From assembly GCF_036345015.1 (NCBI RefSeq), contig NZ_CP084098.1, forward strand, positions 1,501,326 through 1,565,325: a DNA stretch of 64,000 nt, in the 5' to 3' direction. How positions within the stretch are numbered: the stretch's first letter is position 1; the number at the start of each line of letters is the position of its first letter. The notes below the pieces were generated by a model. That model made no database searches, had not been told where the DNA came from, and saw only the letters and a list, made by a program, of their open reading frames with translations. Made by a program: the position numbers and the translations under genes. Below are positions 1 through 64,000 of this stretch, piece after piece. This DNA is from Cyanobacterium sp. Dongsha4. Its GTDB lineage: Bacteria > Cyanobacteriota > Cyanobacteriia > Cyanobacteriales > Cyanobacteriaceae.

Positions 1-854
1 TTGGCTTTTTGGGTATCCTGTACATATTCCAATAATCCTCCCGCCGCACGAATAGCTAAAGGTAAATGCTCACAACCCACACCCTCTAAGGATTTGAGGT
101 TAAATTCCACCAATAATCTGGGCTTGGCTTCGTGAATATCAAAGGCTTTGTGCGATCGCAACGAGTAACAGAAACAATCGGGGAGAAAGTTAGGAAGATG
201 ATCAGATTTTTGCCCCGGACGGAGTAAACTATTAATATCAGGAGCATTGACGGGAAAAAGTATCTCTGCTGGTTGTAAACGCAGTAATTCAGTGGATAAA
301 GAGCTTAAATCCTTGCTTTGAGTCGTAAAAAATTCCCCTGTGGAGATGTCTGCATAAGCTAACCCCCAATGTTCCTTTACAACTACAACCGCCGCTAAGA
401 AGTTGTTTTGTTTAGAGGGTAACATCTCATCTTCGGTTATTGTACCGGGGGTTAATAACTTAGTTATGGCACGTTTTACCAACCGTTTTTCTGCCGTTGC
501 CGTTGCCGCATCTTCCACTTGATCACAGATTACCACCGCATAGCCCTTTTCTACCAACTGTCTTGCGTATCTGTCTAAAGCGTGGTGAGGCACACCCGTC
601 ATGGCGATTCTACCTACATTTTTTCCTGCATCCTTACTGGTGATGACTAATTCCAATTCTTGGGCGATGGTGACTGCATCCTGAAAAAAGCACTCGAAAA
701 AGTCTCCGACTCTGTACAATAATAAAGCATTAGGATACTGTTCTTTTACCTCCACATAATGCTGATACATAGGAGTTAATTCTTGGGGATTGATGGGGCG
801 ATAATCTTCGTGGGGGGCGTTTCTGGTGGCTTTAGTGGAAGCGGATTCAGTCAT
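1..854 (-). CDS. mutS: DNA mismatch repair protein MutS (N-terminal part, runs off window)
   Basis: MutS recognises base mismatches and small loops and starts mismatch repair. The minus-strand frame opens with an ATG at 852-854 and stays open to the window edge, so only about the first 284 residues are present. Near the start (about residues 20-50) it reads PMYQHYVEVKEQYPNALLLY and then RVGDFFECFF, the MutS mismatch-binding domain with its Phe-x-Glu motif (here FFE). Connector-domain sequence follows. The clamp and ATPase domains lie outside the window. The next gene upstream on the same strand is a methyltransferase ending at 939. Identification is secure from the N-terminal domain; completeness cannot be judged. 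Confidence 0.93.
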   Translation of the reverse strand, partial: MTESASTKATRNAPHEDYRPINPQELTPMYQHYVEVKEQYPNALLLYRVGDFFECFFQDAVTIAQELELVITSKDAGKNVGRIAMTGVPHHALDRYARQLVEKGYAVVICDQVEDAATATAEKRLVKRAITKLLTPGTITEDEMLPSKQNNFLAAVVVVKEHWGLAYADISTGEFFTTQSKDLSSLSTELLRLQPAEILFPVNAPDINSLLRPGQKSDHLPNFLPDCFCYSLRSHKAFDIHEAKPRLLVEFNLKSLEGVGCEHLPLAIRAAGGLLEYVQDTQKA

Positions 855-938
855 TATTCAATCACATTTTTAGATACTGCTTTATCCTATTATTAATGAA
901 ATTCGGTGAGCTAATCAATATTCACACTTAAAAATTTT

Positions 939-2432
939 TTAAAACAAGCTATATTGAACTATTTTTTCCTTTTTAAAACACTCATTATATTCTTTTTCTT
1001 TTCCTAAATGAAGTGCGATCGCTTTTAAATTAATTCTATTTAATAGACTGGCAGTAATGAATCTTTTATTATCTTCGAAAACTAGAGATTTAAGAAAATT
1101 TTGTGTTATCTCTGAGGAGAGTAAACTTAAGACAAAATCAGCTTGATATTCATAGTCAAAAGATAACATATAACAGGTATCATCTAAAACTATGGGCTTA
1201 TTATTAAAACAACCAACTTTAGTAAAGTGTAAATTTTTATAAAGACCTGAAATTGCTATTTTAAAGGGTTTAAAAGTATATTCTCCCACTCCAAAAATGG
1301 CAAATTGAGGAGCAGATTTATAAATAGAACTTTTACGAGAGTCCAATAAATAAGCGTATTTTTGTAAATAAATCCATGTTTTAGGTGCTAAAATTGAGAT
1401 ATTTGCAGTGTTATCTCCTATTTTTTTTTGGGTAACTAATAGATATTTTCTTGGTAAAATCAAGGTATTTTTAGCTATATCTGAACTTTTATACATGGGA
1501 TAAATATAGGTATTTTCCAGATTAACTAAATCATCAAAACCATTTTTTAAATTACCTTCTCTTAACTCAAATTCCATAACCTTATTACAATCATGTTTAA
1601 TACCTGATCGCCACTTAAATTCACAGCCTTGATCTATATCAATCAATTTTTTATACATAGTAATATTAGCAATTAATTTTTGATTAATAAAGCCAATGTT
1701 ATGATTAGGTATGGTTTCATTTAAGGAATTATATACAGGACATAAAAGATTTTTGATATGACAACTATTACCTTGAGCAAAAAATAGACAAGCTGATACA
1801 TTAACTTGAAAATATTTCCAAGCATCAATTTTATGGATAGAAACTTCTGAAATAGCTAATTCATTTTTACAAATATAAGCATATAGTTTTCTTGCCACCG
1901 ATGTTTTAATCAAAAAAGCCATTGCTGACTTACCACCAGAAATGAAAATTAATATTTTTATCAGCATCGATTCTGATATATCAAAATTACTTTTACCTGT
2001 AATAGCATCTAAACCTTGATAATGATAAAAATTACTTTTATCGGGAGTATTTTTACTATTTAATTTGGCTAATTCTGTATTTGTTACCCAGGGAGGATTA
2101 CCAATAAAAAGACTTGGTTTTTGTAATTGGCAATTGAGTAAATCCCAGTTTAAAGAAAAAAAATCTTGTCTGTCAATTTTGACTTGACTATATTTAGATG
2201 TATCTTGTTTTAAAAATTTTATATAATCCTTATTAATATCCCAACCAATTATTTTTTTATAATTCTTATTAGTAGATAAGATAGCTTTAACAAAATTACC
2301 TAACCCACAGTTAGGCTCAATAATTACCTCAAAATTCAACGACTTTTTATCAATAAAATTAACTACTTGTTTTGCTAAAGGTAAAGGTGTTTGAAAATCC
2401 CCAAAAGCAATAGTAGATTTTGTTTTTTTCAT
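939..2432 (-). CDS. Type II-like N6-adenine DNA methyltransferase
   Basis: Predicted S-adenosylmethionine-dependent DNA methyltransferase of 497 residues. Visible motifs are a FGDFQTP segment at the N terminus, an AdoMet-binding motif I variant (IEPNCGLGNF, about residue 38) and the catalytic motif IV NPPW (about residue 112), which marks amino-methyltransferases of the N6-adenine class. The C-terminal half probably holds target recognition. It lies 3 bp after the stop of a 217-residue protein that looks like the partner endonuclease, so the two form one transcription unit. The recognition sequence cannot be read from the protein. A solitary methyltransferase is less likely given the tight linkage. 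Confidence 0.8.
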   Translation of the reverse strand: MKKTKSTIAFGDFQTPLPLAKQVVNFIDKKSLNFEVIIEPNCGLGNFVKAILSTNKNYKKIIGWDINKDYIKFLKQDTSKYSQVKIDRQDFFSLNWDLLNCQLQKPSLFIGNPPWVTNTELAKLNSKNTPDKSNFYHYQGLDAITGKSNFDISESMLIKILIFISGGKSAMAFLIKTSVARKLYAYICKNELAISEVSIHKIDAWKYFQVNVSACLFFAQGNSCHIKNLLCPVYNSLNETIPNHNIGFINQKLIANITMYKKLIDIDQGCEFKWRSGIKHDCNKVMEFELREGNLKNGFDDLVNLENTYIYPMYKSSDIAKNTLILPRKYLLVTQKKIGDNTANISILAPKTWIYLQKYAYLLDSRKSSIYKSAPQFAIFGVGEYTFKPFKIAISGLYKNLHFTKVGCFNNKPIVLDDTCYMLSFDYEYQADFVLSLLSSEITQNFLKSLVFEDNKRFITASLLNRINLKAIALHLGKEKEYNECFKKEKIVQYSLF

Positions 2433-2435
2433 TTT

Positions 2436-3089
2436 TTACTTAATTCTCAAAATACATGAAATTTCATCTGCTTTGTCTATCACTCGACTATATTGTAATC
2501 GCCATTGCAAAGCATTAGAAATTGTTAGATAACCTATATTAAAAGATTTTTCGAGTAATTCTTCCGCAATTAGATTAGCTTCAATATCATCAACAGGCAA
2601 CATTCTTTCTTGAAAAAAAGCAAGTAAATCATCTTTATTTCCATCATTTTCAATTATTTTTTTAATTCCTGATGTGGTTTGATAATCAGCAGTTCTTGAC
2701 TGATCAACATAGATAGTGTGTATAATATTTAATTGACCAGTTTTATTAAGATTATTATCTTTTTTTTGATAGATAAAAATTAGCAAAGAATATCCTAAAC
2801 CAAATATTTTTTGTCTAGCGGATTTAAAAGGACATGATGATTGAGGTTGCTTAATACTGGTAACTTTTATATCAACCATTAATTCGGGAAAATCAATTCC
2901 TTTTGCTGAATTTCCTTTTTCAAATTCATATTTTTCTGCCAAATAAGATTGAAATTTTTGTTCAAGATATGTGCCAATAGCTTTTCCATCGGTAACTCCA
3001 AATAAGGATGATTCTTGATGGTTTGATTCTATTTGAGAAAATTCTTTTGCTTCCTCACAAAGTAATTTATTGGTTAACGAAATTCCCAT
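2436..3089 (-). CDS. Probable restriction endonuclease partner of the methyltransferase
   Basis: Protein of 217 residues, translated just before the methyltransferase. The segment GIDFPELMVDIKVTS (about residues 65-79) resembles a PD-(D/E)xK nuclease core, with an acidic residue followed by an Asp-Ile-Lys triad. I do not recognise the exact endonuclease family. The assignment rests on this motif, the size, and the 3-bp spacing to an NPPW methyltransferase. It has no membrane segments or signal peptide. The gene order (nuclease first, methyltransferase second) is common in compact Type II systems. Confidence in a restriction role is moderate; specificity is unknown. Confidence 0.6.
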   Translation of the reverse strand: MGISLTNKLLCEEAKEFSQIESNHQESSLFGVTDGKAIGTYLEQKFQSYLAEKYEFEKGNSAKGIDFPELMVDIKVTSIKQPQSSCPFKSARQKIFGLGYSLLIFIYQKKDNNLNKTGQLNIIHTIYVDQSRTADYQTTSGIKKIIENDGNKDDLLAFFQERMLPVDDIEANLIAEELLEKSFNIGYLTISNALQWRLQYSRVIDKADEISCILRIK

Positions 3090-3112
3090 AAATAATTAAT
3101 AAAATAAACTAT

Positions 3113-3150
3113 ATTACTTCTTGTCGTGTAAATTATTGGTTAGGGTAGGC
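3113..3150 (+). repeat. 38-bp dispersed repeat, copy 1
   Basis: This segment recurs at 27491-27528 in the same orientation. The last 28 bases (3123-3150) are identical and the first ten differ at two positions. Both copies are intergenic and outside any recognised mobile element. The function is unknown; it may be a remnant of an insertion element or a short dispersed cyanobacterial repeat. Confidence 0.75.
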
Positions 3151-3238
3151 TGAAAGGCACTCTTGCAATTATTAAATAATATTTTAACACTCTTATCTTT
3201 TGCCTTTAATTTATCATAACAACTGTAGAAAAGCCATA

Positions 3239-6200
3239 TTAATGATTAATTGTTAGAAAAATATTGAGTAATGAATTAATATTTTTATTCATTTTTTCTA
3301 AATTAAAGTTATCAAAATTAGTTCTAATTTCTTTTATTTTTATACTTATTTCACTATTTTGTGCCATTGTTTCGACTTTTTCTAATTTCTTTTGTGCCTC
3401 CATTAAGTCTATTTCCGATACTTTTATAATCTCAATTAATAATTCTTTTATTTGTGCATAGTCAATGTTTTGATTTTTGACTATATTTACAGATGACTGT
3501 GGAGGTTTATTTTCTAATTCTTGCAAGGAATTGATGACTAAGTCAAAAGATAGATAAAATTTTTCTGCTAAAGATGGTATATTCTTAATGTCTTCTTGTT
3601 TTAATGCTGACTCTAATTCTTGGGCAATATTAAAAAGATTTTCAGCACCGATATTTCCTGCTGTTCCTTTGATAGAATGAACTATCTCTCTAGCTTTACT
3701 ATAATCATTTCTTGCAATAGCAGAGATTATCAATTCTTTTTTGACAAAATTATGGGAATTGAATTGTTTTAATAATCTTAGATATAACTCCTTATTGCCC
3801 ACAAGACGTTGTAAAGCGTTTTCAATATTAATCTCTGCCAAGGGAGGAATATATACATCTTCATTTTGGTTACACTTAAAAGTTGATGAAGATTTATTGG
3901 TTTCTTCCGATTCTATTTTATTTTGAGGTAGCCACTGCATTAGAGTTTCTTTTAGTTGATTAGGGTTAATAGGTTTGGTAATATGATCATTCATACCTGC
4001 TTTGAGACTTAATTCTTTATCTCCTGTCATGGCATGGGCAGTCATGGCAATAATGGGAAGTTGTTGGAAGTATTCCCCTTCTAGTTTTCTAATTCTTTTT
4101 GTGGCTTCTAATCCATCCATTTCAGGCATAGATATATCCATTAATATAGCGTCATAATTTTGAGTCATAATTTTTTCTAGGGCTTCTAAGCCGTTGTTTG
4201 CTATATCTATATCAATTTCTCGTAACAATTCCACTACAATTTCTTGATTAATTTCATTGTCTTCTACTAGCAAAAGGTGGCAATTCTGGAAACATTGAAA
4301 AGAAGGATAGGAATTAACCATGACACACGAAGTATCTTTGAGATAACTTTTGCGATTAAATACTTCGAGAATGGCATTAAAGAGACTTGATTTGGTAACT
4401 GGTTTACTAAGAAAATGTTTTAACTCTTGTTTTTTCTTTAACTCCTCTAGTTCACTAATATGGTGGGCTGTTATCATTAAAATTGGTGGGATATTCGCAA
4501 TATAGGGATTAGCCTTAATAGCTTGGATAGTTTCAATGCCATTGAGGTAGGGCATTTGCCAATCGATAATAATTAATTTATAGTCTTTTTCTCCTTTTTC
4601 TAATTCCTTAATGGCTTCTAATCCTGAGTTAACTGCTTTCACAGCAAAGGAAAAGGATTCTAAAAAGCGAGTAATTACCTGACGAGTTATGGAATTGTCA
4701 TCAACTACTAAAATGGGATTAGAAGTTAAGTGAGACAGATTACGAGGAATAAGATTAGATGTAGAAGCACCTCTGTTGAGATTGATGGTGAAATGAAACT
4801 TACTACCCTTATTTTCTTGACTTTCTGCCCAAATTTTTCCTCCCATCATCTCAATTAAACGTCGGCTAATGACTAATCCTAAACCAGTGCCGCCATATTT
4901 ACGAGTAATGGAATTGTCTGCTTGAGAAAAAGGTTTGAATAGAAGAGAGAGTTTATCTTTAGCAATACCAACTCCCGTATCTTCTACACAAAAATATAGG
5001 GTGATTTTTTCCTTGGCAATTTTTTCCTGTCGCACTTTTACGACAATTTGACCTTTTTCGGTAAATTTGATAGCGTTATTAATTAAATTAGTCAGGATTT
5101 GGGATAGACGGAGAGAATCTCCCAAAAAACTACAATCTAAATGGTCATCTATATCAAAAACTAATTCTAGTCCTTTTTCTTGAATTTTTGGATGCAGTAA
5201 ATTTGCAACATCTGTTAGTATATTGTCCAATAGAAAATTATTTGTTTCTAAATCCAGTTTTCCTGCTTCTATTTTGGAAAAGTCGAGAATATCGTTGATT
5301 ATAAGCAATAAAGACTCACAGGCTTTTTGAATTTTGATTAAATAACTTTTTTGCTTTTCTTTTAATTCCTCTTTTAATGCTAAATGGGTAAAGCCAAGAA
5401 TGGCATTCATGGGGGTGCGAATTTCATGACTCATACTGGCTAAAAACTCGCTTTTGGCTTTGTTAGCAGAATCTGCTTCTTCTTTTGCTAGTTCTAATTC
5501 TTGTTGTACTCGTTTGATTTCAGAAATATCACGAGAAATAGCTAAAACCATCTTATTTTTTTGGCTAGGAATAGCACTAAGGGAAACTAAGCAGGGGAAA
5601 ATAGTGCCGTCTTTTTTTTGTAAACTCCACTCGAAAAAACATCCTCCATTTTTGGCGGCATGGCGAATATATTTAAAAGCTAAATTATCTGATAATTCAC
5701 CGTTGGGCTGATGTTGGGGGGAAAAGTCAGGGGGAGTTTTACCGATAAATTCTGTGCGATTAATGCAGTCATGCAATCTGATGGAGGCTTCATTACAGTC
5801 TATATATTGCCCTGTTTTAGCATCAATTAAGGATAAAGCATCATGGGAAGATTCAAATAATGTTCTATATCTTGTTTCACTTTGTTGTAACTTGTTATAT
5901 AGGGCTTCTCTTTCTTTTACTTCTTCCATTAAAACTTGATTGGTGGCGAATAAAGCCTCTTGGGTTTCTTTGAGGGCTGTTTCTGATTTTTTCCTTGCAA
6001 TGGCATTACTAAAAAGTTTTCCTGTTAACTGTAGTAAGTTGGTTTCTCCTTGATTCCATTCATGATGATTTTCTGCAGAGATTGCGGTTAAAAAACCGAC
6101 TACTCGCCGAGAAAATTCGATGGGTAAAGCAATAAAAGATTTGAGGTTAAGTTGCTCAAATAACATTCTCTCATTAACGGCTAACTCTGGTAAATCCTCT

Positions 6201-9061
6201 GCCGAGTTAATCATAACTATCCATTTGGTTTGCAGTTGATTAACTAGCCATGAAATTACACGGGTGGATATGTGCCATTCTCTCAAATCTTGATGAATTA
6301 AGGATGATTGACTTTGATGGGATAAACAAAAAGTTTCATTTCCTTTATCAAACTCAAAAATGGTAATTTGCTCTACTTTCAAGAATAAAGCAATAGCTGT
6401 TAACGCATCATTAATATACTCATCAACTTTTTCGGCTTCTACCATGAATAGACTGGTAGAAATATCCGAGAGTAATCTTTCTATTTCATTAAGATAGCGC
6501 AATGCGATCGCTTTTTCTTCGGCATTTTCTTTCGCTTCTTCCAATTCAAGGGTGCGTTGTTTTACGTTGGCTTCTAACTGTTGATTAAATTCTTCTAATT
6601 GCAATCTGGCTTTTCTTCTTTCTAATTCTCCTGAAGCACTAGAGGCAAATATCTGGAAAATTTCTCGATTAATGGATGTGTTGGGGATAGACTTGCTACT
6701 TAGGGCAACTAAACAGCCAATGGGTTTTTGATTGCTGTCAAATAAGCCCATACCCATATAGGTTTGAGCATGAATGGTTTGCAGTAGTAAGCTATGAGGA
6801 TATTCTCTTTGAATGTTGTCAGAATATAGACAGAAGCTAGGATTTTCACTATATATAACTTGTTGACAGGGAGTATTGTTGACTTGGTAACTGAAGTTTG
6901 CTTGGAATTCTTGATTATGATAACAAACCAATGTGGTGGCAAAATCGGGTATTTCGGGATGTATTTCTGAGAGAAAAACAACGTCTGCTTGTAAAACTTC
7001 GGCTAGGTATTTTACTAGAGATTGAAAAAAAGTTTCTTCTGATTTAAAGGAAACGGCTTTTGCTATATGACGAATGGCTAATTCAACACGTTTGCGATCG
7101 CATATATTCATCACAACACCTGTGACTTTTTTCAAGTTTCCCCCGCCGTCATACTCCATAATGCCTCTATCTAATACCCAAAGATAGTCATCATTTTTGG
7201 TTTGAAGTCGATATTCAAGGGAGAAAAAACGCTCAGGAATAGGATTAGGGCTTAATTCAGCATTAACTATAGCCAAATCATCAGGATGAATTCTCTCAAG
7301 CCAGAAAGTTTCTGATATGCCAATTTCTTCGGGTAAATAACCTAATAACTCTGTATATGCACCATCCCAAATAATCTCATGATTAGTTACATCATGCTCA
7401 TAAACTATTTCTCCTAAAGTTTTAACAAGAGTTTCATTTCTGCGTTTTAGTGCTTGTTTTTCACTTTCTATTTCTCTTTTTTTAGTAACATCCCTTGCTG
7501 AGTAAAGAATAATTCCTTCTTCTTGGGGAAATAATTTGACATTGAGTAATAAATAATGCTCCCGATTAAATTTATCTTTTACTACTATTTCTATATTGTT
7601 TATTTCTTCTTGTTTTTCCAAAGTATCTAAATCATAAATATTTTCTCCTAGCAATTGTTTGACATTCTTCATGGCTTCCACTTCTTCCCAAGAATATTCA
7701 AAAATAAAATGCACATTAGGACAAATAAAAGTAAGATTGCCTTGTTTATCACTTAAAAAAACAGTATCAGAGATATTATTCAATATCATGCGGTGTAATT
7801 TTTCTGACTCTTCCAAAGCTAATTGAGCAAATTTACTCTCACTTATATCCCTTGCACAACCAACAATAAATAATTCTTTCGTTAAAGTATCGTTGATAGG
7901 ATAGCCTCTATCTTCAATCCAGCGAATATCACCATTGGGGCGAATAATGCGAAATTCCTCATGATAAATTCCTTTATCAACTACTTCTGCAAAGGCTTTT
8001 TCAACTCTGGCGCGATCTTCAGGATGGACACTTTCTAACCAAATGCTATAATTTTGATATAATTCCTCACAAGAATGTTGCCAAATATCTTCAAATGCGT
8101 TACTGACATATAATGTTTGCTTTTGATACCAATTCATCATCCAAAACACATCATTAATAGTTTCGGTGATAAGTTCCAATTTTTGCTTACTTTCTTTTAT
8201 CTCTTGTTCTGTTTGTTTCCTTGAGGTTATATTATCTTCTATACCTCTAAAACCGAGTAATTTTCCCTCTTGGTTAAAAATAGGTAATCCTTTAGAATCT
8301 AACCAAATATATTGTTGTATAGGCAATAAATAATAGCGTTTAATACGGTGAAAAAACCGAGGATTTTTTAATAAGTCATCCCAAGTTTTTTGCATTTCTT
8401 CTCTATCTGATTCTTCAATAATTTCAAAAATACTTTTTCCGATTAATTGTTCTGATTTTAAGCCTAAATGCTCTTCAATTTTAGGACTTACATAAGTAAA
8501 AATTCCTTCCAAATTAACTTCCCAAAACCACCCATCAATTAATTGAATTACACTATTAAAACGTTTTTCACACTCTGTTAAAATACTCTTTTCTTTCTCA
8601 TATTTTCCTGTTTTACTATTACATTCTTTTTCTTTTATTCCTTCATTAAGGATAGATGAATTTAGTTTGATATTTTTACAAGTTGACAACTCTTGCCAAT
8701 AGGATATTTTAGTTAATATTTCTTCCTTACATAAAGGCTCAGTCAAAAATTCGATCGCACCTAATTTAAAAGCGAGTTCCTTATTCTGGTAATCATCACT
8801 TATAAATGCTATAAAAACTTGCTCATTTTCTAAGAAAAAATTAGAAGAATTTATTTTATTTTTTAAATCAAAAAAAGACTCAATAAAGCTAGTAAAAATA
8901 ATAGGAATATCATTAATTTCTTGTAGATAATTACAAATATCTTGCTCAGTGTGAAAATGTAAATAAGTAATATTATTTTCCTCAAGAATTACCCTCAAAG
9001 AATGCAAAGAATACTGGTAATTATCTAAAATTAAGACGGGATGATCACTAGAGTGAGACAT
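3239..9061 (-). CDS. Giant hybrid sensor histidine kinase (pseudo-REC, PAS x5, GAF x2, HisKA, HATPase, REC x2, HPt)
   Basis: Single-chain phosphorelay protein of 1940 residues. Rough domain order: a degenerate receiver-like domain (1-120) lacking the usual phosphoacceptor, four PAS domains (about 160-665), two GAF domains (about 670-820 and 870-1040), a fifth PAS (about 1065-1190), HisKA with phosphoacceptor His1212 in SMSHEIRTPMNAILG, an HATPase with GTGLGL, two receivers with Asp1500 (IIIDWQMP) and Asp1642 (LMDISMPEMDG), and an HPt domain with His1795 (VHSIKGTAG). The C-terminal HPt closes a His-Asp-His relay. No transmembrane segment is evident, so it is probably cytoplasmic. No dedicated output regulator lies nearby. 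The signal cannot be inferred from the PAS and GAF domains alone. Confidence 0.93.
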   Translation of the reverse strand: MSHSSDHPVLILDNYQYSLHSLRVILEENNITYLHFHTEQDICNYLQEINDIPIIFTSFIESFFDLKNKINSSNFFLENEQVFIAFISDDYQNKELAFKLGAIEFLTEPLCKEEILTKISYWQELSTCKNIKLNSSILNEGIKEKECNSKTGKYEKEKSILTECEKRFNSVIQLIDGWFWEVNLEGIFTYVSPKIEEHLGLKSEQLIGKSIFEIIEESDREEMQKTWDDLLKNPRFFHRIKRYYLLPIQQYIWLDSKGLPIFNQEGKLLGFRGIEDNITSRKQTEQEIKESKQKLELITETINDVFWMMNWYQKQTLYVSNAFEDIWQHSCEELYQNYSIWLESVHPEDRARVEKAFAEVVDKGIYHEEFRIIRPNGDIRWIEDRGYPINDTLTKELFIVGCARDISESKFAQLALEESEKLHRMILNNISDTVFLSDKQGNLTFICPNVHFIFEYSWEEVEAMKNVKQLLGENIYDLDTLEKQEEINNIEIVVKDKFNREHYLLLNVKLFPQEEGIILYSARDVTKKREIESEKQALKRRNETLVKTLGEIVYEHDVTNHEIIWDGAYTELLGYLPEEIGISETFWLERIHPDDLAIVNAELSPNPIPERFFSLEYRLQTKNDDYLWVLDRGIMEYDGGGNLKKVTGVVMNICDRKRVELAIRHIAKAVSFKSEETFFQSLVKYLAEVLQADVVFLSEIHPEIPDFATTLVCYHNQEFQANFSYQVNNTPCQQVIYSENPSFCLYSDNIQREYPHSLLLQTIHAQTYMGMGLFDSNQKPIGCLVALSSKSIPNTSINREIFQIFASSASGELERRKARLQLEEFNQQLEANVKQRTLELEEAKENAEEKAIALRYLNEIERLLSDISTSLFMVEAEKVDEYINDALTAIALFLKVEQITIFEFDKGNETFCLSHQSQSSLIHQDLREWHISTRVISWLVNQLQTKWIVMINSAEDLPELAVNERMLFEQLNLKSFIALPIEFSRRVVGFLTAISAENHHEWNQGETNLLQLTGKLFSNAIARKKSETALKETQEALFATNQVLMEEVKEREALYNKLQQSETRYRTLFESSHDALSLIDAKTGQYIDCNEASIRLHDCINRTEFIGKTPPDFSPQHQPNGELSDNLAFKYIRHAAKNGGCFFEWSLQKKDGTIFPCLVSLSAIPSQKNKMVLAISRDISEIKRVQQELELAKEEADSANKAKSEFLASMSHEIRTPMNAILGFTHLALKEELKEKQKSYLIKIQKACESLLLIINDILDFSKIEAGKLDLETNNFLLDNILTDVANLLHPKIQEKGLELVFDIDDHLDCSFLGDSLRLSQILTNLINNAIKFTEKGQIVVKVRQEKIAKEKITLYFCVEDTGVGIAKDKLSLLFKPFSQADNSITRKYGGTGLGLVISRRLIEMMGGKIWAESQENKGSKFHFTINLNRGASTSNLIPRNLSHLTSNPILVVDDNSITRQVITRFLESFSFAVKAVNSGLEAIKELEKGEKDYKLIIIDWQMPYLNGIETIQAIKANPYIANIPPILMITAHHISELEELKKKQELKHFLSKPVTKSSLFNAILEVFNRKSYLKDTSCVMVNSYPSFQCFQNCHLLLVEDNEINQEIVVELLREIDIDIANNGLEALEKIMTQNYDAILMDISMPEMDGLEATKRIRKLEGEYFQQLPIIAMTAHAMTGDKELSLKAGMNDHITKPINPNQLKETLMQWLPQNKIESEETNKSSSTFKCNQNEDVYIPPLAEINIENALQRLVGNKELYLRLLKQFNSHNFVKKELIISAIARNDYSKAREIVHSIKGTAGNIGAENLFNIAQELESALKQEDIKNIPSLAEKFYLSFDLVINSLQELENKPPQSSVNIVKNQNIDYAQIKELLIEIIKVSEIDLMEAQKKLEKVETMAQNSEISIKIKEIRTNFDNFNLEKMNKNINSLLNIFLTINH

Positions 9062-9267
9062 TTTGAAAAAGCATAAAAATCCTATTCAATTTACTCACAC
9101 TATAACAATCCCATTTAAGTTATGACGAGATTTTAACAAATATTTGCGATTAACTTAGTCACACCTTATAGTAATGGAGACTTTTTATTTTATCGAGAAA
9201 AAACCAGATAGCAATTCCCAAATTTATTAGATTCAATTTTTCTATACCATTGCCCGTTGCCCATTGC

Positions 9268-9945
9268 CTACCCCAGCGACACCACTTTTTCATCAACCCC
9301 CAACTTATGACAAGGTTGACTTGTGACACTAGCTGTAGGACAAATATGTTTTAAACAAGACTGCCTACTAGCCTCCTCATCCTCAAAAGCAGGAGGCACT
9401 TGCCCAAAAACCATCTCACAACTAAAATCATCAAAATTAGGAGTCATAGTCAAAGGAATACCAAAAGACTTTGTAAAAAACTCTTGAGTGGGTAATTTAC
9501 ACATATTCACGCACATTCCCACACATCCACTGGCTTCCAAGTAACGACATTTTTTGATATAAACACCGCTTTTCTGTATTCTTACTTGATTATCCTCCGT
9601 CACAACCTCCGCCTCTCTAATTTCTGATTCCCCCACCAACCACTCAAACAAAACCGTCGCAAACCAAGCATTAGATTCACATACCCACTTAGTAGGAGAA
9701 AAGAGATTACGAATTAAAAATAAAACAGGAGAAGGCACAAGAGATTGTAAAACAATAGCCACTAACTCCTGTTGTTGTTGAGAATTTCGCCCTTCCATTA
9801 TTTGCATCGACAAATCTACAAAACCCTCATAACCTTTCTTTTGACTCTTTTTTCCTACCGCCTTCGCCATTTTTCGGGAAAACAAAGCAATAAATAGTTT
9901 ATCAAACCAGTTATCTTTATATTCTGTTTTGTCTGTAACATTCAT
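9268..9945 (-). CDS. DWARF27-like (DUF4033) carotenoid isomerase family protein
   Basis: Protein of 225 residues whose C-terminal half carries the cysteine-rich DWARF27 domain (DUF4033). Visible motifs are KKCRYLEASGCVGMCVNMCK, then PTQEFF, a NFDDFSCEMVFGQ segment and SCLKHICPTA near the end. In plants, D27 is an iron-containing enzyme that isomerises beta-carotene between all-trans and 9-cis forms for strigolactone synthesis. Cyanobacterial homologues are known by sequence, and this one's substrate is inferred only. The N terminus (FDKLFIALFSRKMAKAVG) also resembles the plant proteins. It is a single gene with no carotenoid genes next to it. Confidence 0.8.
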   Translation of the reverse strand: MNVTDKTEYKDNWFDKLFIALFSRKMAKAVGKKSQKKGYEGFVDLSMQIMEGRNSQQQQELVAIVLQSLVPSPVLFLIRNLFSPTKWVCESNAWFATVLFEWLVGESEIREAEVVTEDNQVRIQKSGVYIKKCRYLEASGCVGMCVNMCKLPTQEFFTKSFGIPLTMTPNFDDFSCEMVFGQVPPAFEDEEASRQSCLKHICPTASVTSQPCHKLGVDEKVVSLG

Positions 9946-10239
9946 AAAATAATTATCCGATTATTCCTAATAACATTAATCCTATCTTAAGTCTCTTGCC
10001 CAAACTTGTTAATATTCTTGCTCAGGTTAGAATAGAATAAGTTAAAAAAAGGTTGTAGGTGGCAGGTTTCAGGTTTAGGGGAGTAATGAGTAATGAGAGT
10101 TAGGAGTTTTTAATTCTTAATTCTTAATTATCAACTATTCACCTTGCCCATTCTTTATTCCCAATCTAAGCTAAAAATCAGACCTTAATTCAGCAACGCT
10201 AAAAAACAATTATAGGAAAATATCCAATTCATATTAACT

Positions 10240-10425
10240 ATGACTAATTCTAGTAAAATTGAACCAGAAAACATCGACAATTCCCAAGAAAAAGGAAAAG
10301 ATAGCTATGTTAAATTAGCTATGCGTAACATGGTAAAAAAAAGAGGAACATCATTAAAACACTTTTTCCTAACTACATTTGGCTTATTAGTTTTTCTTGT
10401 GGGAATTTCTTACTTAACTCGTTAA
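10240..10425 (+). CDS. DUF3285 small membrane protein
   Basis: Protein of 61 residues with a hydrophilic N-terminal half (KDSYVKLAMRNMVKKRGTSL) and one C-terminal transmembrane helix (FFLTTFGLLVFLVGISYLTR). This matches the small DUF3285 family conserved in cyanobacteria. The RNMVKKRGTSL segment is the family signature. The function is unknown. It sits alone between two minus-strand genes. Confidence 0.75.
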   Translation: MTNSSKIEPENIDNSQEKGKDSYVKLAMRNMVKKRGTSLKHFFLTTFGLLVFLVGISYLTR

Positions 10426-10484
10426 AAATAGAATAAGGGATTAGGAAATAATTAAATTAAGAATGAGTAATCAAAAGTTTTCAA

Positions 10485-12080
10485 TTAAGACTTAGAAATT
10501 TTGGCATTAATTTTACTTAATAAGATACTCAACTCTGGTAACTTTAAAGGAATAGTAAATAATAAAAATATCCCTAAAGCAATTAAACAAGAAAAAAGTA
10601 AATTAACACCTTGTAATAATAGACTTTCTTTGAGCAAAAAAGAGGATATGAAACCGTAAAATCCCCAACAACTAAAACCTGAGATAATAGTAGCCAAAAT
10701 TAAGCCTAAAAATATCCCACTCCATTCTTTTAATGGTAAGCCATTAAGTCTTTTATTTAAAATAAATAACATAATTATCATAGAAAAAACATTGACTCCA
10801 ATAGTGGCAAAAACTAATCCTTGGGTTGCAAAGCTCTTGACTAAAAAATAATCTAAAATAACGTTAATAAAAATATTAATAATACTAATTTTAAAGGGAG
10901 TTTGTCCATCTCCTAAAGCATAAAAAACCCTTACTAAAACATCTCTAGCTAGATAAAAAAACATCCCTACACCATAGGCAAATAAAACAGGGGCAACAAT
11001 GGCAGAAGCAGAAGATTTAAACACCCCTCTCTCGTAAATCAGGGCAACAATAGGCTGAGATAAGGCGACAAAAATTGCAGTTAAAGGTAGCATTGTTAAA
11101 GCTGTTAAAATTAAACCCTGTCTAATTCTTAACTTTAATTCGTCCCAATTTTCTGGACTCGCTAAACGAGAAAAAATGGGTAAAAAAGGTACTAAAATCA
11201 TGTTAGAAATAATACCCAATGGAGTTAAAACGATAAAGTTGGCGTAACGCATTGCCGCCGCCGCATTTTCAATATAAGAAGCAAAATATAAGTCTGTATA
11301 AACATTAATATGCAACATCCCAGAAGATAAAGTCGCAGGCGCCATAACTTTAACAACTTCGTTAACTCCTTCTTGACGAAAGTTAAATCTTAGCTTGAGG
11401 GTGCTGATACCGCTTTTTATTTGGGCGGTTTGTTGTGCTAACCACTGCCAAACACCACCAACTAGGGTTGTACCTGCTAACATGATGCTACCCCATTGTA
11501 AGTATTCAGGGGTGTTAATTTTTTCGCCTAAAAACCAAAATAGTCCGCCAACACCTACAACTATTGTTAAACTAGAAAATAGAGGGCTAATACTGGGTAG
11601 CCAATATTGATCTGAAGCGTTAAGACTACCAAAACCAATGCCAATTAATCCTGCAAAAATTGCCAGAGGTGCCATAATTTGTAATTGTAGAATCGCCATT
11701 TCTCGGACGTTGCTTTCTAATCCGGGGGCGAGTAAGTCGATAAATTTGTCTGCATAGATGATTAAAATAACCGTAACTAAGAGTAAAATGCCGCTAACTA
11801 GGGTTGTGATGGTTTCGATGAGAGGGGCGGCGGATTTTTGATCTTTTTTGGCTAAAACACTCACTAAGGCACTATGAAATGGCCCATTAATGCCTCCTAG
11901 AAGGATTAAAAGAAATCCGGGGATAACATAAGCGTAAGCATAAGCATTAACAACGGGGCCTATCCCAAAAGCGGCGGCAACAATTTGCTCTCTGACTAAG
12001 CCGAATAGTTTGCTGATGAGGGTAGCAACTGCCACGATTCCCGCTATTCCTGCTAAGGATTTTTTCCCTTTTTTATTCAC
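10485..12080 (-). CDS. murJ: Lipid II flippase MurJ (MviN family)
   Basis: Integral membrane protein of 531 residues with about 14 predicted transmembrane helices. It moves undecaprenyl-linked peptidoglycan precursor (lipid II) across the inner membrane. The N-terminal GIAGIVAVATLISKLFGLVR segment and the later FKSSASAIVAPVLFAYGVGMFFYLARD region are typical of MurJ in the MOP superfamily. Length is normal for the family. It is monocistronic or followed by trmL at a distance; the start used is the ATG of KKGKKSLAGI. Identification is secure. Confidence 0.92.
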   Translation of the reverse strand: MNKKGKKSLAGIAGIVAVATLISKLFGLVREQIVAAAFGIGPVVNAYAYAYVIPGFLLILLGGINGPFHSALVSVLAKKDQKSAAPLIETITTLVSGILLLVTVILIIYADKFIDLLAPGLESNVREMAILQLQIMAPLAIFAGLIGIGFGSLNASDQYWLPSISPLFSSLTIVVGVGGLFWFLGEKINTPEYLQWGSIMLAGTTLVGGVWQWLAQQTAQIKSGISTLKLRFNFRQEGVNEVVKVMAPATLSSGMLHINVYTDLYFASYIENAAAAMRYANFIVLTPLGIISNMILVPFLPIFSRLASPENWDELKLRIRQGLILTALTMLPLTAIFVALSQPIVALIYERGVFKSSASAIVAPVLFAYGVGMFFYLARDVLVRVFYALGDGQTPFKISIINIFINVILDYFLVKSFATQGLVFATIGVNVFSMIIMLFILNKRLNGLPLKEWSGIFLGLILATIISGFSCWGFYGFISSFLLKESLLLQGVNLLFSCLIALGIFLLFTIPLKLPELSILLSKINAKISKS

Positions 12081-12144
12081 ACCATTAAAATTAATAACTA
12101 TTTGGTCTATTATTATAATGGTCAGGGGATATATAATATAGTCT

Positions 12145-12597
12145 TTAGCTTAATTGGCGTATCGATTCAAATAAAACCACAGAAACACTGACGGATAAGT
12201 TTAAGCTGCGCACATTGTTGCTTTTCATGGTGATATAAGAGGTTAAGTCACATTCTTTTAATACAAATGGTGGTAAGCCGTCTATTTCACTACCAAATAG
12301 TAACCAATCGTCTTCTTGATATTGACATTTGAGGTAGTTTTCTTTTCCCCTAACGCTTAAGCCTATTATTCTTCCTCCTTTTTCTTTGGCAAATTGTAAA
12401 AACTCTGAGGCACTAGAATGGTATGTTAATTTTACATGAGGCCAGTAATCTAGTCCAGCTCTTTTTAAGGTGCGATCGCTTATTTCAAATCCTAAAGGTG
12501 CAACTAAGTGTAATTCGGTTTCTGTAGCGGCACAAGTTCTGGCAATATTACCAGTATTAGGGGGAATCTGAGGATGCACTAAGACAACTCTGGGCAT
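12145..12597 (-). CDS. trmL: tRNA (cytidine(34)-2'-O)-methyltransferase TrmL
   Basis: SPOUT-fold methyltransferase of about 150 residues that 2'-O-methylates the wobble base of certain leucine tRNAs. It begins MPRVVLVHPQIPPNTGNIAR, and the knotted C-terminal AdoMet site is visible as LFGSEIDGLP and NNVRSLNLSVSVSVVLFE. An upstream in-frame ATG at 12621 would add eight residues (FIIYCHT), but family members start at MPRVVLVHPQ, so I use 12597. The protein ends normally. Confidence 0.9.
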   Translation of the reverse strand: MPRVVLVHPQIPPNTGNIARTCAATETELHLVAPLGFEISDRTLKRAGLDYWPHVKLTYHSSASEFLQFAKEKGGRIIGLSVRGKENYLKCQYQEDDWLLFGSEIDGLPPFVLKECDLTSYITMKSNNVRSLNLSVSVSVVLFESIRQLS

Positions 12598-12653
12598 AGT
12601 ATGACAATAGATAATGAACAATTAATAATTAATAGTTAAGTTATGGTGAGTTG

Positions 12654-14963
12654 TCAATCTTCTAAGCAACAATGCTGATTAATCACTTGATTGATTTTTT
12701 TGAGAAAGATGCGAGGCTGTAAAGGTTTGAGCAAATATTCATCAATACCTGAGCTTACTAAATTTTCCCACTCATTTCCCTGTATTTGGTCTTTTATGAC
12801 TATTAGATAGAGGGGATAATCGGCTTGAGATTTGATATTTTCGGCAATAGTTAAATAAGTATCTTGCTCTTGTTGTAAAATTACGATCGCAGGATTAATT
12901 AAGTTAATTCTACTAATGGCTTCTTGAACATCTACTAGCCAAATTACTTGATAATCGGCGGCGGTTAATAACTCACACAGAAATGTACCGACTTCTTCAT
13001 CATCACAAATAATTGCAATGGTTTTATTAATTTTAGATTTATTGATAATATTCTGATTACATTCATTTTTCAGACTATTTTTTTGTTCGTAATTGGGTAA
13101 AAAAACGGTGAAAGTTGAACCACTTCCAATCACAGATTCTACTTCAATCATTCCTCCGTGTAATTCCACCAAATGCTTAGTCAATGCTAATCCTAAACCT
13201 GTGCCAGAATAACTGCGACTACGATAATTTTCTAGCTGTTGAAATTCAGTAAATAATAAGGGAATTTGTTTTTTGTCAATACCAATGCCTGTATCTTCTA
13301 CTTGAAAAATGGCTTGATGTTGATTTCTCATGACTCTAATGATAACTTGTCCTCCACTAGGAGTAAATTTAATGGCATTATCTACCAGATTTAATAATAT
13401 TTGATATAGTCTTTCTTCATCAGCATAAAATACATCTAATTCTGGAGCTACTTGATAATCTAGTCTTACTTTAATGCCTTGATTTTTAGCTATTTCTAAA
13501 CCTGAAATATAAACAAATTTGCTCAAATTTTCTAAAGAAATTCTTTCAATATATAATAGAGATTTCCCTGCTTCTAAGTCAGCAAAATCGAGCATATTAT
13601 TAATTAATTGAAGCAGTTTTCTACCACTATCTTGAATAATTTGTAAGTATCTAACTTGTTTTTCTGGGGATAAATTCTCTCTTTTTTTCTCTTTTGACCA
13701 GTGTAGTAGTGTGCCTGACAAACCAATAATACAAGTTAAAGGAGTTCTCAATTCATGGCTAATACTTCCTAAAAATTCTGTTTTGGATTGATGGGCTATT
13801 TGTGCCACTACTAAGGCATCTTGTAATTGTTTTGCTTTTTTTTCTATTTGTTGTTCTAGTAAATTTTTTTGTTCTTCTAGTTTTTGATAGGAGTTATATT
13901 GATATATAGCTAAAGATAAATATTCGGCAATATTTTTGAGAAATTTAATTTCACTATTTTTCCATTTTCTAATAGTAAAACATTGGTGGGCAATTAATAA
14001 ACCCCATAGTTGATTTTTGACAATAATAGGAATAACAACTTTTGCTTTTACTCCTAATTTTTCCATCATCATTTTTAAGCAAATATCTGTGTTTGATTCA
14101 TGGATATTATCAATAACTAAAGTATATCCTTCTAAATATTTTTTTTGAAATTCTTGGTTATTATGAAAGCAACTTTCTTCATGAAAATTTAAAACGGAGG
14201 GAATTACATTGGATGCTTTTGCTTCGTAGGTTACGGTGTCAATAAAACTAATATTATTTTCTGATTTTTCTCTGACGGGGACATTTATTTGATATACTAA
14301 AAGGCGATCGAGTTGTAATAATGACTGCACTTGTTCAATGGTCATTTTAACGATAATTAATGGGTCTAAATCCTGCTGAATTTGTTGAGTTACTTGTCTA
14401 ATAATTCTTTCTTGGGCTATCTTATTTCTTAAAATAACTTCTATGGGTTGACTTTGATAATGTTCGTTAACATAACTTTCTTGTAACTCTAAAGGTTCTG
14501 TGAGAATTTTGAGCAGGGAAAAAATAAAATTTTGTTTAATAATATGATAATTATTTTTATGTTGAAGAATAGTTTTGATATTAATTAATTCTTCGTTGGA
14601 AATAGATAATTCTGACTGACTAATTTCCAAAAAGTCTAATATTTCTTCTGTTTCTAAAGTGATAGTTATTTGATAATATAGCTCATTAATTTGTTTTTCA
14701 ACTATTAAAAGACACTGCAATTCTTCGGATATAAAGAGTTGAAAGCTATGAAATTTTTGCCCTTTATTTCTAATATTTTTGGCATTAGTTAAATTTTCTT
14801 CATTCAAGTACATTACACCATGACAATTCTCTTTTACTAATTCTCGCCAAAGATGAGATATTTTAGTAAATATAGGATGAGAGATGATGATGCTAATTAA
14901 GGATTGATTAGAAATAAACATTAATAAGAATTTGTGCCAAGAATTTTGTTTGACCAGCCTCAA
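12654..14963 (-). CDS. Hybrid histidine kinase with a cyanobacteriochrome-like GAF domain and a degenerate receiver
   Basis: Protein of 769 residues: a divergent N-terminal region (1-180), a GAF domain (about 183-355), a coiled linker, HisKA with His403 (SISHELRTPLT), an HATPase with GTGLGL, and a C-terminal receiver-like domain (about 650-765). The GAF domain is of the phytochrome/cyanobacteriochrome type (QLWGLLIAHQC). It has a cysteine at the canonical bilin position (Cys295, in DICLKMMMEKLGVKAK) and a second in an ESCF motif (Cys265), 30 residues upstream, as in DXCF blue/green photoreceptors. The receiver reads NPAIVILQQE where an Asp is expected, so it probably cannot be phosphorylated. 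Bilin binding is inferred. Confidence 0.85.
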   Translation of the reverse strand: MRLVKQNSWHKFLLMFISNQSLISIIISHPIFTKISHLWRELVKENCHGVMYLNEENLTNAKNIRNKGQKFHSFQLFISEELQCLLIVEKQINELYYQITITLETEEILDFLEISQSELSISNEELINIKTILQHKNNYHIIKQNFIFSLLKILTEPLELQESYVNEHYQSQPIEVILRNKIAQERIIRQVTQQIQQDLDPLIIVKMTIEQVQSLLQLDRLLVYQINVPVREKSENNISFIDTVTYEAKASNVIPSVLNFHEESCFHNNQEFQKKYLEGYTLVIDNIHESNTDICLKMMMEKLGVKAKVVIPIIVKNQLWGLLIAHQCFTIRKWKNSEIKFLKNIAEYLSLAIYQYNSYQKLEEQKNLLEQQIEKKAKQLQDALVVAQIAHQSKTEFLGSISHELRTPLTCIIGLSGTLLHWSKEKKRENLSPEKQVRYLQIIQDSGRKLLQLINNMLDFADLEAGKSLLYIERISLENLSKFVYISGLEIAKNQGIKVRLDYQVAPELDVFYADEERLYQILLNLVDNAIKFTPSGGQVIIRVMRNQHQAIFQVEDTGIGIDKKQIPLLFTEFQQLENYRSRSYSGTGLGLALTKHLVELHGGMIEVESVIGSGSTFTVFLPNYEQKNSLKNECNQNIINKSKINKTIAIICDDEEVGTFLCELLTAADYQVIWLVDVQEAISRINLINPAIVILQQEQDTYLTIAENIKSQADYPLYLIVIKDQIQGNEWENLVSSGIDEYLLKPLQPRIFLKKINQVINQHCCLED

Positions 14964-15230
14964 CCATAGTTATCTATTATTATGATGTCTTCTTTTTTTT
15001 TATTTTGGATAAACTGTAATCTTTTCTAAAGATTAAACTATATTTTAGTTAAGATTTTTTACTTATTAAGTAAGCTAATAGTAACAGACTATGAGTTATT
15101 ATTCAATAGAACTATTAATTTCAACTAAATAATTCCTTATCAAGAAAATAAATAAATAAAAATGTAAAGATTAAACCAGTAAAATTAGAGGATAACGTTT
15201 CTTGGTAATTCTTGAAATATCACCTTAAAG

Positions 15231-16313
15231 TCACAGTTCAATTATAGTATTATTATCCTTCTTAACGGGTTTTCCCTGTTCATCGACAGCACCAAATGCT
15301 TGAAAATATTTATTTATTTCTGGGGGAAATTGGGGAAAGTCAAATTGTTTATCACCATGGGCAATGTCAGCCCAAAAATTTCTTAATATAGGTGCATACT
15401 TTTTCGCTTCCTCTTCTTTGAGATTGAGAGGAGGAGAGGTTAACATCATCATCATAAAAGAAAAAGAGCGATCGCCCATCCATTTTTGAGAAAATTCGGC
15501 TAAATTATCCATTTCCGGCAGTTTTGTGATATGATGAGACTCAATAATTAGCCTGTCCCGTGTCAATGACAGAATGCGGTAAGGATGAGGGTAGGTGATT
15601 AATGAGCCAGTAGTAATTTCTTGTATATCCCCATACTTAGCAACATCTTGAATATGTAAATGTCCTGTAAAAATCAACTTTACTCCATACTTTTCTAAAA
15701 TAGACAATAAACGAGGGGCATTATCTAACATATATCGTCTTCCGAGAATATGAGTTGACTGTTGAGGTAAATGCTCAATTACATTATGATGTATCATCAA
15801 CAAAACTAATTTATCGGTAAGATTAGCTAAAGTTTGTTCTAACCATGAAAATTGCTCATCTTTTAAATACCCTTGCTGTTTACCACCTCGATCGAAATTG
15901 TTAGAATTTAAAGCTACTAACTGTAAATTGGGTGCAATCTCACAAGTATAGTCAAGATTCTTTGTCGCACTCTGATAACCGCACTTTTGATAATACAGAG
16001 GAAAATCTTGAAAAGCAATTATATCTTCATTGCCATTTATGCTAGGTATATCATGATTACCCGGTATCACATACACAGGGAAGGGTAATTTTTCCAGTTG
16101 AGTCTTCAGCCAACAATGATTAAGTATTTCCCCATCTTGAGTTAAATCCCCCGGCAAAAGAAGAAAATCTAAATTCAGATTTTGGAGATGTTGTAAAACT
16201 ACTTCTAAGGCTGGTATGCTGAATTGAGTTAAATGAAAACGTTTAGCCTCAGCATCAATAGTTTCTGGCAAGGCAATATGTAAATCACTAGCAATAGCAA
16301 AACGAATATTCAT
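15231..16313 (-). CDS. Calcineurin-like metallophosphoesterase
   Basis: Metallophosphoesterase of about 360 residues. Metal-ligand motifs are visible in order: ASDLHIA at the N terminus, LLPGDLTQDGE, VIPGNHD, MIHHNV and TGHLHIQD. The fold uses a dinuclear metal centre to hydrolyse phosphoesters; the substrate cannot be inferred and may be a nucleotide or phospholipid. An upstream in-frame start at 16340 would add nine residues that do not belong to the fold, so the ATG at 16311-16313 (MNIRFAIASDLHI) is preferred. It is divergent from trmB, 46 bp apart. Confidence 0.85.
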   Translation of the reverse strand: MNIRFAIASDLHIALPETIDAEAKRFHLTQFSIPALEVVLQHLQNLNLDFLLLPGDLTQDGEILNHCWLKTQLEKLPFPVYVIPGNHDIPSINGNEDIIAFQDFPLYYQKCGYQSATKNLDYTCEIAPNLQLVALNSNNFDRGGKQQGYLKDEQFSWLEQTLANLTDKLVLLMIHHNVIEHLPQQSTHILGRRYMLDNAPRLLSILEKYGVKLIFTGHLHIQDVAKYGDIQEITTGSLITYPHPYRILSLTRDRLIIESHHITKLPEMDNLAEFSQKWMGDRSFSFMMMMLTSPPLNLKEEEAKKYAPILRNFWADIAHGDKQFDFPQFPPEINKYFQAFGAVDEQGKPVKKDNNTIIEL

Positions 16314-16344
16314 AAAAATTGAAAATAAAGATAACGTCAAGATT

Positions 16345-16351
16345 AAGGAGG
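16345..16351 (+). promoter_or_regulatory. Strong Shine-Dalgarno that fixes a TTG start for trmB
   Basis: AAGGAGG lies eight bases before the TTG at 16360-16362. There is no in-frame ATG nearby, and TTG gives the expected TrmB N terminus (MARVRVRQHVNPLS). Confidence 0.75.
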
Positions 16352-16359
16352 AAAATTCA

Positions 16360-16995
16360 TTGGCTAGAGTGAGAGTGCGTCAACACGTTAATCCCCTAAG
16401 TAGTAAATATCAACAATCTATTTCTTTCCCTGATTGGAGTCAAGTATATTCTAATCTATCCTTGCCTTTTTATCTTGATTTAGGTTGTGCAAGGGGGCGT
16501 TTTTTATTACAGATGGCACAACAATATCCTGAGAAAAACTATTTGGGTATAGAAATCAGAGAGGCTTTAGTGGATGAAGCTAATGAGATGAAAACTGATC
16601 ATAATCTTACCAATCTTCATTATCTATTCGCTAATATTAATTCTTCTTTAGAACAACTATTGACTTCTTTACCTCCGAATAGTTTAGAATTAGTTATGAT
16701 TCAATTTCCTGATCCTTGGTTTAAGAAGAAACATCATAAGCGTAGAGTGGTACAACCTGAGATAGTGAAAATTTTAGCTAAATTTTTGAGAAAGGATGGA
16801 CGTATTTTTATTCAATCTGACATAAAAGAATTAGCAGAGGAAATGTGCCAGATATTTTTAGAAAATCCTAATTTTATCTCTCTCTCCCCTGATATTTGGT
16901 TGTCAGAAAATCCTTTAGGAATAATGACAGAAAGGGAAATTGCTACCTTGAATAAAGGTGAAAATGTTTATCGTGCAGTTATGATGATGAAATAA
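16360..16995 (+). CDS. trmB: tRNA (guanine-N7-)-methyltransferase TrmB
   Basis: Class I methyltransferase of 211 residues that makes 7-methylguanosine at position 46 of tRNAs. The AdoMet-binding motif is visible as LDLGCARGRFLLQMA (about residues 39-53), and the TrmB signature as QFPDPWFKKKHHKRRVVQPE (about residue 117). Translation starts at TTG, supported by an AAGGAGG site eight bases upstream. The length and C terminus are normal. It stands near two other tRNA-modification genes, trmL and tadA, though not in one operon. Confidence 0.93.
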   Translation: MARVRVRQHVNPLSSKYQQSISFPDWSQVYSNLSLPFYLDLGCARGRFLLQMAQQYPEKNYLGIEIREALVDEANEMKTDHNLTNLHYLFANINSSLEQLLTSLPPNSLELVMIQFPDPWFKKKHHKRRVVQPEIVKILAKFLRKDGRIFIQSDIKELAEEMCQIFLENPNFISLSPDIWLSENPLGIMTEREIATLNKGENVYRAVMMMK

Positions 16996-17106
16996 GGCAA
17001 ACTAGCTGATAATTTATTGTTAATCTCAAGTTATACTTAAGAAGAATATAATTCGTATTTTTTAACGGCTTTTTCTTGCCTTAATAATCCTAGTGTAATA
17101 ACCAAC

Positions 17107-17676
17107 ATGACTAGAGAATCACAAATTACTCAATCTTTGCCTCCAGCAATTCAAAAAGTGTCTAGGAATCTCCAACTGTGGGGATTTTGGAGTTTTTGGT
17201 TACAGCTAGTCTTGGGGATTATTTCTGCAGTCACGCTTCTTTTTGCAACACCTGCGTTATTTGAAGCGAAAGAAAATACTAGGGGTATTCAGTTTGGCAT
17301 TTTTTCGGCTTTTATCAGTGTATTGTTATTAACGGTTGCTATTGTTTTAGCTTTCCGTTATGGTAAAATAGGCAGGAAAATAGAAAATCGAGATCCTGCT
17401 CTACGTCCTAAGAAGTCGGAAACGATACGTTTAATAAGAATTGGTTTGATTTTTAATTTAGTGGGAATGCTGTTTGCTATTATTGGGGCGGAAACTCTAG
17501 TAGGCTTGGCTTTGGCAAAGTTATTAACTCTAGCACCTCAATTAATTAGCCCTAACCCTCAACAGTTTGTTAACTCTCTTGATTTATTGATTATTCAGGC
17601 AAATACTAATACTATTACTGCCCATTTTACAGGTATTGTGACATCTTTAATCTTACTCGATCGCATCAGCAATTAG
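17107..17676 (+). CDS. DUF3611 family membrane protein (Tic21/PIC1-like)
   Basis: Protein of 189 residues with four predicted transmembrane helices, matching the cyanobacterial DUF3611 family. The family is related to the chloroplast inner-envelope protein Tic21/PIC1, which has been linked to protein import and to iron permeation. The conserved WGFWSFWLQLVLGIISAVTL opening and the GAETLVGLALAKLL segment are typical. The cyanobacterial function is not settled. The gene is monocistronic by spacing. Confidence 0.75.
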   Translation: MTRESQITQSLPPAIQKVSRNLQLWGFWSFWLQLVLGIISAVTLLFATPALFEAKENTRGIQFGIFSAFISVLLLTVAIVLAFRYGKIGRKIENRDPALRPKKSETIRLIRIGLIFNLVGMLFAIIGAETLVGLALAKLLTLAPQLISPNPQQFVNSLDLLIIQANTNTITAHFTGIVTSLILLDRISN

Positions 17677-17822
17677 TCTGTAGTGAATGGTGAATAATTG
17701 ATAATTAATAGTTGATAATTAATAATTCAAAATCCCTAACACCCTAAGCCCTTATCTTCTCCTCTCACCCTCTCCCTCTACTTATTACTTCCTTCTGACT
17801 CCTACTTATTTATTTCAACATC

Positions 17823-18296
17823 ATGGAAGAATTAGAAAATCATCAATATTGGATGAGTCAAGCCTTAATTATGGCAAAAGAAGCAGGAGATAGAGGAGAT
17901 ATTCCTGTTGGGGCGATAATTGTCGATAATCACAATAATTTAATTGCAAAAGCGAGTAATCAGAAAGAACTACAAAAAAGTGCGATCGCCCATGCAGAAA
18001 TTTTAGCGATAAATCAAGCTAATCAAAAGTTAGGCAAGTGGCGTTTAGATAATTGTACATTATATGTCACTCTTGAACCATGTCCCATGTGTATTGGTGC
18101 AATCATTCAAGCTAGAATCAAAACTCTTGTTTATGGGGTAGATGATTTCAAAACAGGTGCAGTGCGCACTATTTTAAACATTCCAGACAGTGAAGTTTCT
18201 AACCATCGCTTACAAGTTTTTGCAGGAATTCAAGCAGTCGCCTGTGGAGATTTATTGAAATCATGGTTTAATCAATTAAGACAAGGTAAAGAGTAA
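17823..18296 (+). CDS. tadA: tRNA-specific adenosine deaminase TadA
   Basis: Zinc-dependent deaminase of 157 residues that converts the wobble adenosine of tRNA-Arg(ACG) to inosine, so that one tRNA reads CGU, CGC and CGA. The catalytic HAEIL motif (zinc-binding His, proton-shuttling Glu) and the PCPMC zinc ligands are both present. The only bacterial tRNA with A34 is normally tRNA-Arg(ACG), and that substrate gene is in this window at 45151-45224. The length is normal. Confidence 0.94.
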   Translation: MEELENHQYWMSQALIMAKEAGDRGDIPVGAIIVDNHNNLIAKASNQKELQKSAIAHAEILAINQANQKLGKWRLDNCTLYVTLEPCPMCIGAIIQARIKTLVYGVDDFKTGAVRTILNIPDSEVSNHRLQVFAGIQAVACGDLLKSWFNQLRQGKE

Positions 18297-18531
18297 AGGG
18301 CAATGGACAAAAGTAAATAATTAATAACTTCTAACTATTAAATCCTAACTCTTAACTCTCATCCTCATTACTCATTAATTATTTCTCCCTCTCAACCCTC
18401 CCCTCATCCCCTTATCCCCCTATCTCTCTAACCATCCATTACCTCTTATTCTCTCTTGATTTGATATTGACAAAAATCTATCCATTGATTATTATGGATT
18501 AACAAAGGTCAATAGATAAGGAGATAGATGT

Positions 18532-19431
18532 TTGATACAAGCCACCCTACATCAATTAAAAGTATTTGAAACCACTGCGAGACTAGGCAGTTTTACCAAA
18601 GCCGCAGAGGAGTTAGAAATAACCCAACCCACCGTATCTAGTCAAGTGAAGCAGTTAACAAAAACCGTTGGTTTACCTTTATTTGAACAAATTGGCAAGC
18701 AACTTTATCTCACCGATGCGGGAAAAGAATTATTAAAAACCTGTCAAGATGTCTTTTCTCAGTTGGAAAACTTTGAGATGAAAGTCGCTGATTTAAAAGG
18801 CACGAAAGAAGGTAAATTACGTTTATCCGTGATTACTACAGCTACCTATTTTATGCCTCGTATTTTAGGGGCTTTTTGTCAACTCTATCCAAATATTGAT
18901 GTCGCTCTACAAGTTACAAATCATGAGCAGATGCAACAAAGGATGAGTAATAATCAAGATGATTTATATATTTTAAGTCAACCGCCAGAGGATATGGATT
19001 TAAAAAGTCAACCTTTTATTGATAATCCCTTAGTTATGATAGCAAGAAAGGATCATCCTTTGGCTACCCGTCAAAATATTTCTCTTGAGGATTTACAATC
19101 TTATCCTTTTATTATGCGCGAATCTGGTTCGGGTACACGTCAAGCTGTACAAAATTTGTTCAAGGAGCATAATATCAGTGTTAAGGTGCGATTGGAATTA
19201 GGTAGTAATGAGGCAATTAAACAAGCAATTTTAGGTGATTTAGGAATTTCTGTATTGTCTAAACATACCCTAACTACTGCTTGTCATGAGGATTTAACTA
19301 TTTTAGATGTTCAACATTTTCCCATTTCTCGACACTGGTATATTAACTATTTGAGTGGAAAACAATTATCAGTTATCGCACAAACTTTCCTCGATTTCTT
19401 ATTAGATAGAACCCAGTTAATGGAGGTTTAA
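18532..19431 (+). CDS. ndhR: LysR-type regulator, NdhR/CcmR-like
   Basis: LysR-family regulator of 299 residues: an N-terminal winged helix-turn-helix (LHQLKVFETTARLGSFTKAA, about residues 6-25), then a periplasmic-binding-like effector domain. The opening and its place directly upstream of ndhF3-ndhD3-cupA-cupS fit NdhR/CcmR, the repressor of low-CO2 genes that responds to 2-oxoglutarate and 2-phosphoglycolate. The start is TTG at 18532, eight bases after AAGGAG. An ATG at 18528 is out of frame and opens a 13-codon reading frame that overlaps the real start. CmpR is a paralogue that cannot be fully excluded by eye. Confidence 0.8.
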   Translation: MIQATLHQLKVFETTARLGSFTKAAEELEITQPTVSSQVKQLTKTVGLPLFEQIGKQLYLTDAGKELLKTCQDVFSQLENFEMKVADLKGTKEGKLRLSVITTATYFMPRILGAFCQLYPNIDVALQVTNHEQMQQRMSNNQDDLYILSQPPEDMDLKSQPFIDNPLVMIARKDHPLATRQNISLEDLQSYPFIMRESGSGTRQAVQNLFKEHNISVKVRLELGSNEAIKQAILGDLGISVLSKHTLTTACHEDLTILDVQHFPISRHWYINYLSGKQLSVIAQTFLDFLLDRTQLMEV

Positions 19432-19929
19432 ATATTTAATGAAAAGCACTTAGACTGTGTTTTAACTATTCCTTAAATTTACCGCTTATTTTAAATCAAG
19501 TATTTTTATATCAACATATTTAAAGCTATTTAATAGCTATAAATTCTCTTGAGTGCGATAGAGTTTTTATTTTATATTTATAGTAGCACAAAAGAGATAG
19601 TAATACTCAAGTGCTAAAAGCAGATTTCTAATTTTTAGCGATGAAAGTCCATATTTTTGCTCTTGATAGATTCAAGAAAATTATTATTTTTGAATAAGTA
19701 TGATAGCTTATTTGAATAATAATTGTGCGCTTGTGTCTTTTTGTATTTTCAAAAGAAATGAGTTTACTTTTCCTTAAACAGACTAGGTAAAAATACTCTT
19801 ATTTATTATTTTGATGTCTAGTATAAAATAATTCTTATCCAAAAAGTTGGACAGAAGAAAGAAATTTATGATTAAGTATAGATAGATTTTTAAATACACA
19901 ATTGCTGTAAGTAAATGATATAAAAAAAC
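19432..19929. promoter_or_regulatory. Promoter/operator region of the ndhF3 operon, with LysR-like palindromes
   Basis: This 498-bp AT-rich gap separates the NdhR-like gene from ndhF3 and has no convincing gene. It contains three perfect inverted repeats: 19524-19538 (AGCTATT-T-AATAGCT), 19661-19677 (TCTTGA-TAGAT-TCAAGA) and a third around 19694-19715 (AATAAG...CTTATT). The sizes are typical of LysR-type operators, so these are candidate NdhR sites. None exactly matches the ATAG-N8-CTAT motif I recall for NdhR. The operator assignment is inference. Confidence 0.35.
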
Positions 19930-21750
19930 ATGAATTTTTTTAGTGAAACTATCTGGTTTATCCCTTGTTATACCCTGATTGGGGGCTTAATTGCACTATT
20001 ATGGTCGCCCGGTATCATACGCAAAACGGGATCTCGCCCCGCAGGTTACGTTAACATTGTGATGACTTCTCTTGCGTTTATTCATAGCGTTGTTGCTTTG
20101 TACCAAATTTGGGAAAAACCTGCCCAAGAATTCCGGTTTACCTGGTTAGAAGCGGCAGGAGTAAACATTTCCTTTGATTTACAGATTTCTTCTGTGAGTG
20201 TCGGTGCTTTGGCATTGATTACGGGATTAAATGTTTTATCTCAAATTTATGCTATTGGTTATTTGGAAATGGATTGGGGATGGGCAAGATTTTACGCCCT
20301 CATGGGTTTCTTTGAAGCAGGGATGTGTGGTTTAGTCTTGTGTAATTCCCTTTTCTTTAGCTATGTCTATCTGGAAATTCTCACTCTTGGCACGTATTTA
20401 TTGGTGGGGTTTTGGTTTGCACAACCTTTAGTTATTTCTGGGGCTAGAGATGCTTTTTGGACAAAGCGAGTGGGTGATATTCTATTATTGATGGGAGTAA
20501 TTGCTATTTATCCTTTTTCTAATACATGGAATTATAATTATTTAGCTTTTTGGGCGGAAAATTCCCCCATCGATAGCACTCTTTCTACTTTACTTTGTTT
20601 AGCTCTGATTTCAGGTCCGATCGCAAAATGTGCCCAAGTACCGTTACAATTATGGTTAGATGAGGCGATGGAAGGCCCTTTACCTGCTTCTATCCTTCGG
20701 AATGCCATTGTGGTGACGGTTGGTGCTTATGTTATCATCCAGTTACAGCCTGTTTTGGCAATGTCTCCTATTGCATCCCAAGCATTAACAATTATTGGAG
20801 TCATAACTGCTATTTTAGCTAGTCTTATTTCTATTGCTCAAGTGGATATAAAACGAGTTTTATCCTATATTGTTAGTGCTTATATGGGGTTAGTTTTTAT
20901 CGCTGTCGGCACAAATCACGAAAAAACGGCATTAGTTTTAATCGCAGTGTATGCAGTGGCAATGGCTTTGTTGTACATGAGCATCGGTGCAATTATTATT
21001 AGTAATATCACTCAGGATTTAACCCAATTGGGGGGATTATGGAAAAAACGCCCCTTAGCAGGTATTGCTTTTTTGGTGGGTAGTTTTGGTTTAGTGGCTT
21101 TTCCTCCTTTGGGTGGTTTCTGGATATTACCCCAGTTAGGAAATGATTTTTTTGTTTCTCAACCTTGGTTAGTAGGGGTGTTATTAATCGTCGATGCTTT
21201 AACGGCTTTTTCTCTCCTGCGAACTTTTTGCCTCATATTCTTAGGTGATTCCAAACAAATGACAGTGCGATCGCCTGAAGTTTTGTGGGCAATGGTATTA
21301 CCAATGATGATTTTAACGGGAGTGACATTACATTTACCTTTAGTTTTAGCCCAATTTAATTTAATTAGTTTCCAAGGAAATTTAAACATTTTCTTTAGTG
21401 TTTCTACTTTAATTGGGGTGGTATTAGCAATGTTAATTTATGGCAAAAAACCAGCCGATAAAAGTGTTGATATAGTGCCTGAATTTATCCGTAATTTCTT
21501 TGCTAATGATTTATATATTCAAGACATTTATAAAGTCACAATTGTGGGCATAGTAAATGTTACTGCAAAATTAGCTTATTGGTTCGATCGTTATATTGTT
21601 GATGGAGTCGTTAATTTAGTGGGTTTAAGCACTATTTTTGGTGGACAAGCCTTAAAATATAGCACATCTGGACAATCGCAATTGTATATTTTTTCTATTC
21701 TTTTAGGCTTAATATTTGTTGCTATTATTTTTGGTCTAACTCAGTTTTAG
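19930..21750 (+). CDS. ndhF3: NAD(P)H-quinone oxidoreductase subunit NdhF3 (low-CO2 inducible NDH-1)
   Basis: Proton-pumping antiporter-like subunit of 606 residues, polytopic, of the NDH-1MS complex. That complex couples cyclic electron flow to CO2 hydration at the thylakoid. The length is shorter than respiratory NdhF1 (about 670), and the AQVPLQLWLDEAMEGPLPAS segment and AGARDAFWTKRVGDILLLMG-type region are those of the CO2-uptake class. The gene order ndhF-ndhD-cupA-cupS fixes it as the F3 rather than the F4 type. It is the first gene of the operon and probably controlled by the upstream LysR regulator. Confidence 0.92.
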   Translation: MNFFSETIWFIPCYTLIGGLIALLWSPGIIRKTGSRPAGYVNIVMTSLAFIHSVVALYQIWEKPAQEFRFTWLEAAGVNISFDLQISSVSVGALALITGLNVLSQIYAIGYLEMDWGWARFYALMGFFEAGMCGLVLCNSLFFSYVYLEILTLGTYLLVGFWFAQPLVISGARDAFWTKRVGDILLLMGVIAIYPFSNTWNYNYLAFWAENSPIDSTLSTLLCLALISGPIAKCAQVPLQLWLDEAMEGPLPASILRNAIVVTVGAYVIIQLQPVLAMSPIASQALTIIGVITAILASLISIAQVDIKRVLSYIVSAYMGLVFIAVGTNHEKTALVLIAVYAVAMALLYMSIGAIIISNITQDLTQLGGLWKKRPLAGIAFLVGSFGLVAFPPLGGFWILPQLGNDFFVSQPWLVGVLLIVDALTAFSLLRTFCLIFLGDSKQMTVRSPEVLWAMVLPMMILTGVTLHLPLVLAQFNLISFQGNLNIFFSVSTLIGVVLAMLIYGKKPADKSVDIVPEFIRNFFANDLYIQDIYKVTIVGIVNVTAKLAYWFDRYIVDGVVNLVGLSTIFGGQALKYSTSGQSQLYIFSILLGLIFVAIIFGLTQF

Positions 21751-21860
21751 ATGTTAGATTTTTGCTAAATATTACATGATAAACTTTCTCAGAGTAATAC
21801 TTTTTTAAAAGTAAGAAAAGAGAAAAACTAGAGATTTAATTATTCGATTTTGTTTCTGTG

Positions 21861-21974
21861 ATGCTTAAGATTTTTCAGCAATTATTCTTTCATCGCAACC
21901 CCAAATCAGTCATCAAAGTTACTCCTCCCTTAACTACTCAGAGTTTTTTGGAGGAATGTCCTAAAATCATTTAG
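21861..21974 (+). CDS. Possible 37-residue small protein between ndhF3 and ndhD3
   Basis: An ATG frame of 37 codons (MLKIFQQLFFHRNPKSVIKV...) fills much of the 272-bp gap between ndhF3 and ndhD3 in the operon direction. It has no clear Shine-Dalgarno and matches no family I recognise. The start is amphipathic and basic. It may be chance; conservation at the same place in relatives would decide. Confidence 0.2.
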   Translation: MLKIFQQLFFHRNPKSVIKVTPPLTTQSFLEECPKII

Positions 21975-22022
21975 GACTCATATATTAAGTCAACTAATAA
22001 ACATTATTACAATGCTATCATC

Positions 22023-23537
22023 ATGATTAATTTGTTGTTAATTTTTCCGATTTTAGGGGCGATTATAATTGCTATTTTGCCCCCGCAGAAAGAGAGTCAT
22101 ATTTCCAAAAGCATTGCTTTAATAACAAGTGCGATCGCATTTTTTATTAGTATAATAATAGCCCTAAATTTTGATTATCAAGCAGTAGGATTACAACAGT
22201 CTTTATCCTTAGAATGGTTACCCTTTTTAGGCTTGAATTATACCGTAGGAATAGACGGCTTATCTTTACCCTTAATTATTCTCAATTGTCTAACTGTAAC
22301 CTTGACATTTTACAACGGAGAATTAGATAGTAAAACTCTTAATAAGCCCAAACTTTATTACATCCTCATTTTACTTTTAACTACCTGTGTTAATGGTTCA
22401 TTAATCGCCCAAAATCTACTATTATTTTTCATATTTTATGAAATTAAATTAGTGCCGATTTACCTTTTAATTTCCATTTGGGGTAGAGATAAAAGAAACT
22501 ATGCGGCAACAAAATATTTATTATATACAGCCTTCTCTGGTATCTTTCTACTGACTGGTTTTTTAGGTTTAAATTTTCTTACCAATGCCAATAGTTTTGA
22601 CATTGAGATGATTTCCAGCGAAGTCTTACCCCAAGCAAAACAGATACTTTTACTTTTAGCTATTGTCATTAGTTTTGCCATCAAAATTCCTATATTCCCC
22701 TTCCACACATGGCTACCTGATGCCTATACCGAATCCTCAACCCCTTTATCTATGTTATTAGGGGGAGTTATCTCAAAATTAGGCACTTACGGTTTAATTC
22801 GTTTTGGTTTACAACTATTTCCAGATGTTTGGGGTAATGTATCACCTTATTTAGCCATTTTAGCGGTAGTCAGTGCTATTTACGGCTCATTAGTAGCAAT
22901 TTCCCAAACAGACATCAAAAAAATGGTTGCCTATGCCTCTCTCGCCCATATCAATTTTGTGGTGTTAGCGACGGCCGCAGGTTCATCTTTGAGTATATTA
23001 GGCGCAATTTGTCAAATGTTTGCTCACGGTTTGATAGTGGCTTTGCTATTCCATTTAGTAGGCATTATCGAAGCGAAAACAGGCACAAGGGAATTATCAG
23101 AATTACATGGTTTAATGAATCCCTATCGAGGTTTACCTTTTGTGGGGGGTTTAATGATTGCCGCCGTAATGGCTAGTGCTGGAATTCCGGGGATGATTGG
23201 TTTTATCGGAGAATTTCTTTCTTTTCAGGGTAGCTTTAGTGTTTTCCCTATTTATACCCTAGTTTGCTTAATTGCAACAGGTTTAACTGCTGTTTACTTT
23301 GTCATTCTCCTCAACCGTGTTTTCTTTGGCAGAATGGAGAATAAGACAGGGTATTTACCGAAAGTAGAATCTTTTGAGCGTTTACCCGCAGTTATTTTGG
23401 CGGTGATGATTATTTTCTTCGGCTTACAGCCTTCTTTTTTAACTAATCTTAGCGTTAATACTAGCAGTGCTATCAGTATCACTGTGCCTTCAGTGACTGC
23501 ACAAAGTGTGGCACCGCAAACGGCACTTTTTCAGTAA
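22023..23537 (+). CDS. ndhD3: NAD(P)H-quinone oxidoreductase subunit NdhD3
   Basis: Polytopic antiporter-like subunit of 504 residues. It pairs with NdhF3 in the distal membrane arm of the inducible CO2-uptake NDH-1MS complex. Recognisable segments are EIKLVPIYLLISIWG, the IPIFPFHTWLPDAYTESSTP motif (about residue 225) and the ISQTDIKKMVAYASLAHINF repeat. The length is normal for NdhD. It lies 272 bp after ndhF3 and 113 bp before cupA on the same strand. The D3 assignment follows from the neighbours. Confidence 0.92.
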   Translation: MINLLLIFPILGAIIIAILPPQKESHISKSIALITSAIAFFISIIIALNFDYQAVGLQQSLSLEWLPFLGLNYTVGIDGLSLPLIILNCLTVTLTFYNGELDSKTLNKPKLYYILILLLTTCVNGSLIAQNLLLFFIFYEIKLVPIYLLISIWGRDKRNYAATKYLLYTAFSGIFLLTGFLGLNFLTNANSFDIEMISSEVLPQAKQILLLLAIVISFAIKIPIFPFHTWLPDAYTESSTPLSMLLGGVISKLGTYGLIRFGLQLFPDVWGNVSPYLAILAVVSAIYGSLVAISQTDIKKMVAYASLAHINFVVLATAAGSSLSILGAICQMFAHGLIVALLFHLVGIIEAKTGTRELSELHGLMNPYRGLPFVGGLMIAAVMASAGIPGMIGFIGEFLSFQGSFSVFPIYTLVCLIATGLTAVYFVILLNRVFFGRMENKTGYLPKVESFERLPAVILAVMIIFFGLQPSFLTNLSVNTSSAISITVPSVTAQSVAPQTALFQ

Positions 23538-23650
23538 TTAGCTATAAATTTTCATCCTGAAAAGGTGAGCTAGGAATTGAAAAATATTCAAATCTTATGG
23601 AATTAGGATGTTAGAAAGATTTAGATGTCATTAATTATCAATTATCAATC

Positions 23651-24937
23651 ATGAAAACAGCAACAAAAATTCCTCCTTCCACTCACGAATTTGCCGAAGT
23701 TATCCATCGTTTGGAAGCTGGTGGCTCAATGTTACCAGATACCCCAGAAAATTTAATGCAAATTATCGGTATCTATAAGGCTTATGCTATCCCGATGGAT
23801 TTTTACTGGCGTGATTTACTCTATATTGCCGAAAGAGTTTTTCTTAATCCCCTTCCTTTCTTTAAATATTTTATTTCTCAAGAGTATCTCGATTTACCTA
23901 ATCATTACGCTGGAGATACTGCCGATTTGAGAATATGGCGAGGGCAAGCTAGCGCCCATCCTGAATTACTTGCCTTCATGGAAAAAGGAGAAACAAGTAA
24001 AATGCCTAAATTATTCCATCATTTGATGCACGATCGCGTTAATATGGAGTTTGCTGAGGCTTGTATGCGGGCGATGTTATGGCATGGTAGAGATATGGGT
24101 ATGGGCAAGTTTGACGCTTATCTCGACAGTGATGAGTATAAAGCCAATGCTGATAAAGCCATTAAAGCCTATTTCAAGGGCAATCCTCTGATGTTAGGCT
24201 TATATAAATTATTCCCTGAAATGTTCCTAGAACAAGTACGCCAACTATCCTATTATGCTAATCTGGGTTTATTCTGGGAAATTATGACCGCAGTATTTCT
24301 GGAAATGTCAGATATTTACGATGAAGGCGGTTTTAAAGGAGTGCCAGATGCCATGGATTTTCTGGTTAACGGCATATTTGCGATCGCAGGTCGTCCCATA
24401 TATCATCATGTATATATAAAAGGGGAATGCTATGAGATTATACCCAAATCCAAAGGCTTTACATGGTTATACGAAGCCGCCCTTCCCTATGTAGAAGCGG
24501 TATTTTATCGCACCGCCCCCTTTCGAGGTACAAAATCTTACAATGCCCAAGCCCATCAAGTACCCCACGAACAAAAAGACTTCCATTATGGTATTCTCTA
24601 TGCAGATGTTTTCCCCGTTGGTAGTGCAGGAATTCCCCCCACATTACTAATGGATGATATGTTGCATTTTCTCCCTGACTATTTGGTGGAATACTATCAA
24701 AAACACTGTCGAGGGGAAGATGATATGTTAATTCAATTAGGGGTAACATTTCAACGATCAATGTATAATGTTACTTCGGCGGTAATCCAAGCATTACGCA
24801 CCGCTCTTTTGTATCCCCTTGATGACGATAATCCCAAGCACTTAATGAAAAATCGTCAATTTTTTGAAATGCAAATGGATAGATTTAAGCGCCCAGAAGC
24901 AAGATTAAGGGATATTCAATCTCAAGATTACCGTTAA
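23651..24937 (+). CDS. cupA: CO2 hydration protein CupA (ChpY)
   Basis: Protein of 428 residues of the cyanobacterial Cup/Chp family. It is the peripheral subunit of NDH-1MS that converts CO2 to bicarbonate in a light-driven, carbonic-anhydrase-like step. The family opening (STHEFAEVIHRLEAGGSMLP) and the conserved YYANLGLFWEIMTAVFLEMS and RAMLWHGRDMGMGKFDAYLD stretches are visible. It is soluble apart from short hydrophobic patches and would sit on the NdhF3/NdhD3 arm. The inducible CupA form, not CupB, is indicated by the flanking ndhF3/ndhD3 and the downstream cupS. Confidence 0.93.
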   Translation: MKTATKIPPSTHEFAEVIHRLEAGGSMLPDTPENLMQIIGIYKAYAIPMDFYWRDLLYIAERVFLNPLPFFKYFISQEYLDLPNHYAGDTADLRIWRGQASAHPELLAFMEKGETSKMPKLFHHLMHDRVNMEFAEACMRAMLWHGRDMGMGKFDAYLDSDEYKANADKAIKAYFKGNPLMLGLYKLFPEMFLEQVRQLSYYANLGLFWEIMTAVFLEMSDIYDEGGFKGVPDAMDFLVNGIFAIAGRPIYHHVYIKGECYEIIPKSKGFTWLYEAALPYVEAVFYRTAPFRGTKSYNAQAHQVPHEQKDFHYGILYADVFPVGSAGIPPTLLMDDMLHFLPDYLVEYYQKHCRGEDDMLIQLGVTFQRSMYNVTSAVIQALRTALLYPLDDDNPKHLMKNRQFFEMQMDRFKRPEARLRDIQSQDYR

Positions 24938-25076
24938 TACCAGAGTTCGGATTTTGGAGTTAAAAGTGGTAAATATTGACAAAAAACATTGATAAATTGA
25001 TTTTTTGCTTCTATTTCCCTTGTGTCAATGGATTCATAAATTCTTCATTTTACATTCTTAATTCTTAATTTTTATT

Positions 25077-25478
25077 ATGCCTACCATCGTTGATATTGCC
25101 GTTAATAACGATAACTTTAAAACTTTAGTTGCCGCAGTTCAAGCCGCTAACCTAGTGGATGTGTTACAAAGTGAAGGACCTTTTACCGTGTTTGCCCCTA
25201 CCGATGATGCTTTTGCGAAACTACCTCCCGGCACAGTTACCACTTTAGTACAAAATCCTCCTCAACTGGCTCGAATCTTAACTTATCATGTGGTTGCAGG
25301 AAAACTCATGAAAACTGATTTAGAAAAAGTTGACGCTGTCACCTCTGTGGAGGGTTCACCAATTACTGTTGATTGTAGTGATAGTTTTGAGGTAAAAAAT
25401 GCAACAGTCATTATGGCGGATATTGAAGCTGATAACGGAGTCATTCATGTGATTGATAATGTTATTTTGATGGGGTAG
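25077..25478 (+). CDS. cupS: CupS, fasciclin-domain subunit of NDH-1MS
   Basis: Protein of 133 residues made almost entirely of one fasciclin (FAS1) domain. The H1 box reads [20 protein letters not shown] and the end reads [12 protein letters not shown]. It has no signal peptide, unlike exported fasciclins, which fits CupS, the small subunit bound to CupA in the low-CO2 NDH-1 complex. It follows cupA by 139 bp in the same direction, the order known from Synechocystis. Confidence 0.9.
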
Positions 25479-25499
25479 ATTGGGGTATTAGGTGTTAGG

Positions 25500-25568
25500 G
25501 GTTCAGAGTTCGGAGAGTTCGCTGCGCTCGTTCCGCAAAGCGGTACGGGGTTAGGAGAGTTCGCTCCT
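25500..25568 (+). repeat. GC-rich palindromic patch in an AT-rich intergenic region
   Basis: Between cupS and bioA the base composition jumps to GC-rich, with repeated GTTCG/GAGTTCGCT words and a short hairpin (CCGC-AAA-GCGG, about 25533-25543). It is not coding. It looks like a REP-type or tandem-repeat derived element. Confidence 0.4.
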
Positions 25569-25655
25569 TTCAGTAGTGAATGGAGTTATTAATTATTATC
25601 AACTATTTACCTTTGCCCAATGCCGCCCTTTTAAATCTTCTTTTCATCGAACATA

Positions 25656-26972
25656 ATGAGTGACAATTTATCTAATCATTTTAGTCAAGAATTATTGGAT
25701 TTCGATCGCAATCATATTTGGCATCCCTACACGTCATTAATTAATCCTTTACCCACTTATCCCATTGTCTGTGCCGAAGGAGTGAGGTTAATAATGGATA
25801 ATGGGAAACAACTTATCGATGGAATGTCTAGTTGGTGGACTGCAATTCATGGGTATAACGTGCCAGAATTAAATCAGGTGGCAAATGAGCAGTTACAGAA
25901 AATGTCTCATGTTATGTTCGGAGGGATTACCCATAAACCAGCCATCTTACTATGTCAAAAATTGGTGGAAATTACCCCAAAGGGTTTAGATAAAGTTTTT
26001 TTAGCGGATTCGGGTTCGGTTTCCGTAGAAGTAGCTCTGAAAATGGCGATACAATTTCAACACTCCCTAGGGCAACCCCAGAAAAATAAGTTTATGACCA
26101 TTAGAAGGGGCTATCATGGTGATACAACGGGAGCAATGTCTGTATGTGATCCTGAAGGGGGTATGCACCACTTATTTAGGGATTTTTTACCGAAACATTT
26201 TTTTATAGACAAGCCTCAAAAAAGATTTGGCGAAACCTATGAGGAGGAGGAGTTTTTTTTCTTAGAAGAATTTTTCCGTCTTCATAGTCATCAATGTGCA
26301 GGTTTTATTTTAGAGCCGATTGTGCAAGGGGCGGGGGGAATGTGGTTTTATTCTTCTCAATTTTTAGGGAAAATAAAAAGTCTGTGCGAAGCCCATGATA
26401 TGCTTCTAATTGCCGATGAAATCGCCACTGGTTTTGGGAGAACGGGAAAACTGTTTGCTTGTGAACACGCTGGTATTTCTCCTGATATTCTTTGTCTGGG
26501 AAAAGCCTTAACGGGGGGTTATATGACTCTTGCGGCGACTATTTGCACCCAACGGGTAGCGGAAACTATTTGTCGGGGAGAAGCGGGTGTATTCATGCAC
26601 GGTCCTACTTTTATGGCTAATCCTTTGGCTTGTGCGATCGCATCTAAAAGTATTGAATTATTATTGAATTCTGATTGGCAATCTAGGATATTAACCATTG
26701 AAAAAGAGTTAAAACAAGGGCTGAGTAAAGCAAAAACCCTAGAAAAGGTGAAAGATGTTAGAGTATTAGGTGCGATCGGTGTAATCGAACTTCATCAACC
26801 CGTTAATGTTGCCCATGCTCAAAAATTCTTTGTAGAAAAAGGGGTTTGGATTAGACCATTCAGAAATTTAATTTATATTATGCCTCCCTATATTATCAAC
26901 CAAAAGGATCTCAGATTATTAACTTCTACTATGGTTGACTATTGCCAAAAAATTAACACGTTGGTGAATTAA
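25656..26972 (+). CDS. bioA: Adenosylmethionine-8-amino-7-oxononanoate aminotransferase BioA
   Basis: PLP-dependent class III aminotransferase of 438 residues that makes 7,8-diaminopelargonic acid in biotin synthesis, using S-adenosylmethionine as amino donor. Visible motifs are MSSWWTAIHGYNVPELN near residue 55, GYHGDTTGAMSVCD, DEIATGFGRTGKLFACEHAG (PLP-binding Asp) and LCLGKALTGGYM with the Schiff-base Lys. The WHPYTS opening is diagnostic of BioA. The length is normal. The other biotin genes are not in the window. Confidence 0.93.
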   Translation: MSDNLSNHFSQELLDFDRNHIWHPYTSLINPLPTYPIVCAEGVRLIMDNGKQLIDGMSSWWTAIHGYNVPELNQVANEQLQKMSHVMFGGITHKPAILLCQKLVEITPKGLDKVFLADSGSVSVEVALKMAIQFQHSLGQPQKNKFMTIRRGYHGDTTGAMSVCDPEGGMHHLFRDFLPKHFFIDKPQKRFGETYEEEEFFFLEEFFRLHSHQCAGFILEPIVQGAGGMWFYSSQFLGKIKSLCEAHDMLLIADEIATGFGRTGKLFACEHAGISPDILCLGKALTGGYMTLAATICTQRVAETICRGEAGVFMHGPTFMANPLACAIASKSIELLLNSDWQSRILTIEKELKQGLSKAKTLEKVKDVRVLGAIGVIELHQPVNVAHAQKFFVEKGVWIRPFRNLIYIMPPYIINQKDLRLLTSTMVDYCQKINTLVN

Positions 26973-26988
26973 GCTATTATTTCTAACA

Positions 26989-27040
26989 AACCTGACACCT
27001 ACCGTTATCCGATATTCTTAAACTCAAATAAGGTTACTTA
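26989..27040 (+). repeat. 52-bp direct repeat, copy 1
   Basis: Copy 2 is at 27596-27647, exactly 607 bp downstream in the same orientation. The shared core is 19 identical bases (TTATCCGATATTCTTAAAC) plus a shared GGTTACTTA 8 bp later. A small ORF (27274-27480) lies between the copies. Confidence 0.65.
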
Positions 27041-27065
27041 GAATCGAAAGGAAAATGCTAATCTA

Positions 27066-27242
27066 ACCTGAGTTTTGGATAAGCTGAAAGTATTATTGTC
27101 TCGTAGTCAGAGATATAGCTTATTAGAAATAACGATAAAATTGCCTTAAACCGAACTAACGTAAAATCAATTTATTCAGCTTTTTTGTCAATAATTATTG
27201 CTTTTAACTCCGAACTCCGAACTCCGAACTCCGAACTCAGGT
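27066..27242 (+). mobile_element. 177-bp MITE with IS982-type ends
   Basis: The left end (ACCTGAGTTTTGGATAAG) matches the terminal inverted repeat of the IS982-family element at 47209-48172 almost base for base. The right end is its inverted partner over ACCTGAGTT. The element is flanked by a perfect 7-bp target duplication TAATCTA (27059-27065 and 27243-27249). It encodes no protein, so it would be mobilised by an IS982 transposase in trans. Confidence 0.75.
27206..27240 (+). repeat. Heptamer tandem repeat (AACTCCG x4)
   Basis: Four perfect copies of AACTCCG at 27206-27233, followed by a diverged AACTCAG that becomes the MITE right end. Such short tandem heptamers (STRR type) are common in cyanobacterial intergenic DNA. 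Confidence 0.85.
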
Positions 27243-27273
27243 TAATCTATAGAAAACGTACAAAAAAACAAGT

Positions 27274-27480
27274 ATGTGGAAAGCATTAATTAGTTTGGTT
27301 ATTTTTATCACTGCTGGTTACTGGTTTGTAAATCAATACTTAAGTCAACAATCATCTGAGCCAACTCCAGAAGAAAAAGCAAAAGAAAATAAGGTTGTAG
27401 AAGAATATAAAGACAAACTTAATGAGAATCTGGAAAAAGGTAGTAAAAGATTTAAAAATTTAGATCCCCAGAATCAATAA
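27274..27480 (+). CDS. Small single-span membrane protein of unknown function
   Basis: Protein of 68 residues that I do not recognise. It has an N-terminal hydrophobic helix (WKALISLVIFITAGYWFVNQY, about residues 2-22), which could be a membrane anchor or an uncleaved signal. A highly charged, helix-prone tail follows (PEEKAKENKVVEEYKDKLNE), ending in RFKNLDPQNQ. The topology suggests a thylakoid- or plasma-membrane-anchored tail. It sits in a repeat-rich region, 24 bp downstream of a MITE's target duplication, so the MITE may have replaced its promoter region. Confidence 0.55.
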   Translation: MWKALISLVIFITAGYWFVNQYLSQQSSEPTPEEKAKENKVVEEYKDKLNENLEKGSKRFKNLDPQNQ

Positions 27481-27490
27481 ATATAGCTCT

Positions 27491-27528
27491 ATCACTTCTC
27501 GTCGTGTAAATTATTGGTTAGGGTAGGC
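27491..27528 (+). repeat. 38-bp dispersed repeat, copy 2
   Basis: This is the second copy of the segment at 3113-3150, same orientation, with 28 identical bases at 27501-27528. It lies just behind the small membrane-protein ORF. Confidence 0.75.
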
Positions 27529-27595
27529 GGCAATAGGCAAAAGTCAAGGGGTAACAAGGGGCTTAAACCTCTTGCTAATTAACCCTAACACCTGC

Positions 27596-27647
27596 AACCT
27601 GATACCTAATCTTATCCGATATTCTTAAACCACACCGAGGTTACTTA
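27596..27647 (+). repeat. 52-bp direct repeat, copy 2
   Basis: Second copy of 26989-27040. Together the two copies bracket the MITE, the small ORF and one 38-bp repeat. Confidence 0.65.
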
Positions 27648-27748
27648 TTTTAATTCCGAACTCAGATGAGGTTGATTTAATCCTAGTACGACAGTAAAGT
27701 ATAATTGAGAATTATTTTCTATCCATAATTAACTTTATTTTCCTAAAA

Positions 27749-29332
27749 ATGGCGATCGCAATTGATTTTGGTACAAGTAACACTGTCATTACTCGCATCA
27801 ACCCTGTGACAGGGGAATCAGAAATTGTAAAATTAGCCAATCTTGCTCAAAAAAATAGCAGTATTCCCCCGATAATTCCTAGTTTAGTATATATAAATAA
27901 TGCTCATAATGATGATGTAATTATTGGTCAAAAAGTTAGAGATAAAGGTTTAGATAGTAAAAATAATCAGCGTTTCTTTAGTAATTTTAAAAGAGGTATC
28001 GGTACTGATATTCAAGGATTTTTACCTATTTTAGATGATAAACAATTAGATTTTGAAAAAGTTGGAGATTTATTTTTAAGTAATATTTTACAAGAATTAA
28101 AGGGCGAATTAGACTCTTTAATTATGACTGTGCCAGTAGATAGCTTTGAAAGTTATCGCTATTGGTTAACGGGGGTTTGTGAAAAGTGGAATATCGACAA
28201 AGTCAGAATTATTGATGAACCAACGGCGGCGGCTTTGGGTTATGGTACAGAGGAAAATAATTTAATTTTAGTGGTAGATTTCGGCGGAGGTACGATCGAT
28301 TTTTCCTTAGTAGAGTTAGATTTAGGAGAAAAGAAAAAACCTCAAGGATTTATATTGAAATGGGGTGAGAAGCTATTAGGAGAAAGCTCGGCTCAAAAAA
28401 CAAAGTTAGCCAAAGTTATCGCCAAGGCAGGGGCAAATTTAGGGGGTTGTGATATAGATAACTGGATTTTGAACTATTTTCACGAAAAACAAGGGGTAAC
28501 AAAGTCTTCTCTAACTAGCCGTTTAGTAGAAAGAATTAAGATTCGTCTTTCTCAGACTGAAGAGGCTCAGGAGGTCTTTTTTAATGATTTGACCCTAGAA
28601 ACTTCCGATTTAAGCCTAAATAGAGAAACTTTTGAAGAAATACTCAACCATAATCAGTTTTTTGCTCAACTAGATACTCTGATGGAAGGAGTCTTACAAC
28701 AAGCAAGAGGTAACGGTGTCAACATCAATGATGTTAATCGAGTTTTATTAGTGGGAGGAAGTGGACAAATTCCCGCCGTTAATCAATGGTTACAGCAATA
28801 TTTCCCTCTCGAAAAAATAAAATGCGATCGCCCTTTTGACGCTATTGCCATGGGTGCATTAAAATTAGAGCAGAATTTACAGATCAAAGACTTTCTTTAT
28901 CATAGCTACGGAATTAGATATTGGAATCGTCGGCAAAAACGTCATGATTGGCACACCATTATTCCTAGTGGGCAACCTTACCCTATGACACAACCCAGAG
29001 AATTAATTTTGGGGGCTTCAGTGGAAAATCAGCCTAGTATTGAATTGATTATTGGTGAGTTAGGGCAAGAAAATACCTCTACGGAAGTTTATTTCGATGG
29101 TGAGCGTTTAGTTACTCGTAGTATAAATCGAGGAACAAGTCAAGTACAACCGTTAAATGATACGGAAGGAGGGAAAACCATCGCCCAATTAAATCCTTTA
29201 GGCAACCCAGGGAGCGATCGCATTAAGGTATTATTTAAAGTAGATGAGGACAGGTGTTTAAAAATTACTGTGGAAGACTTATTAACCGATGAAATTTTGT
29301 TAGATAATGTTATGGTGGCCGAGTTGAGTTAA
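27749..29332 (+). CDS. Hsp70 family protein (DnaK-like, divergent C terminus)
   Basis: Protein of 527 residues with an actin/Hsp70 ATPase domain. Visible motifs are IDFGTSNTVITR (phosphate 1, residue 4 on), DEPTAAALGYG, VVDFGGGTIDFSLVEL (phosphate 2) and VLLVGGSGQIPAVNQWL (adenosine). The C-terminal 150 residues do not look like the classical DnaK substrate-binding domain, and the protein is about 100 residues shorter than DnaK. It is therefore a specialised Hsp70-like ATPase rather than the housekeeping chaperone. It begins a likely three-gene unit with scpB (31-bp gap) and a small metalloprotease-like gene. Confidence 0.85.
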   Translation: MAIAIDFGTSNTVITRINPVTGESEIVKLANLAQKNSSIPPIIPSLVYINNAHNDDVIIGQKVRDKGLDSKNNQRFFSNFKRGIGTDIQGFLPILDDKQLDFEKVGDLFLSNILQELKGELDSLIMTVPVDSFESYRYWLTGVCEKWNIDKVRIIDEPTAAALGYGTEENNLILVVDFGGGTIDFSLVELDLGEKKKPQGFILKWGEKLLGESSAQKTKLAKVIAKAGANLGGCDIDNWILNYFHEKQGVTKSSLTSRLVERIKIRLSQTEEAQEVFFNDLTLETSDLSLNRETFEEILNHNQFFAQLDTLMEGVLQQARGNGVNINDVNRVLLVGGSGQIPAVNQWLQQYFPLEKIKCDRPFDAIAMGALKLEQNLQIKDFLYHSYGIRYWNRRQKRHDWHTIIPSGQPYPMTQPRELILGASVENQPSIELIIGELGQENTSTEVYFDGERLVTRSINRGTSQVQPLNDTEGGKTIAQLNPLGNPGSDRIKVLFKVDEDRCLKITVEDLLTDEILLDNVMVAELS

Positions 29333-29363
29333 AGCAAGACACTTTTTTTATAGTCAATAAAAT

Positions 29364-29858
29364 ATGGATCAAAAAATATTTTCTCCTAGTTTAAGTCAAC
29401 ACATCGAAGCGATTTTATATCTAAAGGCTCAACCAACTACTCTACAAGAAATTGTTACCCTAACCAATCATTCTACAGAAGAAGTACAAGAGGCTCTCAT
29501 TCAATTAATGTCTGATTATGCTTATCGTAACAGTGCCTTAGAAATTATTGAAACAGAACAAGGTTATAGTTTACAATTGCAGTCAGAATATTTATCTCTA
29601 CTTGCTAATCTTGTACCCGCAGAATTAAATACAGCTACCCTTAAAACCTTAGCTGCGATCGCACTTCAAAGCCCTATACTTCAGAGTGACTTAATAAATC
29701 TAAGGGGAAGCACCGCTTATCAACACGTTAGCGAATTAGTGGAATCTGGCTTTATCCGTAAACGGCGACAAGAAGAGGGGCGATCGTACTGGTTAGAGGT
29801 TACTGACAAGTTTCATAAATATTTTGAATTTAATCAAGCTCAAACAGAAGAAGAATGA
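29364..29858 (+). CDS. scpB: Segregation and condensation protein ScpB
   Basis: Protein of 164 residues built from two winged-helix domains, as expected for ScpB, the non-SMC subunit that bridges the SMC-ScpA complex in chromosome compaction. The N-terminal LSQHIEAILYLKAQPTTLQE and the GSTAYQHVSELVESGFIRKR recognition-helix region are typical. Cyanobacterial ScpB proteins are of this size. scpA and smc are not in the window. It is probably co-transcribed with the upstream Hsp70-like gene. Confidence 0.88.
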   Translation: MDQKIFSPSLSQHIEAILYLKAQPTTLQEIVTLTNHSTEEVQEALIQLMSDYAYRNSALEIIETEQGYSLQLQSEYLSLLANLVPAELNTATLKTLAAIALQSPILQSDLINLRGSTAYQHVSELVESGFIRKRRQEEGRSYWLEVTDKFHKYFEFNQAQTEEE

Positions 29859-29895
29859 AATGAAATTCAATTAGAAATTAATTATAAATGAAACA

Positions 29896-30339
29896 ATGAA
29901 TTTAACTCCATTAATAGGCATTACAACCTCAATCTTTCTCCTTAGTCAAAACCCGACTCAAGATAAATTCAACACCTTAAAAAACACCCTAGAAAACTAT
30001 AATTTCAATGTAAAAATAGAGCCTCCCCCCCTGAGAAGCACCTATGGTTTATTGCAAGTAAAAACCCGCACGATTTGGATAAATCCTATTGTATTTGATT
30101 TACATATTGCCCTCCCTACCTTAATTCATGAAGCAACCCACGCCGCCCAACTATGTGCGGGGAAAAACGAAATTACCGCTCTTAATCTGTCTTTATCTCC
30201 TCCCAATATTGCTCGTCCTTATTTTACTCACTACAATCATGGTTTAAGGAGACATTTAGAAGCCGAAGCTTATGCCGTACAAACTCACTCTGAAGGCTAT
30301 GATTTAGTTATATCTTTATTGAATAAACATTGTCGATAA
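29896..30339 (+). CDS. Small HExxH metalloprotease-like protein
   Basis: Protein of 147 residues. It contains a zinc-protease-type HEATH motif at residues 78-82 (TLIHEATHAAQ) and a downstream RRHLEAEAYAVQ helix (about 119-130) that could supply a third metal ligand (Glu), the gluzincin arrangement in miniature. The N terminus is hydrophobic (LIGITTSIFLLSQ) and may be a signal or anchor. I do not recognise a named family. It follows scpB by 37 bp. The protease activity is inferred from the motif alone. Confidence 0.6.
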   Translation: MNLTPLIGITTSIFLLSQNPTQDKFNTLKNTLENYNFNVKIEPPPLRSTYGLLQVKTRTIWINPIVFDLHIALPTLIHEATHAAQLCAGKNEITALNLSLSPPNIARPYFTHYNHGLRRHLEAEAYAVQTHSEGYDLVISLLNKHCR

Positions 30340-30701
30340 TTTAATTTATAGCGTTTCCCAAAAATATGAGGTACAGTTTTTTTACACCATTGCAATTGTT
30401 GCCTATTCCCCATTCCCGAATGTAGATAAGTGGTGTGCCTCATCATGATAAAAATTACAGAATTACTATATTATTAAACCTAACTGAAGTTATCTCAATT
30501 AGTTCCGTAAAAAAACCCCAAGAGTAAATATCATGGTCAAAACATACTCAACGTCTTACAATTAATATATATATTAATCACCATGAGTAGCATTCAGCTA
30601 CTAAAATATTTACCCTTTTGGGAACTAAAAAAATGTCATATATTGATATATCAGTGGCAAAATTGAATTTTATGCAGTATTTCACAAGAAATTTATGTGC
30701 T
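30340..30701. other. Convergent intergenic region with a possible small palindromic element
   Basis: This 362-bp gap has no gene. At about 30367-30444 an imperfect inverted repeat (ATGAGGTACA on the left, TGTGCCTCAT on the right) encloses about 60 bp, which may be a MITE remnant. A perfect AT palindrome (ATTAATATATATATTAAT) lies at about 30562-30579. No terminator with a T-tract is obvious. Confidence 0.35.
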
Positions 30702-31478
30702 TTACTCTTTTTTTCTCGAAAATCTATTGGCTAATCTCAAAATTTGTCCTGCTAACATGGCGGCCCCAAAACCATTATCGATATTAACCACTCCTATACC
30801 AGTGGCACAAGAATTAAGCATAGTTAACAATGCTGATAAACCTCCAAAACTTGTACCATAACCAATGCTTGTTGGCACGGCAATGACTGGGCAATTAGCC
30901 AAACCTGCTACAACACTGGGTAAAGCCCCTTCCATTCCCGCAACCACAATTAAAATATCTGCTTGGGTGATGAGATGACGATGATTCAATAAACGATGTA
31001 TTCCTGCCACTCCCACATCCCATAAACGCTCAACGGTAAATCCACATAATTCCCCCGTTATAGCGGCTTCTTCGGCTACTGGTAAGTCGGCTGTACCCGC
31101 AGTCACGATCGAAATTTTACCTTTGTATTTATCACTATTTTGCCCGATCGCAGCTATTTTTGCCAGAGGGTAGTAACGTAAATCTTGTATCTGTTCTTGT
31201 AAAGTTTCTGCTACATCAGCTTCTAAACGGGTAGCCATCACAAGGGGAGAATTTTGTCTCATGACATGGATAATTTGTCTAATTTGTTCTGGAGTTTTGC
31301 CCTGACTCCAAATCACTTCTGGAAAGCCCGTGCGTAGCTGACGATGATGATCAATTTTTGCAAAGTTGTCTATGGCCTCAAAATTCAAATGTTTCAGCTT
31401 TTCCACCCCTTCACTGGGGGAAATTTTTCCTTCTGCTATCTGGTTTAATAGTATCTCTAATGAGGTGCGATCGACCAT
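30702..31478 (-). CDS. larB: Nickel pincer cofactor biosynthesis protein LarB
   Basis: Protein of 258 residues with a PurE/AIR-carboxylase-like C-terminal domain. In the LarB family this domain carboxylates and hydrolyses nicotinic acid adenine dinucleotide, the first step to the nickel pincer nucleotide of lactate racemase. Visible signatures are IVTAGTADLPVAEEAA, VAGMEGALPSVVAGL and VIAVPTSIGYGTSFGGL. The N terminus is EILLNQIAEGKISPSEGVEK. larA, larC and larE are not nearby. It follows a GT9 gene by 85 bp on the same strand. Many cyanobacteria carry this gene; its role in them is less certain. Confidence 0.85.
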   Translation of the reverse strand: MVDRTSLEILLNQIAEGKISPSEGVEKLKHLNFEAIDNFAKIDHHRQLRTGFPEVIWSQGKTPEQIRQIIHVMRQNSPLVMATRLEADVAETLQEQIQDLRYYPLAKIAAIGQNSDKYKGKISIVTAGTADLPVAEEAAITGELCGFTVERLWDVGVAGIHRLLNHRHLITQADILIVVAGMEGALPSVVAGLANCPVIAVPTSIGYGTSFGGLSALLTMLNSCATGIGVVNIDNGFGAAMLAGQILRLANRFSRKKE

Positions 31479-31563
31479 TATTAATGATTAGGTAATGAGT
31501 AAGAAGATTCGGAGTTCAGAGTTATTAATTGTTAATTGCTAATTGCTAATTACTAATTCTTCA

Positions 31564-32526
31564 TTATTGTTTCCAGATTTGTTCTAGGATTTTATCTGTG
31601 GGAATATCGGCAATTTGAGAACTTAAAGACTGAATACCAAAAACTCGATCGCATTTTGGTGGTAATAATTTGGTTGTTTTGGTAGGACCGAATAAAGCAA
31701 TAGTATAGACTCCCACTGCAATAGCTAACTGCATGGGTGCGCTGTCACTACAAAGCATTAAATTTGCTCCAGCAATTATTGCCGCTAATTTACCAATATC
31801 GGGAGGGCTAACCACTTTCACATAAGGACATAAAGAAACTATTTCCGTTGTCCATTCCAAATCATCTGGCCCGCATAACAAGACAATAGGAATGTCAGGT
31901 TGCTTCATGTGAATGTCCTCAATCACCCTTTGCCACTTAGGTACAGGATAAATCTTATTAATACCTTGATAAGCCGTTAAAATACTAGCACCACCGTGAA
32001 TAATAATATAGCCACTATCTTTAATTCTCAATCTTTTTTGTTCATACTCCGCCCATTCAATATCTTCTTTTGGTACGTTTATACTTAAATCAGGACAGGG
32101 AACATCAATCTTTAAACCCTTAAGTAAATCATGATACATAAAAGGGATATACTGATCGGTATTTTTGGGAACAGTACAATTGAGAAACCAAGAATTAGAA
32201 CTTTGATAGCCCACCCGAGTCGGAATCCCATCAAGCCAAAGCAAGAAACTTACAATCCAATTTTTTTCGAGAGTAATTACTAACTCATATTCTCTATCTC
32301 TAATCATGCCCAAGAGATTAAGATAGTCTGCCAATCCATTTCTATCTTGAAAATCAAAAACCAACACCTCTTGCACATACTTACAAATACGATAACTATT
32401 TTTACTCCTCGGTTCAACAATCACATCAATAGTTGCTTGAGGGTATTTATTTTTTAGGGTTTGTAGAGTTGGGAAAAAGAGAATTTGATCGCTAATGCCA
32501 CCCGGAATCAAAACTAAAACACGCAT
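31564..32526 (-). CDS. Glycosyltransferase family 9 (heptosyltransferase-like)
   Basis: Protein of 320 residues with a GT-B fold of the GT9 family. The N-terminal VLVLIPGGISDQILFFPTLQ and the C-terminal nucleotide-sugar site (CSDSAPMQLAIAVGVYTIAL then FGPT) are visible. Family members transfer heptose or other sugars from ADP- or nucleotide-activated donors to lipopolysaccharide or related glycans. The acceptor here is unknown and there is no surface-polysaccharide cluster around it. It may be co-transcribed with larB. Confidence 0.82.
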   Translation of the reverse strand: MRVLVLIPGGISDQILFFPTLQTLKNKYPQATIDVIVEPRSKNSYRICKYVQEVLVFDFQDRNGLADYLNLLGMIRDREYELVITLEKNWIVSFLLWLDGIPTRVGYQSSNSWFLNCTVPKNTDQYIPFMYHDLLKGLKIDVPCPDLSINVPKEDIEWAEYEQKRLRIKDSGYIIIHGGASILTAYQGINKIYPVPKWQRVIEDIHMKQPDIPIVLLCGPDDLEWTTEIVSLCPYVKVVSPPDIGKLAAIIAGANLMLCSDSAPMQLAIAVGVYTIALFGPTKTTKLLPPKCDRVFGIQSLSSQIADIPTDKILEQIWKQ

Positions 32527-32910
32527 AATAAAAATATTTTATAAATAATTTCTGAGGATAATTTTAACCTTTAAATAGCACCTAAAACCCAACATCAACA
32601 ATTATGAATTATGAATTACAAATTATAAATTAAGGGCAAAGGGCATAAAAATTATTCCTTAGTTTATAATAATCCCTTACCCCTCACTGATAGGCAGGGC
32701 TGTTTCAAAGTAGAAATACAAAAAAGCTAAAACTATTGCCAGTAAAAGAATATAGCGTTTTAGAGCTTTGAGGATTAAGAAGTAGTTAAAAATGTTTAGA
32801 TTATCAATTTATAACCATAAACCATTAAAAACTATTGCAAGAGTGCCTATTCCCCATTCCCTGCCTTAACCAGAAAATTTTAGAATGAAACAGCCCTGCT
32901 CACTGATAGG
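32527..32910. other. Intergenic region occupied mostly by a MITE
   Basis: This 384-bp gap contains a 206-bp inverted-repeat element (32694-32899) with its target duplications. The rest is AT-rich filler with no gene visible. Confidence 0.7.
32694..32899 (+). mobile_element. 206-bp MITE with 14-bp perfect terminal inverted repeats
   Basis: Both ends read GCAGGGCTGTTTCA inward. The element is flanked by a 10-bp direct repeat TCACTGATAG (32684-32693 and 32900-32909); with a 13-bp repeat instead, the flank could be counted as 12 bp. A long target duplication of this type suggests mobilisation by an IS4-like transposase. It has no ORF. A 26-bp copy of its right end abuts the CAST at 56135-56160. 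Confidence 0.75.
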
Positions 32911-33528
32911 TTAGTCAATAACTGCATTAAGTAAAACATCAGTCAAACTCATATTGTCCAAATCATCCATTGTGATGGTATCAACAATATCAAATTTTGC
33001 CCCCGCTTCTTGTAATAAATCATCAAGGGCTTTGAAATATTCCTTCGCTTTGGCATCTTGCCCAATTTGGATAAAAGAAATTCCTAATTCTTCATCTCGA
33101 TCGATTTTTTGACTAGCATTAATAATTAAACGAATTATCTCTTTTGGTTCATCAGGAATACCATCAGTAATAACTAAAATAGTTTCCCCATTTTCCTTCG
33201 CTTTGCCTTCCGCCTTACGTTGAAAATAATTATCCAAAGCATCTTGTAAAACACTCTTTAAATCTGAACTGCCCATTGGCTCGTTTTGAGCGTAGATTTC
33301 CCTAATCTTGTCAGAGTTAACATTATCATAACGTCTAAAACGCCCTGAAAATAAATAAACAGTAATACCATCACTATCTAATTCATCGCATTTTTGGGCT
33401 AACGCAATGGTGGACTCTTGGGCAATTTCCCATCTAGTTTTTCCCGTACCATCATCACTGTTTAAACTACCACTTTTATCGATGATTAAAGTATAGTCTC
33501 GATTAGTAACAATTGATTCAATATTCAT
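32911..33528 (-). CDS. von Willebrand factor type A domain protein
   Basis: Cytoplasmic protein of 205 residues formed by one VWA domain with an intact metal-ion-dependent adhesion site: DKSGS (residues 17-21), a Ser/Thr in MGSSDLKS, and TDGIPDEP. The first strand is YTLIIDKSGSL. The domain mediates metal-dependent protein-protein contacts; the partner is unknown. There are no MoxR-type ATPase or TerD genes next to it that would give a context. Confidence 0.8.
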   Translation of the reverse strand: MNIESIVTNRDYTLIIDKSGSLNSDDGTGKTRWEIAQESTIALAQKCDELDSDGITVYLFSGRFRRYDNVNSDKIREIYAQNEPMGSSDLKSVLQDALDNYFQRKAEGKAKENGETILVITDGIPDEPKEIIRLIINASQKIDRDEELGISFIQIGQDAKAKEYFKALDDLLQEAGAKFDIVDTITMDDLDNMSLTDVLLNAVID

Positions 33529-33687
33529 AAAATATTATTCCTTGTATTGCCTTCTAATCAAAATCATAGCTAAAAAATTTGTTTTGGAATTGTAAATTAT
33601 TCTTGCGATTTTTTTCAGAAATTTTAGATCTAAGTTACAACGGATTTATGAGTAAAATTTACAGTTCGTAAAATTATTATTTTCACT

Positions 33688-33999
33688 ATGGAAAATCAGC
33701 AAAAATATCGTATGATTTGTACCCTAACTTTTGGGGATATTTATGGTCAAATAATTGTATGGTTAGGAGTCATTTTTATTAGCCTTGCTAGTACATTAGC
33801 TCTATGGAGTAGCACCCGTCAAATTTATGCTTTTGCTACCGTTGCCATTGTTTTGGTTTTATCTCTGCCTTTCCTGTTATTTGCATTTGTAACCACTTTA
33901 TTTAATCATATTGAATTTGTACCTATGGAACAAACCGAGAGCAGTAAATCCTCTAATCGTGCTAAATTTAGTGGCAAAACTGCTCAAGTATCTAGTTAA
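33688..33999 (+). CDS. Hypothetical two-helix membrane protein
   Basis: Protein of 103 residues with two hydrophobic helices (IIVWLGVIFISLASTLALW, about 23-41, and FATVAIVLVLSLPFLLFAFV, about 49-68) joined by a short loop. A polar C-terminal tail is rich in Ser and Lys. I do not recognise the family, though small two-helix proteins like this are common and conserved among cyanobacteria. It is convergent with urtC downstream. Confidence 0.55.
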   Translation: MENQQKYRMICTLTFGDIYGQIIVWLGVIFISLASTLALWSSTRQIYAFATVAIVLVLSLPFLLFAFVTTLFNHIEFVPMEQTESSKSSNRAKFSGKTAQVSS

Positions 34000-34092
34000 C
34001 ATTAATTCTTCAGCAATAATATTGGGGTTAGGTCGGTTTGACGGTTTCAGGTGGCAGGTTTTAGGTAAATATCTGATGAATGAGTAGTAGGA

Positions 34093-35250
34093 TTAGCCAA
34101 TGTTTTCTTTTTCCATTTCAACTTCGGGATTTTGTTCAATGGCAGGATAGGTAGTGAGTTTGGGTTGTAAGCCTAGAACCGATTTTAATTTGAGCCATGC
34201 CCAATTATTCCACCATCCCACAATACCATCAGGTAATACCGTCACTACCATCAGGAATAATGCTCCCTGAAAGAAAAGCCAAATTTCTGGAAATTCTTCA
34301 CTCAGGAATGTTTGTCCAAATCTTACTAATAAAGTACCTATTATCGCTCCTAATAATGTTCCTCTACCGCCGACGGCAACCCAGATAACCATTTCAATGG
34401 AGAAAGCAACTTCCATAATACTGGGAGTAATAATCCCCGTTTGTAGAGTGTATAAAGCCCCTGAAACTCCCGCGATCGCACCTGAAACCGCAAATACTAA
34501 AACCTTGAATCCTGTGGGATTATAGCCAGAAAATCTAACTCTATTTTCATCATCTCGAATAGCTATCAACAAACGTCCGAATCTGCCACTGGTTAACCAA
34601 CGACAAAGAAGATAAGCCAAAAGTAAAAAAAGAATTGTAAATTGATAAAAGGCAAATTGAGCAGTTTGAGAACTAGCAACCACACCAAAAATAGTTTCAG
34701 TATCTGTTTTTAAACCATTAGTACCATTAATTAGTTTCTGTTGTCCGTTGAAGAAGTTAAAAAACACAATGAGTGCCGCTTGAGTAATAATCGAAAAATA
34801 AACCCCCTTGATGCGATTACGAAAAACTAAATACCCCAATATACCAGCAACAATAGCCGGAATGACAAAAATGGCAACCACAGTAAAAGGGAAAGAATAA
34901 AAAGGTTTCCAAAACCAAGGCAACTCACTCACACCATACAGAGTAAAAAATTCTGGTAACTGCCCATCGGGTAATTGTAATTTAAGGTACATGGCAATAC
35001 CATAACCACCTAAAGCAAAGAAAATTCCATGACCTAAACTGAGTAACCCTGTATATCCCCAAATTAAATCAATCCCTAAAGCAACAATAGTCAAAGCTAA
35101 AAACCTACCCAATAACTGCAATCGAAAAGGGCTGAGTATAAGAGGCAAAATCAACGACAGAATAATTATTGCCCCAACGGCTATAGCTATTTCTATTAAA
35201 ATTTTACGCTTTTGTTCTTGTCTAATTTGAGAAAACGTAATATTAGTCAC
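34093..35250 (-). CDS. urtC: Urea ABC transporter permease UrtC
   Basis: Membrane permease of the LivM/UrtC class, 385 residues, about ten transmembrane helices. It forms the channel of the high-affinity urea importer with UrtB. Diagnostic segments are LGIDLIWGYTGLLSLGHGIF, then ALGGYGIAMYLKLQLPDG, and ETIFGVVASSQTAQFAFYQF in the C-terminal half. Transport would depend on UrtA (binding protein), UrtB, UrtD and UrtE, none of which is here. The isolated gene fits cyanobacteria with scattered urt genes. Confidence 0.88.
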   Translation of the reverse strand: MTNITFSQIRQEQKRKILIEIAIAVGAIIILSLILPLILSPFRLQLLGRFLALTIVALGIDLIWGYTGLLSLGHGIFFALGGYGIAMYLKLQLPDGQLPEFFTLYGVSELPWFWKPFYSFPFTVVAIFVIPAIVAGILGYLVFRNRIKGVYFSIITQAALIVFFNFFNGQQKLINGTNGLKTDTETIFGVVASSQTAQFAFYQFTILFLLLAYLLCRWLTSGRFGRLLIAIRDDENRVRFSGYNPTGFKVLVFAVSGAIAGVSGALYTLQTGIITPSIMEVAFSIEMVIWVAVGGRGTLLGAIIGTLLVRFGQTFLSEEFPEIWLFFQGALFLMVVTVLPDGIVGWWNNWAWLKLKSVLGLQPKLTTYPAIEQNPEVEMEKENIG

Positions 35251-35374
35251 AGTTTTTAATTCGTCATGAAGTTTACTTTTTGATCATCTCATTATCAATA
35301 AAAGTGTATGTATATTTAGTTAATTTGAATACATTTTTGCCTTTACTCTTTATCTTTGCCAACATCTCCAAACT

Positions 35375-35911
35375 TTATTCCTTCGGCATAGCCGCAAAAA
35401 TAGCGTCTGCATCCACCGTCACAATAATTTCACCATTATTTTTAATCCAATAACCTCTCAAAAATGGTGCTAATTCAGGAGTGACTGCCGAAGCAGGAGG
35501 AGAATGAATTTCGCTGGTGTCGCACAATTCAATATCATTTACATCGCTAACAATTAAACCAATTAAATCACCAGAAGCACTATTTCTTAAATTTTGACTG
35601 CTAGGATGAATAACAACTGCTTTATGATTGGAGGCAACCACTGATTGTTGATACCAAGGAGTAAAACCTAATAACTGTCCTAAATCTATCATCCAAACAA
35701 TTTGCCCCCGCCAATTATATACTCCTATTACCCATGAGGGCATTTCAGGAATCGGAATAATTTGCCCCAAAGGTATTTTCAACACTGCGGCAATTTCTGA
35801 TAAAGAAATCATTAAGTTTGTGTCTGGTAATAAGACAAATTTGAGAAACTGTTGTTGAAAAACAGTATTTTGACGGGAAGACTTCGCAACAGATAAAGGA
35901 GATTCACTCAT
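35375..35911 (-). CDS. CheW-like adaptor protein (PilI/PixI type)
   Basis: Protein of 178 residues with a CheW domain (VLLPDTNLMISLSEIAAVLK through PSWVIGVYNWRGQIVWMIDL). CheW links a methyl-accepting receptor to a CheA kinase. Its position as the third gene after PATAN-REC and CheY-like genes matches the pil/pix phototaxis-motility operons of Synechocystis, where it would work in type IV pilus control. It cannot be assigned to Pil or Pix from the sequence alone. Confidence 0.82.
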   Translation of the reverse strand: MSESPLSVAKSSRQNTVFQQQFLKFVLLPDTNLMISLSEIAAVLKIPLGQIIPIPEMPSWVIGVYNWRGQIVWMIDLGQLLGFTPWYQQSVVASNHKAVVIHPSSQNLRNSASGDLIGLIVSDVNDIELCDTSEIHSPPASAVTPELAPFLRGYWIKNNGEIIVTVDADAIFAAMPKE

Positions 35912-36255
35912 GATATTTTACGTGTCGAATCTAAAAAACATTGTATAACAGTTCTATGTTAGGTTGTGATATGTCGAACAATAACAAAAAATGTGCAGTA
36001 ATTATTGTTTTTCAAACCTCACTTTTAAATTTTTACCCCTAAAAGTGATACAACTCAAATAGAATCAATATAGACAACTCCTACCCCAAATATTGTTTGT
36101 AATGGGGATTTGTGATCATGAATGAGTCAATAACTATAATTTTCCAAGACATAACCCGTAAAATCAGATTATGACTTTTGCCTGTATAATTTTTACTTAA
36201 ATATTATTTAAAGATTAACTCATTGGAGATGTCTAATTTTTTGCAGGTTGATCAA
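35912..36255. other. 344-bp gap inside the chemotaxis gene cluster
   Basis: No gene is visible. One perfect 8-bp inverted repeat (CACTTTTA...TAAAAGTG, about 36022-36050) encloses a 12-nt loop but has no T-tract. Otherwise it is AT-rich. The gap could hold a promoter for the CheW-like gene. Confidence 0.4.
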
Positions 36256-36615
36256 CTAAATTAGTTTTTTGACGGCACTGAGGAATTCTTCTTTATCCAC
36301 TGGTTTTGGAATATAAGCATCTGCACCCTGCTTCATTCCCCAAAATTTGTCCATCTCGCTACCTTTTGTAGAACACATAATAATAGGTATTTTACCTGTA
36401 TTTGTACCTGATTTTATTTCTCGACATACTTCAAAGCCACTTTTCCCCGGCAAAACCACATCTAAAACCACTAGATCAGGTGTATTACCTTTAATTTTTT
36501 CAAGGGCTTCCTCTCCACTTTCGGCGGTTGTAACACTAATACCCAATTCCTGTAAATAACCTGTTAAAATTTTTCTTTCAGTGGAAGAATCATCAACAAT
36601 TAATGCGTTTCCCAT
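36256..36615 (-). CDS. CheY-like response regulator (PilH/PixH type)
   Basis: Stand-alone receiver domain of 119 residues. It has the conserved acidic pair (IVDDSSTERK), the phosphoacceptor Asp in LVVLDVVLPGKSGFE (about residue 52), the Thr/Ser switch in PIIMCSTKGSEMD and the Lys in PKPVDKEEFL. As a single-domain regulator it would bind pilus-motor or kinase components. It lies between a PATAN-receiver gene and a CheW gene on the same strand. Confidence 0.88.
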   Translation of the reverse strand: MGNALIVDDSSTERKILTGYLQELGISVTTAESGEEALEKIKGNTPDLVVLDVVLPGKSGFEVCREIKSGTNTGKIPIIMCSTKGSEMDKFWGMKQGADAYIPKPVDKEEFLSAVKKLI

Positions 36616-36756
36616 ATTTTTATTACCTCTATATGTTTGTTATTTGGATACTGCTTAACAATTAAATAATAATAATTATGATATAACAATACCTAGCGTC
36701 ATTTTTGCGAAATTCGTTGTTATTCCCTCATAAAACAATGATTTGGAAAGAATAAC

Positions 36757-37959
36757 TTAAGCAACACCTATTTTTAAATGTTTACGGATGGTTTCTAAAA
36801 CCAAAGCAGGATCAATGGGTTTACCTAAAAAGTCTGATGAGCCAACCATTTTCGCTCTTACTCTATCGACAATACCATCATTTCCTGTGAGGATGACAAT
36901 GGGGGTATGTTTAAAAAATGTTAGTTTGCGCAGTTGGCTACAAATTTCATAACCGTTGGCATTAGGCATAATCAAGTCGAGAAAGATAATATCTGGTTTT
37001 TTTGATAGTAAAATTGCGATCGCTCTTAAAGCATCATTAATACCAACAAAGTTATAACCAGCTTCAGTGATAATTTTTTCCATGGTTTGACAAATCAAGG
37101 GGCTATCGTCAACACAGGCAACAGTTATTTTCTGATTGTTGAGAATACCACTGTCAGAATCATTCCTTTGAGGTAATTTAGGGGGTTCTATATCATTGAT
37201 TTCAATTAGTCTAACTAATCCCCTTTGGATATAGGGTAAAAGAGAGCGAGTCACTGTAACAACATCTCTTTTCATTCTTACAGATAAATCTCTAAGAGTC
37301 TGCTGTCCATCTAAAAGTTGACTGAGGGTTTGATAAATTTGTGGATTAGTTTGCTGTTGCAACTCTTGAGGTTGTGCTATGATAGGTGCCATATCAGGAG
37401 AGCGATCGGCAATTTTTGCCCCTTGCCATGCTTGCCACAATTTTTGAGCTTCTGCAATTAATTGTTCTGCATCAATTAAAACTAAACGAGTGGAAAAAGG
37501 TAAGTTTTTATCCGGTTTTAACTGACAAGTTACCTGCATAGCCTGAGTAACATCAAACAAAACCTCAACAATATTTTGACGAATCATTTTCGCCGCTTGT
37601 TCAAGAGTTATTTTCTGTTGCTCTACCCAAAAACATAACAACTCATATTCCCAACAATTATTTTCTCCTGTCAAATCCAAACTATCTACATCAGCTTGAA
37701 TTGCCGCCATGTGAGAAGGAATATTAGGTAAGTGGGCAACTAAATTACGACGCCACCTTCTGACGGGGTGATTTCCTCCTGTGGCATAAACCAATCTTCC
37801 TAAATACAGATAAAACACCCATTTACTGTGATTGGGTCCTGTGAGCAGAAGTTGACCACTAAAACGGGGCTGTTTTAAATTCTCAAAAAAACCCGTTTGT
37901 TTGACACCTGTAAACTCTTTAAACGGTATTGGGTTAGAAGCGTTTTCGTTAGAATTCAT
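36757..37959 (-). CDS. PATAN-domain response regulator (PilG/PixG, PatA-like)
   Basis: Protein of 400 residues with an N-terminal PATAN/DUF4388 domain (FSGQLLLTGPNHSKWVFYLY then LGRLVYATGGNHP) and a C-terminal receiver. The receiver has VACVDDSPLIC, the phosphoacceptor in IIFLDLIMPNANG (about residue 325) and a conserved Lys in LGKPIDP. In cyanobacteria such proteins steer type IV pilus motors by binding PilB. It is the first gene of the cluster PATAN-REC, CheY, CheW. Confidence 0.85.
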   Translation of the reverse strand: MNSNENASNPIPFKEFTGVKQTGFFENLKQPRFSGQLLLTGPNHSKWVFYLYLGRLVYATGGNHPVRRWRRNLVAHLPNIPSHMAAIQADVDSLDLTGENNCWEYELLCFWVEQQKITLEQAAKMIRQNIVEVLFDVTQAMQVTCQLKPDKNLPFSTRLVLIDAEQLIAEAQKLWQAWQGAKIADRSPDMAPIIAQPQELQQQTNPQIYQTLSQLLDGQQTLRDLSVRMKRDVVTVTRSLLPYIQRGLVRLIEINDIEPPKLPQRNDSDSGILNNQKITVACVDDSPLICQTMEKIITEAGYNFVGINDALRAIAILLSKKPDIIFLDLIMPNANGYEICSQLRKLTFFKHTPIVILTGNDGIVDRVRAKMVGSSDFLGKPIDPALVLETIRKHLKIGVA

Positions 37960-38182
37960 TTACTCTTATATGTTTTAATATATTGACCGATGATAGCTTG
38001 AAGAATAATTAAAAATAAACAATCAACTTTACTTACCTATGATAATATCCTAGCTTGATTTAGCATAGAGGAATTAGATTTCAATATTCAGAGTTTGAGG
38101 ATTGGGGAGAAACGAGTTCAGAGTTAGGAAAGAGGTTTCAGGTTTCAGAGTATTGTGAGGTATTGGGATATTGGGGTTTATT

Positions 38183-38247
38183 TTAAGGGGAGACACAGAG
38201 GGGTTTGCCTCTTGCGTTGCCCCTTGCTTTATTTTACTTTGCTCTTT
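38183..38247 (+). repeat. Inverted repeat flanking ycf46, left copy
   Basis: The 33 bases at 38183-38215 recur as an exact reverse complement at 39878-39910. A second matching word (TTTTACTTTGCTCTTT, 38232-38247) has its complement at 39859-39874, with a different spacer length. The pair encloses ycf46. Confidence 0.8.
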
Positions 38248-38251
38248 GCCT

Positions 38252-39751
38252 TCACTTTCCTAATATAGATTGATTGCGAGAAGCTAAACGGGCTTTTCCT
38301 GAAGTTGCCCAATTTTGTAAAAATTCGATCTGTTCTTTGGCAGTACGGGCTAAAGGTATAATTTGACTGGCGGCACTTAATATATCTTCGGTGGTGAAGT
38401 CTCGATTTTCACTGAAGCCAATGTGCATTGCTTCTATTATAGTTTGTTCGATTTCCGCTCCCGAAAATTCTGGAGTTTCATAGGCAAGGCGTTTAATATC
38501 GTAGGTTTGCAGGTTATGGGGGCGTAGTCTGTTTAAATGTACTGTAAAAATAGCCTCTCTTTCTGCTTGGGAGGGTAAGCCCACGAAAAAGACTTCATCA
38601 AAACGCCCTTTTCTGAGTATTTCAGGGGGAAGGGTTTGAATATTATTGGCAGTGGCGACAACAAAAACGGGGCTTTGTTTTTCTGCTAACCAAGTGATAA
38701 ATGTACCAAATACCCTTGAGGTTGTACCAGAATCCCCTTTACCGTCTGCTCCTGCAAAACCTTTGTCTATTTCGTCAATCCAGAGAATACAGGGAGATAG
38801 GGCTTCAGCTATTTGTATCATTTGTCGGGTACGGGATTCAGATTCTCCCACTAAACCACTAAATAGTCTTCCGACATCTAGCCTTAATAGGGGTAAATGC
38901 CAATGATGAGCGATCGCTTTTGCGGTTAATGATTTTCCTGTACCCTGAATACCCACAAGTAGTAATCCTCTGGGATAAGGTAAACCATAGGCTCTGGCAG
39001 ATTCACTGAATGCCCCTCCTCTTCGCAATAACCACTCTTTGAGGTTGTCTAAACCGCCAATGTCGGATATTTGTTCTTTGGTGGGGTAGTAGTCAAGGAT
39101 TTGTGTTTGCCGTATGGACTGTTTTTTTTCCTCTAGTATCAGTTCCACGTCTTCTCCTTCTAATTTGCCATTTTGTGCGATCGCCCTTGTTATGACCCTT
39201 CTAATGCGTTCTAAAGACAATCCCTGAGCAGAGCGAACTAACTCTCCTAAAAATTGTTCGCTAAGATTTTGACGGGTAGCCGATAAAAGTCGTTGAATTT
39301 CACTCTTGATTTCTTCGGCTTGGGGTAAGGCAAACTCGATAATGGTAAATACTTCTCTTAATTCTGTGGGCAGATTAACTTCAGGGGCAATAATAACGAT
39401 ATTTTTTGGTTGGGCTTTGAGACTACGAGCCAAATTACGCAATTTACGAGAGATAGAAATGTCTTCCAAAAAACGGTGAAAATCCCTCAAAATAAATACT
39501 CCTCCTGTGTTAGATGGTAATTTTTCTAAAAACTCTAACGCTTGTAATGGATTACGTCTGCCAAAATTGGCATTGTTAGGATTATCTTGATAACCTTCCA
39601 CAAAATCCCAGATATATGTATGACGATTACCTAAACTTTGTGCCACAGATGTGATCGCTTTTTCTACTCTTTCTTCTTCCTGACTGGGAATATAAATGAG
39701 GGGATAACAAGCCCTTAACAAGAGGGAAAATTCTTGATTAAATTGGTTCAT
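38252..39751 (-). CDS. ycf46: Ycf46-type AAA ATPase
   Basis: AAA-family ATPase of 499 residues conserved in cyanobacteria and red-lineage plastids. An N-terminal regulatory region (1-240) is followed by an AAA module with Walker A (GIQGTGKSLTAKA, about residue 268), Walker B (CILWIDEIDKGF, about 322) and an arginine-finger-like RKGRFDEVFFVG. Ycf46 has been reported to influence CO2 uptake and photosynthesis; the mechanism is not settled. The gene is bounded on both sides by a 33-bp inverted repeat. Confidence 0.9.
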   Translation of the reverse strand: MNQFNQEFSLLLRACYPLIYIPSQEEERVEKAITSVAQSLGNRHTYIWDFVEGYQDNPNNANFGRRNPLQALEFLEKLPSNTGGVFILRDFHRFLEDISISRKLRNLARSLKAQPKNIVIIAPEVNLPTELREVFTIIEFALPQAEEIKSEIQRLLSATRQNLSEQFLGELVRSAQGLSLERIRRVITRAIAQNGKLEGEDVELILEEKKQSIRQTQILDYYPTKEQISDIGGLDNLKEWLLRRGGAFSESARAYGLPYPRGLLLVGIQGTGKSLTAKAIAHHWHLPLLRLDVGRLFSGLVGESESRTRQMIQIAEALSPCILWIDEIDKGFAGADGKGDSGTTSRVFGTFITWLAEKQSPVFVVATANNIQTLPPEILRKGRFDEVFFVGLPSQAEREAIFTVHLNRLRPHNLQTYDIKRLAYETPEFSGAEIEQTIIEAMHIGFSENRDFTTEDILSAASQIIPLARTAKEQIEFLQNWATSGKARLASRNQSILGK

Positions 39752-40270
39752 GATAATCTTTTGTATTTATTATGATCAATATCTATATAGGTTAAAAATA
39801 ATTTAATTGATCTTAACCTTATAATTTGCTTTCAAAGTTTGAGCGTTTCCTGATTTATAAAGAGCAAAGTAAAAAGAGCAAGAGGCAAACCCCTCTGTGT
39901 CTCCCCTTAACCTTTTAGTTAAAATGTATCGAAAAAAACTGTCTTGAGTAAAGGATTAGAGCTAAGATAATAAGGTTATATAAAAAATGTCTATGATGAG
40001 ATAAAATTTGGTGAGTTTTCCTATGTTTTGGGAAAAAATAACCATTTGACCAACATATCTTCATTATTTAATAATGATTAATTGCTACCTAAGTTAGATT
40101 AGTAAAATAAAATAAGAGCAAGTTGTTCGTAACTAGACAAGAAATAAACTAGAGAAAAACTTGCTTCTGTGTGTGCTGTGAATCATTTTAGGTTAGTGAT
40201 ATTTTCTTTTCTGTGGTTAAATCAGTAAGTAACATCGAGAGTTAAAGTAGAGATTAAGCTAAAAAATATT
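39752..40270. promoter_or_regulatory. Divergent intergenic region between ycf46 and ppc
   Basis: This 519-bp region holds the right copy of the inverted repeat (39859-39910) and the presumed ppc promoter. A long-loop inverted repeat (AGCAAGTT at 40117-40124 and AACTTGCT at 40158-40165) lies in the probable 5' leader of ppc. I cannot place a sure -35/-10 pair. Confidence 0.4.
39859..39910 (+). repeat. Inverted repeat flanking ycf46, right copy
   Basis: Exact reverse complement of 38183-38215 at 39878-39910, preceded by AAAGAGCAAAGTAAAA at 39859-39874. See the left copy. Confidence 0.8.
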
Positions 40271-43200
40271 ATGACTTCAGTGACTACTAATTATCAAGAA
40301 GATTTGAGTATATATTCGAGTTCAGAATTATTACTACGCCACCGACTGAAATTAGTTGAAAATTTGTGGGAATCAGTATTAGCTAATGAATGTGGACAAG
40401 AGTTGATAGATTTGTTAGAAAGATTAAAGTCGGCTTGTTCTCCAGAAGGTCAAACCACCGAAACTGAGAATTTTTCTGTGAGCAAATGGATTGAGGAATT
40501 AGAATTAGATGATGCCATTAAAGCCGCCCGTGCTTTTGCTTTATATTTCCAGTTAATTAATATTGTTGAACAGCATTACGAACAAAGAACACAAAAACTT
40601 ATTCGTCGTACTACCACTGAAGCTCAGGTTAACGCTATACAAAAACCGTCAGTAAATAATAAGACTTCTTCTATCGATGAGGATAGTTATTTTCATCCTA
40701 AGCTCAATCCTAGCAGTGGTGGAACTTTTCACTGGCTTTTTCCCCATTTAAAAACTTTGAATGTGCCTCCCCAGAAAATTCAAAAGTTATTGGATGAGTT
40801 GGATATTAGCTTAGTTTTTACTGCACACCCCACAGAAATTGTGCGTCATACTATTCGTAAAAAACAAAGACGTATTTCTTATATTTTAGAGCATCTGGAC
40901 AGAGCAGAAGAGTCTTATCGAGCCATGGGATTAACGAATTCTTGGGAGGCAGAAAATTATCGTCAATGCCTATTAGATGAAATTCGCATTTGGTGGCGTA
41001 CAGATGAATTGCATCAGTTTAAGCCCACTGTGTTAGATGAAGTTGATTACGCTTTACACTACTTCCAAGAGGTTTTATTCGACACTATTCCTGAGTTAAC
41101 TGTGCGTTTAAAACAGGCTTTAAATAACACCTTTCCTAAATTAAATTCACCCACTCACAAATTCTGTTATTTTGGTTCATGGGTAGGGGGCGATCGCGAT
41201 GGAAATCCATTTGTAACTCCAGAAGTAACATGGTCAACCGCTTGTTATCAGAGAAATTTGGTGTTAGAGAAGTATATTGACTCTGTGAATCAGTTGGGGG
41301 ATATTCTCAGTTTGTCTCTCCATTGGAGTAATGTTTTACCTGAGTTGTTAGACTCCCTAGAGCGCGATCGCATCTTTATGCCAGAAGTATATGACAAATA
41401 TTATGTTCGTTATCGTCAAGAGCCTTATCGCTTGAAATTAGCCTATATTGAGCAAAAATTAGAAAATACAAAGGCAAGAAATGAAGCCTTATCCAATCCT
41501 GAAACAAGAAAGTCGATTAAACTAGCTCATAAAGATGATAATGTTTATCCCACCACCGCCGACTTTTTGACAGATTTAAACTTAATTAAAGCTAATCTCG
41601 AACATACTGGCTTAAATTGTAAAGAATTAGAACATTTAATTTGTCAGGTAGAAATTTTTGGTTTCCATCTAACTCCCTTAGATTTTCGTCAAGATTCTTC
41701 CCGTCACTCAGAAGCATTAAACGAAATAGCTGAATATTTAGGAGTTTTAGATAAACCCTACAATGAATTATCAGAAGACGAAAAAACCGCATGGTTAACC
41801 CAAGAATTAAAAACCCGTCGCCCCTTAATCCCCGGTGAAGTAACTTTTTCTGATAATACCAAAGAGACGATCGAAACTTTGAAAGTTTTAAGAGGATTAC
41901 AATTAGAATTTGGCTTAGATATATGTCATACCTATATTATTAGCATGACTAACTATGTCAGTGACGTATTAGAAGTATTATTACTAGCAAAAGAAGCAGG
42001 ATTATATGATCCAATTTTGGGAGTAACAACTATTCGCATCGTGCCTCTGTTTGAAACCGTGGAAGACTTGAAACGAGCTCCAGAGGTAATGACAGAATTA
42101 TTTGAATTACCACTCTATCGTGCCTGTTTAGCAGGTGGTTACGACAATGTGGACAAATCATCTTCTTTCCTCAATCTACCCGAATTAGAGCCAAAAAACC
42201 TCCAAGAAATAATGCTAGGTTACTCCGACAGTAACAAAGACTCAGGATTTATGAGTAGTAACTGGGAAATTCACAAAGCCCAAAAAAATCTAGCAAGAAT
42301 CGGCGATAAATACGGCTTAAACATTAAAATCTTTCATGGCAGGGGTGGTTCAGTCGGTAGAGGGGGAGGCCCCGCTTATGCGGCTATCTTAGCACAACCC
42401 ACATCCACCATTAACGGTAGAATAAAAATTACCGAACAAGGGGAAGTTTTAGCCTCTAAATACTCCTTACCAGAACTAGCACTGTACAACCTCGAAACCA
42501 TTAGCACTGCCGTTATTCAAGCTAGTTTATTAGGCAGTGGATTCGATGATATTGAGCCTTGGAATGAAATCATGGAAGAAATATCCGTTGCTTCTCGTAA
42601 GGCTTACCGTCAACTAATTTACGAACAACCAGACTTCCTTGACTTCTTCTTATCTGTTACCCCTATCGAGGAAATCAGTAAATTACAAATAAGTTCACGT
42701 CCAGCTCGTCGTAGTAGTGGCAAAAAAGATATATCATCTTTAAGAGCGATTCCTTGGGTATTTAGTTGGACACAAAGCCGTTTCTTACTTCCTGCTTGGT
42801 ATGGTGTCGGTACAGCATTACAGCAATTTTTAGATCAAGAGCCAGAAGAAAACTTAAAATTACTAAGATATTTCTACCTCAAATGGCCTTTCTTCAAAAT
42901 GGTTATTTCTAAAGTAGAAATGACACTTTCTAAAGTTGATTTGCAAATGGCGAGTCACTATATTGAAGAATTAGCAAAATCTGAAGATAAAGAACGTTTC
43001 TTAAAGGTATTTAACCAAATTGCAAAAGAATACTACTTAAGTCGAGAAATGGTGCTCAAAATCAACGAACAGGATAGATTATTAGATAATGATCCCGATT
43101 TACAACGCTCTGTACAATTGAGAAACGGTACAATTGTGCCATTAGGATTCTTACAAGTATCATTGTTAAAACGCCTGAGACAATACGCCAATCAAAACAA

Positions 43201-43300
43201 AGCAGGTTTGATTCACTTCCGTTATAGCAAAGAGGAGTTATTACGGGGGGCATTGTTAACCATTAACGGTATCGCCGCAGGAATGCGTAACACCGGTTGA
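40271..43300 (+). CDS. ppc: Phosphoenolpyruvate carboxylase
   Basis: Protein of 1009 residues that carboxylates phosphoenolpyruvate to oxaloacetate, the main anaplerotic reaction in cyanobacteria. Catalytic motifs are intact: [13 protein letters not shown] (catalytic His), [19 protein letters not shown], the [18 protein letters not shown] loop and the C-terminal AAGMRNTG. The length is in the cyanobacterial range. Its start is the ATG after a 519-bp divergent spacer. It is monocistronic and convergent with purF. Confidence 0.97.
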
Positions 43301-43370
43301 TGTAAAGATTAAGTATTATTAGGGTATTAAGGTGTTAGGGTATTAGGGGGAAATTTCTTTTTTATCTTAA

Positions 43371-43400
43371 CTCCTAACTCCTAACTCCTAACTCTGAACT
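43371..43400 (+). repeat. Heptamer tandem repeat (TAACTCC-type)
   Basis: Three to four tandem copies of CTAACTC lie between the convergent ppc and purF genes, another STRR-like intergenic heptamer array. Confidence 0.7.
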
Positions 43401-43422
43401 CAAAATATCCCCTAGTTCCTAA

Positions 43423-44895
43423 TTAAACAGTTTCTAACATTAACTTAGAACGTTTAATATTCTCTGGTATCTCAATGGGATAATTGCCATTAAAACAAGC
43501 AGTACAGAAACTCTGAGGATTTTGAGAGGTAACTTTTAACATTCCTTCCTCTGAGAGATAAGTTAAAGAATCTACCTCTATTTGACGGGCAATTTCTTCA
43601 ACGCTCTTTGTAGCGGCAATGAGATGATCTTGACTATCTGTGTCTATACCATAGAAACAAGGATGAGTAACAGGAGGAGATGAGATTTTCATGTGAACTT
43701 CGATCGCACCTGCATCTCTTAAGGCACGAACAATTTTACGGCTAGTTGTACCCCTCACAATAGAATCATCAATAATAATAACTCGTTTTCCTTCTAAAAC
43801 ATCCTTAAGAGGATTTAATTTCATACGGATACCGTGTTCACGCATATGTTGGGTAGGTTGAATAAAAGTTCTTCCCACATAACGATTTTTAATTAAGCCT
43901 TCTTGATAAGTAATGCCTGAATGACGAGAATAACCAATGGCCGCAGGAATACCAGAATCAGGCACACCCATAACAATATCTGCATCCGTCAAAGATTCTT
44001 TTGCTAACTGTTCTCCTAATCTGAGACGATAAGCATATAAACTATCATGACCCATAATACTATCAGGACGGGCAAAATAAATCATTTCAAATACGCATAG
44101 CTTAGGATTGGAAGCCTCAGTCCACTTTTTAGAGGTCAAACCATTATCATCAATCCAGACTAATTCACCTGGTTCAACATCTCGAATATATTCAGCGCCA
44201 ATAATATCTAAAGCACAGGTTTCAGAAGCCAAAACGTAGCGATTAATATTATTTTCTTGACTGATAGTGCCAATGACTAAAGGACGAACACCATGAGGAT
44301 CTCTTGCACCAATTATACCATCAGGCGTACCAATCACTAAACTGTAAGCACCCTGACACCACTTAAAAGAACTAATAGCCGCCTCAATCCAATCTTTACC
44401 CGTGTCCACTTCCTTCCCAATCATAATCGCAATCATTTCTGAATCAGTAGTAGAAACGTATTGACCATTGCGGCGATCGAGTTCTTGTCTCAATTCTAAA
44501 GTATTAACTAAGTTACCATTATGGGCGAGGGCTAACTTTCCTAAACGGGTATCAACAACAGCAGGTTGTGCATTGACTTTCAAACTTGATCCAGTGGTAG
44601 AGTAACGGGTATGACCAACAGCAATCTGACCTTGTAAATTTGATAAAATAGACTCATTAAATACTTGGGAAACCAAGCCCATATCCTTGTAAGAATAACA
44701 AGAACCATTATCAAAAGTAGCAATTCCTGCTGATTCCTGTCCCCGATGTTGGAGGGCATATAAACCAAAGTAAGCTAATTTGGCAACAGTTTCTTCTGGT
44801 GCGTAAACCCCAAAAACCCCACAGGCTTCTTCTGGTTTATCGACCTGTAAAAAAGAATGCTCGTTTACTGATGAATTATGTTGATTATCCTTCAT
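43423..44895 (-). CDS. purF: Amidophosphoribosyltransferase PurF
   Basis: Class II glutamine amidotransferase of 490 residues that makes 5-phosphoribosylamine, the first committed step of purine synthesis. The N-terminal segment precedes EEACGVFGVY, whose Cys is the nucleophile exposed after propeptide cleavage. The glutaminase domain (GHTRYSTTGSS, AHNGNLVNT) and the phosphoribosyl site (VIIIDDSIVRGTTSRKIV) are both intact. Cysteines near the C terminus (FCTACFNGNYPIE) may bind an Fe-S cluster as in other PurF proteins. Confidence 0.95.
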   Translation of the reverse strand: MKDNQHNSSVNEHSFLQVDKPEEACGVFGVYAPEETVAKLAYFGLYALQHRGQESAGIATFDNGSCYSYKDMGLVSQVFNESILSNLQGQIAVGHTRYSTTGSSLKVNAQPAVVDTRLGKLALAHNGNLVNTLELRQELDRRNGQYVSTTDSEMIAIMIGKEVDTGKDWIEAAISSFKWCQGAYSLVIGTPDGIIGARDPHGVRPLVIGTISQENNINRYVLASETCALDIIGAEYIRDVEPGELVWIDDNGLTSKKWTEASNPKLCVFEMIYFARPDSIMGHDSLYAYRLRLGEQLAKESLTDADIVMGVPDSGIPAAIGYSRHSGITYQEGLIKNRYVGRTFIQPTQHMREHGIRMKLNPLKDVLEGKRVIIIDDSIVRGTTSRKIVRALRDAGAIEVHMKISSPPVTHPCFYGIDTDSQDHLIAATKSVEEIARQIEVDSLTYLSEEGMLKVTSQNPQSFCTACFNGNYPIEIPENIKRSKLMLETV

Positions 44896-45102
44896 ATTGT
44901 GACCTGATTTCTCTCTACCTGATCAGTTGATGATTTTGACATTGCACAAGCTAGATCTTAACAGAATTTTCGGGCTATTTGTCTTTTTTTTTAACCAATC
45001 CTTAAACAATAGTTAAGTGGGTGAGTAAAATTGATTGTATGCTTATGTTAAGAAAGGCAACAACGGGCAACAGCGAATTAACAACTATTTTAAAAATTTT
45101 TC

Positions 45103-45131
45103 TTGCTTTTTCAAATCCGATAAGTTATGAT
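45103..45131 (+). promoter_or_regulatory. Probable sigma70 promoter of tRNA-Arg
   Basis: TTGCTT (45103-45108) and TATGAT (45126-45131) are separated by 17 bp and end 19 bp before the tRNA. Confidence 0.5.
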
Positions 45132-45150
45132 AGATAAGTGTCAATTAGCT

Positions 45151-45224
45151 GGGTGTGTAGCTTAGTGGATTAGAGCGGCTGACTACGGATCAGCAGGTCG
45201 GGGGTTCGAGTCCCTCCACGCCCG
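45151..45224 (+). tRNA. tRNA-Arg (anticodon ACG)
   Basis: This 74-nt gene folds as a complete cloverleaf. The acceptor stem GGGTGTG pairs with CACGCCC, the discriminator is G, and the anticodon stem GCTGA/TCAGC encloses CTACGGA (anticodon ACG). The T-arm has GGGGG/CCCTC around TTCGAGT. A34 is the substrate of TadA, which is encoded at 17823-18296. The 3' CCA is not encoded. The gene is intact and lies 45 bp from the end of the CAST, whose homing it appears to have guided. Confidence 0.96.
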
Positions 45225-45269
45225 TACATGAAATAAATTCTGAGTAACTCACACGTTAACAAACTTGTT

Positions 45270-45358
45270 TATACAGTAACAAATTATTTGTCATCGGTAA
45301 CAGATTAATGTCGTCTTAACAAATTAAATGACGTGATCACAAGTTAGTGTCGTTTAAT
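45270..45358 (-). repeat. CAST end next to tRNA (cas12k side) with TnsB-type binding repeats
   Basis: The end begins TATACAGTAACAAATT, one base off the usual TGTACAGT. It carries four spaced copies of an (A)ACAAATTA-TGTCGT-type motif at about 45277, 45298, 45318 and 45338. The third copy (AACAAATTAAATGACGT) is identical to one at the other end of the element. The layout matches the ends I recall for characterised V-K transposons. Confidence 0.8.
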
Positions 45359-45376
45359 TGGGAGCGGAGAGACTTG
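45359..45376 (-). CRISPR. 18-nt homing spacer of the V-K guide
   Basis: On the minus strand, CAAGTCTCTCCGCTCCCA follows GAAAG directly. It has the form of a tRNA 3' end (loop residues CAAGT, a CTCTC T-stem, a CGCTCCC acceptor strand and discriminator A). Aligned with tRNA-Arg from 45207, 13 of the first 17 positions match. Confidence 0.7.
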
Positions 45377-45608
45377 CTTTCAATTCTCAAAGAGAATTCT
45401 TCCTCGATCGGAAGTGATTAGCTAACCGCTATAGCAGTACACCTGCACCCTTATTGTGGGGAGTGCGCCTAGTTTCTCTATCTTTAGATGGACAGCATCA
45501 GGGCAAGTGGTTAGCAGGAGCAGAAAGCAAACTTCTTAGAAGATGTAAACCACTCCTCATTTTTCACAGAACAGAGGTTGACAACAACTTGATCTGCGGC
45601 ACGATTTC
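45359..45608 (-). ncRNA. V-K tracrRNA naturally fused to a crRNA-like tail (single guide RNA)
   Basis: The region behind cas12k resembles the known V-K tracrRNA over about 230 nt. Shared segments in order on the minus strand are TTTGCTTTCTG, CCCTGATGCTGTC, CAATAAGGG, GTGTACTGCTATAGCGGTTA and CCGATCGAGGAAG. It then enters a perfect hairpin, AATTCTC-TTT-GAGAATT (45382-45398), followed by GAAAG (45377-45381) and the 18-nt spacer. Anti-repeat and repeat are thus joined in one transcript with no array and no separate repeat. The 5' end is approximate. Expression cannot be seen from sequence. Confidence 0.8.
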
Positions 45609-47202
45609 CCTCATTGTAACTTAAGAATTTGTCTTTGTGGGATTATTTTGGCGATTATTTTTCTGGGTACTCAATGCTAACTGTAATGCCTTATCGGTAA
45701 ACTTTCCCTGTTTGGGTTGTTTGCCTTCCTCTACGACAATACCCAATTTAGAAGAAATTGCTTTGATATTATTAATCAATCTACCATAACTCCATTGATG
45801 CACCTGTACACGATAATCCTGTGCATATTTTCGTTGCCCTTCCTTATATTCTGGGATTCTCTCCTCTGCCCTTGCTTGTATTTCTGCCTCAGTAATCGAT
45901 CGCATCTCTTTGAGTCGAGGAATGATAATAGTCGAAACTTGGTATTCTTTAGCTATTTGGAGAATGGATTTAGCAATGAGGCGATCGAGGTATTCACCCA
46001 GATTAGATTCCCCTTTTTGCTGAAAATTAGCTCTTTTCCTTGCTTTATGGTTTTGGCGATTCAACTTCTGTTTCTCATTTCGTCTTCTCCTGATGAGATG
46101 GTAATTATCTCCCAATAATTGCTTGATATTACGATAGAGAATAACTTTATTCGTGGTGACATCCACAAGTGCAATGGTAACTGGTTCTTGTAAACCCATT
46201 GCTACTCCAAGAAAAAAATTAGGATTACCTTGATAAAGAAGATATAGTTTATTTTTGTGCCAAGGCTCACCTTTTCCATCATCTTCTTTCCAAATAATCA
46301 TAGCCGAACGCAAGGTAAATAAAGCACTTGAAAACTGATCTTTACTGGCTTTTTTCAATTCCTGATCCTCATAAAAACGCCAGAAATAAGGAAGTTGACG
46401 AGAATCACAATAGATTTGAAAAATATGGTCACTCAAACCACTAAATTTAATACAAATACGGTTTTGATCATTCAAACACCATTTTAAATCCTCATTGGTT
46501 TCATAAACGATAGGATAAGGAATTGACGGAGAATTTCGTTTCAATGCCGAAAACCAACTATCACTCTCACTTTGATCTACTGGCATCGTGTTAGAAGCAA
46601 GGATGAGAGTGTGCAACCATTTTTCTCCCTCTAAATCTCTGCCAGAAGGAATAGACATCTCAATCTGTCTTTTCAATCTCTGAATTTTGATCTCCAATTT
46701 CCGTTTTATCTTTTGATATTTTTCTTTTGTCTCAAGCCTATTTTTAGGAACGCTACAACCATTCTTAATTAAATAAACGATCGCATCCCTCATTTGACAA
46801 TCTTCTGTTTTTTCATATTTTTGAAATAAATAATTAGCAATACCCTCTTGAGTAGAAGTCGTTTCAATATTATCGAGAATCTGTTGAGCCTGATTTTGCA
46901 GTGCTTCCATTGAACCATCAAAGGATTCTATTAATAAACTATCGGGTTTCAACATTTCTAACCAACGGCTATTTCCTTCTAATTGCATTTTGTAACTCTT
47001 TTGCACTTTGAACCAAGATTTATAGATGTAGTCAATGATTTTACCGACAGAAGCATAAAACCGAGATGGTTGTCCTTGAAAACGAGAATCATTTTTTAGC
47101 TCTTGAATTTGTTGGGCAATAAAGTTTTTCGGCAGTCTTCCCTTCTCTCGTCATTGAAGAAAATCGGGATGATGTTTAATTCGGGTAAGGATTTCATTGA
47201 TC

Positions 47203-47208
47203 AAAGGA
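47203..47208 (+). repeat. IS982 target duplication, left copy (AAAGGA)
   Basis: AAAGGA directly precedes the left terminal repeat of the IS. The matching copy is at 48173-48178. Confidence 0.85.
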
Positions 47209-48172
47209 ACCTCAGTTTTGGATAAGAAAACAGGCAGATAGTAAGCTGAATATAACAAACCATCAACTAACTACTGCCCTATGTTTAATTTAGATTATTT
47301 ATTTTGTCATGTCGATGATTTCTGCCAACAATTTGAGCCTCAATGGCAACAAAAACTTATCTCTCATGGTGCTGTCCAACGTGTTCGTACTAAAAGTCTC
47401 TGTTTAAGTGAAATTATGACTATTCTCATTGCTTTTCACCAAAATCATTACCGTAATTTCAAACATTTTTATCTTAATCACGTTCAACAATATTGGACTT
47501 CTGCTTTTCCCAAACTTCCCAGTTATCAACGTTTTGTCCAATGGATTCCATCAACGATTATTCCCTTGTGTGTTTACCTCAAGCACTGTTTTGGTAACTG
47601 TACCGGAATTAGTTTTATTGATTCTACTAAGATCCAAGTTTGTCATAATCGCCGTATTCGCCAACATAAAGTATTTAAAAATTTAGCTCAAAGAGGCAAA
47701 ACCTCTGTGGATTGGTTTTTTGGTTTTAAACTCCATCTGGTAGTCAATGAACTGGGGGAAATTGTGAATATGAGTTTAACCCCAGGTAATGTCGATGACC
47801 GTAAACCTGTAGTCGATCTTTTAAAAGAGCTTTGGGGAAAAGTTTTTGGTGATAGAGGTTATGTCTCACAAAAATTAGCCACAAAGCTACTGAAAGATTT
47901 TGGTATTGAGTTTTTTGCTAAACCCAGACGCAATATGAAGAACAAATTAATGAGACTTCATGACAAACTTTTATCTCGGAAACGAGCGATTGTCGAAACA
48001 ATCAATGATCAGCTCAAAAACATATCACAAATAGAACATTCTCGTCATCGTTCACCAATAAATTTCTGTGTCAATATATTATGTGGGTTAATCGCATATT
48101 GTCATCAACCAAAAAAGCCCCACCTTTCCTTAGAATGGATTTTACCTCAATCTGCTTAACCAAAACTCAGGT
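47209..48172 (+). mobile_element. IS982-family insertion sequence (964 bp) inside cas12k
   Basis: The element is bounded by terminal inverted repeats: left ACCTCAGTTTTGGATAAG, right (inward) ACCTGAGTTTTGGTTAAG, 16 of 18 matching. It is flanked by AAAGGA duplications. The size and the single intact transposase fit the IS982 family. Related ends form the MITE at 27066-27242. Confidence 0.92.
47281..48159 (+). CDS. IS982-family DDE transposase
   Basis: Transposase of 292 residues, full length for the family. The catalytic triad appears intact: Asp114 (SFIDSTKIQVC), Asp191 (VFGDRGYVSQKL) and Glu239 (RAIVETINDQLK). The HKVFKNLAQRGKTSVDWFFG and TPGNVDDRKP stretches are typical of IS982. The element is probably still active, which contrasts with the decayed CAST around it. 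Confidence 0.93.
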   Translation: MFNLDYLFCHVDDFCQQFEPQWQQKLISHGAVQRVRTKSLCLSEIMTILIAFHQNHYRNFKHFYLNHVQQYWTSAFPKLPSYQRFVQWIPSTIIPLCVYLKHCFGNCTGISFIDSTKIQVCHNRRIRQHKVFKNLAQRGKTSVDWFFGFKLHLVVNELGEIVNMSLTPGNVDDRKPVVDLLKELWGKVFGDRGYVSQKLATKLLKDFGIEFFAKPRRNMKNKLMRLHDKLLSRKRAIVETINDQLKNISQIEHSRHRSPINFCVNILCGLIAYCHQPKKPHLSLEWILPQSA

Positions 48173-48297
48173 AAAGGAGTATTTTTCTTGCTCATCAACA
48201 ACCAGAGAGATTGACGAGTATCAGCAGAAGCGATTAAACGAGATTGAATAGTTACCTGAACCATCGCTTTACATAATTGTTTAATTGGACATATTTG

Positions 48298-48303
48298 TAT
48301 AAT
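48298..48303 (+). promoter_or_regulatory. Candidate -10 element of the cvkR-cargo operon
   Basis: TATAAT lies in the 58-bp gap between cas12k (minus) and cvkR (plus). No well-spaced -35 is visible. A divergent promoter for cas12k must lie in the same gap, the natural place for a CvkR operator. Confidence 0.4.
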
Positions 48304-48322
48304 AGCAGATCATTTTATAATT

Positions 48323-48775
48323 GTGGGTATGAAACAGGAACTATTTTTTAGTAGCAAAGATATATCAAAGATTACGGGTTGTTCTCTCCGACAATTGCAG
48401 TATTGGAGGGATAAGGAGATTATTGTGCCTTTGATTATGGCGACGGGTACGGGAAAGACGATCTACTATTCTTTTGTGGAGTTGGTAGAGGTGTCGGTAA
48501 TGGTATATATGCTGTCTGTTGGTTTGAATTTAGAGATGGTACAAAAAATCATCAATGATTTGAGGGAAAAAGAACCATCATTTACCGATGCGGACTTTAA
48601 GAAGCGTTTTATGGTAATTGCTCATGATGGTACTGTTGAGTTATTGCCTTATCAACGGGAAGATGCGATCGCACTTCTGGAAGAGGGGAAGGCGATCGTG
48701 CCTTTGTGGATTGATGAAATTCATCAAACTTTAAAGGGCAGTGATACTATTAAGCAAATAAAGGAGAAAAATTAA
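48323..48775 (+). CDS. cvkR: MerR-type regulator CvkR (Cas V-K repressor)
   Basis: Protein of 150 residues with an N-terminal MerR-like winged helix (DISKITGCSLRQLQYWRDKE, about residues 13-32) and a C-terminal part without metal-binding cysteines. Its place, divergent from cas12k with a 58-bp shared spacer, matches CvkR, the repressor of V-K transposon genes described in Anabaena. An ATG at 48329 or a GTG at 48323 could be the start; the ATG has the more usual form. Its stop is one base before the nuclease-methyltransferase ATG, so regulator and restriction genes are co-translated or at least co-transcribed. Confidence 0.82.
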   Translation: MGMKQELFFSSKDISKITGCSLRQLQYWRDKEIIVPLIMATGTGKTIYYSFVELVEVSVMVYMLSVGLNLEMVQKIINDLREKEPSFTDADFKKRFMVIAHDGTVELLPYQREDAIALLEEGKAIVPLWIDEIHQTLKGSDTIKQIKEKN

Positions 48776-48776
48776 C

Positions 48777-50732
48777 ATGAGTAATGAAGATATATTACTA
48801 ATACCATCAGGAAAGTTGAGATGTGTTGTTTCTGGCAAACTTCGCAAAGATACTCCTGAAGAAAATGTTAGACAAAGAATAGCTCGTAGTTTGTTGGATA
48901 ATTATGCTTATGATAAAGCTGATATGGAAATTGAATTTACCATTAATCAAGGCTCTAAAAAACCCAGAGTAGATGTTGCTATTTTTCCTCCTAATACAGA
49001 ACATAAACAGGAAAATATTAAAATAATTGTTGAATGTAAAAGAGAAGAAATTAAGCCAACTGATAAAGATAATGGTGTTGAACAACTAAAATCTTATATT
49101 TCTGCTTGTTTAAATGCTAAATATGGGATGTGGGTTGGCTCAGAATTACAAGTCTGGGAAAAAATTACTGATAAAAACCAATATAAGTTGGAAACTGCGA
49201 CAGATATTCCTCGTTTTGGTTTAGAAGCACCTCAACCTTTAACTTTTGCCGAACTTGTCCCCGCTCAAGACGAATTAATTGATGTTTTTAAACGTTGTCA
49301 TAATTACATTTATGGTAATCAAGGTTTTCAAAAAGAACAAGCATTTCAAGAGTTGTTAAAAATAATTTTTTGCAAAGTTTATGATGAAGATACAGCTATT
49401 GATACCATGAGATTTTTCATTGGTAATCAGGAAAGAAGATCGGAAATTGGTCAACGTCAATTAAAGCAGACTATAGAGAAGATTTTTGAAGAAGTAAAAA
49501 CTCGTTATCCTTATATTTTTGATAAAGAAGAATCTATCCGTTTAGAAAATCGAGTATTGGCTTATTTAGTTGGTGAAATGCAAAGATTTTCTTTTTTATT
49601 AACGGAAGCAGATGTTAAAGGAACAGCTTATGAACAGCTAGTGGGTTCTAATTTACGGGGTGATCGAGGTGAATTTTTTACGCCTCGTAACGTTTGTGAA
49701 ATGGCATCGAAAATGGCTTTATTGACATATCCACGAAAACAATGGCTTAAATTAAAAATAATCGATCCCACTTGCGGTACAGGTGGTTTTTTAGTCGCAA
49801 CAATGAATGTTTTAAGAGAAGTTATTAGGGAGCAACAAATCAAAAAATGGCGTAAAAATGAAAATAAAGCTGAAGAAGAAACGATCAGAATTTTAAAAGA
49901 AACAGCTAATGCTAATTTACTAGGTATAGATTTTAATCCTATTTTAGTTAGAGCCGCTCAAATGAATTTAGTTATGCACGGCGATGGTTCAACTAATATT
50001 TTTCATGCAAATTCTTTGTTACCACCAGGGGAATGGTCATCAACACCTCCTAATGATGTAGCTAATTATGTTAAACCCAATAGTTTTGATGTTATTGTTA
50101 CTAATCCTCCCTTTGGTTCTAATATTGCCGTCGATGATTCTCATATTTTGGCTCAATTTGAAATCGCTCGTTTATCGACAACAGGAAATCAAGCTAGTGG
50201 TTTACCCCCAGAGCAACTTTTTATTGAACGATGTTTATATTTACTTAAACCCAGTGGAAGATTAGCTATTGTTTTACCTGATAGCATTTTGTCTAATCCA
50301 GGATTGGCTAATTTACGGCGTTGGATTTTGAAAAAAGCTCGTATTATTGCCAGTGTTGATTTACCTGCGGTAACTTTTGAACCTTATACAGGTACTCAAA
50401 CAAGTGTGTTGTTGCTTCAGAAAAAAACAGAAGCGGAAATGCAATTAGAAGACAAGTCAGGGCAACCATTAGATTATGAAATTTTTATGACTATGCCTGA
50501 AGCAGTGGGACACGATCGCCGAGGAAATGTTCATTATCTACGAACTCCTCAAGGTGAATTAATTGAATATGAGGAAGAATACTCGGTATCTCGACGTACA
50601 GCAGATGGAGAGCAAGTCGTAGAACATCGCCGACAAAGAAAAAGGCTTGTTCATGATGACTTACCTGAAGTTGTCAAATATTTCGAGCAATGGTTACAAG
50701 AAAATAATCGTATGGAGTGGTTAAATGACTAA
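48777..50732 (+). CDS. BcgI-like fused restriction nuclease and N6-adenine methyltransferase
   Basis: Protein of 651 residues. The N-terminal nuclease domain is of the HsdR_N type (PD-(D/E)xK with Asp66, Glu86 and Lys88: RVDVAIF then IVECKREE). The C-terminal Type I-like methyltransferase has IDPTCGTGGFL (about residue 330) and TNPPFGS (about 441), preceded by GEFFTPRNV. A separate specificity subunit follows, overlapping by 8 bp. This subunit plan resembles BcgI and other Type IIB/IIG enzymes, which cut on both sides of a bipartite site. It has no helicase motor. The recognition site is unknown. Confidence 0.8.
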   Translation: MSNEDILLIPSGKLRCVVSGKLRKDTPEENVRQRIARSLLDNYAYDKADMEIEFTINQGSKKPRVDVAIFPPNTEHKQENIKIIVECKREEIKPTDKDNGVEQLKSYISACLNAKYGMWVGSELQVWEKITDKNQYKLETATDIPRFGLEAPQPLTFAELVPAQDELIDVFKRCHNYIYGNQGFQKEQAFQELLKIIFCKVYDEDTAIDTMRFFIGNQERRSEIGQRQLKQTIEKIFEEVKTRYPYIFDKEESIRLENRVLAYLVGEMQRFSFLLTEADVKGTAYEQLVGSNLRGDRGEFFTPRNVCEMASKMALLTYPRKQWLKLKIIDPTCGTGGFLVATMNVLREVIREQQIKKWRKNENKAEEETIRILKETANANLLGIDFNPILVRAAQMNLVMHGDGSTNIFHANSLLPPGEWSSTPPNDVANYVKPNSFDVIVTNPPFGSNIAVDDSHILAQFEIARLSTTGNQASGLPPEQLFIERCLYLLKPSGRLAIVLPDSILSNPGLANLRRWILKKARIIASVDLPAVTFEPYTGTQTSVLLLQKKTEAEMQLEDKSGQPLDYEIFMTMPEAVGHDRRGNVHYLRTPQGELIEYEEEYSVSRRTADGEQVVEHRRQRKRLVHDDLPEVVKYFEQWLQENNRMEWLND

Positions 50733-52245
50733 GTTAAAACAACAAAGTTTGGAAAATTCTGTTCCTACGACTCGTCATGAGTTATGGGAAAAATTGTTAG
50801 CACAAGATTATATTGCTCCTCCTCTTATAACTTCGGTTTCTGCTAATTGGTTATATGAAGGGGATTATCGTTTAGATGGCTGTTTCTATGGCAGTAATGC
50901 TCAAACTGCGAAAAGAATTGTCACTGAAAGTATTTATCCAGTGGAAACTTTAGGAGATATTACTCAAGATATTTTTTTTCCTGGTCGTTATAAAAGAATT
51001 TATGCTAGAGATAAACAAGCAGGTTATCCCTTTTTGAGTGCTTCCGAAGCTCTACAATTCCGTCCAACTAGCGATCGTTATCTTGCTAAAGATCATCTTC
51101 CCAGTAATTCTGAAAAACATTTCATCGAAAAAGATTGGATTTTGATGACTCGTTCAGGTACTGTGGGAAGAGGTGTAATTTCAACTAAAAGACTGGCAAA
51201 ATATTTTATTAGTGATGATTTAATTCGCATTATCCCGAAAAAGTTTCCTTTAGTGGGCTATCTTTATGCTTTTCTGAGTTCTTGGATTGGACAGGCGTTA
51301 GTAACAAAAGATCAATATGGTTCAGCTATAAAACATTTAGAATCCCATCATATTGCTAGTGTACCAGTTCCGATTCTTCCTGAATCTGAGCAAGAGCTTA
51401 TTCATAATGAAATTCTCCATGTTTATCAGTTACGGGAAAAAGCTAATCAATTATTAGATGAAGCTAATGAGTTGTTGCATCAAGAGTTAGGTTTACCTTA
51501 TTTTGATGAAAGTTTAGTTCCTTACTTACCTCAACCCCCATATCACCCCTCTCATCGCCCGAAAATGCTCCCTGTAAAATCATTTACGACTAAACTATCA
51601 GAATTAGGCGATCGCTTTGATTGTTCTTTTCATGTACCAGTAGCAAAAACGGCAATTGAATTATTACATAAAGCTAAGTATCCAGTTACTTTATTGGAAA
51701 ATTTAGCAGAAGACATTTTTATACCTCCACGATTTAAACGTATCTATGTAACTAAAAAATATGGTGTTCCTTTTTTACAAGGTTCTCATTTGGCACAGAT
51801 TAGACCATATGATCTTCAATATCTATCTGAACAAGCAAATAAAAACCATATTGAACAATGTTTAATAAAATCAGGTTATTTGCTCATAACTCGCTCAGGT
51901 ACGATTGGGCGTGTGATGCTAGTAACATCATTTCACAATAACTGGGGTGCTTCTGAACATTTATTAAGAGTTGTAGCAAATTCTGATAAAACCTATTGCG
52001 GTTATTTAACAGCATTTATGATGACACCTTACGGACAAAATCAATTAACAGCAAAAATTTATGGTGCAGTGGTTGATGAATTAACAGAAGATGATACTAA
52101 AAATATTTTTATTCCTGAACCCCCATTAGATATTCAAAAAGAAATAGGAGACAAGGTAGTTAAAGCATTTGAATATAAAGAACAAGCAAATTTATTAGAG
52201 GAACAAACAATCAATAAATTAGAGAAAATATTAGAACAAGATTAA
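50725..52245 (+). CDS. HsdS-like specificity subunit with two target-recognition domains
   Basis: Protein of 506 residues with two similar halves, each a target-recognition domain. Compare DIFFPGRYKRIYARDKQAGY (first half) with DIFIPPRFKRIYVTKKYGVP (second half), each followed by a helical spacer (REKANQLLDEANELL; YKEQANLLEEQTINK). This is the plan of Type I and BcgI-type S subunits and gives a bipartite DNA site. It overlaps the nuclease-methyltransferase gene. Whether the two halves read the same half-site cannot be told. Confidence 0.83.
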   Translation: MTKLKQQSLENSVPTTRHELWEKLLAQDYIAPPLITSVSANWLYEGDYRLDGCFYGSNAQTAKRIVTESIYPVETLGDITQDIFFPGRYKRIYARDKQAGYPFLSASEALQFRPTSDRYLAKDHLPSNSEKHFIEKDWILMTRSGTVGRGVISTKRLAKYFISDDLIRIIPKKFPLVGYLYAFLSSWIGQALVTKDQYGSAIKHLESHHIASVPVPILPESEQELIHNEILHVYQLREKANQLLDEANELLHQELGLPYFDESLVPYLPQPPYHPSHRPKMLPVKSFTTKLSELGDRFDCSFHVPVAKTAIELLHKAKYPVTLLENLAEDIFIPPRFKRIYVTKKYGVPFLQGSHLAQIRPYDLQYLSEQANKNHIEQCLIKSGYLLITRSGTIGRVMLVTSFHNNWGASEHLLRVVANSDKTYCGYLTAFMMTPYGQNQLTAKIYGAVVDELTEDDTKNIFIPEPPLDIQKEIGDKVVKAFEYKEQANLLEEQTINKLEKILEQD

Positions 52246-52281
52246 AGGGCTATTTAAAAATTTTATGTTCAGAAAAAAATT

Positions 52282-53739
52282 ATGGATTTCAATCAATTGT
52301 CAATTTTAATTCAACAACTTATTGCACTGCCAAAGGAAACTGAATGGGTAGAATTTAAGTATAATAATGAAAATCCAGAAACTATTGGTGAGTATATTTC
52401 TGCGTTATCAAATTCGGCTACTTTACATAATCAAAATACAGCATATCTTGTGTGGGGAATCAAAGATGATAGTCATGAAATAATAGGAACTAAATTCAAA
52501 CCTAAACAAGCAAAAAAAGGAAGTGAAGAATTAGAAAATTGGTTATTAAGAAACCTATCTCCAAGAGTAAATTTTAAAATTTATGAATTTATTTTTCAAG
52601 ATAAAAACTTAGTTTTATTTGAAATTCCTTGTGCTAATAATCAACCAGTAAGTTTCCACGATATAGAATATATTAGAGTTGGCAGTTATAAAAAGAAACT
52701 CAAAGAGTACCCTGAAAAGGAAAAAGAATTATGGAATTTATTTTCATTTCAAACTTTTGAAAAAAGAATAGCCTTAGAAAATATAACAGCAGATGAAGTT
52801 TTAGCAAAAATTAATTATCCGAGTTATTTTGAGTTAACTGAACAAAATCTTCCTGACAATAAACAGGGTATTTTACAACGTTTAGCTGATGAAAAATTAA
52901 TCAATATTAAACCTAGTAATTATTTCGATATAACCAATTTTGGAGCAATTCTCTTTGCTAAAAAATTAAGTGATTTTGATAGGTTAAGTAGAAAAGCAAT
53001 GAGAGTTATTATTTATAAAGATAAAAGTCGAATTTATACTCAAAGAGAAAAATTATTTGATAAAGGATATGCTGTTAGTTATGAAGAAATTATCAATTTT
53101 ATTAATGATCAATTACCAGAAAATGAAGAAATTGGTCAAGCATTAAGACAAAATATAAAAATGTATCCTGAAATTGCCATTAGAGAATTAGTTGCTAATG
53201 CTATGATTCATCAGGATTTTAATATGACAGGTGTAAGCTCTACTGTAGAAATATTTTCTGACAGAATAGAAATTAGAAATCCAGGTGAACCATTAGTTGA
53301 TACGATGCGGTTTATTGATACCCCTCCTCAATCTCGTAATGAAGATTTAGCCGCATTTATGAGAAGGATTCATATTTGTGAAGAGCGTGGTAGTGGTATT
53401 GATAAAGTAATCGATGCCGTTGAGTTTTGCCAATTACCAGCCCCTGAGTTTAACGTTAATAATCAACATACAGAAGCTATTTTGTTTTCTTATCGAGAAT
53501 TGAAAGATATGGATAAGAGCGATCGTATTAGAGCTTGTTACCAACACGCTTGTTTACGTTTCGTTTGTAGAGAACAAATGACCAATGAATCTCTGCGAAA
53601 AAGATTTGCTATTGAAGATAAAAATTATTCTATGGCTTCCCGAATTATTTCCGATACAATTGAAGAAGGATTAATCAAGCCTTATGATCCTGAAAATAAA
53701 TCAAAGAAACACGCCAAATATATACCCTGTTGGGCTTAA
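52282..53739 (+). CDS. AlbA_2/Schlafen-type DNA-binding protein with HATPase_c_4 and winged-helix C terminus
   Basis: Protein of 485 residues with an N-terminal AlbA_2 domain (ETEWVEFKYNNENPETIGEY, about 19-38), an HATPase_c_4 region (IRELVANAMIHQDFNMTG, about 295-312) and a C-terminal winged-helix segment. Proteins of this class are often annotated as RecG-related or transcriptional regulators and are common in mobile and defence regions. Here it is the last cargo gene, 36 bp after the specificity subunit. Its role is uncertain: regulator or defence accessory. Confidence 0.75.
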   Translation: MDFNQLSILIQQLIALPKETEWVEFKYNNENPETIGEYISALSNSATLHNQNTAYLVWGIKDDSHEIIGTKFKPKQAKKGSEELENWLLRNLSPRVNFKIYEFIFQDKNLVLFEIPCANNQPVSFHDIEYIRVGSYKKKLKEYPEKEKELWNLFSFQTFEKRIALENITADEVLAKINYPSYFELTEQNLPDNKQGILQRLADEKLINIKPSNYFDITNFGAILFAKKLSDFDRLSRKAMRVIIYKDKSRIYTQREKLFDKGYAVSYEEIINFINDQLPENEEIGQALRQNIKMYPEIAIRELVANAMIHQDFNMTGVSSTVEIFSDRIEIRNPGEPLVDTMRFIDTPPQSRNEDLAAFMRRIHICEERGSGIDKVIDAVEFCQLPAPEFNVNNQHTEAILFSYRELKDMDKSDRIRACYQHACLRFVCREQMTNESLRKRFAIEDKNYSMASRIISDTIEEGLIKPYDPENKSKKHAKYIPCWA

Positions 53740-53912
53740 AAACCGATTTGAGATTAAATATTAAAAAAACTGTAAGTGTTTATAAAAAAAGTTTATGTGA
53801 TGGTTATGTGATTGACAAACAAAATTGAGTGGTAAAAAAATATGCTTCGATGGCTCTAAATAATAGTAAATAAGGGAATTGAAAATTTTTAGTTAAATGG
53901 GGTTTATGTGAT

Positions 53913-54438
53913 TTAACCTTCAATTTTATTTTTTATTACCTTTCTACTCATCTCCGCAAAAGGAGTAAAACATCTATGACACCAACCATCAACCCATAAA
54001 GCAGGAAACTTAAACCTTGCCCCACAATTGGGACATTCTGATAAAAGTTTCAGTTGATGTCGATCGCACTTGTAAATCTCCTTATACTGCCATTCCATCT
54101 TATGATAGGGCTTTTCCCCATAACAAGCAGAACAAATACGAATAGGAGTCATTTTCATAGGGGCGGAAGGAAACATTGTTTGTAAGGTTTCTACTTCTAC
54201 TTGTACGATCGCACTTAATTTTTCCAACTGTTCAGGGGAAGGAGGAGGATTAAAACGGAATTTTTCCCAACGGGCGGGAGCGCAAGCGCTGCTGCAAGCA
54301 GTAAGCATTAGATAAACCTGTTACCTTGCCCAAAGCAGAAGGAGTAAGCTCATTTTCTCGTCTAAACCGCCCTAAGAAATGACTAATGCTCTCCCCCTCA
54401 TAAGGTGCAATCGTAAACCACCAAGGTTGAATTTCCAT
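53913..54438 (-). pseudogene. tniQ: TniQ, frameshifted by a 25-bp palindromic insertion
   Basis: TniQ links the Cas12k target complex to TnsC filaments. The first part (IAPYEGESISHFLGRFRREN) and second part (ARWEKFRFNPPPSP, CSACYGEKPYHKMEWQYK, CPNCGARFKFPALW) match V-K TniQ of about 167 residues, including its paired CxxC motifs. They lie in different frames. Between them, about 54275-54299 on the plus strand, sit two adjacent palindromes (AGCGCAAGCGCT and CTGCTTGCAGCAG) that account for a 25-nt excess over the family length. The gene overlaps tnsC by one base. Confidence 0.88.
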
Positions 54439-55169
54439 TACTTATACTCCTGTACAACTTCTTTTAAAGTGTCATAATCAATCTTGTTAAGTCCTTTCTT
54501 GAGGGAACGAATTGCCGCCTCACGCAAAACCATATCCATAATGCCGATATAGCCGCTCGTTGCCTCCCCAATTAGCTTCAACATTTTTTTATTTGTTAAG
54601 TTAGAAGCTACAGGTAACTTCAACACCTGCTTTTCCCAAATATTCACAGTACGAACAAAATCTTCCCCTGACAACTTTCCAAAACGATAACAAGCACGAA
54701 AACGATTATATACCTGCTCATCCTTCTTCATAACTGCATCCAAACGATCTGTTCCTACAAGTACAATAGCGATATTAAGATGATCAAAAATATCCCGAAT
54801 TTCCGCAAAAGTCTTTGGTTTACAGCGATCCGCTTCATCTAAAATAATCATCTCCACACCGCATCTTTGCAATACTGTCATGGTTCTTTTTCTGATTTCT
54901 GACACCGTACCCTTCGTCATTTGATACTTTAAGTGTTCAATGATTGCTTGAAACAAATCCTTTGCTCCACACTCTTGAGGGACTTGCACGTAAATCACAG
55001 GTACTTGAGGCGGTTTTCCAACTTCTTGCTTTGGTTTATGTCTTAAACGATAAGAATTACAGGCGATGGTTTTTCCTGTACGAGATTCTCCCACAATCCG
55101 ACAAGATTGCTTTGATTGACGTTTACTTTCAAGCCATTCATGGAGAGTGGCAACTTGTTCTAAACTCAC
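54438..55169 (-). pseudogene. tnsC: TnsC (AAA+ regulator), 5'-truncated
   Basis: This AAA+ ATPase forms the filament that links target complex and transposase. The visible frame starts at a GTG (SLEQVATLHEWLESKRQSKQ) and keeps Walker A (GESRTGKT), Walker B (MIILDEADR) and the sensor region (VLVGTDRLDAV) through to VVQEYK. Compared with the usual V-K TnsC (about 275 residues) some 30 N-terminal residues are missing, because a deletion joined it to the middle of tnsB. The frame continues upstream as RLERKTV, which matches TnsC, and then enters tnsB. The core ATPase may fold but would lack its normal start. Confidence 0.88.
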
Positions 55170-55190
55170 TACAGTTTTACGTTCTAGTCT

Positions 55191-55961
55191 TTAATTAGAA
55201 CTGTAACTTTTAAGCAAAATGGCATGACGTAAAGCAAGAGCAACCACTTGAGAACTGGGAGCATCAAAACCAAGATTGATTCCCATAATACAGCGAGAAT
55301 AAGTATCTATAACTGTAGTTAGCCAAGGTCTGCCTAATAATTGACCAAATTGATCTACCAAAAGAATATCAGCACGAGTATGGTTACATTGCCAGACATG
55401 GTTGCTATATTGCACATCGATTTCAGTTCCTGAACGAGTAGAAACTACCAATTGAGAACCCCTCCAACCAGAACTTCTAATTCTTTTCTTATTTTCTTTT
55501 TCGGCGATAATCGGATTGAGAATACGATACACCGTCATGTGAGAAGGAGGTTTGATCCCCCAATTTTCAGCTTGGGCAACTGCTCGTAAATAAACCTGTT
55601 TAGGAGTCATTCATTTACTACCTTTATTTCCTTCACGATAGGTTTTAAGAATGAAATCTTGTAAGCGAGGATCGATACGATAAGAGCCTTTATCGGCTCG
55701 ATTATTTTGAAGAATACCGAGTAAACCATTTTCTTCCCATTGCTTAACGTATCTTTGGATAGTTCTAACTGACTTATTCAATTGAGTTGATGCTTGTTTC
55801 AACTTTTCGACCTAGGTTTTCTTGTCGCAGGGTTGAAGTAAATCTTCAATGACATTAGCGATTTTTTGTTCTTCGGGAGAAAGTTGAGAGATCAATTCTG
55901 GAGAATCAGAAAATTGATCATCGATAGTCATAGTATTGTTGTTAATGTTCAATAAAATCAT
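55191..55961 (-). pseudogene. tnsB: TnsB transposase, truncated with two nonsense codons
   Basis: TnsB is the DDE transposase that binds the ends and joins them to target DNA. Only about the first 250 of 580 residues remain. A TAG at 55812-55814 replaces a Tyr and a TGA at 55611-55613 replaces an Arg. The text ends at SYSSN before a stop fused to tnsC sequence. The first catalytic Asp, in WQCDHT of active relatives, is Asn here (WQCNHTRADILL), and the other two acidic residues are deleted. It cannot be catalytic. Confidence 0.9.
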
Positions 55962-56133
55962 AATGGTTTTGTACTAATTTTAGGACATTTAATTTGTTAA
56001 TTTTATTTTAGGTGCGATCGCCCCTTGTTTTAGGGGAAGAATTAGTTATAATTATTGATATGCAAAGATTTGAAGAGTCTTATTTTTAGATGACACTAAT
56101 TTGTTATAACGTCATTTAATTTGTTACTGTACA
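55962..56133 (-). repeat. CAST end next to tnsB (canonical TGTACAGT end)
   Basis: Read inward (minus strand) the end starts TGTACAGTAACAAATTAA and has a second repeat (ATAACAAATTAGTGTCATC) and a third further in (TTAACAAATTAAATGTCC, about 55972-55990). These repeats match those at the tRNA-proximal end. Confidence 0.85.
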
Positions 56134-56134
56134 C

Positions 56135-56160
56135 AAAATTTTAGAATGAAACAGCTCTGC
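56135..56160 (+). repeat. MITE right-end fragment abutting the CAST
   Basis: These 26 bases match 32874-32899 with one difference. They are the right terminal repeat of the 206-bp MITE. The remainder of the MITE is missing, so the fragment begins one base outside the CAST end. Confidence 0.8.
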
Positions 56161-56221
56161 TCATTTTCCCCTCATCCCCAACACCTAAAACCTCTTTCAT
56201 AACTTTTAACTCATCTTCCTC

Positions 56222-57535
56222 TTAATTATCCCAAAGTTTACGCCACCAGGGTAAAGAGGCATTTTCAGGTTTAATGAAGTTTATTTGTTGTTTGATTTTA
56301 GTTAAATCCCAACCTGTAAGATTAGCAAGAGTTTGGGCTTCTTTTTCCTGTCTTTCTCTGGTTTGTTTATGATATTCTTGCCCTGCATCACAGGTAATTT
56401 TTTCTCGGTAGGGATGACGAATTACATAACGCCCTTGAAATAGTTGTTGATTGGATGTGTTTTGAAATTTTAAATCTTCGGGAAAATGGGTGCGATCGTA
56501 TCTTATATGTAGTCTAGTAATAAATAGATTATTAAACCCCCTCGGATTATACCAAAATACTCCTGCTTGTTTTAACTCATCCGGGTTAAGGGGTTCAGCC
56601 GAACAAGGATCACAGTTACCCATATTCCAAGCATACTCTAAAAAAGCTACCTTTTTACCTTCTTTTTCATAACTACGGGTAAACATAGACTTATAGAAAT
56701 CAGCAAACTGTTTTTCTACAAATTCAGGTATATCCACATTAGAAGGTATTTTCACCGTGCGATAATTAGTTAACTCGGTTTGCCCTTCTCCTGAGAGTAA
56801 ATAAACAATTAAATCCTGTGCCTGTTTACTATTCACCATCCCCAAGCGAATGGGTAACATAAATTTTGGAGACTCATAGGCAATCATCAACGGGCGTAAA
56901 GACTGATAGTCAGACTTAGATAATTCCGTCAGATTTACTTTTGCTACAAAAAATTTCATCTTTTGACGGATATAGGGTTGTAATAATTCCTTTGCTCCCT
57001 TTGGAATGTTATAACCGTTGCTAATTAACCATTTTTCTAGTCCGTCTGATTCTTTGGCACTTAAAATAACAATATCGTATTCTCCCACCGTGAATTTACT
57101 TTCTACCGTCACTCCAAATGTCTCGTTTTTCTGCATCTGACTTCTTCCGCTTCTGGTAGTTTCGGCGGCGCTGGGCATATTATCCATCAAATACACAGGC
57201 TGACAAGGATCATTATCAAAATATTCAACTAATCTGGGGGCACTAAATGCGTCTAAACGCTCAATAATTTTGGGGTTGCCAACATTGACTTGATCTTCTT
57301 TAATGGGTACTGGCACTGGTACAACTAAGGCAAAATCTTTCACATTTCCTTGATAGTCATTCGCCATTGTTAAAACAGTGCGATCGCCATTTCGGGCTAT
57401 AATAACTTGAGATGCCTGATTGTAAAGTTTACTGTCTGCTTTAGCCACATAAAAACCACAAAAAGCTAAAACTGAAGATGGAAAACAGAGGAATATAATT
57501 AATAATAAGCTAATTAAGGTTAGTATTTTTTTCAT
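56222..57535 (-). CDS. DUF2330 exported protein
   Basis: Protein of about 437 residues with an N-terminal signal peptide (KKILTLISLLLIIFLCFPSS then VLA-FCGFYV). The mature part has the DUF2330 family pattern CGFYVAKADSKLYNQASQVI and VVPVPVPI. An earlier in-frame ATG at 57592 would place 19 polar residues before the signal peptide, so the ATG at 57533-57535 is preferred. It is exported to the periplasm or lumen; the function is unknown. Cysteines in GNCDPCSAEP may form a disulphide or bind metal. Confidence 0.82.
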   Translation of the reverse strand: MKKILTLISLLLIIFLCFPSSVLAFCGFYVAKADSKLYNQASQVIIARNGDRTVLTMANDYQGNVKDFALVVPVPVPIKEDQVNVGNPKIIERLDAFSAPRLVEYFDNDPCQPVYLMDNMPSAAETTRSGRSQMQKNETFGVTVESKFTVGEYDIVILSAKESDGLEKWLISNGYNIPKGAKELLQPYIRQKMKFFVAKVNLTELSKSDYQSLRPLMIAYESPKFMLPIRLGMVNSKQAQDLIVYLLSGEGQTELTNYRTVKIPSNVDIPEFVEKQFADFYKSMFTRSYEKEGKKVAFLEYAWNMGNCDPCSAEPLNPDELKQAGVFWYNPRGFNNLFITRLHIRYDRTHFPEDLKFQNTSNQQLFQGRYVIRHPYREKITCDAGQEYHKQTRERQEKEAQTLANLTGWDLTKIKQQINFIKPENASLPWWRKLWDN

Positions 57536-57670
57536 TTTTTTAAGACTAATTTTAATGAATATTTGGTTTATTTCTGTAAGTCCATTTTTCACCTTTACCT
57601 TTCCCTAATTTATCTACCAAAAAGAGTTTTTTAGATTAAGAAAAAATTTGCTTAACCCTTTGTTTACTAA

Positions 57671-58528
57671 CTAATTGCTAATGGAATAATGCCAACGAAA
57701 ACGATTACCTTTCCAGATTAAATCAAATAAAATTGTTAAGGGAGAAATAATAAATAATGACAAAAAAACACCATTATTAATGAAAAATAAATTACCTAAA
57801 ATAAATCCCAAAAAAGCAATTACGATCGCCCACGTTATTCGACCATTTTTACCATCTGGAATAGAGCGAGGATCACTTAACATAAAAAAGGCAAAAACTA
57901 ATAAACTTCCCGTCATTAATTGATGTAATAAAACATCAAAATTCCAGCCTAAATAATAGTTATAAATAGCCTCTAAAATACCGTAAGTACATAAGAATAC
58001 TGCTGTTGTTTCCCACCTTCCCACTTTCTTAAGTACCATTGCTCCAGTGGCTAAAAATAAGCATAAATAAAGCCAATCACTGCCCCATTGCCCCGGAGAA
58101 ATCCAACCATCATTAGTTAAAATTAATACCCCAATTATGCCAAAGTTAGCAGGGTTAAAAAAATGCTTATTATGATATTTAAAAATAAATTTAGATGCGA
58201 TCGCGATCGTACTAGCAATAACTAAAGTAGAAATATCATTTGCCCTTAAAAGTAAAGATAAACCTAAGCTAGTAATCAAAGCACTTTTCCATCCCTGAAA
58301 ACTAATGCTTTCTAATATTTTCTCGTTATAATTCTTATTAATTAAAGTGTTGAAATTTTGCTGATAATGTGTTAGTGATTCACATAAAAACTGTACTAAT
58401 AAACAAGTAATAATAATCAGAAGAACTCTGATAGGAGATAAAGTCCAGTCCCGATTAACTACCCCCAAACTCAGAAAAAGAGAAAGGAATAAAATTTGAT
58501 AGTCTCGTGCATCTTGAAAAACTTTCAT
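57671..58528 (-). CDS. RnfD/NqrB-type membrane protein
   Basis: Polytopic protein of about 285 residues with eight or nine helices. It has the RnfD/NqrB signatures NPANFGIIGVLIL (FMN-site region) and TGSLLVFAFFMLSDPRSIPD. In Rnf and Nqr complexes this subunit carries a covalent flavin and moves Na+ or H+. No other rnf or nqr gene is nearby, so this is an orphan member, as known in several cyanobacteria. An earlier ATG at 58609 would add 27 residues without support; MKVFQDARDYQILFLS is the likely start. Confidence 0.78.
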   Translation of the reverse strand: MKVFQDARDYQILFLSLFLSLGVVNRDWTLSPIRVLLIIITCLLVQFLCESLTHYQQNFNTLINKNYNEKILESISFQGWKSALITSLGLSLLLRANDISTLVIASTIAIASKFIFKYHNKHFFNPANFGIIGVLILTNDGWISPGQWGSDWLYLCLFLATGAMVLKKVGRWETTAVFLCTYGILEAIYNYYLGWNFDVLLHQLMTGSLLVFAFFMLSDPRSIPDGKNGRITWAIVIAFLGFILGNLFFINNGVFLSLFIISPLTILFDLIWKGNRFRWHYSISN

Positions 58529-58787
58529 AATAGTGAAACAATTTAATAATAAATACAATTTAGGTTTTTCCTGCCGTAAAATAGGCATCTTGCCCCTGTT
58601 TTGAATCAATGTTGTCCGTAATTTTGCCTCGATGTCTAATTAATAATTTCTCAGGACGAATCTGAGACAAAAAAGAGATTCAACTGTAACAAATCTTTAC
58701 GTTTATTAAGGTGAGATCCCGTTGTCGATTATGCTTATGTAAAGTAGAAAAGTTTATAACAAAAGAATCAAATACGGAGGTCAAACC

Positions 58788-59537
58788 TTGAATCTTCCTC
58801 TTCTAAAATATGCACCTAGTTCTCAAAATACCCGTGTAGCTGGTTATGAAGTAGGTGGCGATGAACAACCTAAAATTTACGATGCCGAAAATCTCTATAG
58901 TTCCTCTGATATGGACAATTTGATTGAGGCCGCTTATCGTCAAATTTTCTTCCATGCTTTTAAATCTGATCGTGAAACCGTCTTAGAATCTCAATTACGC
59001 AACAGACAAATTACCGTGCGTGATTTTATTCGTGGTTTATTATTATCAGAAACCTTTAAAAATAGTTTTTACGAAAAAAATAGTAACTATCGTTTTGTAG
59101 AACATTGTGTTCAAAAAGTTTTAGGACGTGACGTTTACAGCGAAAAAGAAAAAATCGCTTGGTCTATCGTTGTAGCAACCAAAGGTTTAAGAGGATTTAT
59201 TGATCAATTATTAGATTCTGATGAGTACCTCGAAAACTTCGGCTACGACATTGTACCTTATCAACGTCGTCGTTACTTACCTTCCCGTGAACAAGGAGAA
59301 ATGCCCTTTAACATTAAATCTCCTCGTTACGATGCTTACTATCGTGGTATTCTTGGTTTCCCTCAAATTATTTGGCAAAATCAAGTACGTCGTTTCATTC
59401 CTCAAGAAAAACAGGCAAAAGCAGGAGACCCCTCTCTTTATCTCAATATGGCGCGCAGTATCAATGCACAGGCTTCTCCCACTCCCCGTGTATCTGCGTT
59501 AAATATCAGTTTAGATAAAGTTCCTTATCGCAAATAA
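58788..59537 (+). CDS. cpcG: Phycobilisome rod-core linker CpcG (CpcG1 type)
   Basis: Linker of 249 residues that joins phycocyanin rods to the allophycocyanin core. The Pfam00427 linker domain fills residues about 30-190 ([60 protein letters not shown]). The C terminus ([19 protein letters not shown]) is soluble, unlike the hydrophobic tail of CpcG2. It starts at TTG (58788), backed by GGAGG at 58776-58780; [16 protein letters not shown] is the expected opening. It shows that the host makes phycobilisomes. Confidence 0.93.
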
Positions 59538-59580
59538 ATTCTGAGAGCAGAATAGGTAATAAGTAATTAAGTAGTAAGTA

Positions 59581-59616
59581 GCTGAGTTCGGTGTTTGGTG
59601 TTCGGTGTTCGGAGTT
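59581..59616 (+). repeat. Heptamer-like tandem repeat (GGTGTTC)
   Basis: Three to four copies of a GGTGTTC/GGTGTTT unit lie just downstream of cpcG, another STRR-like array. Confidence 0.7.
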
Positions 59617-59654
59617 AAAAGTGATAAATGTCCCCTAATTCTTCGGTAAGTCTA

Positions 59655-60668
59655 TTAAACATAGTCGAGCATTATTGCATTCCCTTTCCTTTGAGCTAAA
59701 GCAGTATATAAAGCATTCTCTCCCACATCTATCAACACACTAGCGGGTAAGGCTTGAGAAGGAATTGCCGTAGCGATACCGAAACAGAAACTTAAATACT
59801 CACTGATTTCTGAGTAGTGATGAGGTATTTGCAATTCTGATAAATTTTGGTTAATTTTTACAGCTACTGTTTTTGCCCCTTCTTGATCTGTGTTGGGTAA
59901 TAATATGGCAAATTTTCCCTCTGTAAAATGACTCACTAAATCCCCCGGTCTTTTAACGGTAGCATTAAGGGTTTTACTCACTATATCAATACAGTTTTTG
60001 ACTAATTCCTGTTCATGATTTTTTTGATAGGCTTTAAAATCCGTAATTTCTGCTAATATTAGTGAAATATTTGTTTCAGAAACATCCCCAAAAGAAGAAC
60101 GTTGACGAGCCCCTCTTAACCATTCTTTTTCTAAAATTTTTAAGAAATAATCTTGATCTGGTAAAATACTTGATTCGTTTCTGTTGTTTATATTTGCTAA
60201 CTCAAATTTAGCTTTTTCTAAGGCTATTTTCAATTTTTGATAATGAGGAATTAATTTTTGTAATTGATTATTTTTTTCTTTTATTTCTTGTCTTAATATT
60301 TGTAACTCAATTTGATTGGCAATTTTTGTTAAAATTTCAGCAGAACTAAAAGGATAGTTTATGTAGTCAGCACCTCCAGCATTAAACATAGTTTCTGCGT
60401 CGAAATATTTTTGATCTCTATTAATAAAAATAACTGGGATACTTTCACCTATTTCTAATAGCTTAATTTTTTTGCAAATAAGATAAACATCTTTATCTTT
60501 TAAACAAGCACTTAAAAGAATTAAATCAGGATATTTGCTATTGATTAAGTCTAGCAAATGACTCTCATTTTCAGTAATAATTACTTTATAATTAGCATTA
60601 TTTAATAGTCTTAAAAATAACTGATTTTGGTCTTCTAAATCATCTAAGATAACAATTCTTTTTTTCAT
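59655..60668 (-). CDS. REC-GGDEF family protein with both catalytic sites degenerate
   Basis: Protein of 337 residues: a receiver domain (about 1-120), a coiled-coil linker (about 120-165) and a GGDEF-fold domain (about 175-335). The receiver reads PDLILLSACL, with Ser where the phosphoacceptor Asp should be. The GGDEF active-site motif reads HFTEGKFAILLP instead of GG(D/E)EF. It therefore probably neither receives phosphate nor makes cyclic di-GMP, and may act as a binding or scaffold protein. The I-site and the rest of the fold look intact. Confidence 0.85.
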   Translation of the reverse strand: MKKRIVILDDLEDQNQLFLRLLNNANYKVIITENESHLLDLINSKYPDLILLSACLKDKDVYLICKKIKLLEIGESIPVIFINRDQKYFDAETMFNAGGADYINYPFSSAEILTKIANQIELQILRQEIKEKNNQLQKLIPHYQKLKIALEKAKFELANINNRNESSILPDQDYFLKILEKEWLRGARQRSSFGDVSETNISLILAEITDFKAYQKNHEQELVKNCIDIVSKTLNATVKRPGDLVSHFTEGKFAILLPNTDQEGAKTVAVKINQNLSELQIPHHYSEISEYLSFCFGIATAIPSQALPASVLIDVGENALYTALAQRKGNAIMLDYV

Positions 60669-60991
60669 GATTGATAAAGGTTTTTGAGTTCTGGGTAATA
60701 ATAGATTATTTTACTTTTTTATTTTAATTGAAACTTAAATTTTGAGATAAAAACTAAGTAGATTTTTAAAACAACATTAAGATATGACGATAGAACTTAA
60801 ATTTAAACTTAATCTCGACTTTTTTTGGAGTTTACTATATTTATCATAAAATCAAATTTTATAAATAAGCAATAATTGTAAATAAATAAATAGGGAATCT
60901 TTAAGTTAATTTATAATTCCATGTATTGCCTAAAAAGGGTAATTTCACAGATAATAAAGGAAAAGAGAGCGTGAAAATATATTAAAACTAT
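60669..60991. other. Upstream region of leuC
   Basis: This 323-bp divergent gap is very AT-rich. No leader peptide rich in Leu codons or clear attenuator is visible, and I see no gene. Confidence 0.4.
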
Positions 60992-62401
60992 ATGAGTAAA
61001 GGAACATTATTCGATAAAGTATGGGATTTACACACTGTAGGAACTTTACCTTCAGGACAAACTCAACTTTTCATCGGTTTACATTTAATTCATGAAGTAA
61101 CGAGTCCTCAAGCCTTTGCAATGTTAAGGGAACGGAAAATAAAAGTATTGTATCCTGAACGCACTGTTGCGACAGTAGATCATATTGTGCCAACAGAAAA
61201 CCAAGCTCGTCCTTTTGCTGATAGTTTAGCAGAAGAAATGATCCAAGCCTTGGAAAATAATACAGAGGAAAATAATATCAGGTTTTTTAATACTCATTCT
61301 GGAAATCAAGGTATTGTTCATGTAATCGCCCCTGAACAGGGTTTGACTCAACCCGGTATGACTATTGCTTGTGGCGACTCTCACACTTCTACTCATGGTG
61401 CTTTTGGTGCGATCGCATTTGGGATTGGGACTTCTCAAGTAAGGGATGTATTGGCATCTCAAACTCTTTCTTTAACTAAATTAAAAGTGAGAAAAATAGA
61501 GGTAAATGGAGATTTAGCCCCCGGAGTTTACGCTAAAGATGTTATTCTGCATATTATCCGTAAATTGGGAGTTAAAGGTGGTGTGGGCTACGCTTATGAA
61601 TATAGCGGTACTACCTTTGAAAAAATGAGTATGGAAGAAAGGATGACAGTATGTAATATGTCCATTGAGGGAGGAGCTCGTTGCGGTTATGTTAATCCTG
61701 ATGATGTCACCTATAATTATCTGAAAGATAAAGACTTTGCTCCCAAAGGAGAAAAATGGGAAGAAGCGGTTAAATGGTGGAATAGTCTTCGCAGTGATGA
61801 AGATGCAGAATATGATGATGTGGTCACTTTTTCCGCCAGTGAGATTGAGCCAACTGTAACATGGGGGATCACTCCGGGACAAGGTATTGGTATTAGTGAA
61901 TCTTTACCCATCTTAGAGGAACTTTCAGAGAGCGATCGAGAAATCGCTTTACAAGCCTTTGAATATATGCAGTTACAACCGGGCGAATACTTAAAGGGCA
62001 CTCCCATTGATGTTTGTTTTGTTGGTAGTTGCACCAACGGTAGGATTAGTGACTTAAGAGAAGCGGCAAAATTTGCCAAAGGGCATAAAGTCGCCCAAAA
62101 CGTCAAAGCCTTTATTGTACCAGGCTCAGAACGAGTAAAACAACAAGCAGAAGCGGAAGGATTACACAACATCTTTATTAATGCAGGTTTTGAATGGCGC
62201 GAACCGGGTTGCTCCATGTGTTTAGCAATGAACCCAGATAAGTTACAGGGAAGTCAAATTAGTGCCTCATCTTCTAATCGTAATTTTAAAGGTCGTCAGG
62301 GTTCTGCTCAAGGGCGTACACTGTTAATGAGTCCTGCTATGGTTGTCGCCGCCGCTATTAATGGTAAAGTTGCCGATGTGAGGGAATTAGAAGTTAATTA
62401 G
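60992..62401 (+). CDS. leuC: 3-isopropylmalate dehydratase large subunit LeuC
   Basis: Aconitase-family enzyme of 469 residues that, with LeuD, isomerises 2- to 3-isopropylmalate in leucine synthesis. The [4Fe-4S] cysteines are present: [20 protein letters not shown] (first) and [14 protein letters not shown] (second and third). Substrate motifs [20 protein letters not shown] and [11 protein letters not shown] are intact. The length is normal. leuD is not adjacent. Confidence 0.96.
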
Positions 62402-62575
62402 AAATAAAAAAGTAAAAAAGGCAAAGGGCAAAGGTATTTAATTAACCTCTCCCTCTCTCCTCATCACCTTATCCCCAAATATCCCAATACCCTGAACTCC
62501 GAACTCATCTACCCCTCTCCCCTCATCCTACTATCCTCTAAACACCCTGACACCTCTTTCCGAAACCTGAACTCA

Positions 62576-63043
62576 TTACATTTGAGATTGAAGATAATTT
62601 TGTAAGCCGATTTTATCAATCAGTCCTAATTGCTTTTCTAACCAGTAAGCATGATCTTCTTCTGTATCTCCTAACATAACTCTCAAAAGTTCTCTAGTCT
62701 GGTAATCTTGTTCTTGTTCACAAATTGCGATCGCATCTTTAAGATCCCCAATAACTTTGTACTCTAATTCGAGGTCATTGCGTAACATTTCTGGGACATC
62801 TTTCCCTATTTTTAGTCCTTCTTGTTCAGATAAATCAGGGGTGGTTTCTAAAAACAACATCCGCTTGATTAACATATCCGCATGATGGGTTTCATCTTGC
62901 ATTTCATGGTCAATGCGTTCATATAACTTAGTTAGTCCCCAATCATCGTACATTCGGGAATGAGTAAAATATTGATCTCTAGCGGCTAATTCACTACGCA
63001 ATAACTTTTGTAACTGTTTGATAACTTTTTTATTACCTTTCAT
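62576..63043 (-). CDS. bfrB: Bacterioferritin, ferroxidase-centre type (BfrB-like)
   Basis: Ferritin-like four-helix protein of 155 residues that stores iron. Diiron ligands by alignment with E. coli Bfr are all present: Glu18, Glu51, His54, Glu94, Glu128 and His131 (the last two shifted by one). The haem ligand Met52 is replaced by Thr (DETHHAD), so this subunit should not bind haem. It pairs with the upstream gene, which has the opposite pattern, matching the BfrA/BfrB hetero-oligomer of Synechocystis. Confidence 0.9.
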
Positions 63044-63064
63044 AAGATTCCTCTAAAAATAAAA

Positions 63065-63529
63065 CTACATCATTGACTGTAAATAATTTTCCAAGCCTGA
63101 GTTGGCTATCAACCATTGTTGAGATTCTAACCAATCAATTTCTTCCTCAGTTTCTTCTAACAACTCCGTCAGTAAGTCTCTACTAACATAATCTTGTAAA
63201 GACTCACATAGATTAATAACACTACGAAGACAATCAGCTATTTCAGTAGCAATAGTTAGATCATTAGCTAAAATTTCAGGAACAGTCTCTCCGATTAACA
63301 ATTTGCCTAGATTTTGTAAATTTGGCAATCCTTCCAAAAAGAAAACACGCTCGATAATTTTATCTGCCTGTTTCATTAATTTGATAGAGTATCGATACTC
63401 ATACTCATTTAATTTATTTAAACCCCAACTTTTACACATTCTCGCATGAAGAAAAAACTGGTTAATAGCAGTTAACTTTAACTTGAGAACGTTATTTAGT
63501 TGTTGTTTTACCTCTTGATTTCCTTGCAT
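63065..63529 (-). CDS. bfrA: Bacterioferritin, haem-binding type (BfrA-like)
   Basis: Ferritin-like protein of 154 residues. The ATG at 63527-63529 (MQGNQEVKQQLNNVLK) gives the family start; an upstream in-frame start adds 13 unsupported residues. The haem ligand Met52 is kept (KLMKQAD), but the ferroxidase ligands are lost: Glu18 is Lys, Glu51 is Leu and His54 is Gln. It therefore supplies haem, not the diiron site. It ends 21 bp before bfrB on the same strand, so the two are probably co-expressed and co-assembled. Confidence 0.88.
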   Translation of the reverse strand: MQGNQEVKQQLNNVLKLKLTAINQFFLHARMCKSWGLNKLNEYEYRYSIKLMKQADKIIERVFFLEGLPNLQNLGKLLIGETVPEILANDLTIATEIADCLRSVINLCESLQDYVSRDLLTELLEETEEEIDWLESQQWLIANSGLENYLQSMM

Positions 63530-63698
63530 ATGATGATTCAGGTATTTATCTCTATAATTATAGACCACGAATTATCTTTAAATCCTGAAAATATGAATAT
63601 AAGTAAAGCTAATTACTGTTAATTGCAATAAAATTTCACTAAATGTTTGAATTTAACAAGAAATAATCTTTTTTCTCAGTTAAGAAATATTTAAAATC

Positions 63699-64000
63699 TT
63701 AATTTTGATTATTGTCTAACTCAATAATACCCTTTAATTTAGCTTGTTCAGGTGCATCACTCCAAGTACCAACAGGGCGCTTAAAAGGATTATTCAAACC
63801 ATTAATTACCCCAAAATTTTCCCCTCCTTGTTGAGGATTATTATTTGGTTCACCTTTAGCCCAATTGAGATAGTTAGAAGTTTCTCCACTAATCCATATA
63901 AATTCACCTTCCACGGCTTGATCATTAATTCCAATCCATAAAAAGTTAGTTTCTGGAGTGATGAAAGTTTTTGTGAGCCATTGATTTTCTTTTTCATCAT
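63699..64000 (-). CDS. C-type lectin-like domain protein (C-terminal part, runs off window)
   Basis: The minus-strand frame is open from the window edge to a stop at 63699-63701. It reads NFLWIGINDQAVEGEFIWIS, then SNYLNWAKGEPNNNP, then a Trp-containing end (GTWSDAPEQAKLKGIIEL). This is the C-type lectin fold (WIGxND, W-x-NWxxGEPNN). In cyanobacteria such domains occur in secreted or surface proteins. The first part is missing. Confidence 0.82.
   Translation of the reverse strand, partial: DEKENQWLTKTFITPETNFLWIGINDQAVEGEFIWISGETSNYLNWAKGEPNNNPQQGGENFGVINGLNNPFKRPVGTWSDAPEQAKLKGIIELDNNQN

Follow-up and report, generated by a model that had tools for sequence, protein, structure and literature searches.

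The question raised by this locus is whether a hybrid histidine kinase with two cysteines in its GAF domain represents a new photoreceptor or a protein that is already known. The gene lies in the window, which is the whole stretch of DNA that was analysed (64,000 nucleotides of Cyanobacterium sp. Dongsha4), and a first-pass annotation had described its product as an unrecognised cyanobacteriochrome with an unusual output route. Sequence comparisons identify it as cikA (circadian input kinase A), the gene of a kinase through which environmental signals reach the circadian clock of cyanobacteria, and not as an unrecognised hybrid kinase; the corrected annotation is that of a clock component and not of an orphan photoreceptor. 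We hold with good confidence that this cikA encodes a probably photoactive dual-cysteine GAF domain and that light and redox state would both serve as inputs. The features to which the argument refers are the following:

12654-14963, minus strand: cikA open reading frame as listed, 769 residues, TTG start
14919-14921, minus strand: alternative and more likely ATG start, residue 15 of the 769-residue reading, suggested by ortholog open frames
14451-14921, minus strand: N-terminal CikA region, residues 15-171, fast-diverging
13905-14357, minus strand: GAF domain, residues 203-353, from Pfam, with PDB matches to cyanobacteriochromes and RcaE
14166-14177, minus strand: ESCF motif, residues 263-266, with the codon of Cys265, the DXCF-type second cysteine, at 14169-14171
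14079-14081, minus strand: codon of Cys295, at the canonical bilin-binding cysteine position by alignment, followed by Leu296
14040-14042, minus strand: codon of Lys308, from the family alignment
13566-13787, minus strand: HisKA domain, residues 393-466, with the codon of the phospho-acceptor His403 at 13755-13757
13092-13421, minus strand: HATPase_c domain, residues 515-624, with the conserved Asn529, Asp557 and glycine residues present
12693-13016, minus strand: pseudo-receiver, residues 650-757, with Gln697 (12873-12875) at the acceptor position and the family-conserved Cys663 and Trp675

The description of the product as a hybrid kinase with a cyanobacteriochrome-like GAF domain holds, with the GAF (52.9 bits, cut-off 22.4), HisKA and HATPase_c domains all above their Pfam cut-offs and the Response_reg match at residues 650-757 remaining under its own (15.7 bits, cut-off 30.2). 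The kinase motifs are intact and the receiver is degenerate. None of the best 25 of 75 matching NCBIfam families passed its cut-off, the top one being HrmK with 225.9 bits against a cut-off of 725, and an AlphaFold2 model built from two sequences had a mean pLDDT of 38.8. Translation may begin at the ATG of 14919-14921 and not at the listed TTG, because in six of the 13 same-family orthologs (L011-L016) the frame first opens at the methionine corresponding to residue 15 or one codon earlier; the other seven have longer open frames and are not decisive for the start.

Several lines of comparison bear on the identity of the protein. Its architecture is that of CikA, with an N-terminal region, one GAF domain, HisKA, HATPase_c and a C-terminal pseudo-receiver in about 750 residues. 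A profile made from 12 orthologous pseudo-receiver domains and searched against 177,635 PDB sequences gave as its top matches the CikA structures 2J48 (9.5e-21) and 5JYU/5JYV (1.4e-20), with ordinary receivers following at 1.1e-13, about seven orders of magnitude behind. The comparison rows could be tied to named proteins, with L187 being 100% identical to a 111-residue stretch of 2J48 (Synechococcus elongatus CikA) and L198 to a 108-residue stretch of 5JYU (Thermosynechococcus CikA). L134 comes from a close Synechocystis species, because the Cph1 of its genome is nearly identical to PDB 2VEA, with 13 differences in 485 residues as counted by eye.

In a tree of GAF domains comprising 53 rows (31 hand-picked from 128 CikA rows and 22 others), made by a quick method without bootstrap and holding three long rows, all outside CikA, the CikA rows including that of the window fell on one side of a branch with an SH-aLRT value of 100. 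This side also holds the S. elongatus, Thermosynechococcus and close-Synechocystis rows, with TePixJ, Tlr0924 and RcaE lying apart. At E<=1e-60, matches to the protein were found in 53 of 60 genomes, its own included with a single match, and in 48 of the 53 the best match lay in a frame of CikA size; in the other five (G016, G025, G034, G035, G052) it lay in a hybrid kinase of more than 1000 residues. A wider search yielded matches at the same threshold in 275 of 388 genomes, some of them due to proteins other than CikA. A scan of genome contigs for histidine-kinase motifs gave 80 loci, of which a single one, L039 (37% identical over residues 100-757), was assigned to CikA.

These comparisons also bear on the proposal that the protein is a true DXCF blue/green cyanobacteriochrome, of the TePixJ or Tlr0924 kind, joined to a hybrid kinase and having no relation to the clock. 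The coincidence of its cysteine positions with those of TePixJ and Tlr0924 speaks for such a receptor. A TePixJ-type photoreceptor unrelated to the clock was nevertheless rejected on the pseudo-receiver match to CikA and on the GAF tree, in which the domain belongs to the CikA group and not with TePixJ; together with the CikA-sized best matches in 48 of the 60 genomes, they make this explanation scarcely credible.

The absence of a phospho-accepting aspartate from the C-terminal receiver, as first noticed, is borne out, with Gln697 standing at the acceptor position. A receiver without this residue is the known state of the CikA pseudo-receiver, as described in PMC6378743 and PMC12632262, and therefore the missing aspartate does not point to a novel route of output, contrary to what had been supposed. 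The acceptor position is itself variable, with an aspartate in 50 of the 117 CikA rows that have a receiver (L037 and L134 among them), so the prefix "pseudo" does not apply uniformly across the family. Trp675 is conserved in 116 of these 117 rows and Cys663 in 113. In S. elongatus CikA, the alpha1-beta2 region of the pseudo-receiver is described as the quinone- and KaiB-binding face (PMC12632262), and we read the Cys663/Trp675 stretch, by its place in the domain, as probably corresponding to that region. In 11 further rows (L139, L174, L176, L177, L179, L182, L193, L200, L205, L213 and L022) the frame ends after the kinase and no pseudo-receiver follows; eight of them come from one family (f33). 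A split gene is possible in these 11 rows, and L022, from an assembly that is 63% complete, may be cut by a contig end.

The position of the two GAF cysteines was compared with known cyanobacteriochromes in a MAFFT alignment comprising the window protein, 11 CikA rows, TePixJ, Tlr0924, two further Thermosynechococcus GAF domains, RcaE (8K9O), 6OAP and 6BHN. The names Tlr0924, SesB and SesC for the Thermosynechococcus rows are our assignment from gene positions and lengths, and the TePixJ row is identical to PDB 3VV4 over the domain except in the opening residues of the alignment. The ESCF motif with Cys265 and the other cysteine, Cys295, 30 residues further on (28 in TePixJ) were confirmed in the 769-residue frame, and both stand at bilin-cysteine columns: Cys265 falls on the cysteine of the TePixJ motif DPCF and Cys295 on that of TECH, with the same columns occupied in Tlr0924. 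The alignment with TePixJ and Tlr0924 that had been called for thus places Cys295 on the canonical cysteine and, as far as a sequence alignment reaches, not off the chromophore helix. Cys295 lies within DICLKMM, and VKAKVVIPI and QLWGLLIAHQC are also present in the domain. The match of the cysteines is not a matter of chance, because both are present in 109 of the 128 CikA rows, including that of the window.

The designation of the domain as DXCF-like stands in part. A second cysteine at the DXCF position is present together with the canonical one, and the DXCF aspartate and a grouping with TePixJ are lacking. The window motif is E-x-C-F, with Glu263, and not D-x-C-F; after the canonical cysteine, the seven cyanobacteriochrome rows have His four times, Tyr twice and Leu once (in RcaE), while the window protein has Leu296. 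Strict DXCF membership therefore fails, the aspartate being a glutamate here and unconserved in CikA, leucine replacing His or Tyr after the cysteine and the GAF domain lying outside the TePixJ group. TePixJ and Tlr0924 share both cysteine columns with the window protein, and are unlike it in the aspartate of DPCF, in the His (TePixJ) or Tyr (Tlr0924) that follows the canonical cysteine and in their separate place in the GAF tree. RcaE (7CKV, 8K9O) resembles it in having Cys-Leu at the canonical site and a lysine 13 residues past the cysteine, and differs in having a valine in place of the second cysteine at the DXCF position. The leucine and lysine of RcaE at those columns are presumably part of its protochromic triad, a protonation switch.

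The nearest characterised protein to the window CikA is the Synechocystis homologue SyCikA (Slr1969, Hik24), the GAF domain of which has been reported to be a violet/yellow photoreceptor (Narikawa 2008, as cited in PMC11372060, PMC3546692 and PMC5578081). The label "unrecognised" is hence withdrawn, the protein being CikA and the GAF domain of its homologue Slr1969 an already published photoreceptor. As represented by L134, which belongs to a close Synechocystis species and not to PCC 6803 itself, SyCikA is alignable with the window protein over the GAF domain, the kinase and the pseudo-receiver, and has both cysteines with leucine after the canonical one. Identity between L134 and the window protein is 36.5% in the GAF domain and 34.5% in the pseudo-receiver, against 17.7% in the N-terminal region. 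L134 has the motif N-D-C-F where the window has E-S-C-F, and an aspartate at the acceptor position where the window has glutamine. Thermosynechococcus CikA (5JYU/5JYV) is like the window protein in both cysteines and the following leucine, with the motif D-D-C-W, and in the Thermosynechococcus group a tryptophan replaces Lys308. S. elongatus PCC 7942 CikA (2J48), an ortholog by its pseudo-receiver and GAF group, likewise has a pseudo-receiver without the aspartate, and unlike the window protein lacks both GAF cysteines. Its GAF domain is described as being without the chromophore-binding Cys and His, and chromophore binding as not having been observed in vivo (PMC6378743).

The distribution of the cysteines was followed in the 128 CikA rows, which consist of 30 loci of the 60-genome search (the window included), 18 of the 388-genome search and 80 further stretches, and which represent part of the matches, weaker ones and many listed ones being left out. 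Both cysteines are present in 109 rows and neither in 13, with six rows having only one (three each way). The association of Cys265 with Cys295 has a Fisher p of 1.4e-12 when kinship is ignored. On a tree from which the GAF columns had been excluded, 10 independent pairs showed six changes in the same way, none opposite and four unchanged (median p 0.03, range 0.016-0.125). At a minimum, Cys265 has changed 12 times and Cys295 11 times on this tree, counts that do not distinguish gain from loss; from the presence of both cysteines in the cyanobacteriochrome outgroups, we infer that the changes are losses. Among the titles and abstract openings searched, none described the two cysteines of CikA as being lost together, which is weak evidence of absence, most subscription journals being outside that scope.

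Other positions of the domain were compared with this pattern. After the canonical cysteine, the 112 rows that have it show Leu (96), Phe (11) or Met (5), and never His. The position of the DXCF aspartate is free, being occupied in the 109 dual-cysteine rows by Glu (33), Ala (17) or Asp (14), with the remaining 45 rows having other residues or gaps. A covariation scan over the 229 columns in which a single residue accounts for 60-97% of the rows, that of Cys295 included (Fisher test, kinship ignored), ranked Cys265 and Lys308 as the best partners of Cys295, followed by Ile324, Leu154, Phe266 and Leu296, all except Leu154 lying within the GAF stretch. Lys308 is found in 96 of the 109 dual-cysteine rows against one of the 13 rows with neither cysteine; after correction for phylogeny, its link to Cys295 was not significant (p 0.25, with 3.2 same, 0 opposite and 4.8 unchanged of 8), nor was that to Cys265 (p 0.375). 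The pattern of joint loss and the combination of Cys, Leu and Lys add modestly to the known picture of CikA, and the window protein is an ordinary but well-preserved member of the family.

Two further explanations of the cysteines have to be weighed against this pattern. One of them, that the pair forms a disulphide or a metal/redox site and not a bilin site, would account for the two residues varying together, as expected of any two-cysteine site, and would suit a protein known to be redox-linked (PMC11372060, PMC6378743). It is nonetheless very unlikely, given that both residues occupy the columns of the bilin cysteines in cyanobacteriochrome GAF domains of solved structure, that F266, L296 and K308 tend to accompany them and that chromophore binding has been reported for SyCikA (PMC11372060). 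The other holds that the GAF domain no longer senses light, with the cysteines kept and, on the model of S. elongatus, a redox or quinone input entering by way of the pseudo-receiver. S. elongatus CikA does work without either cysteine, the DXCF aspartate is unconserved and 19 of the 128 rows are missing one cysteine or both. Both are retained, on the other side, in the eight nearest relatives (L010-L017) as well as in the 109 rows, their joint rather than separate loss suggests that the pair is in use where present, and the genome has pcyA, one bilin reductase gene exceeding the cut-off of the NCBIfam phycocyanobilin:ferredoxin oxidoreductase model (366.4 bits, cut-off 206). A light-blind CikA is thus an improbable, though less remote, explanation.

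The window CikA probably senses light directly, as has been reported for that of Synechocystis. In the mechanism that we favour, phycocyanobilin would attach through Cys295, and Cys265 would make and break a second thioether, giving a violet- or blue-absorbing dark state and a photoproduct of longer wavelength, as reported for SyCikA. The state of the GAF domain would be relayed along a helix to the kinase core, which would act on RpaA, chiefly as a phosphatase; CikA has been described as both an input and an output factor with phosphatase activity on RpaA (PMC5520375). The pseudo-receiver, working without phosphate, would dock KaiB and bind quinones, and in this way the kinase would be tied to redox state and to the phase of the clock. 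We propose that the light input of the GAF domain and the redox input of the pseudo-receiver would thus be two inputs in one protein. The light step need not serve the clock, since both cysteines are missing from the most thoroughly studied CikA, that of S. elongatus, which reportedly responds to redox state and not to light (PMC11372060, PMC6378743).

It has been stated as an open question (PMC11372060) whether CikA has an identical role in Synechocystis, in which it is a chromophore-binding protein, and in Synechococcus, in which it is not a direct light sensor; the orthologs that keep, half lose or fully lose the cysteines constitute a test set for this question. In L122 (G390, 2.8 Mb) both GAF cysteines are replaced, by Arg and Ser, and in its congeners (genus code g60) L123 (G418, 3.0 Mb) and L120 (G385, 4.8 Mb) both are kept; L122 and these congeners offer a natural pair for a comparison of photoactivity. 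A broader and more tentative reading, which we consider possible but would not favour, is that the dual-cysteine light-sensing GAF domain may be both ancestral and usual in CikA. It would form a separate lineage of cyanobacteriochromes, in which a DXCF-type second cysteine occurs together with an RcaE-like Leu/Lys pair, and would have been lost as a unit several times, S. elongatus included. The light-blind, redox-only CikA of the model clock would then be the exception, and most cyanobacteria would set their clock by a direct violet/blue photoreceptor.

The genome also contains other clock genes. kaiA, kaiB and kaiC lie side by side at C1:277563-279863, with KaiB and KaiC above their NCBIfam cut-offs and KaiA, for which no NCBIfam model was listed, above its Pfam cut-off. 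The cut-off of NF006800, a model named "histidine kinase" which we take to be that of SasA, is exceeded by a SasA-like kinase whose N-terminal domain resembles KaiB. Away from kaiABC there are a second tandem-ATPase KaiC-like frame (506 residues, C1:3126790-3128169) and a second KaiB-like frame (92 residues, C1:630455-630697); additional kaiB and kaiC copies have been described in Synechocystis (PMC11372060). Within the window, on the minus strand like cikA, a hybrid kinase of 1940 residues is encoded at 3239-9061, which contains four PAS stretches together with a GAF match (30.5 bits); between it and cikA lie a frame of 225 residues, murJ and a gene for a TrmL-like methyltransferase.

Follow-up and report, generated by a model that had tools for sequence, protein, structure and literature searches.

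A putative natural single-guide RNA with a dedicated tracrRNA copy in a subgroup of type V-K CRISPR-associated transposons

Introduction

Ordinary type V-K CRISPR-associated transposons (CASTs) encode Cas12k, TnsB, TnsC, TniQ and a MerR regulator, carry a 17-nt anchor spacer directed at a tRNA gene with a GTN PAM, and begin 46 to 82 nt from that PAM (PMC9938897). The anchor spacer and its truncated repeat stand apart from the CRISPR array and are served by the one tracrRNA (PMC9938897; PMC11406308; PMC11656645), and CAST variants with a delocalised crRNA only and no array have been mentioned (PMC11656645). The elements described here share the components of ordinary V-K CASTs; in the latter the separate truncated repeat pairs in trans with the sole tracrRNA, but these elements have a second tracrRNA that continues in cis into the repeat through a re-evolved hairpin.

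Single RNAs that combine scaffold and guide are familiar from other systems. The omega RNAs of TnpB and IscB carry both in one molecule encoded beside the transposon end; those are nuclease systems whose guide derives from the flank outside the element, whereas V-K elements use the inactivated Cas12k as effector and encode the guide within the element itself. Engineered Cas12k single guides join the anti-repeat by a short loop to a truncated repeat, and the fused guides reported here differ from them in being natural, in having loops that range from 3 nt to over 25 nt, and in having arms that do not come from the present array repeat. Type I-F3 CASTs achieve guide privacy through atypical repeats. 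They too keep the homing guide apart from the array guides (PMC11406308), but they have no tracrRNA, whereas privacy in the V-K elements would come from a covalently joined tracrRNA copy. The long-form tracrRNA found in Streptococcus type II-A systems forms a single guide by itself, according to the passage of PMC8730458 that cites Workman et al. 2021; as described in that passage it makes Cas9 a repressor of its own operon, whereas the V-K RNA is a separate paralogue predicted to act as a homing guide with Cas12k. No description of a natural or fused V-K tracrRNA-crRNA was found in the literature searched, a body of work that did not include the main V-K surveys, so that an earlier mention is possible and the novelty is provisional.

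Results

A broken V-K element beside a tRNA-Arg gene

The window analysed is a 64-kb stretch of the Cyanobacterium sp. Dongsha4 genome, and the element in it spans positions 45270-56133. Its Cas12k, tnsB/tnsC/tniQ, tracrRNA and anchor spacer identify it as a type V-K CAST, with a CRISPR array and a target-site duplication absent. The tnsB, tnsC and tniQ homologues are all present in that order, and no tnsA was seen among the open reading frames. The parts outside the guide RNA are as follows.

45150..45225, plus strand: tRNA-Arg(ACG), the attachment site (tRNA search)
45204..45206, plus strand: GTT PAM (sequence)
45207..45223, plus strand: anchor protospacer at the 3' end of the tRNA gene (spacer match)
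45270..45360, minus strand: tRNA-proximal transposon end, with repeats of type GACGACATTAATCTGTTACCGATGACAAATAATTTGTTACTGTATA (sequence)
45621..47240, minus strand: C-terminal remnant of cas12k, without the residues equivalent to ~371-436 (~66 residues) (NF038191, 580 bits)
47281..48159, plus strand: transposase (DDE_Tnp_1_3) of an insertion sequence that splits cas12k
48172..48276, minus strand: cas12k N-terminal fragment on the far side of the insertion sequence
48323..48775, plus strand: MerR-type regulator at the cvkR position (position as in PMC9938897)
53913..54438, minus strand: tniQ, frameshifted
54441..55190, minus strand: tnsC, joined to what remains of tnsB and missing its first 25 residues
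55194..55961, minus strand: tnsB remnant, N-terminal 229-256 residues only, with an in-frame stop
56110..56133, minus strand: other transposon end, beginning TGTACAGTAACAAATTA (sequence)

The remnant scores 580 bits against a cut-off of 150 bits for NF038191 though the gene is broken. Judged by its reading frames the element is dead and unable to move, with cas12k, tnsB and tniQ all broken. Its cargo, between 48777 and 53739, is a restriction-modification-like pair of type I (HSDR_N/N6_Mtase with Methylase_S) and one protein of the Schlafen/AlbA_2 kind. Two further cas12k fragments, relics of V-K elements, lie in the same genome (G000:C1; 3578456-3578992 and 17451-17780), near tRNA-Met and tRNA-Tyr/Thr.

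The spacer and the adjacent tRNA-Arg(ACG) gene agree at 13 of 17 positions, and position 2 is among the mismatches. The first-pass annotation had a transposon end following the guide, and the element ends at 45270, 63 nt from the PAM, inside both the published interval and the V-K range measured in this analysis. No 5-bp target-site duplication is visible at the element, whose flanks differ. In a genome of the same genus (G014) the sequences flanking 45270 and 56133 are found at 3.08 and 3.49 Mb, ~408 kb apart. Because the flanks are not neighbours there and the duplication is absent, the element probably joins two loci, either as a composite of two insertions or through rearrangement.

A tracrRNA joined to its anchor crRNA

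The guide RNA gene lies downstream of cas12k on the same strand and comprises the following parts.

45613..45618, minus strand: -10-like box TACAAT, candidate promoter of a canonical-tracrRNA-type leader (sequence; likeness of the leader to that of locus L054)
45360..45604, minus strand: putative natural single-guide RNA, predicted transcript of ~245 nt (sequence, tracrRNA profile, covariance model and fold; start and end inferred)
45398..45602, minus strand: tracrRNA core, starting with GTGCCG at 45602; canonical in origin in its 5' part and derived from a single guide in its 3' part
45382..45398, minus strand: fused anti-repeat/repeat hairpin AATTCTC-TTT-GAGAATT (sequence, shuffles, RNAalifold)
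45377..45381, minus strand: GAAAG, the 3' end of the truncated repeat (sequence)
45360..45376, minus strand: 17-nt anchor (homing) spacer CAAGTCTCTCCGCTCCC (13/17 match to the 3' end of tRNA-Arg, GTT PAM)

The first-pass annotation had proposed that a tracrRNA runs through a 7-bp stem and a 3-nt loop into GAAAG and an 18-nt spacer. The join holds: a complete tracrRNA core leads without a break into the repeat (45602-45377) and then the spacer, with arm AATTCTC at 45398-45392, loop TTT at 45391-45389 and arm GAGAATT at 45388-45382, all on the minus strand. The spacer is better read as 17 nt long, the V-K anchor length, than as 18. A 7-bp stem with a 3-nt loop followed by GAAAG occurs once in the window compared with a mean of 0.03 in shuffled sequences, a difference on which a chance hairpin was rejected. 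The predicted fold of the RNA includes the hairpin (z = -3.0).

At its gathering thresholds Rfam returned only the tRNA and no match to a V-K tracrRNA, and V-K tracrRNA was therefore modelled in this analysis. A covariance search, which the earlier annotation had suggested, matched the window guide (97 bits, E 4e-17), as did a tracrRNA profile; the window was among the training sequences of both, so these scores measure fit and not independent discovery. The core has CCCCACAA at the site where other single guides have CAGCAA, and by its sequence the guide with its tracrRNA core is decaying. A second fused guide, badly decayed, lies at position 3080566 of the same genome.

Fused guides in related elements

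Relatives were collected by whole-genome Cas12k searches and the tracrRNA covariance model, yielding ~160 distinct tracrRNA 3' ends. A contig scan with the broken Cas12k of the window gave no match, and an alignment of intact relatives succeeded; likewise, fused copies escaped a strict regular expression written for the tracrRNA 3' end, and a profile HMM with the covariance model was used instead. Plasmids held no single guide resembling that of the window and only two distant cas12k genes.

The joined hairpin, for which a scan of other V-K elements had been suggested, was recovered as 25 fused guides in 21 genomes. A further 102 tracrRNA ends possess a separate anchor of the usual kind, and the script left 37 unclassified, a set to which both ends (fused and canonical) of L056 and L221 belong, as does the fused end of L234. 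Sampling was non-random, and these counts are not frequencies. In 22 of the 25 the spacer matches a GTN-flanked site beside the element at 13-17 of 17 positions, and this site nearly always lies in a tRNA gene (tRNAs for Arg, Leu, Asp, Asn, Ser, Val, Tyr, Thr and Phe are included). For the other three (L056, L221, L234) the fused hairpin was the sole ground of acceptance. The distance from PAM to element end is 46-63 nt in 10 of the 11 fused elements measured, within the general V-K spread.

The single guide had initially been read as a replacement for the array. Instead, 12 related elements keep it as a second tracrRNA gene, usually together with an array. A first survey yielded eight elements with two tracrRNA cores, and in each of them the anchor repeat immediately follows the second core; four more were added afterwards; the fused RNA stands downstream of the ordinary tracrRNA. 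Array repeats were recognisable by an exact-repeat scan in nine of the 12, and in one further element, L056, an insertion sequence interrupts the array. That insertion, at ~3200-4090 of L056, lies within the array of the G001b element and has array repeat halves on both sides. In two-copy elements the first anti-repeat matches the array repeat (AATCCC with GGGATT, for instance), and the second, which differs from it, matches its own truncated repeat. Most second copies in the window's family have their own TATAAT box, and outside that family a promoter is not obvious.

Six fused-guide loci (L224, L226, L230, L231, L234, L264) have no cas12k within 3 kb upstream in the sequence fetched, and for L236 and L239 the upstream sequence is too short to judge. 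Most of the six guides adjoin a matching tRNA gene; L230 and L231 are broken. Fuller copies occur in genomes G001 and G009. Loci of this kind may be decayed, or they may be non-autonomous elements served in trans. At L225 (872-1992) the fused guide is seemingly split between anti-repeat and repeat by an insertion.

Covariation and proposed privacy of the fused hairpin

Among 19 distinct hairpins the native pairing of the two arms averages -5.5 kcal/mol, and none of 2000 permutations was as good; RNAalifold predicts the fused hairpin unaided. In these comparisons the anti-repeat/repeat hairpin of the natural single guides is both conserved and co-varying. In two-copy elements the mean pairing energy of the fused repeat is -5.2 kcal/mol with its own anti-repeat and -2.0 kcal/mol with the canonical one. 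Because the fused repeat pairs so poorly with the ordinary tracrRNA, the homing guide would be private. In the Pleurocapsales lineage, several of the hairpins (L106, L222, L226, L228) are imperfect or pair weakly.

These values bear on a simpler reading, that tracrRNA and anchor crRNA are merely adjacent in the genome and are processed to two RNAs, with a functionless join. Ordinary V-K elements do have their truncated repeat and 17-nt spacer as a separate unit (102 elements here; PMC9938897). However, repeat and tracrRNA in elements with a separate anchor pair in trans at a mean of -11.3 kcal/mol, against about -5.5 kcal/mol in the much weaker fused stems, and canonical tracrRNA with a fused repeat reaches only about -2; a weak stem would be tolerable in cis and not in trans. 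Many of the fused loops are only 3-6 nt and their stems 6-8 bp, shorter than expected for RNase III. Together with the retention of a whole tracrRNA copy for one spacer in at least two lineages, this makes mere adjacency improbable in our judgement.

Phylogeny of the guides and of Cas12k

Within the window's family the fused and canonical copies fall into separate groups (support 100/99 and 97/93), as they do in a Xenococcus/Prochloraceae pair (100/99 and 99/97). Since separate supported groups are formed in two lineages, the fused copy has been retained through speciation. In the Cas12k tree the carriers form three groups (each 100/100) inside one 99/96 group; the Cas12k of L106 is frameshifted. 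On this topology a single origin of the fused guides is possible, with weak node support of 50/26, and two to three origins would also be compatible. The tracrRNA tree unites the fused copies of one lineage with the canonical copies of that lineage, a clustering that could reflect separate duplications or gene conversion.

Origin of the array-less guide in the window

A separate repeat-spacer array belonging to the window element would have spoken against a lone single guide, and one was sought across the genome. There is none in the element or the 64-kb window, and the rest of the genome held no canonical tracrRNA and no close match to the array of a relative; an array elsewhere in the genome was rejected on these searches.

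The leader of the window guide is identical to the canonical leader of its closest relative, L054, at 75 of 77 positions and to the leader of the fused L054 copy at 47 of 77. Its body agrees with the fused copy of that relative at 160/168 positions and with the canonical copy at 116/170, and the change of origin falls around the conserved GAAAAATGAGG. A sister element in genome G001 (L055) has the same structure, with 77/77 for the leader and 162/168 for the body. As the leader is of canonical type and the body of fused type, with the same pattern in G001, the window guide is a chimera in which recombination between two tracrRNA copies deleted the array. The missing array, taken at first for the original design, is by this comparison a secondary loss.

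A rival reading takes the joined RNA for a decay product, an accidental fusion of tracrRNA to the last truncated repeat by array deletion; in its favour, the window element is dead and array-less and its RNA is itself a deletion chimera. We consider this very unlikely. Deletion accounts for the absent array but not for the fusion; the joined RNA stands beside an ordinary tracrRNA in the 12 related elements, on which ground a deletion scar was rejected as the source of the fusion, and its sequence is conserved and its hairpins are re-paired. Nor are two-copy elements likely to be assembly artefacts across independent genomes. The array-less G001 element (L055/L178), with the single guide only, has intact TnsB, TnsC, TniQ and Cas12k, and another element (L058/L179) has intact proteins with both an array and a single guide.

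The G001 element (L178, ~10920) and L056 have identical TnsB, TnsC and Cas12k and apparently swapped flanks: TGGGG lies 5' of the far end in one and 3' of the tRNA-proximal end in the other. This suggests recombination between copies with a large inversion.

Discussion

The fusion, the paralogous tracrRNA copies, the chimera, the targets, PAM and spacing, the covariation and the gene damage are read directly from the sequences. They make it highly probable, in our view, that a subgroup of V-K elements possesses a natural single guide for RNA-guided homing, formed by a second tracrRNA joined to the anchor crRNA. The natural single guide suggested by the first-pass annotation thus gains 25 instances, co-varying hairpins, tRNA targets and PAM spacing, and its role shifts from that of a substitute for the array to that of a companion normally found beside the ordinary tracrRNA. 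With somewhat less assurance, we think it reasonably probable that this V-K subgroup is monophyletic or nearly so and has a dedicated tracrRNA-homing-crRNA gene uncoupled from the array guides, some members being single-guide-only.

The mechanism we propose starts from a duplication of the tracrRNA gene, after which a short hairpin would have connected the second copy to a truncated repeat and a 17-nt anchor spacer. We infer that the fused guide is transcribed as one RNA, loaded into Cas12k and active in homing. Cas12k with the fused RNA would bind the 3' end of a tRNA gene at a GTT PAM, and TniQ, TnsC and TnsB would insert the element ~46-63 bp further on. Complete relatives keep an ordinary tracrRNA alongside, usually with an array, which would serve other targets. 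In the window, recombination between the tracrRNA copies has removed the ordinary tracrRNA body and the array, leaving one chimeric guide under the canonical promoter, and with the element inactivated as well this remaining guide is decaying.

A chiefly regulatory role for the fused RNA, comparable to that of the long tracrRNA which makes Cas9 a repressor, in place of a homing role is the least probable reading and a remote one: type II-A natural single guides act as regulators according to the passage cited in PMC8730458 and a MerR regulator is present in the element, but 22 of the 25 guides match a GTN-PAM protospacer beside the element, nearly always in a tRNA gene, and the element ends lie at V-K spacing in the fused elements measured.

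A homing guide with its own tracrRNA would be a natural answer to how one Cas12k separates two classes of guide, and it would parallel the single RNAs of TnpB and IscB. The choice of pathway in V-K elements would become testable by swapping or deleting one RNA gene. The fused guides, with loops from 3 nt upwards, may also provide ready-made compact single guides for Cas12k tools.
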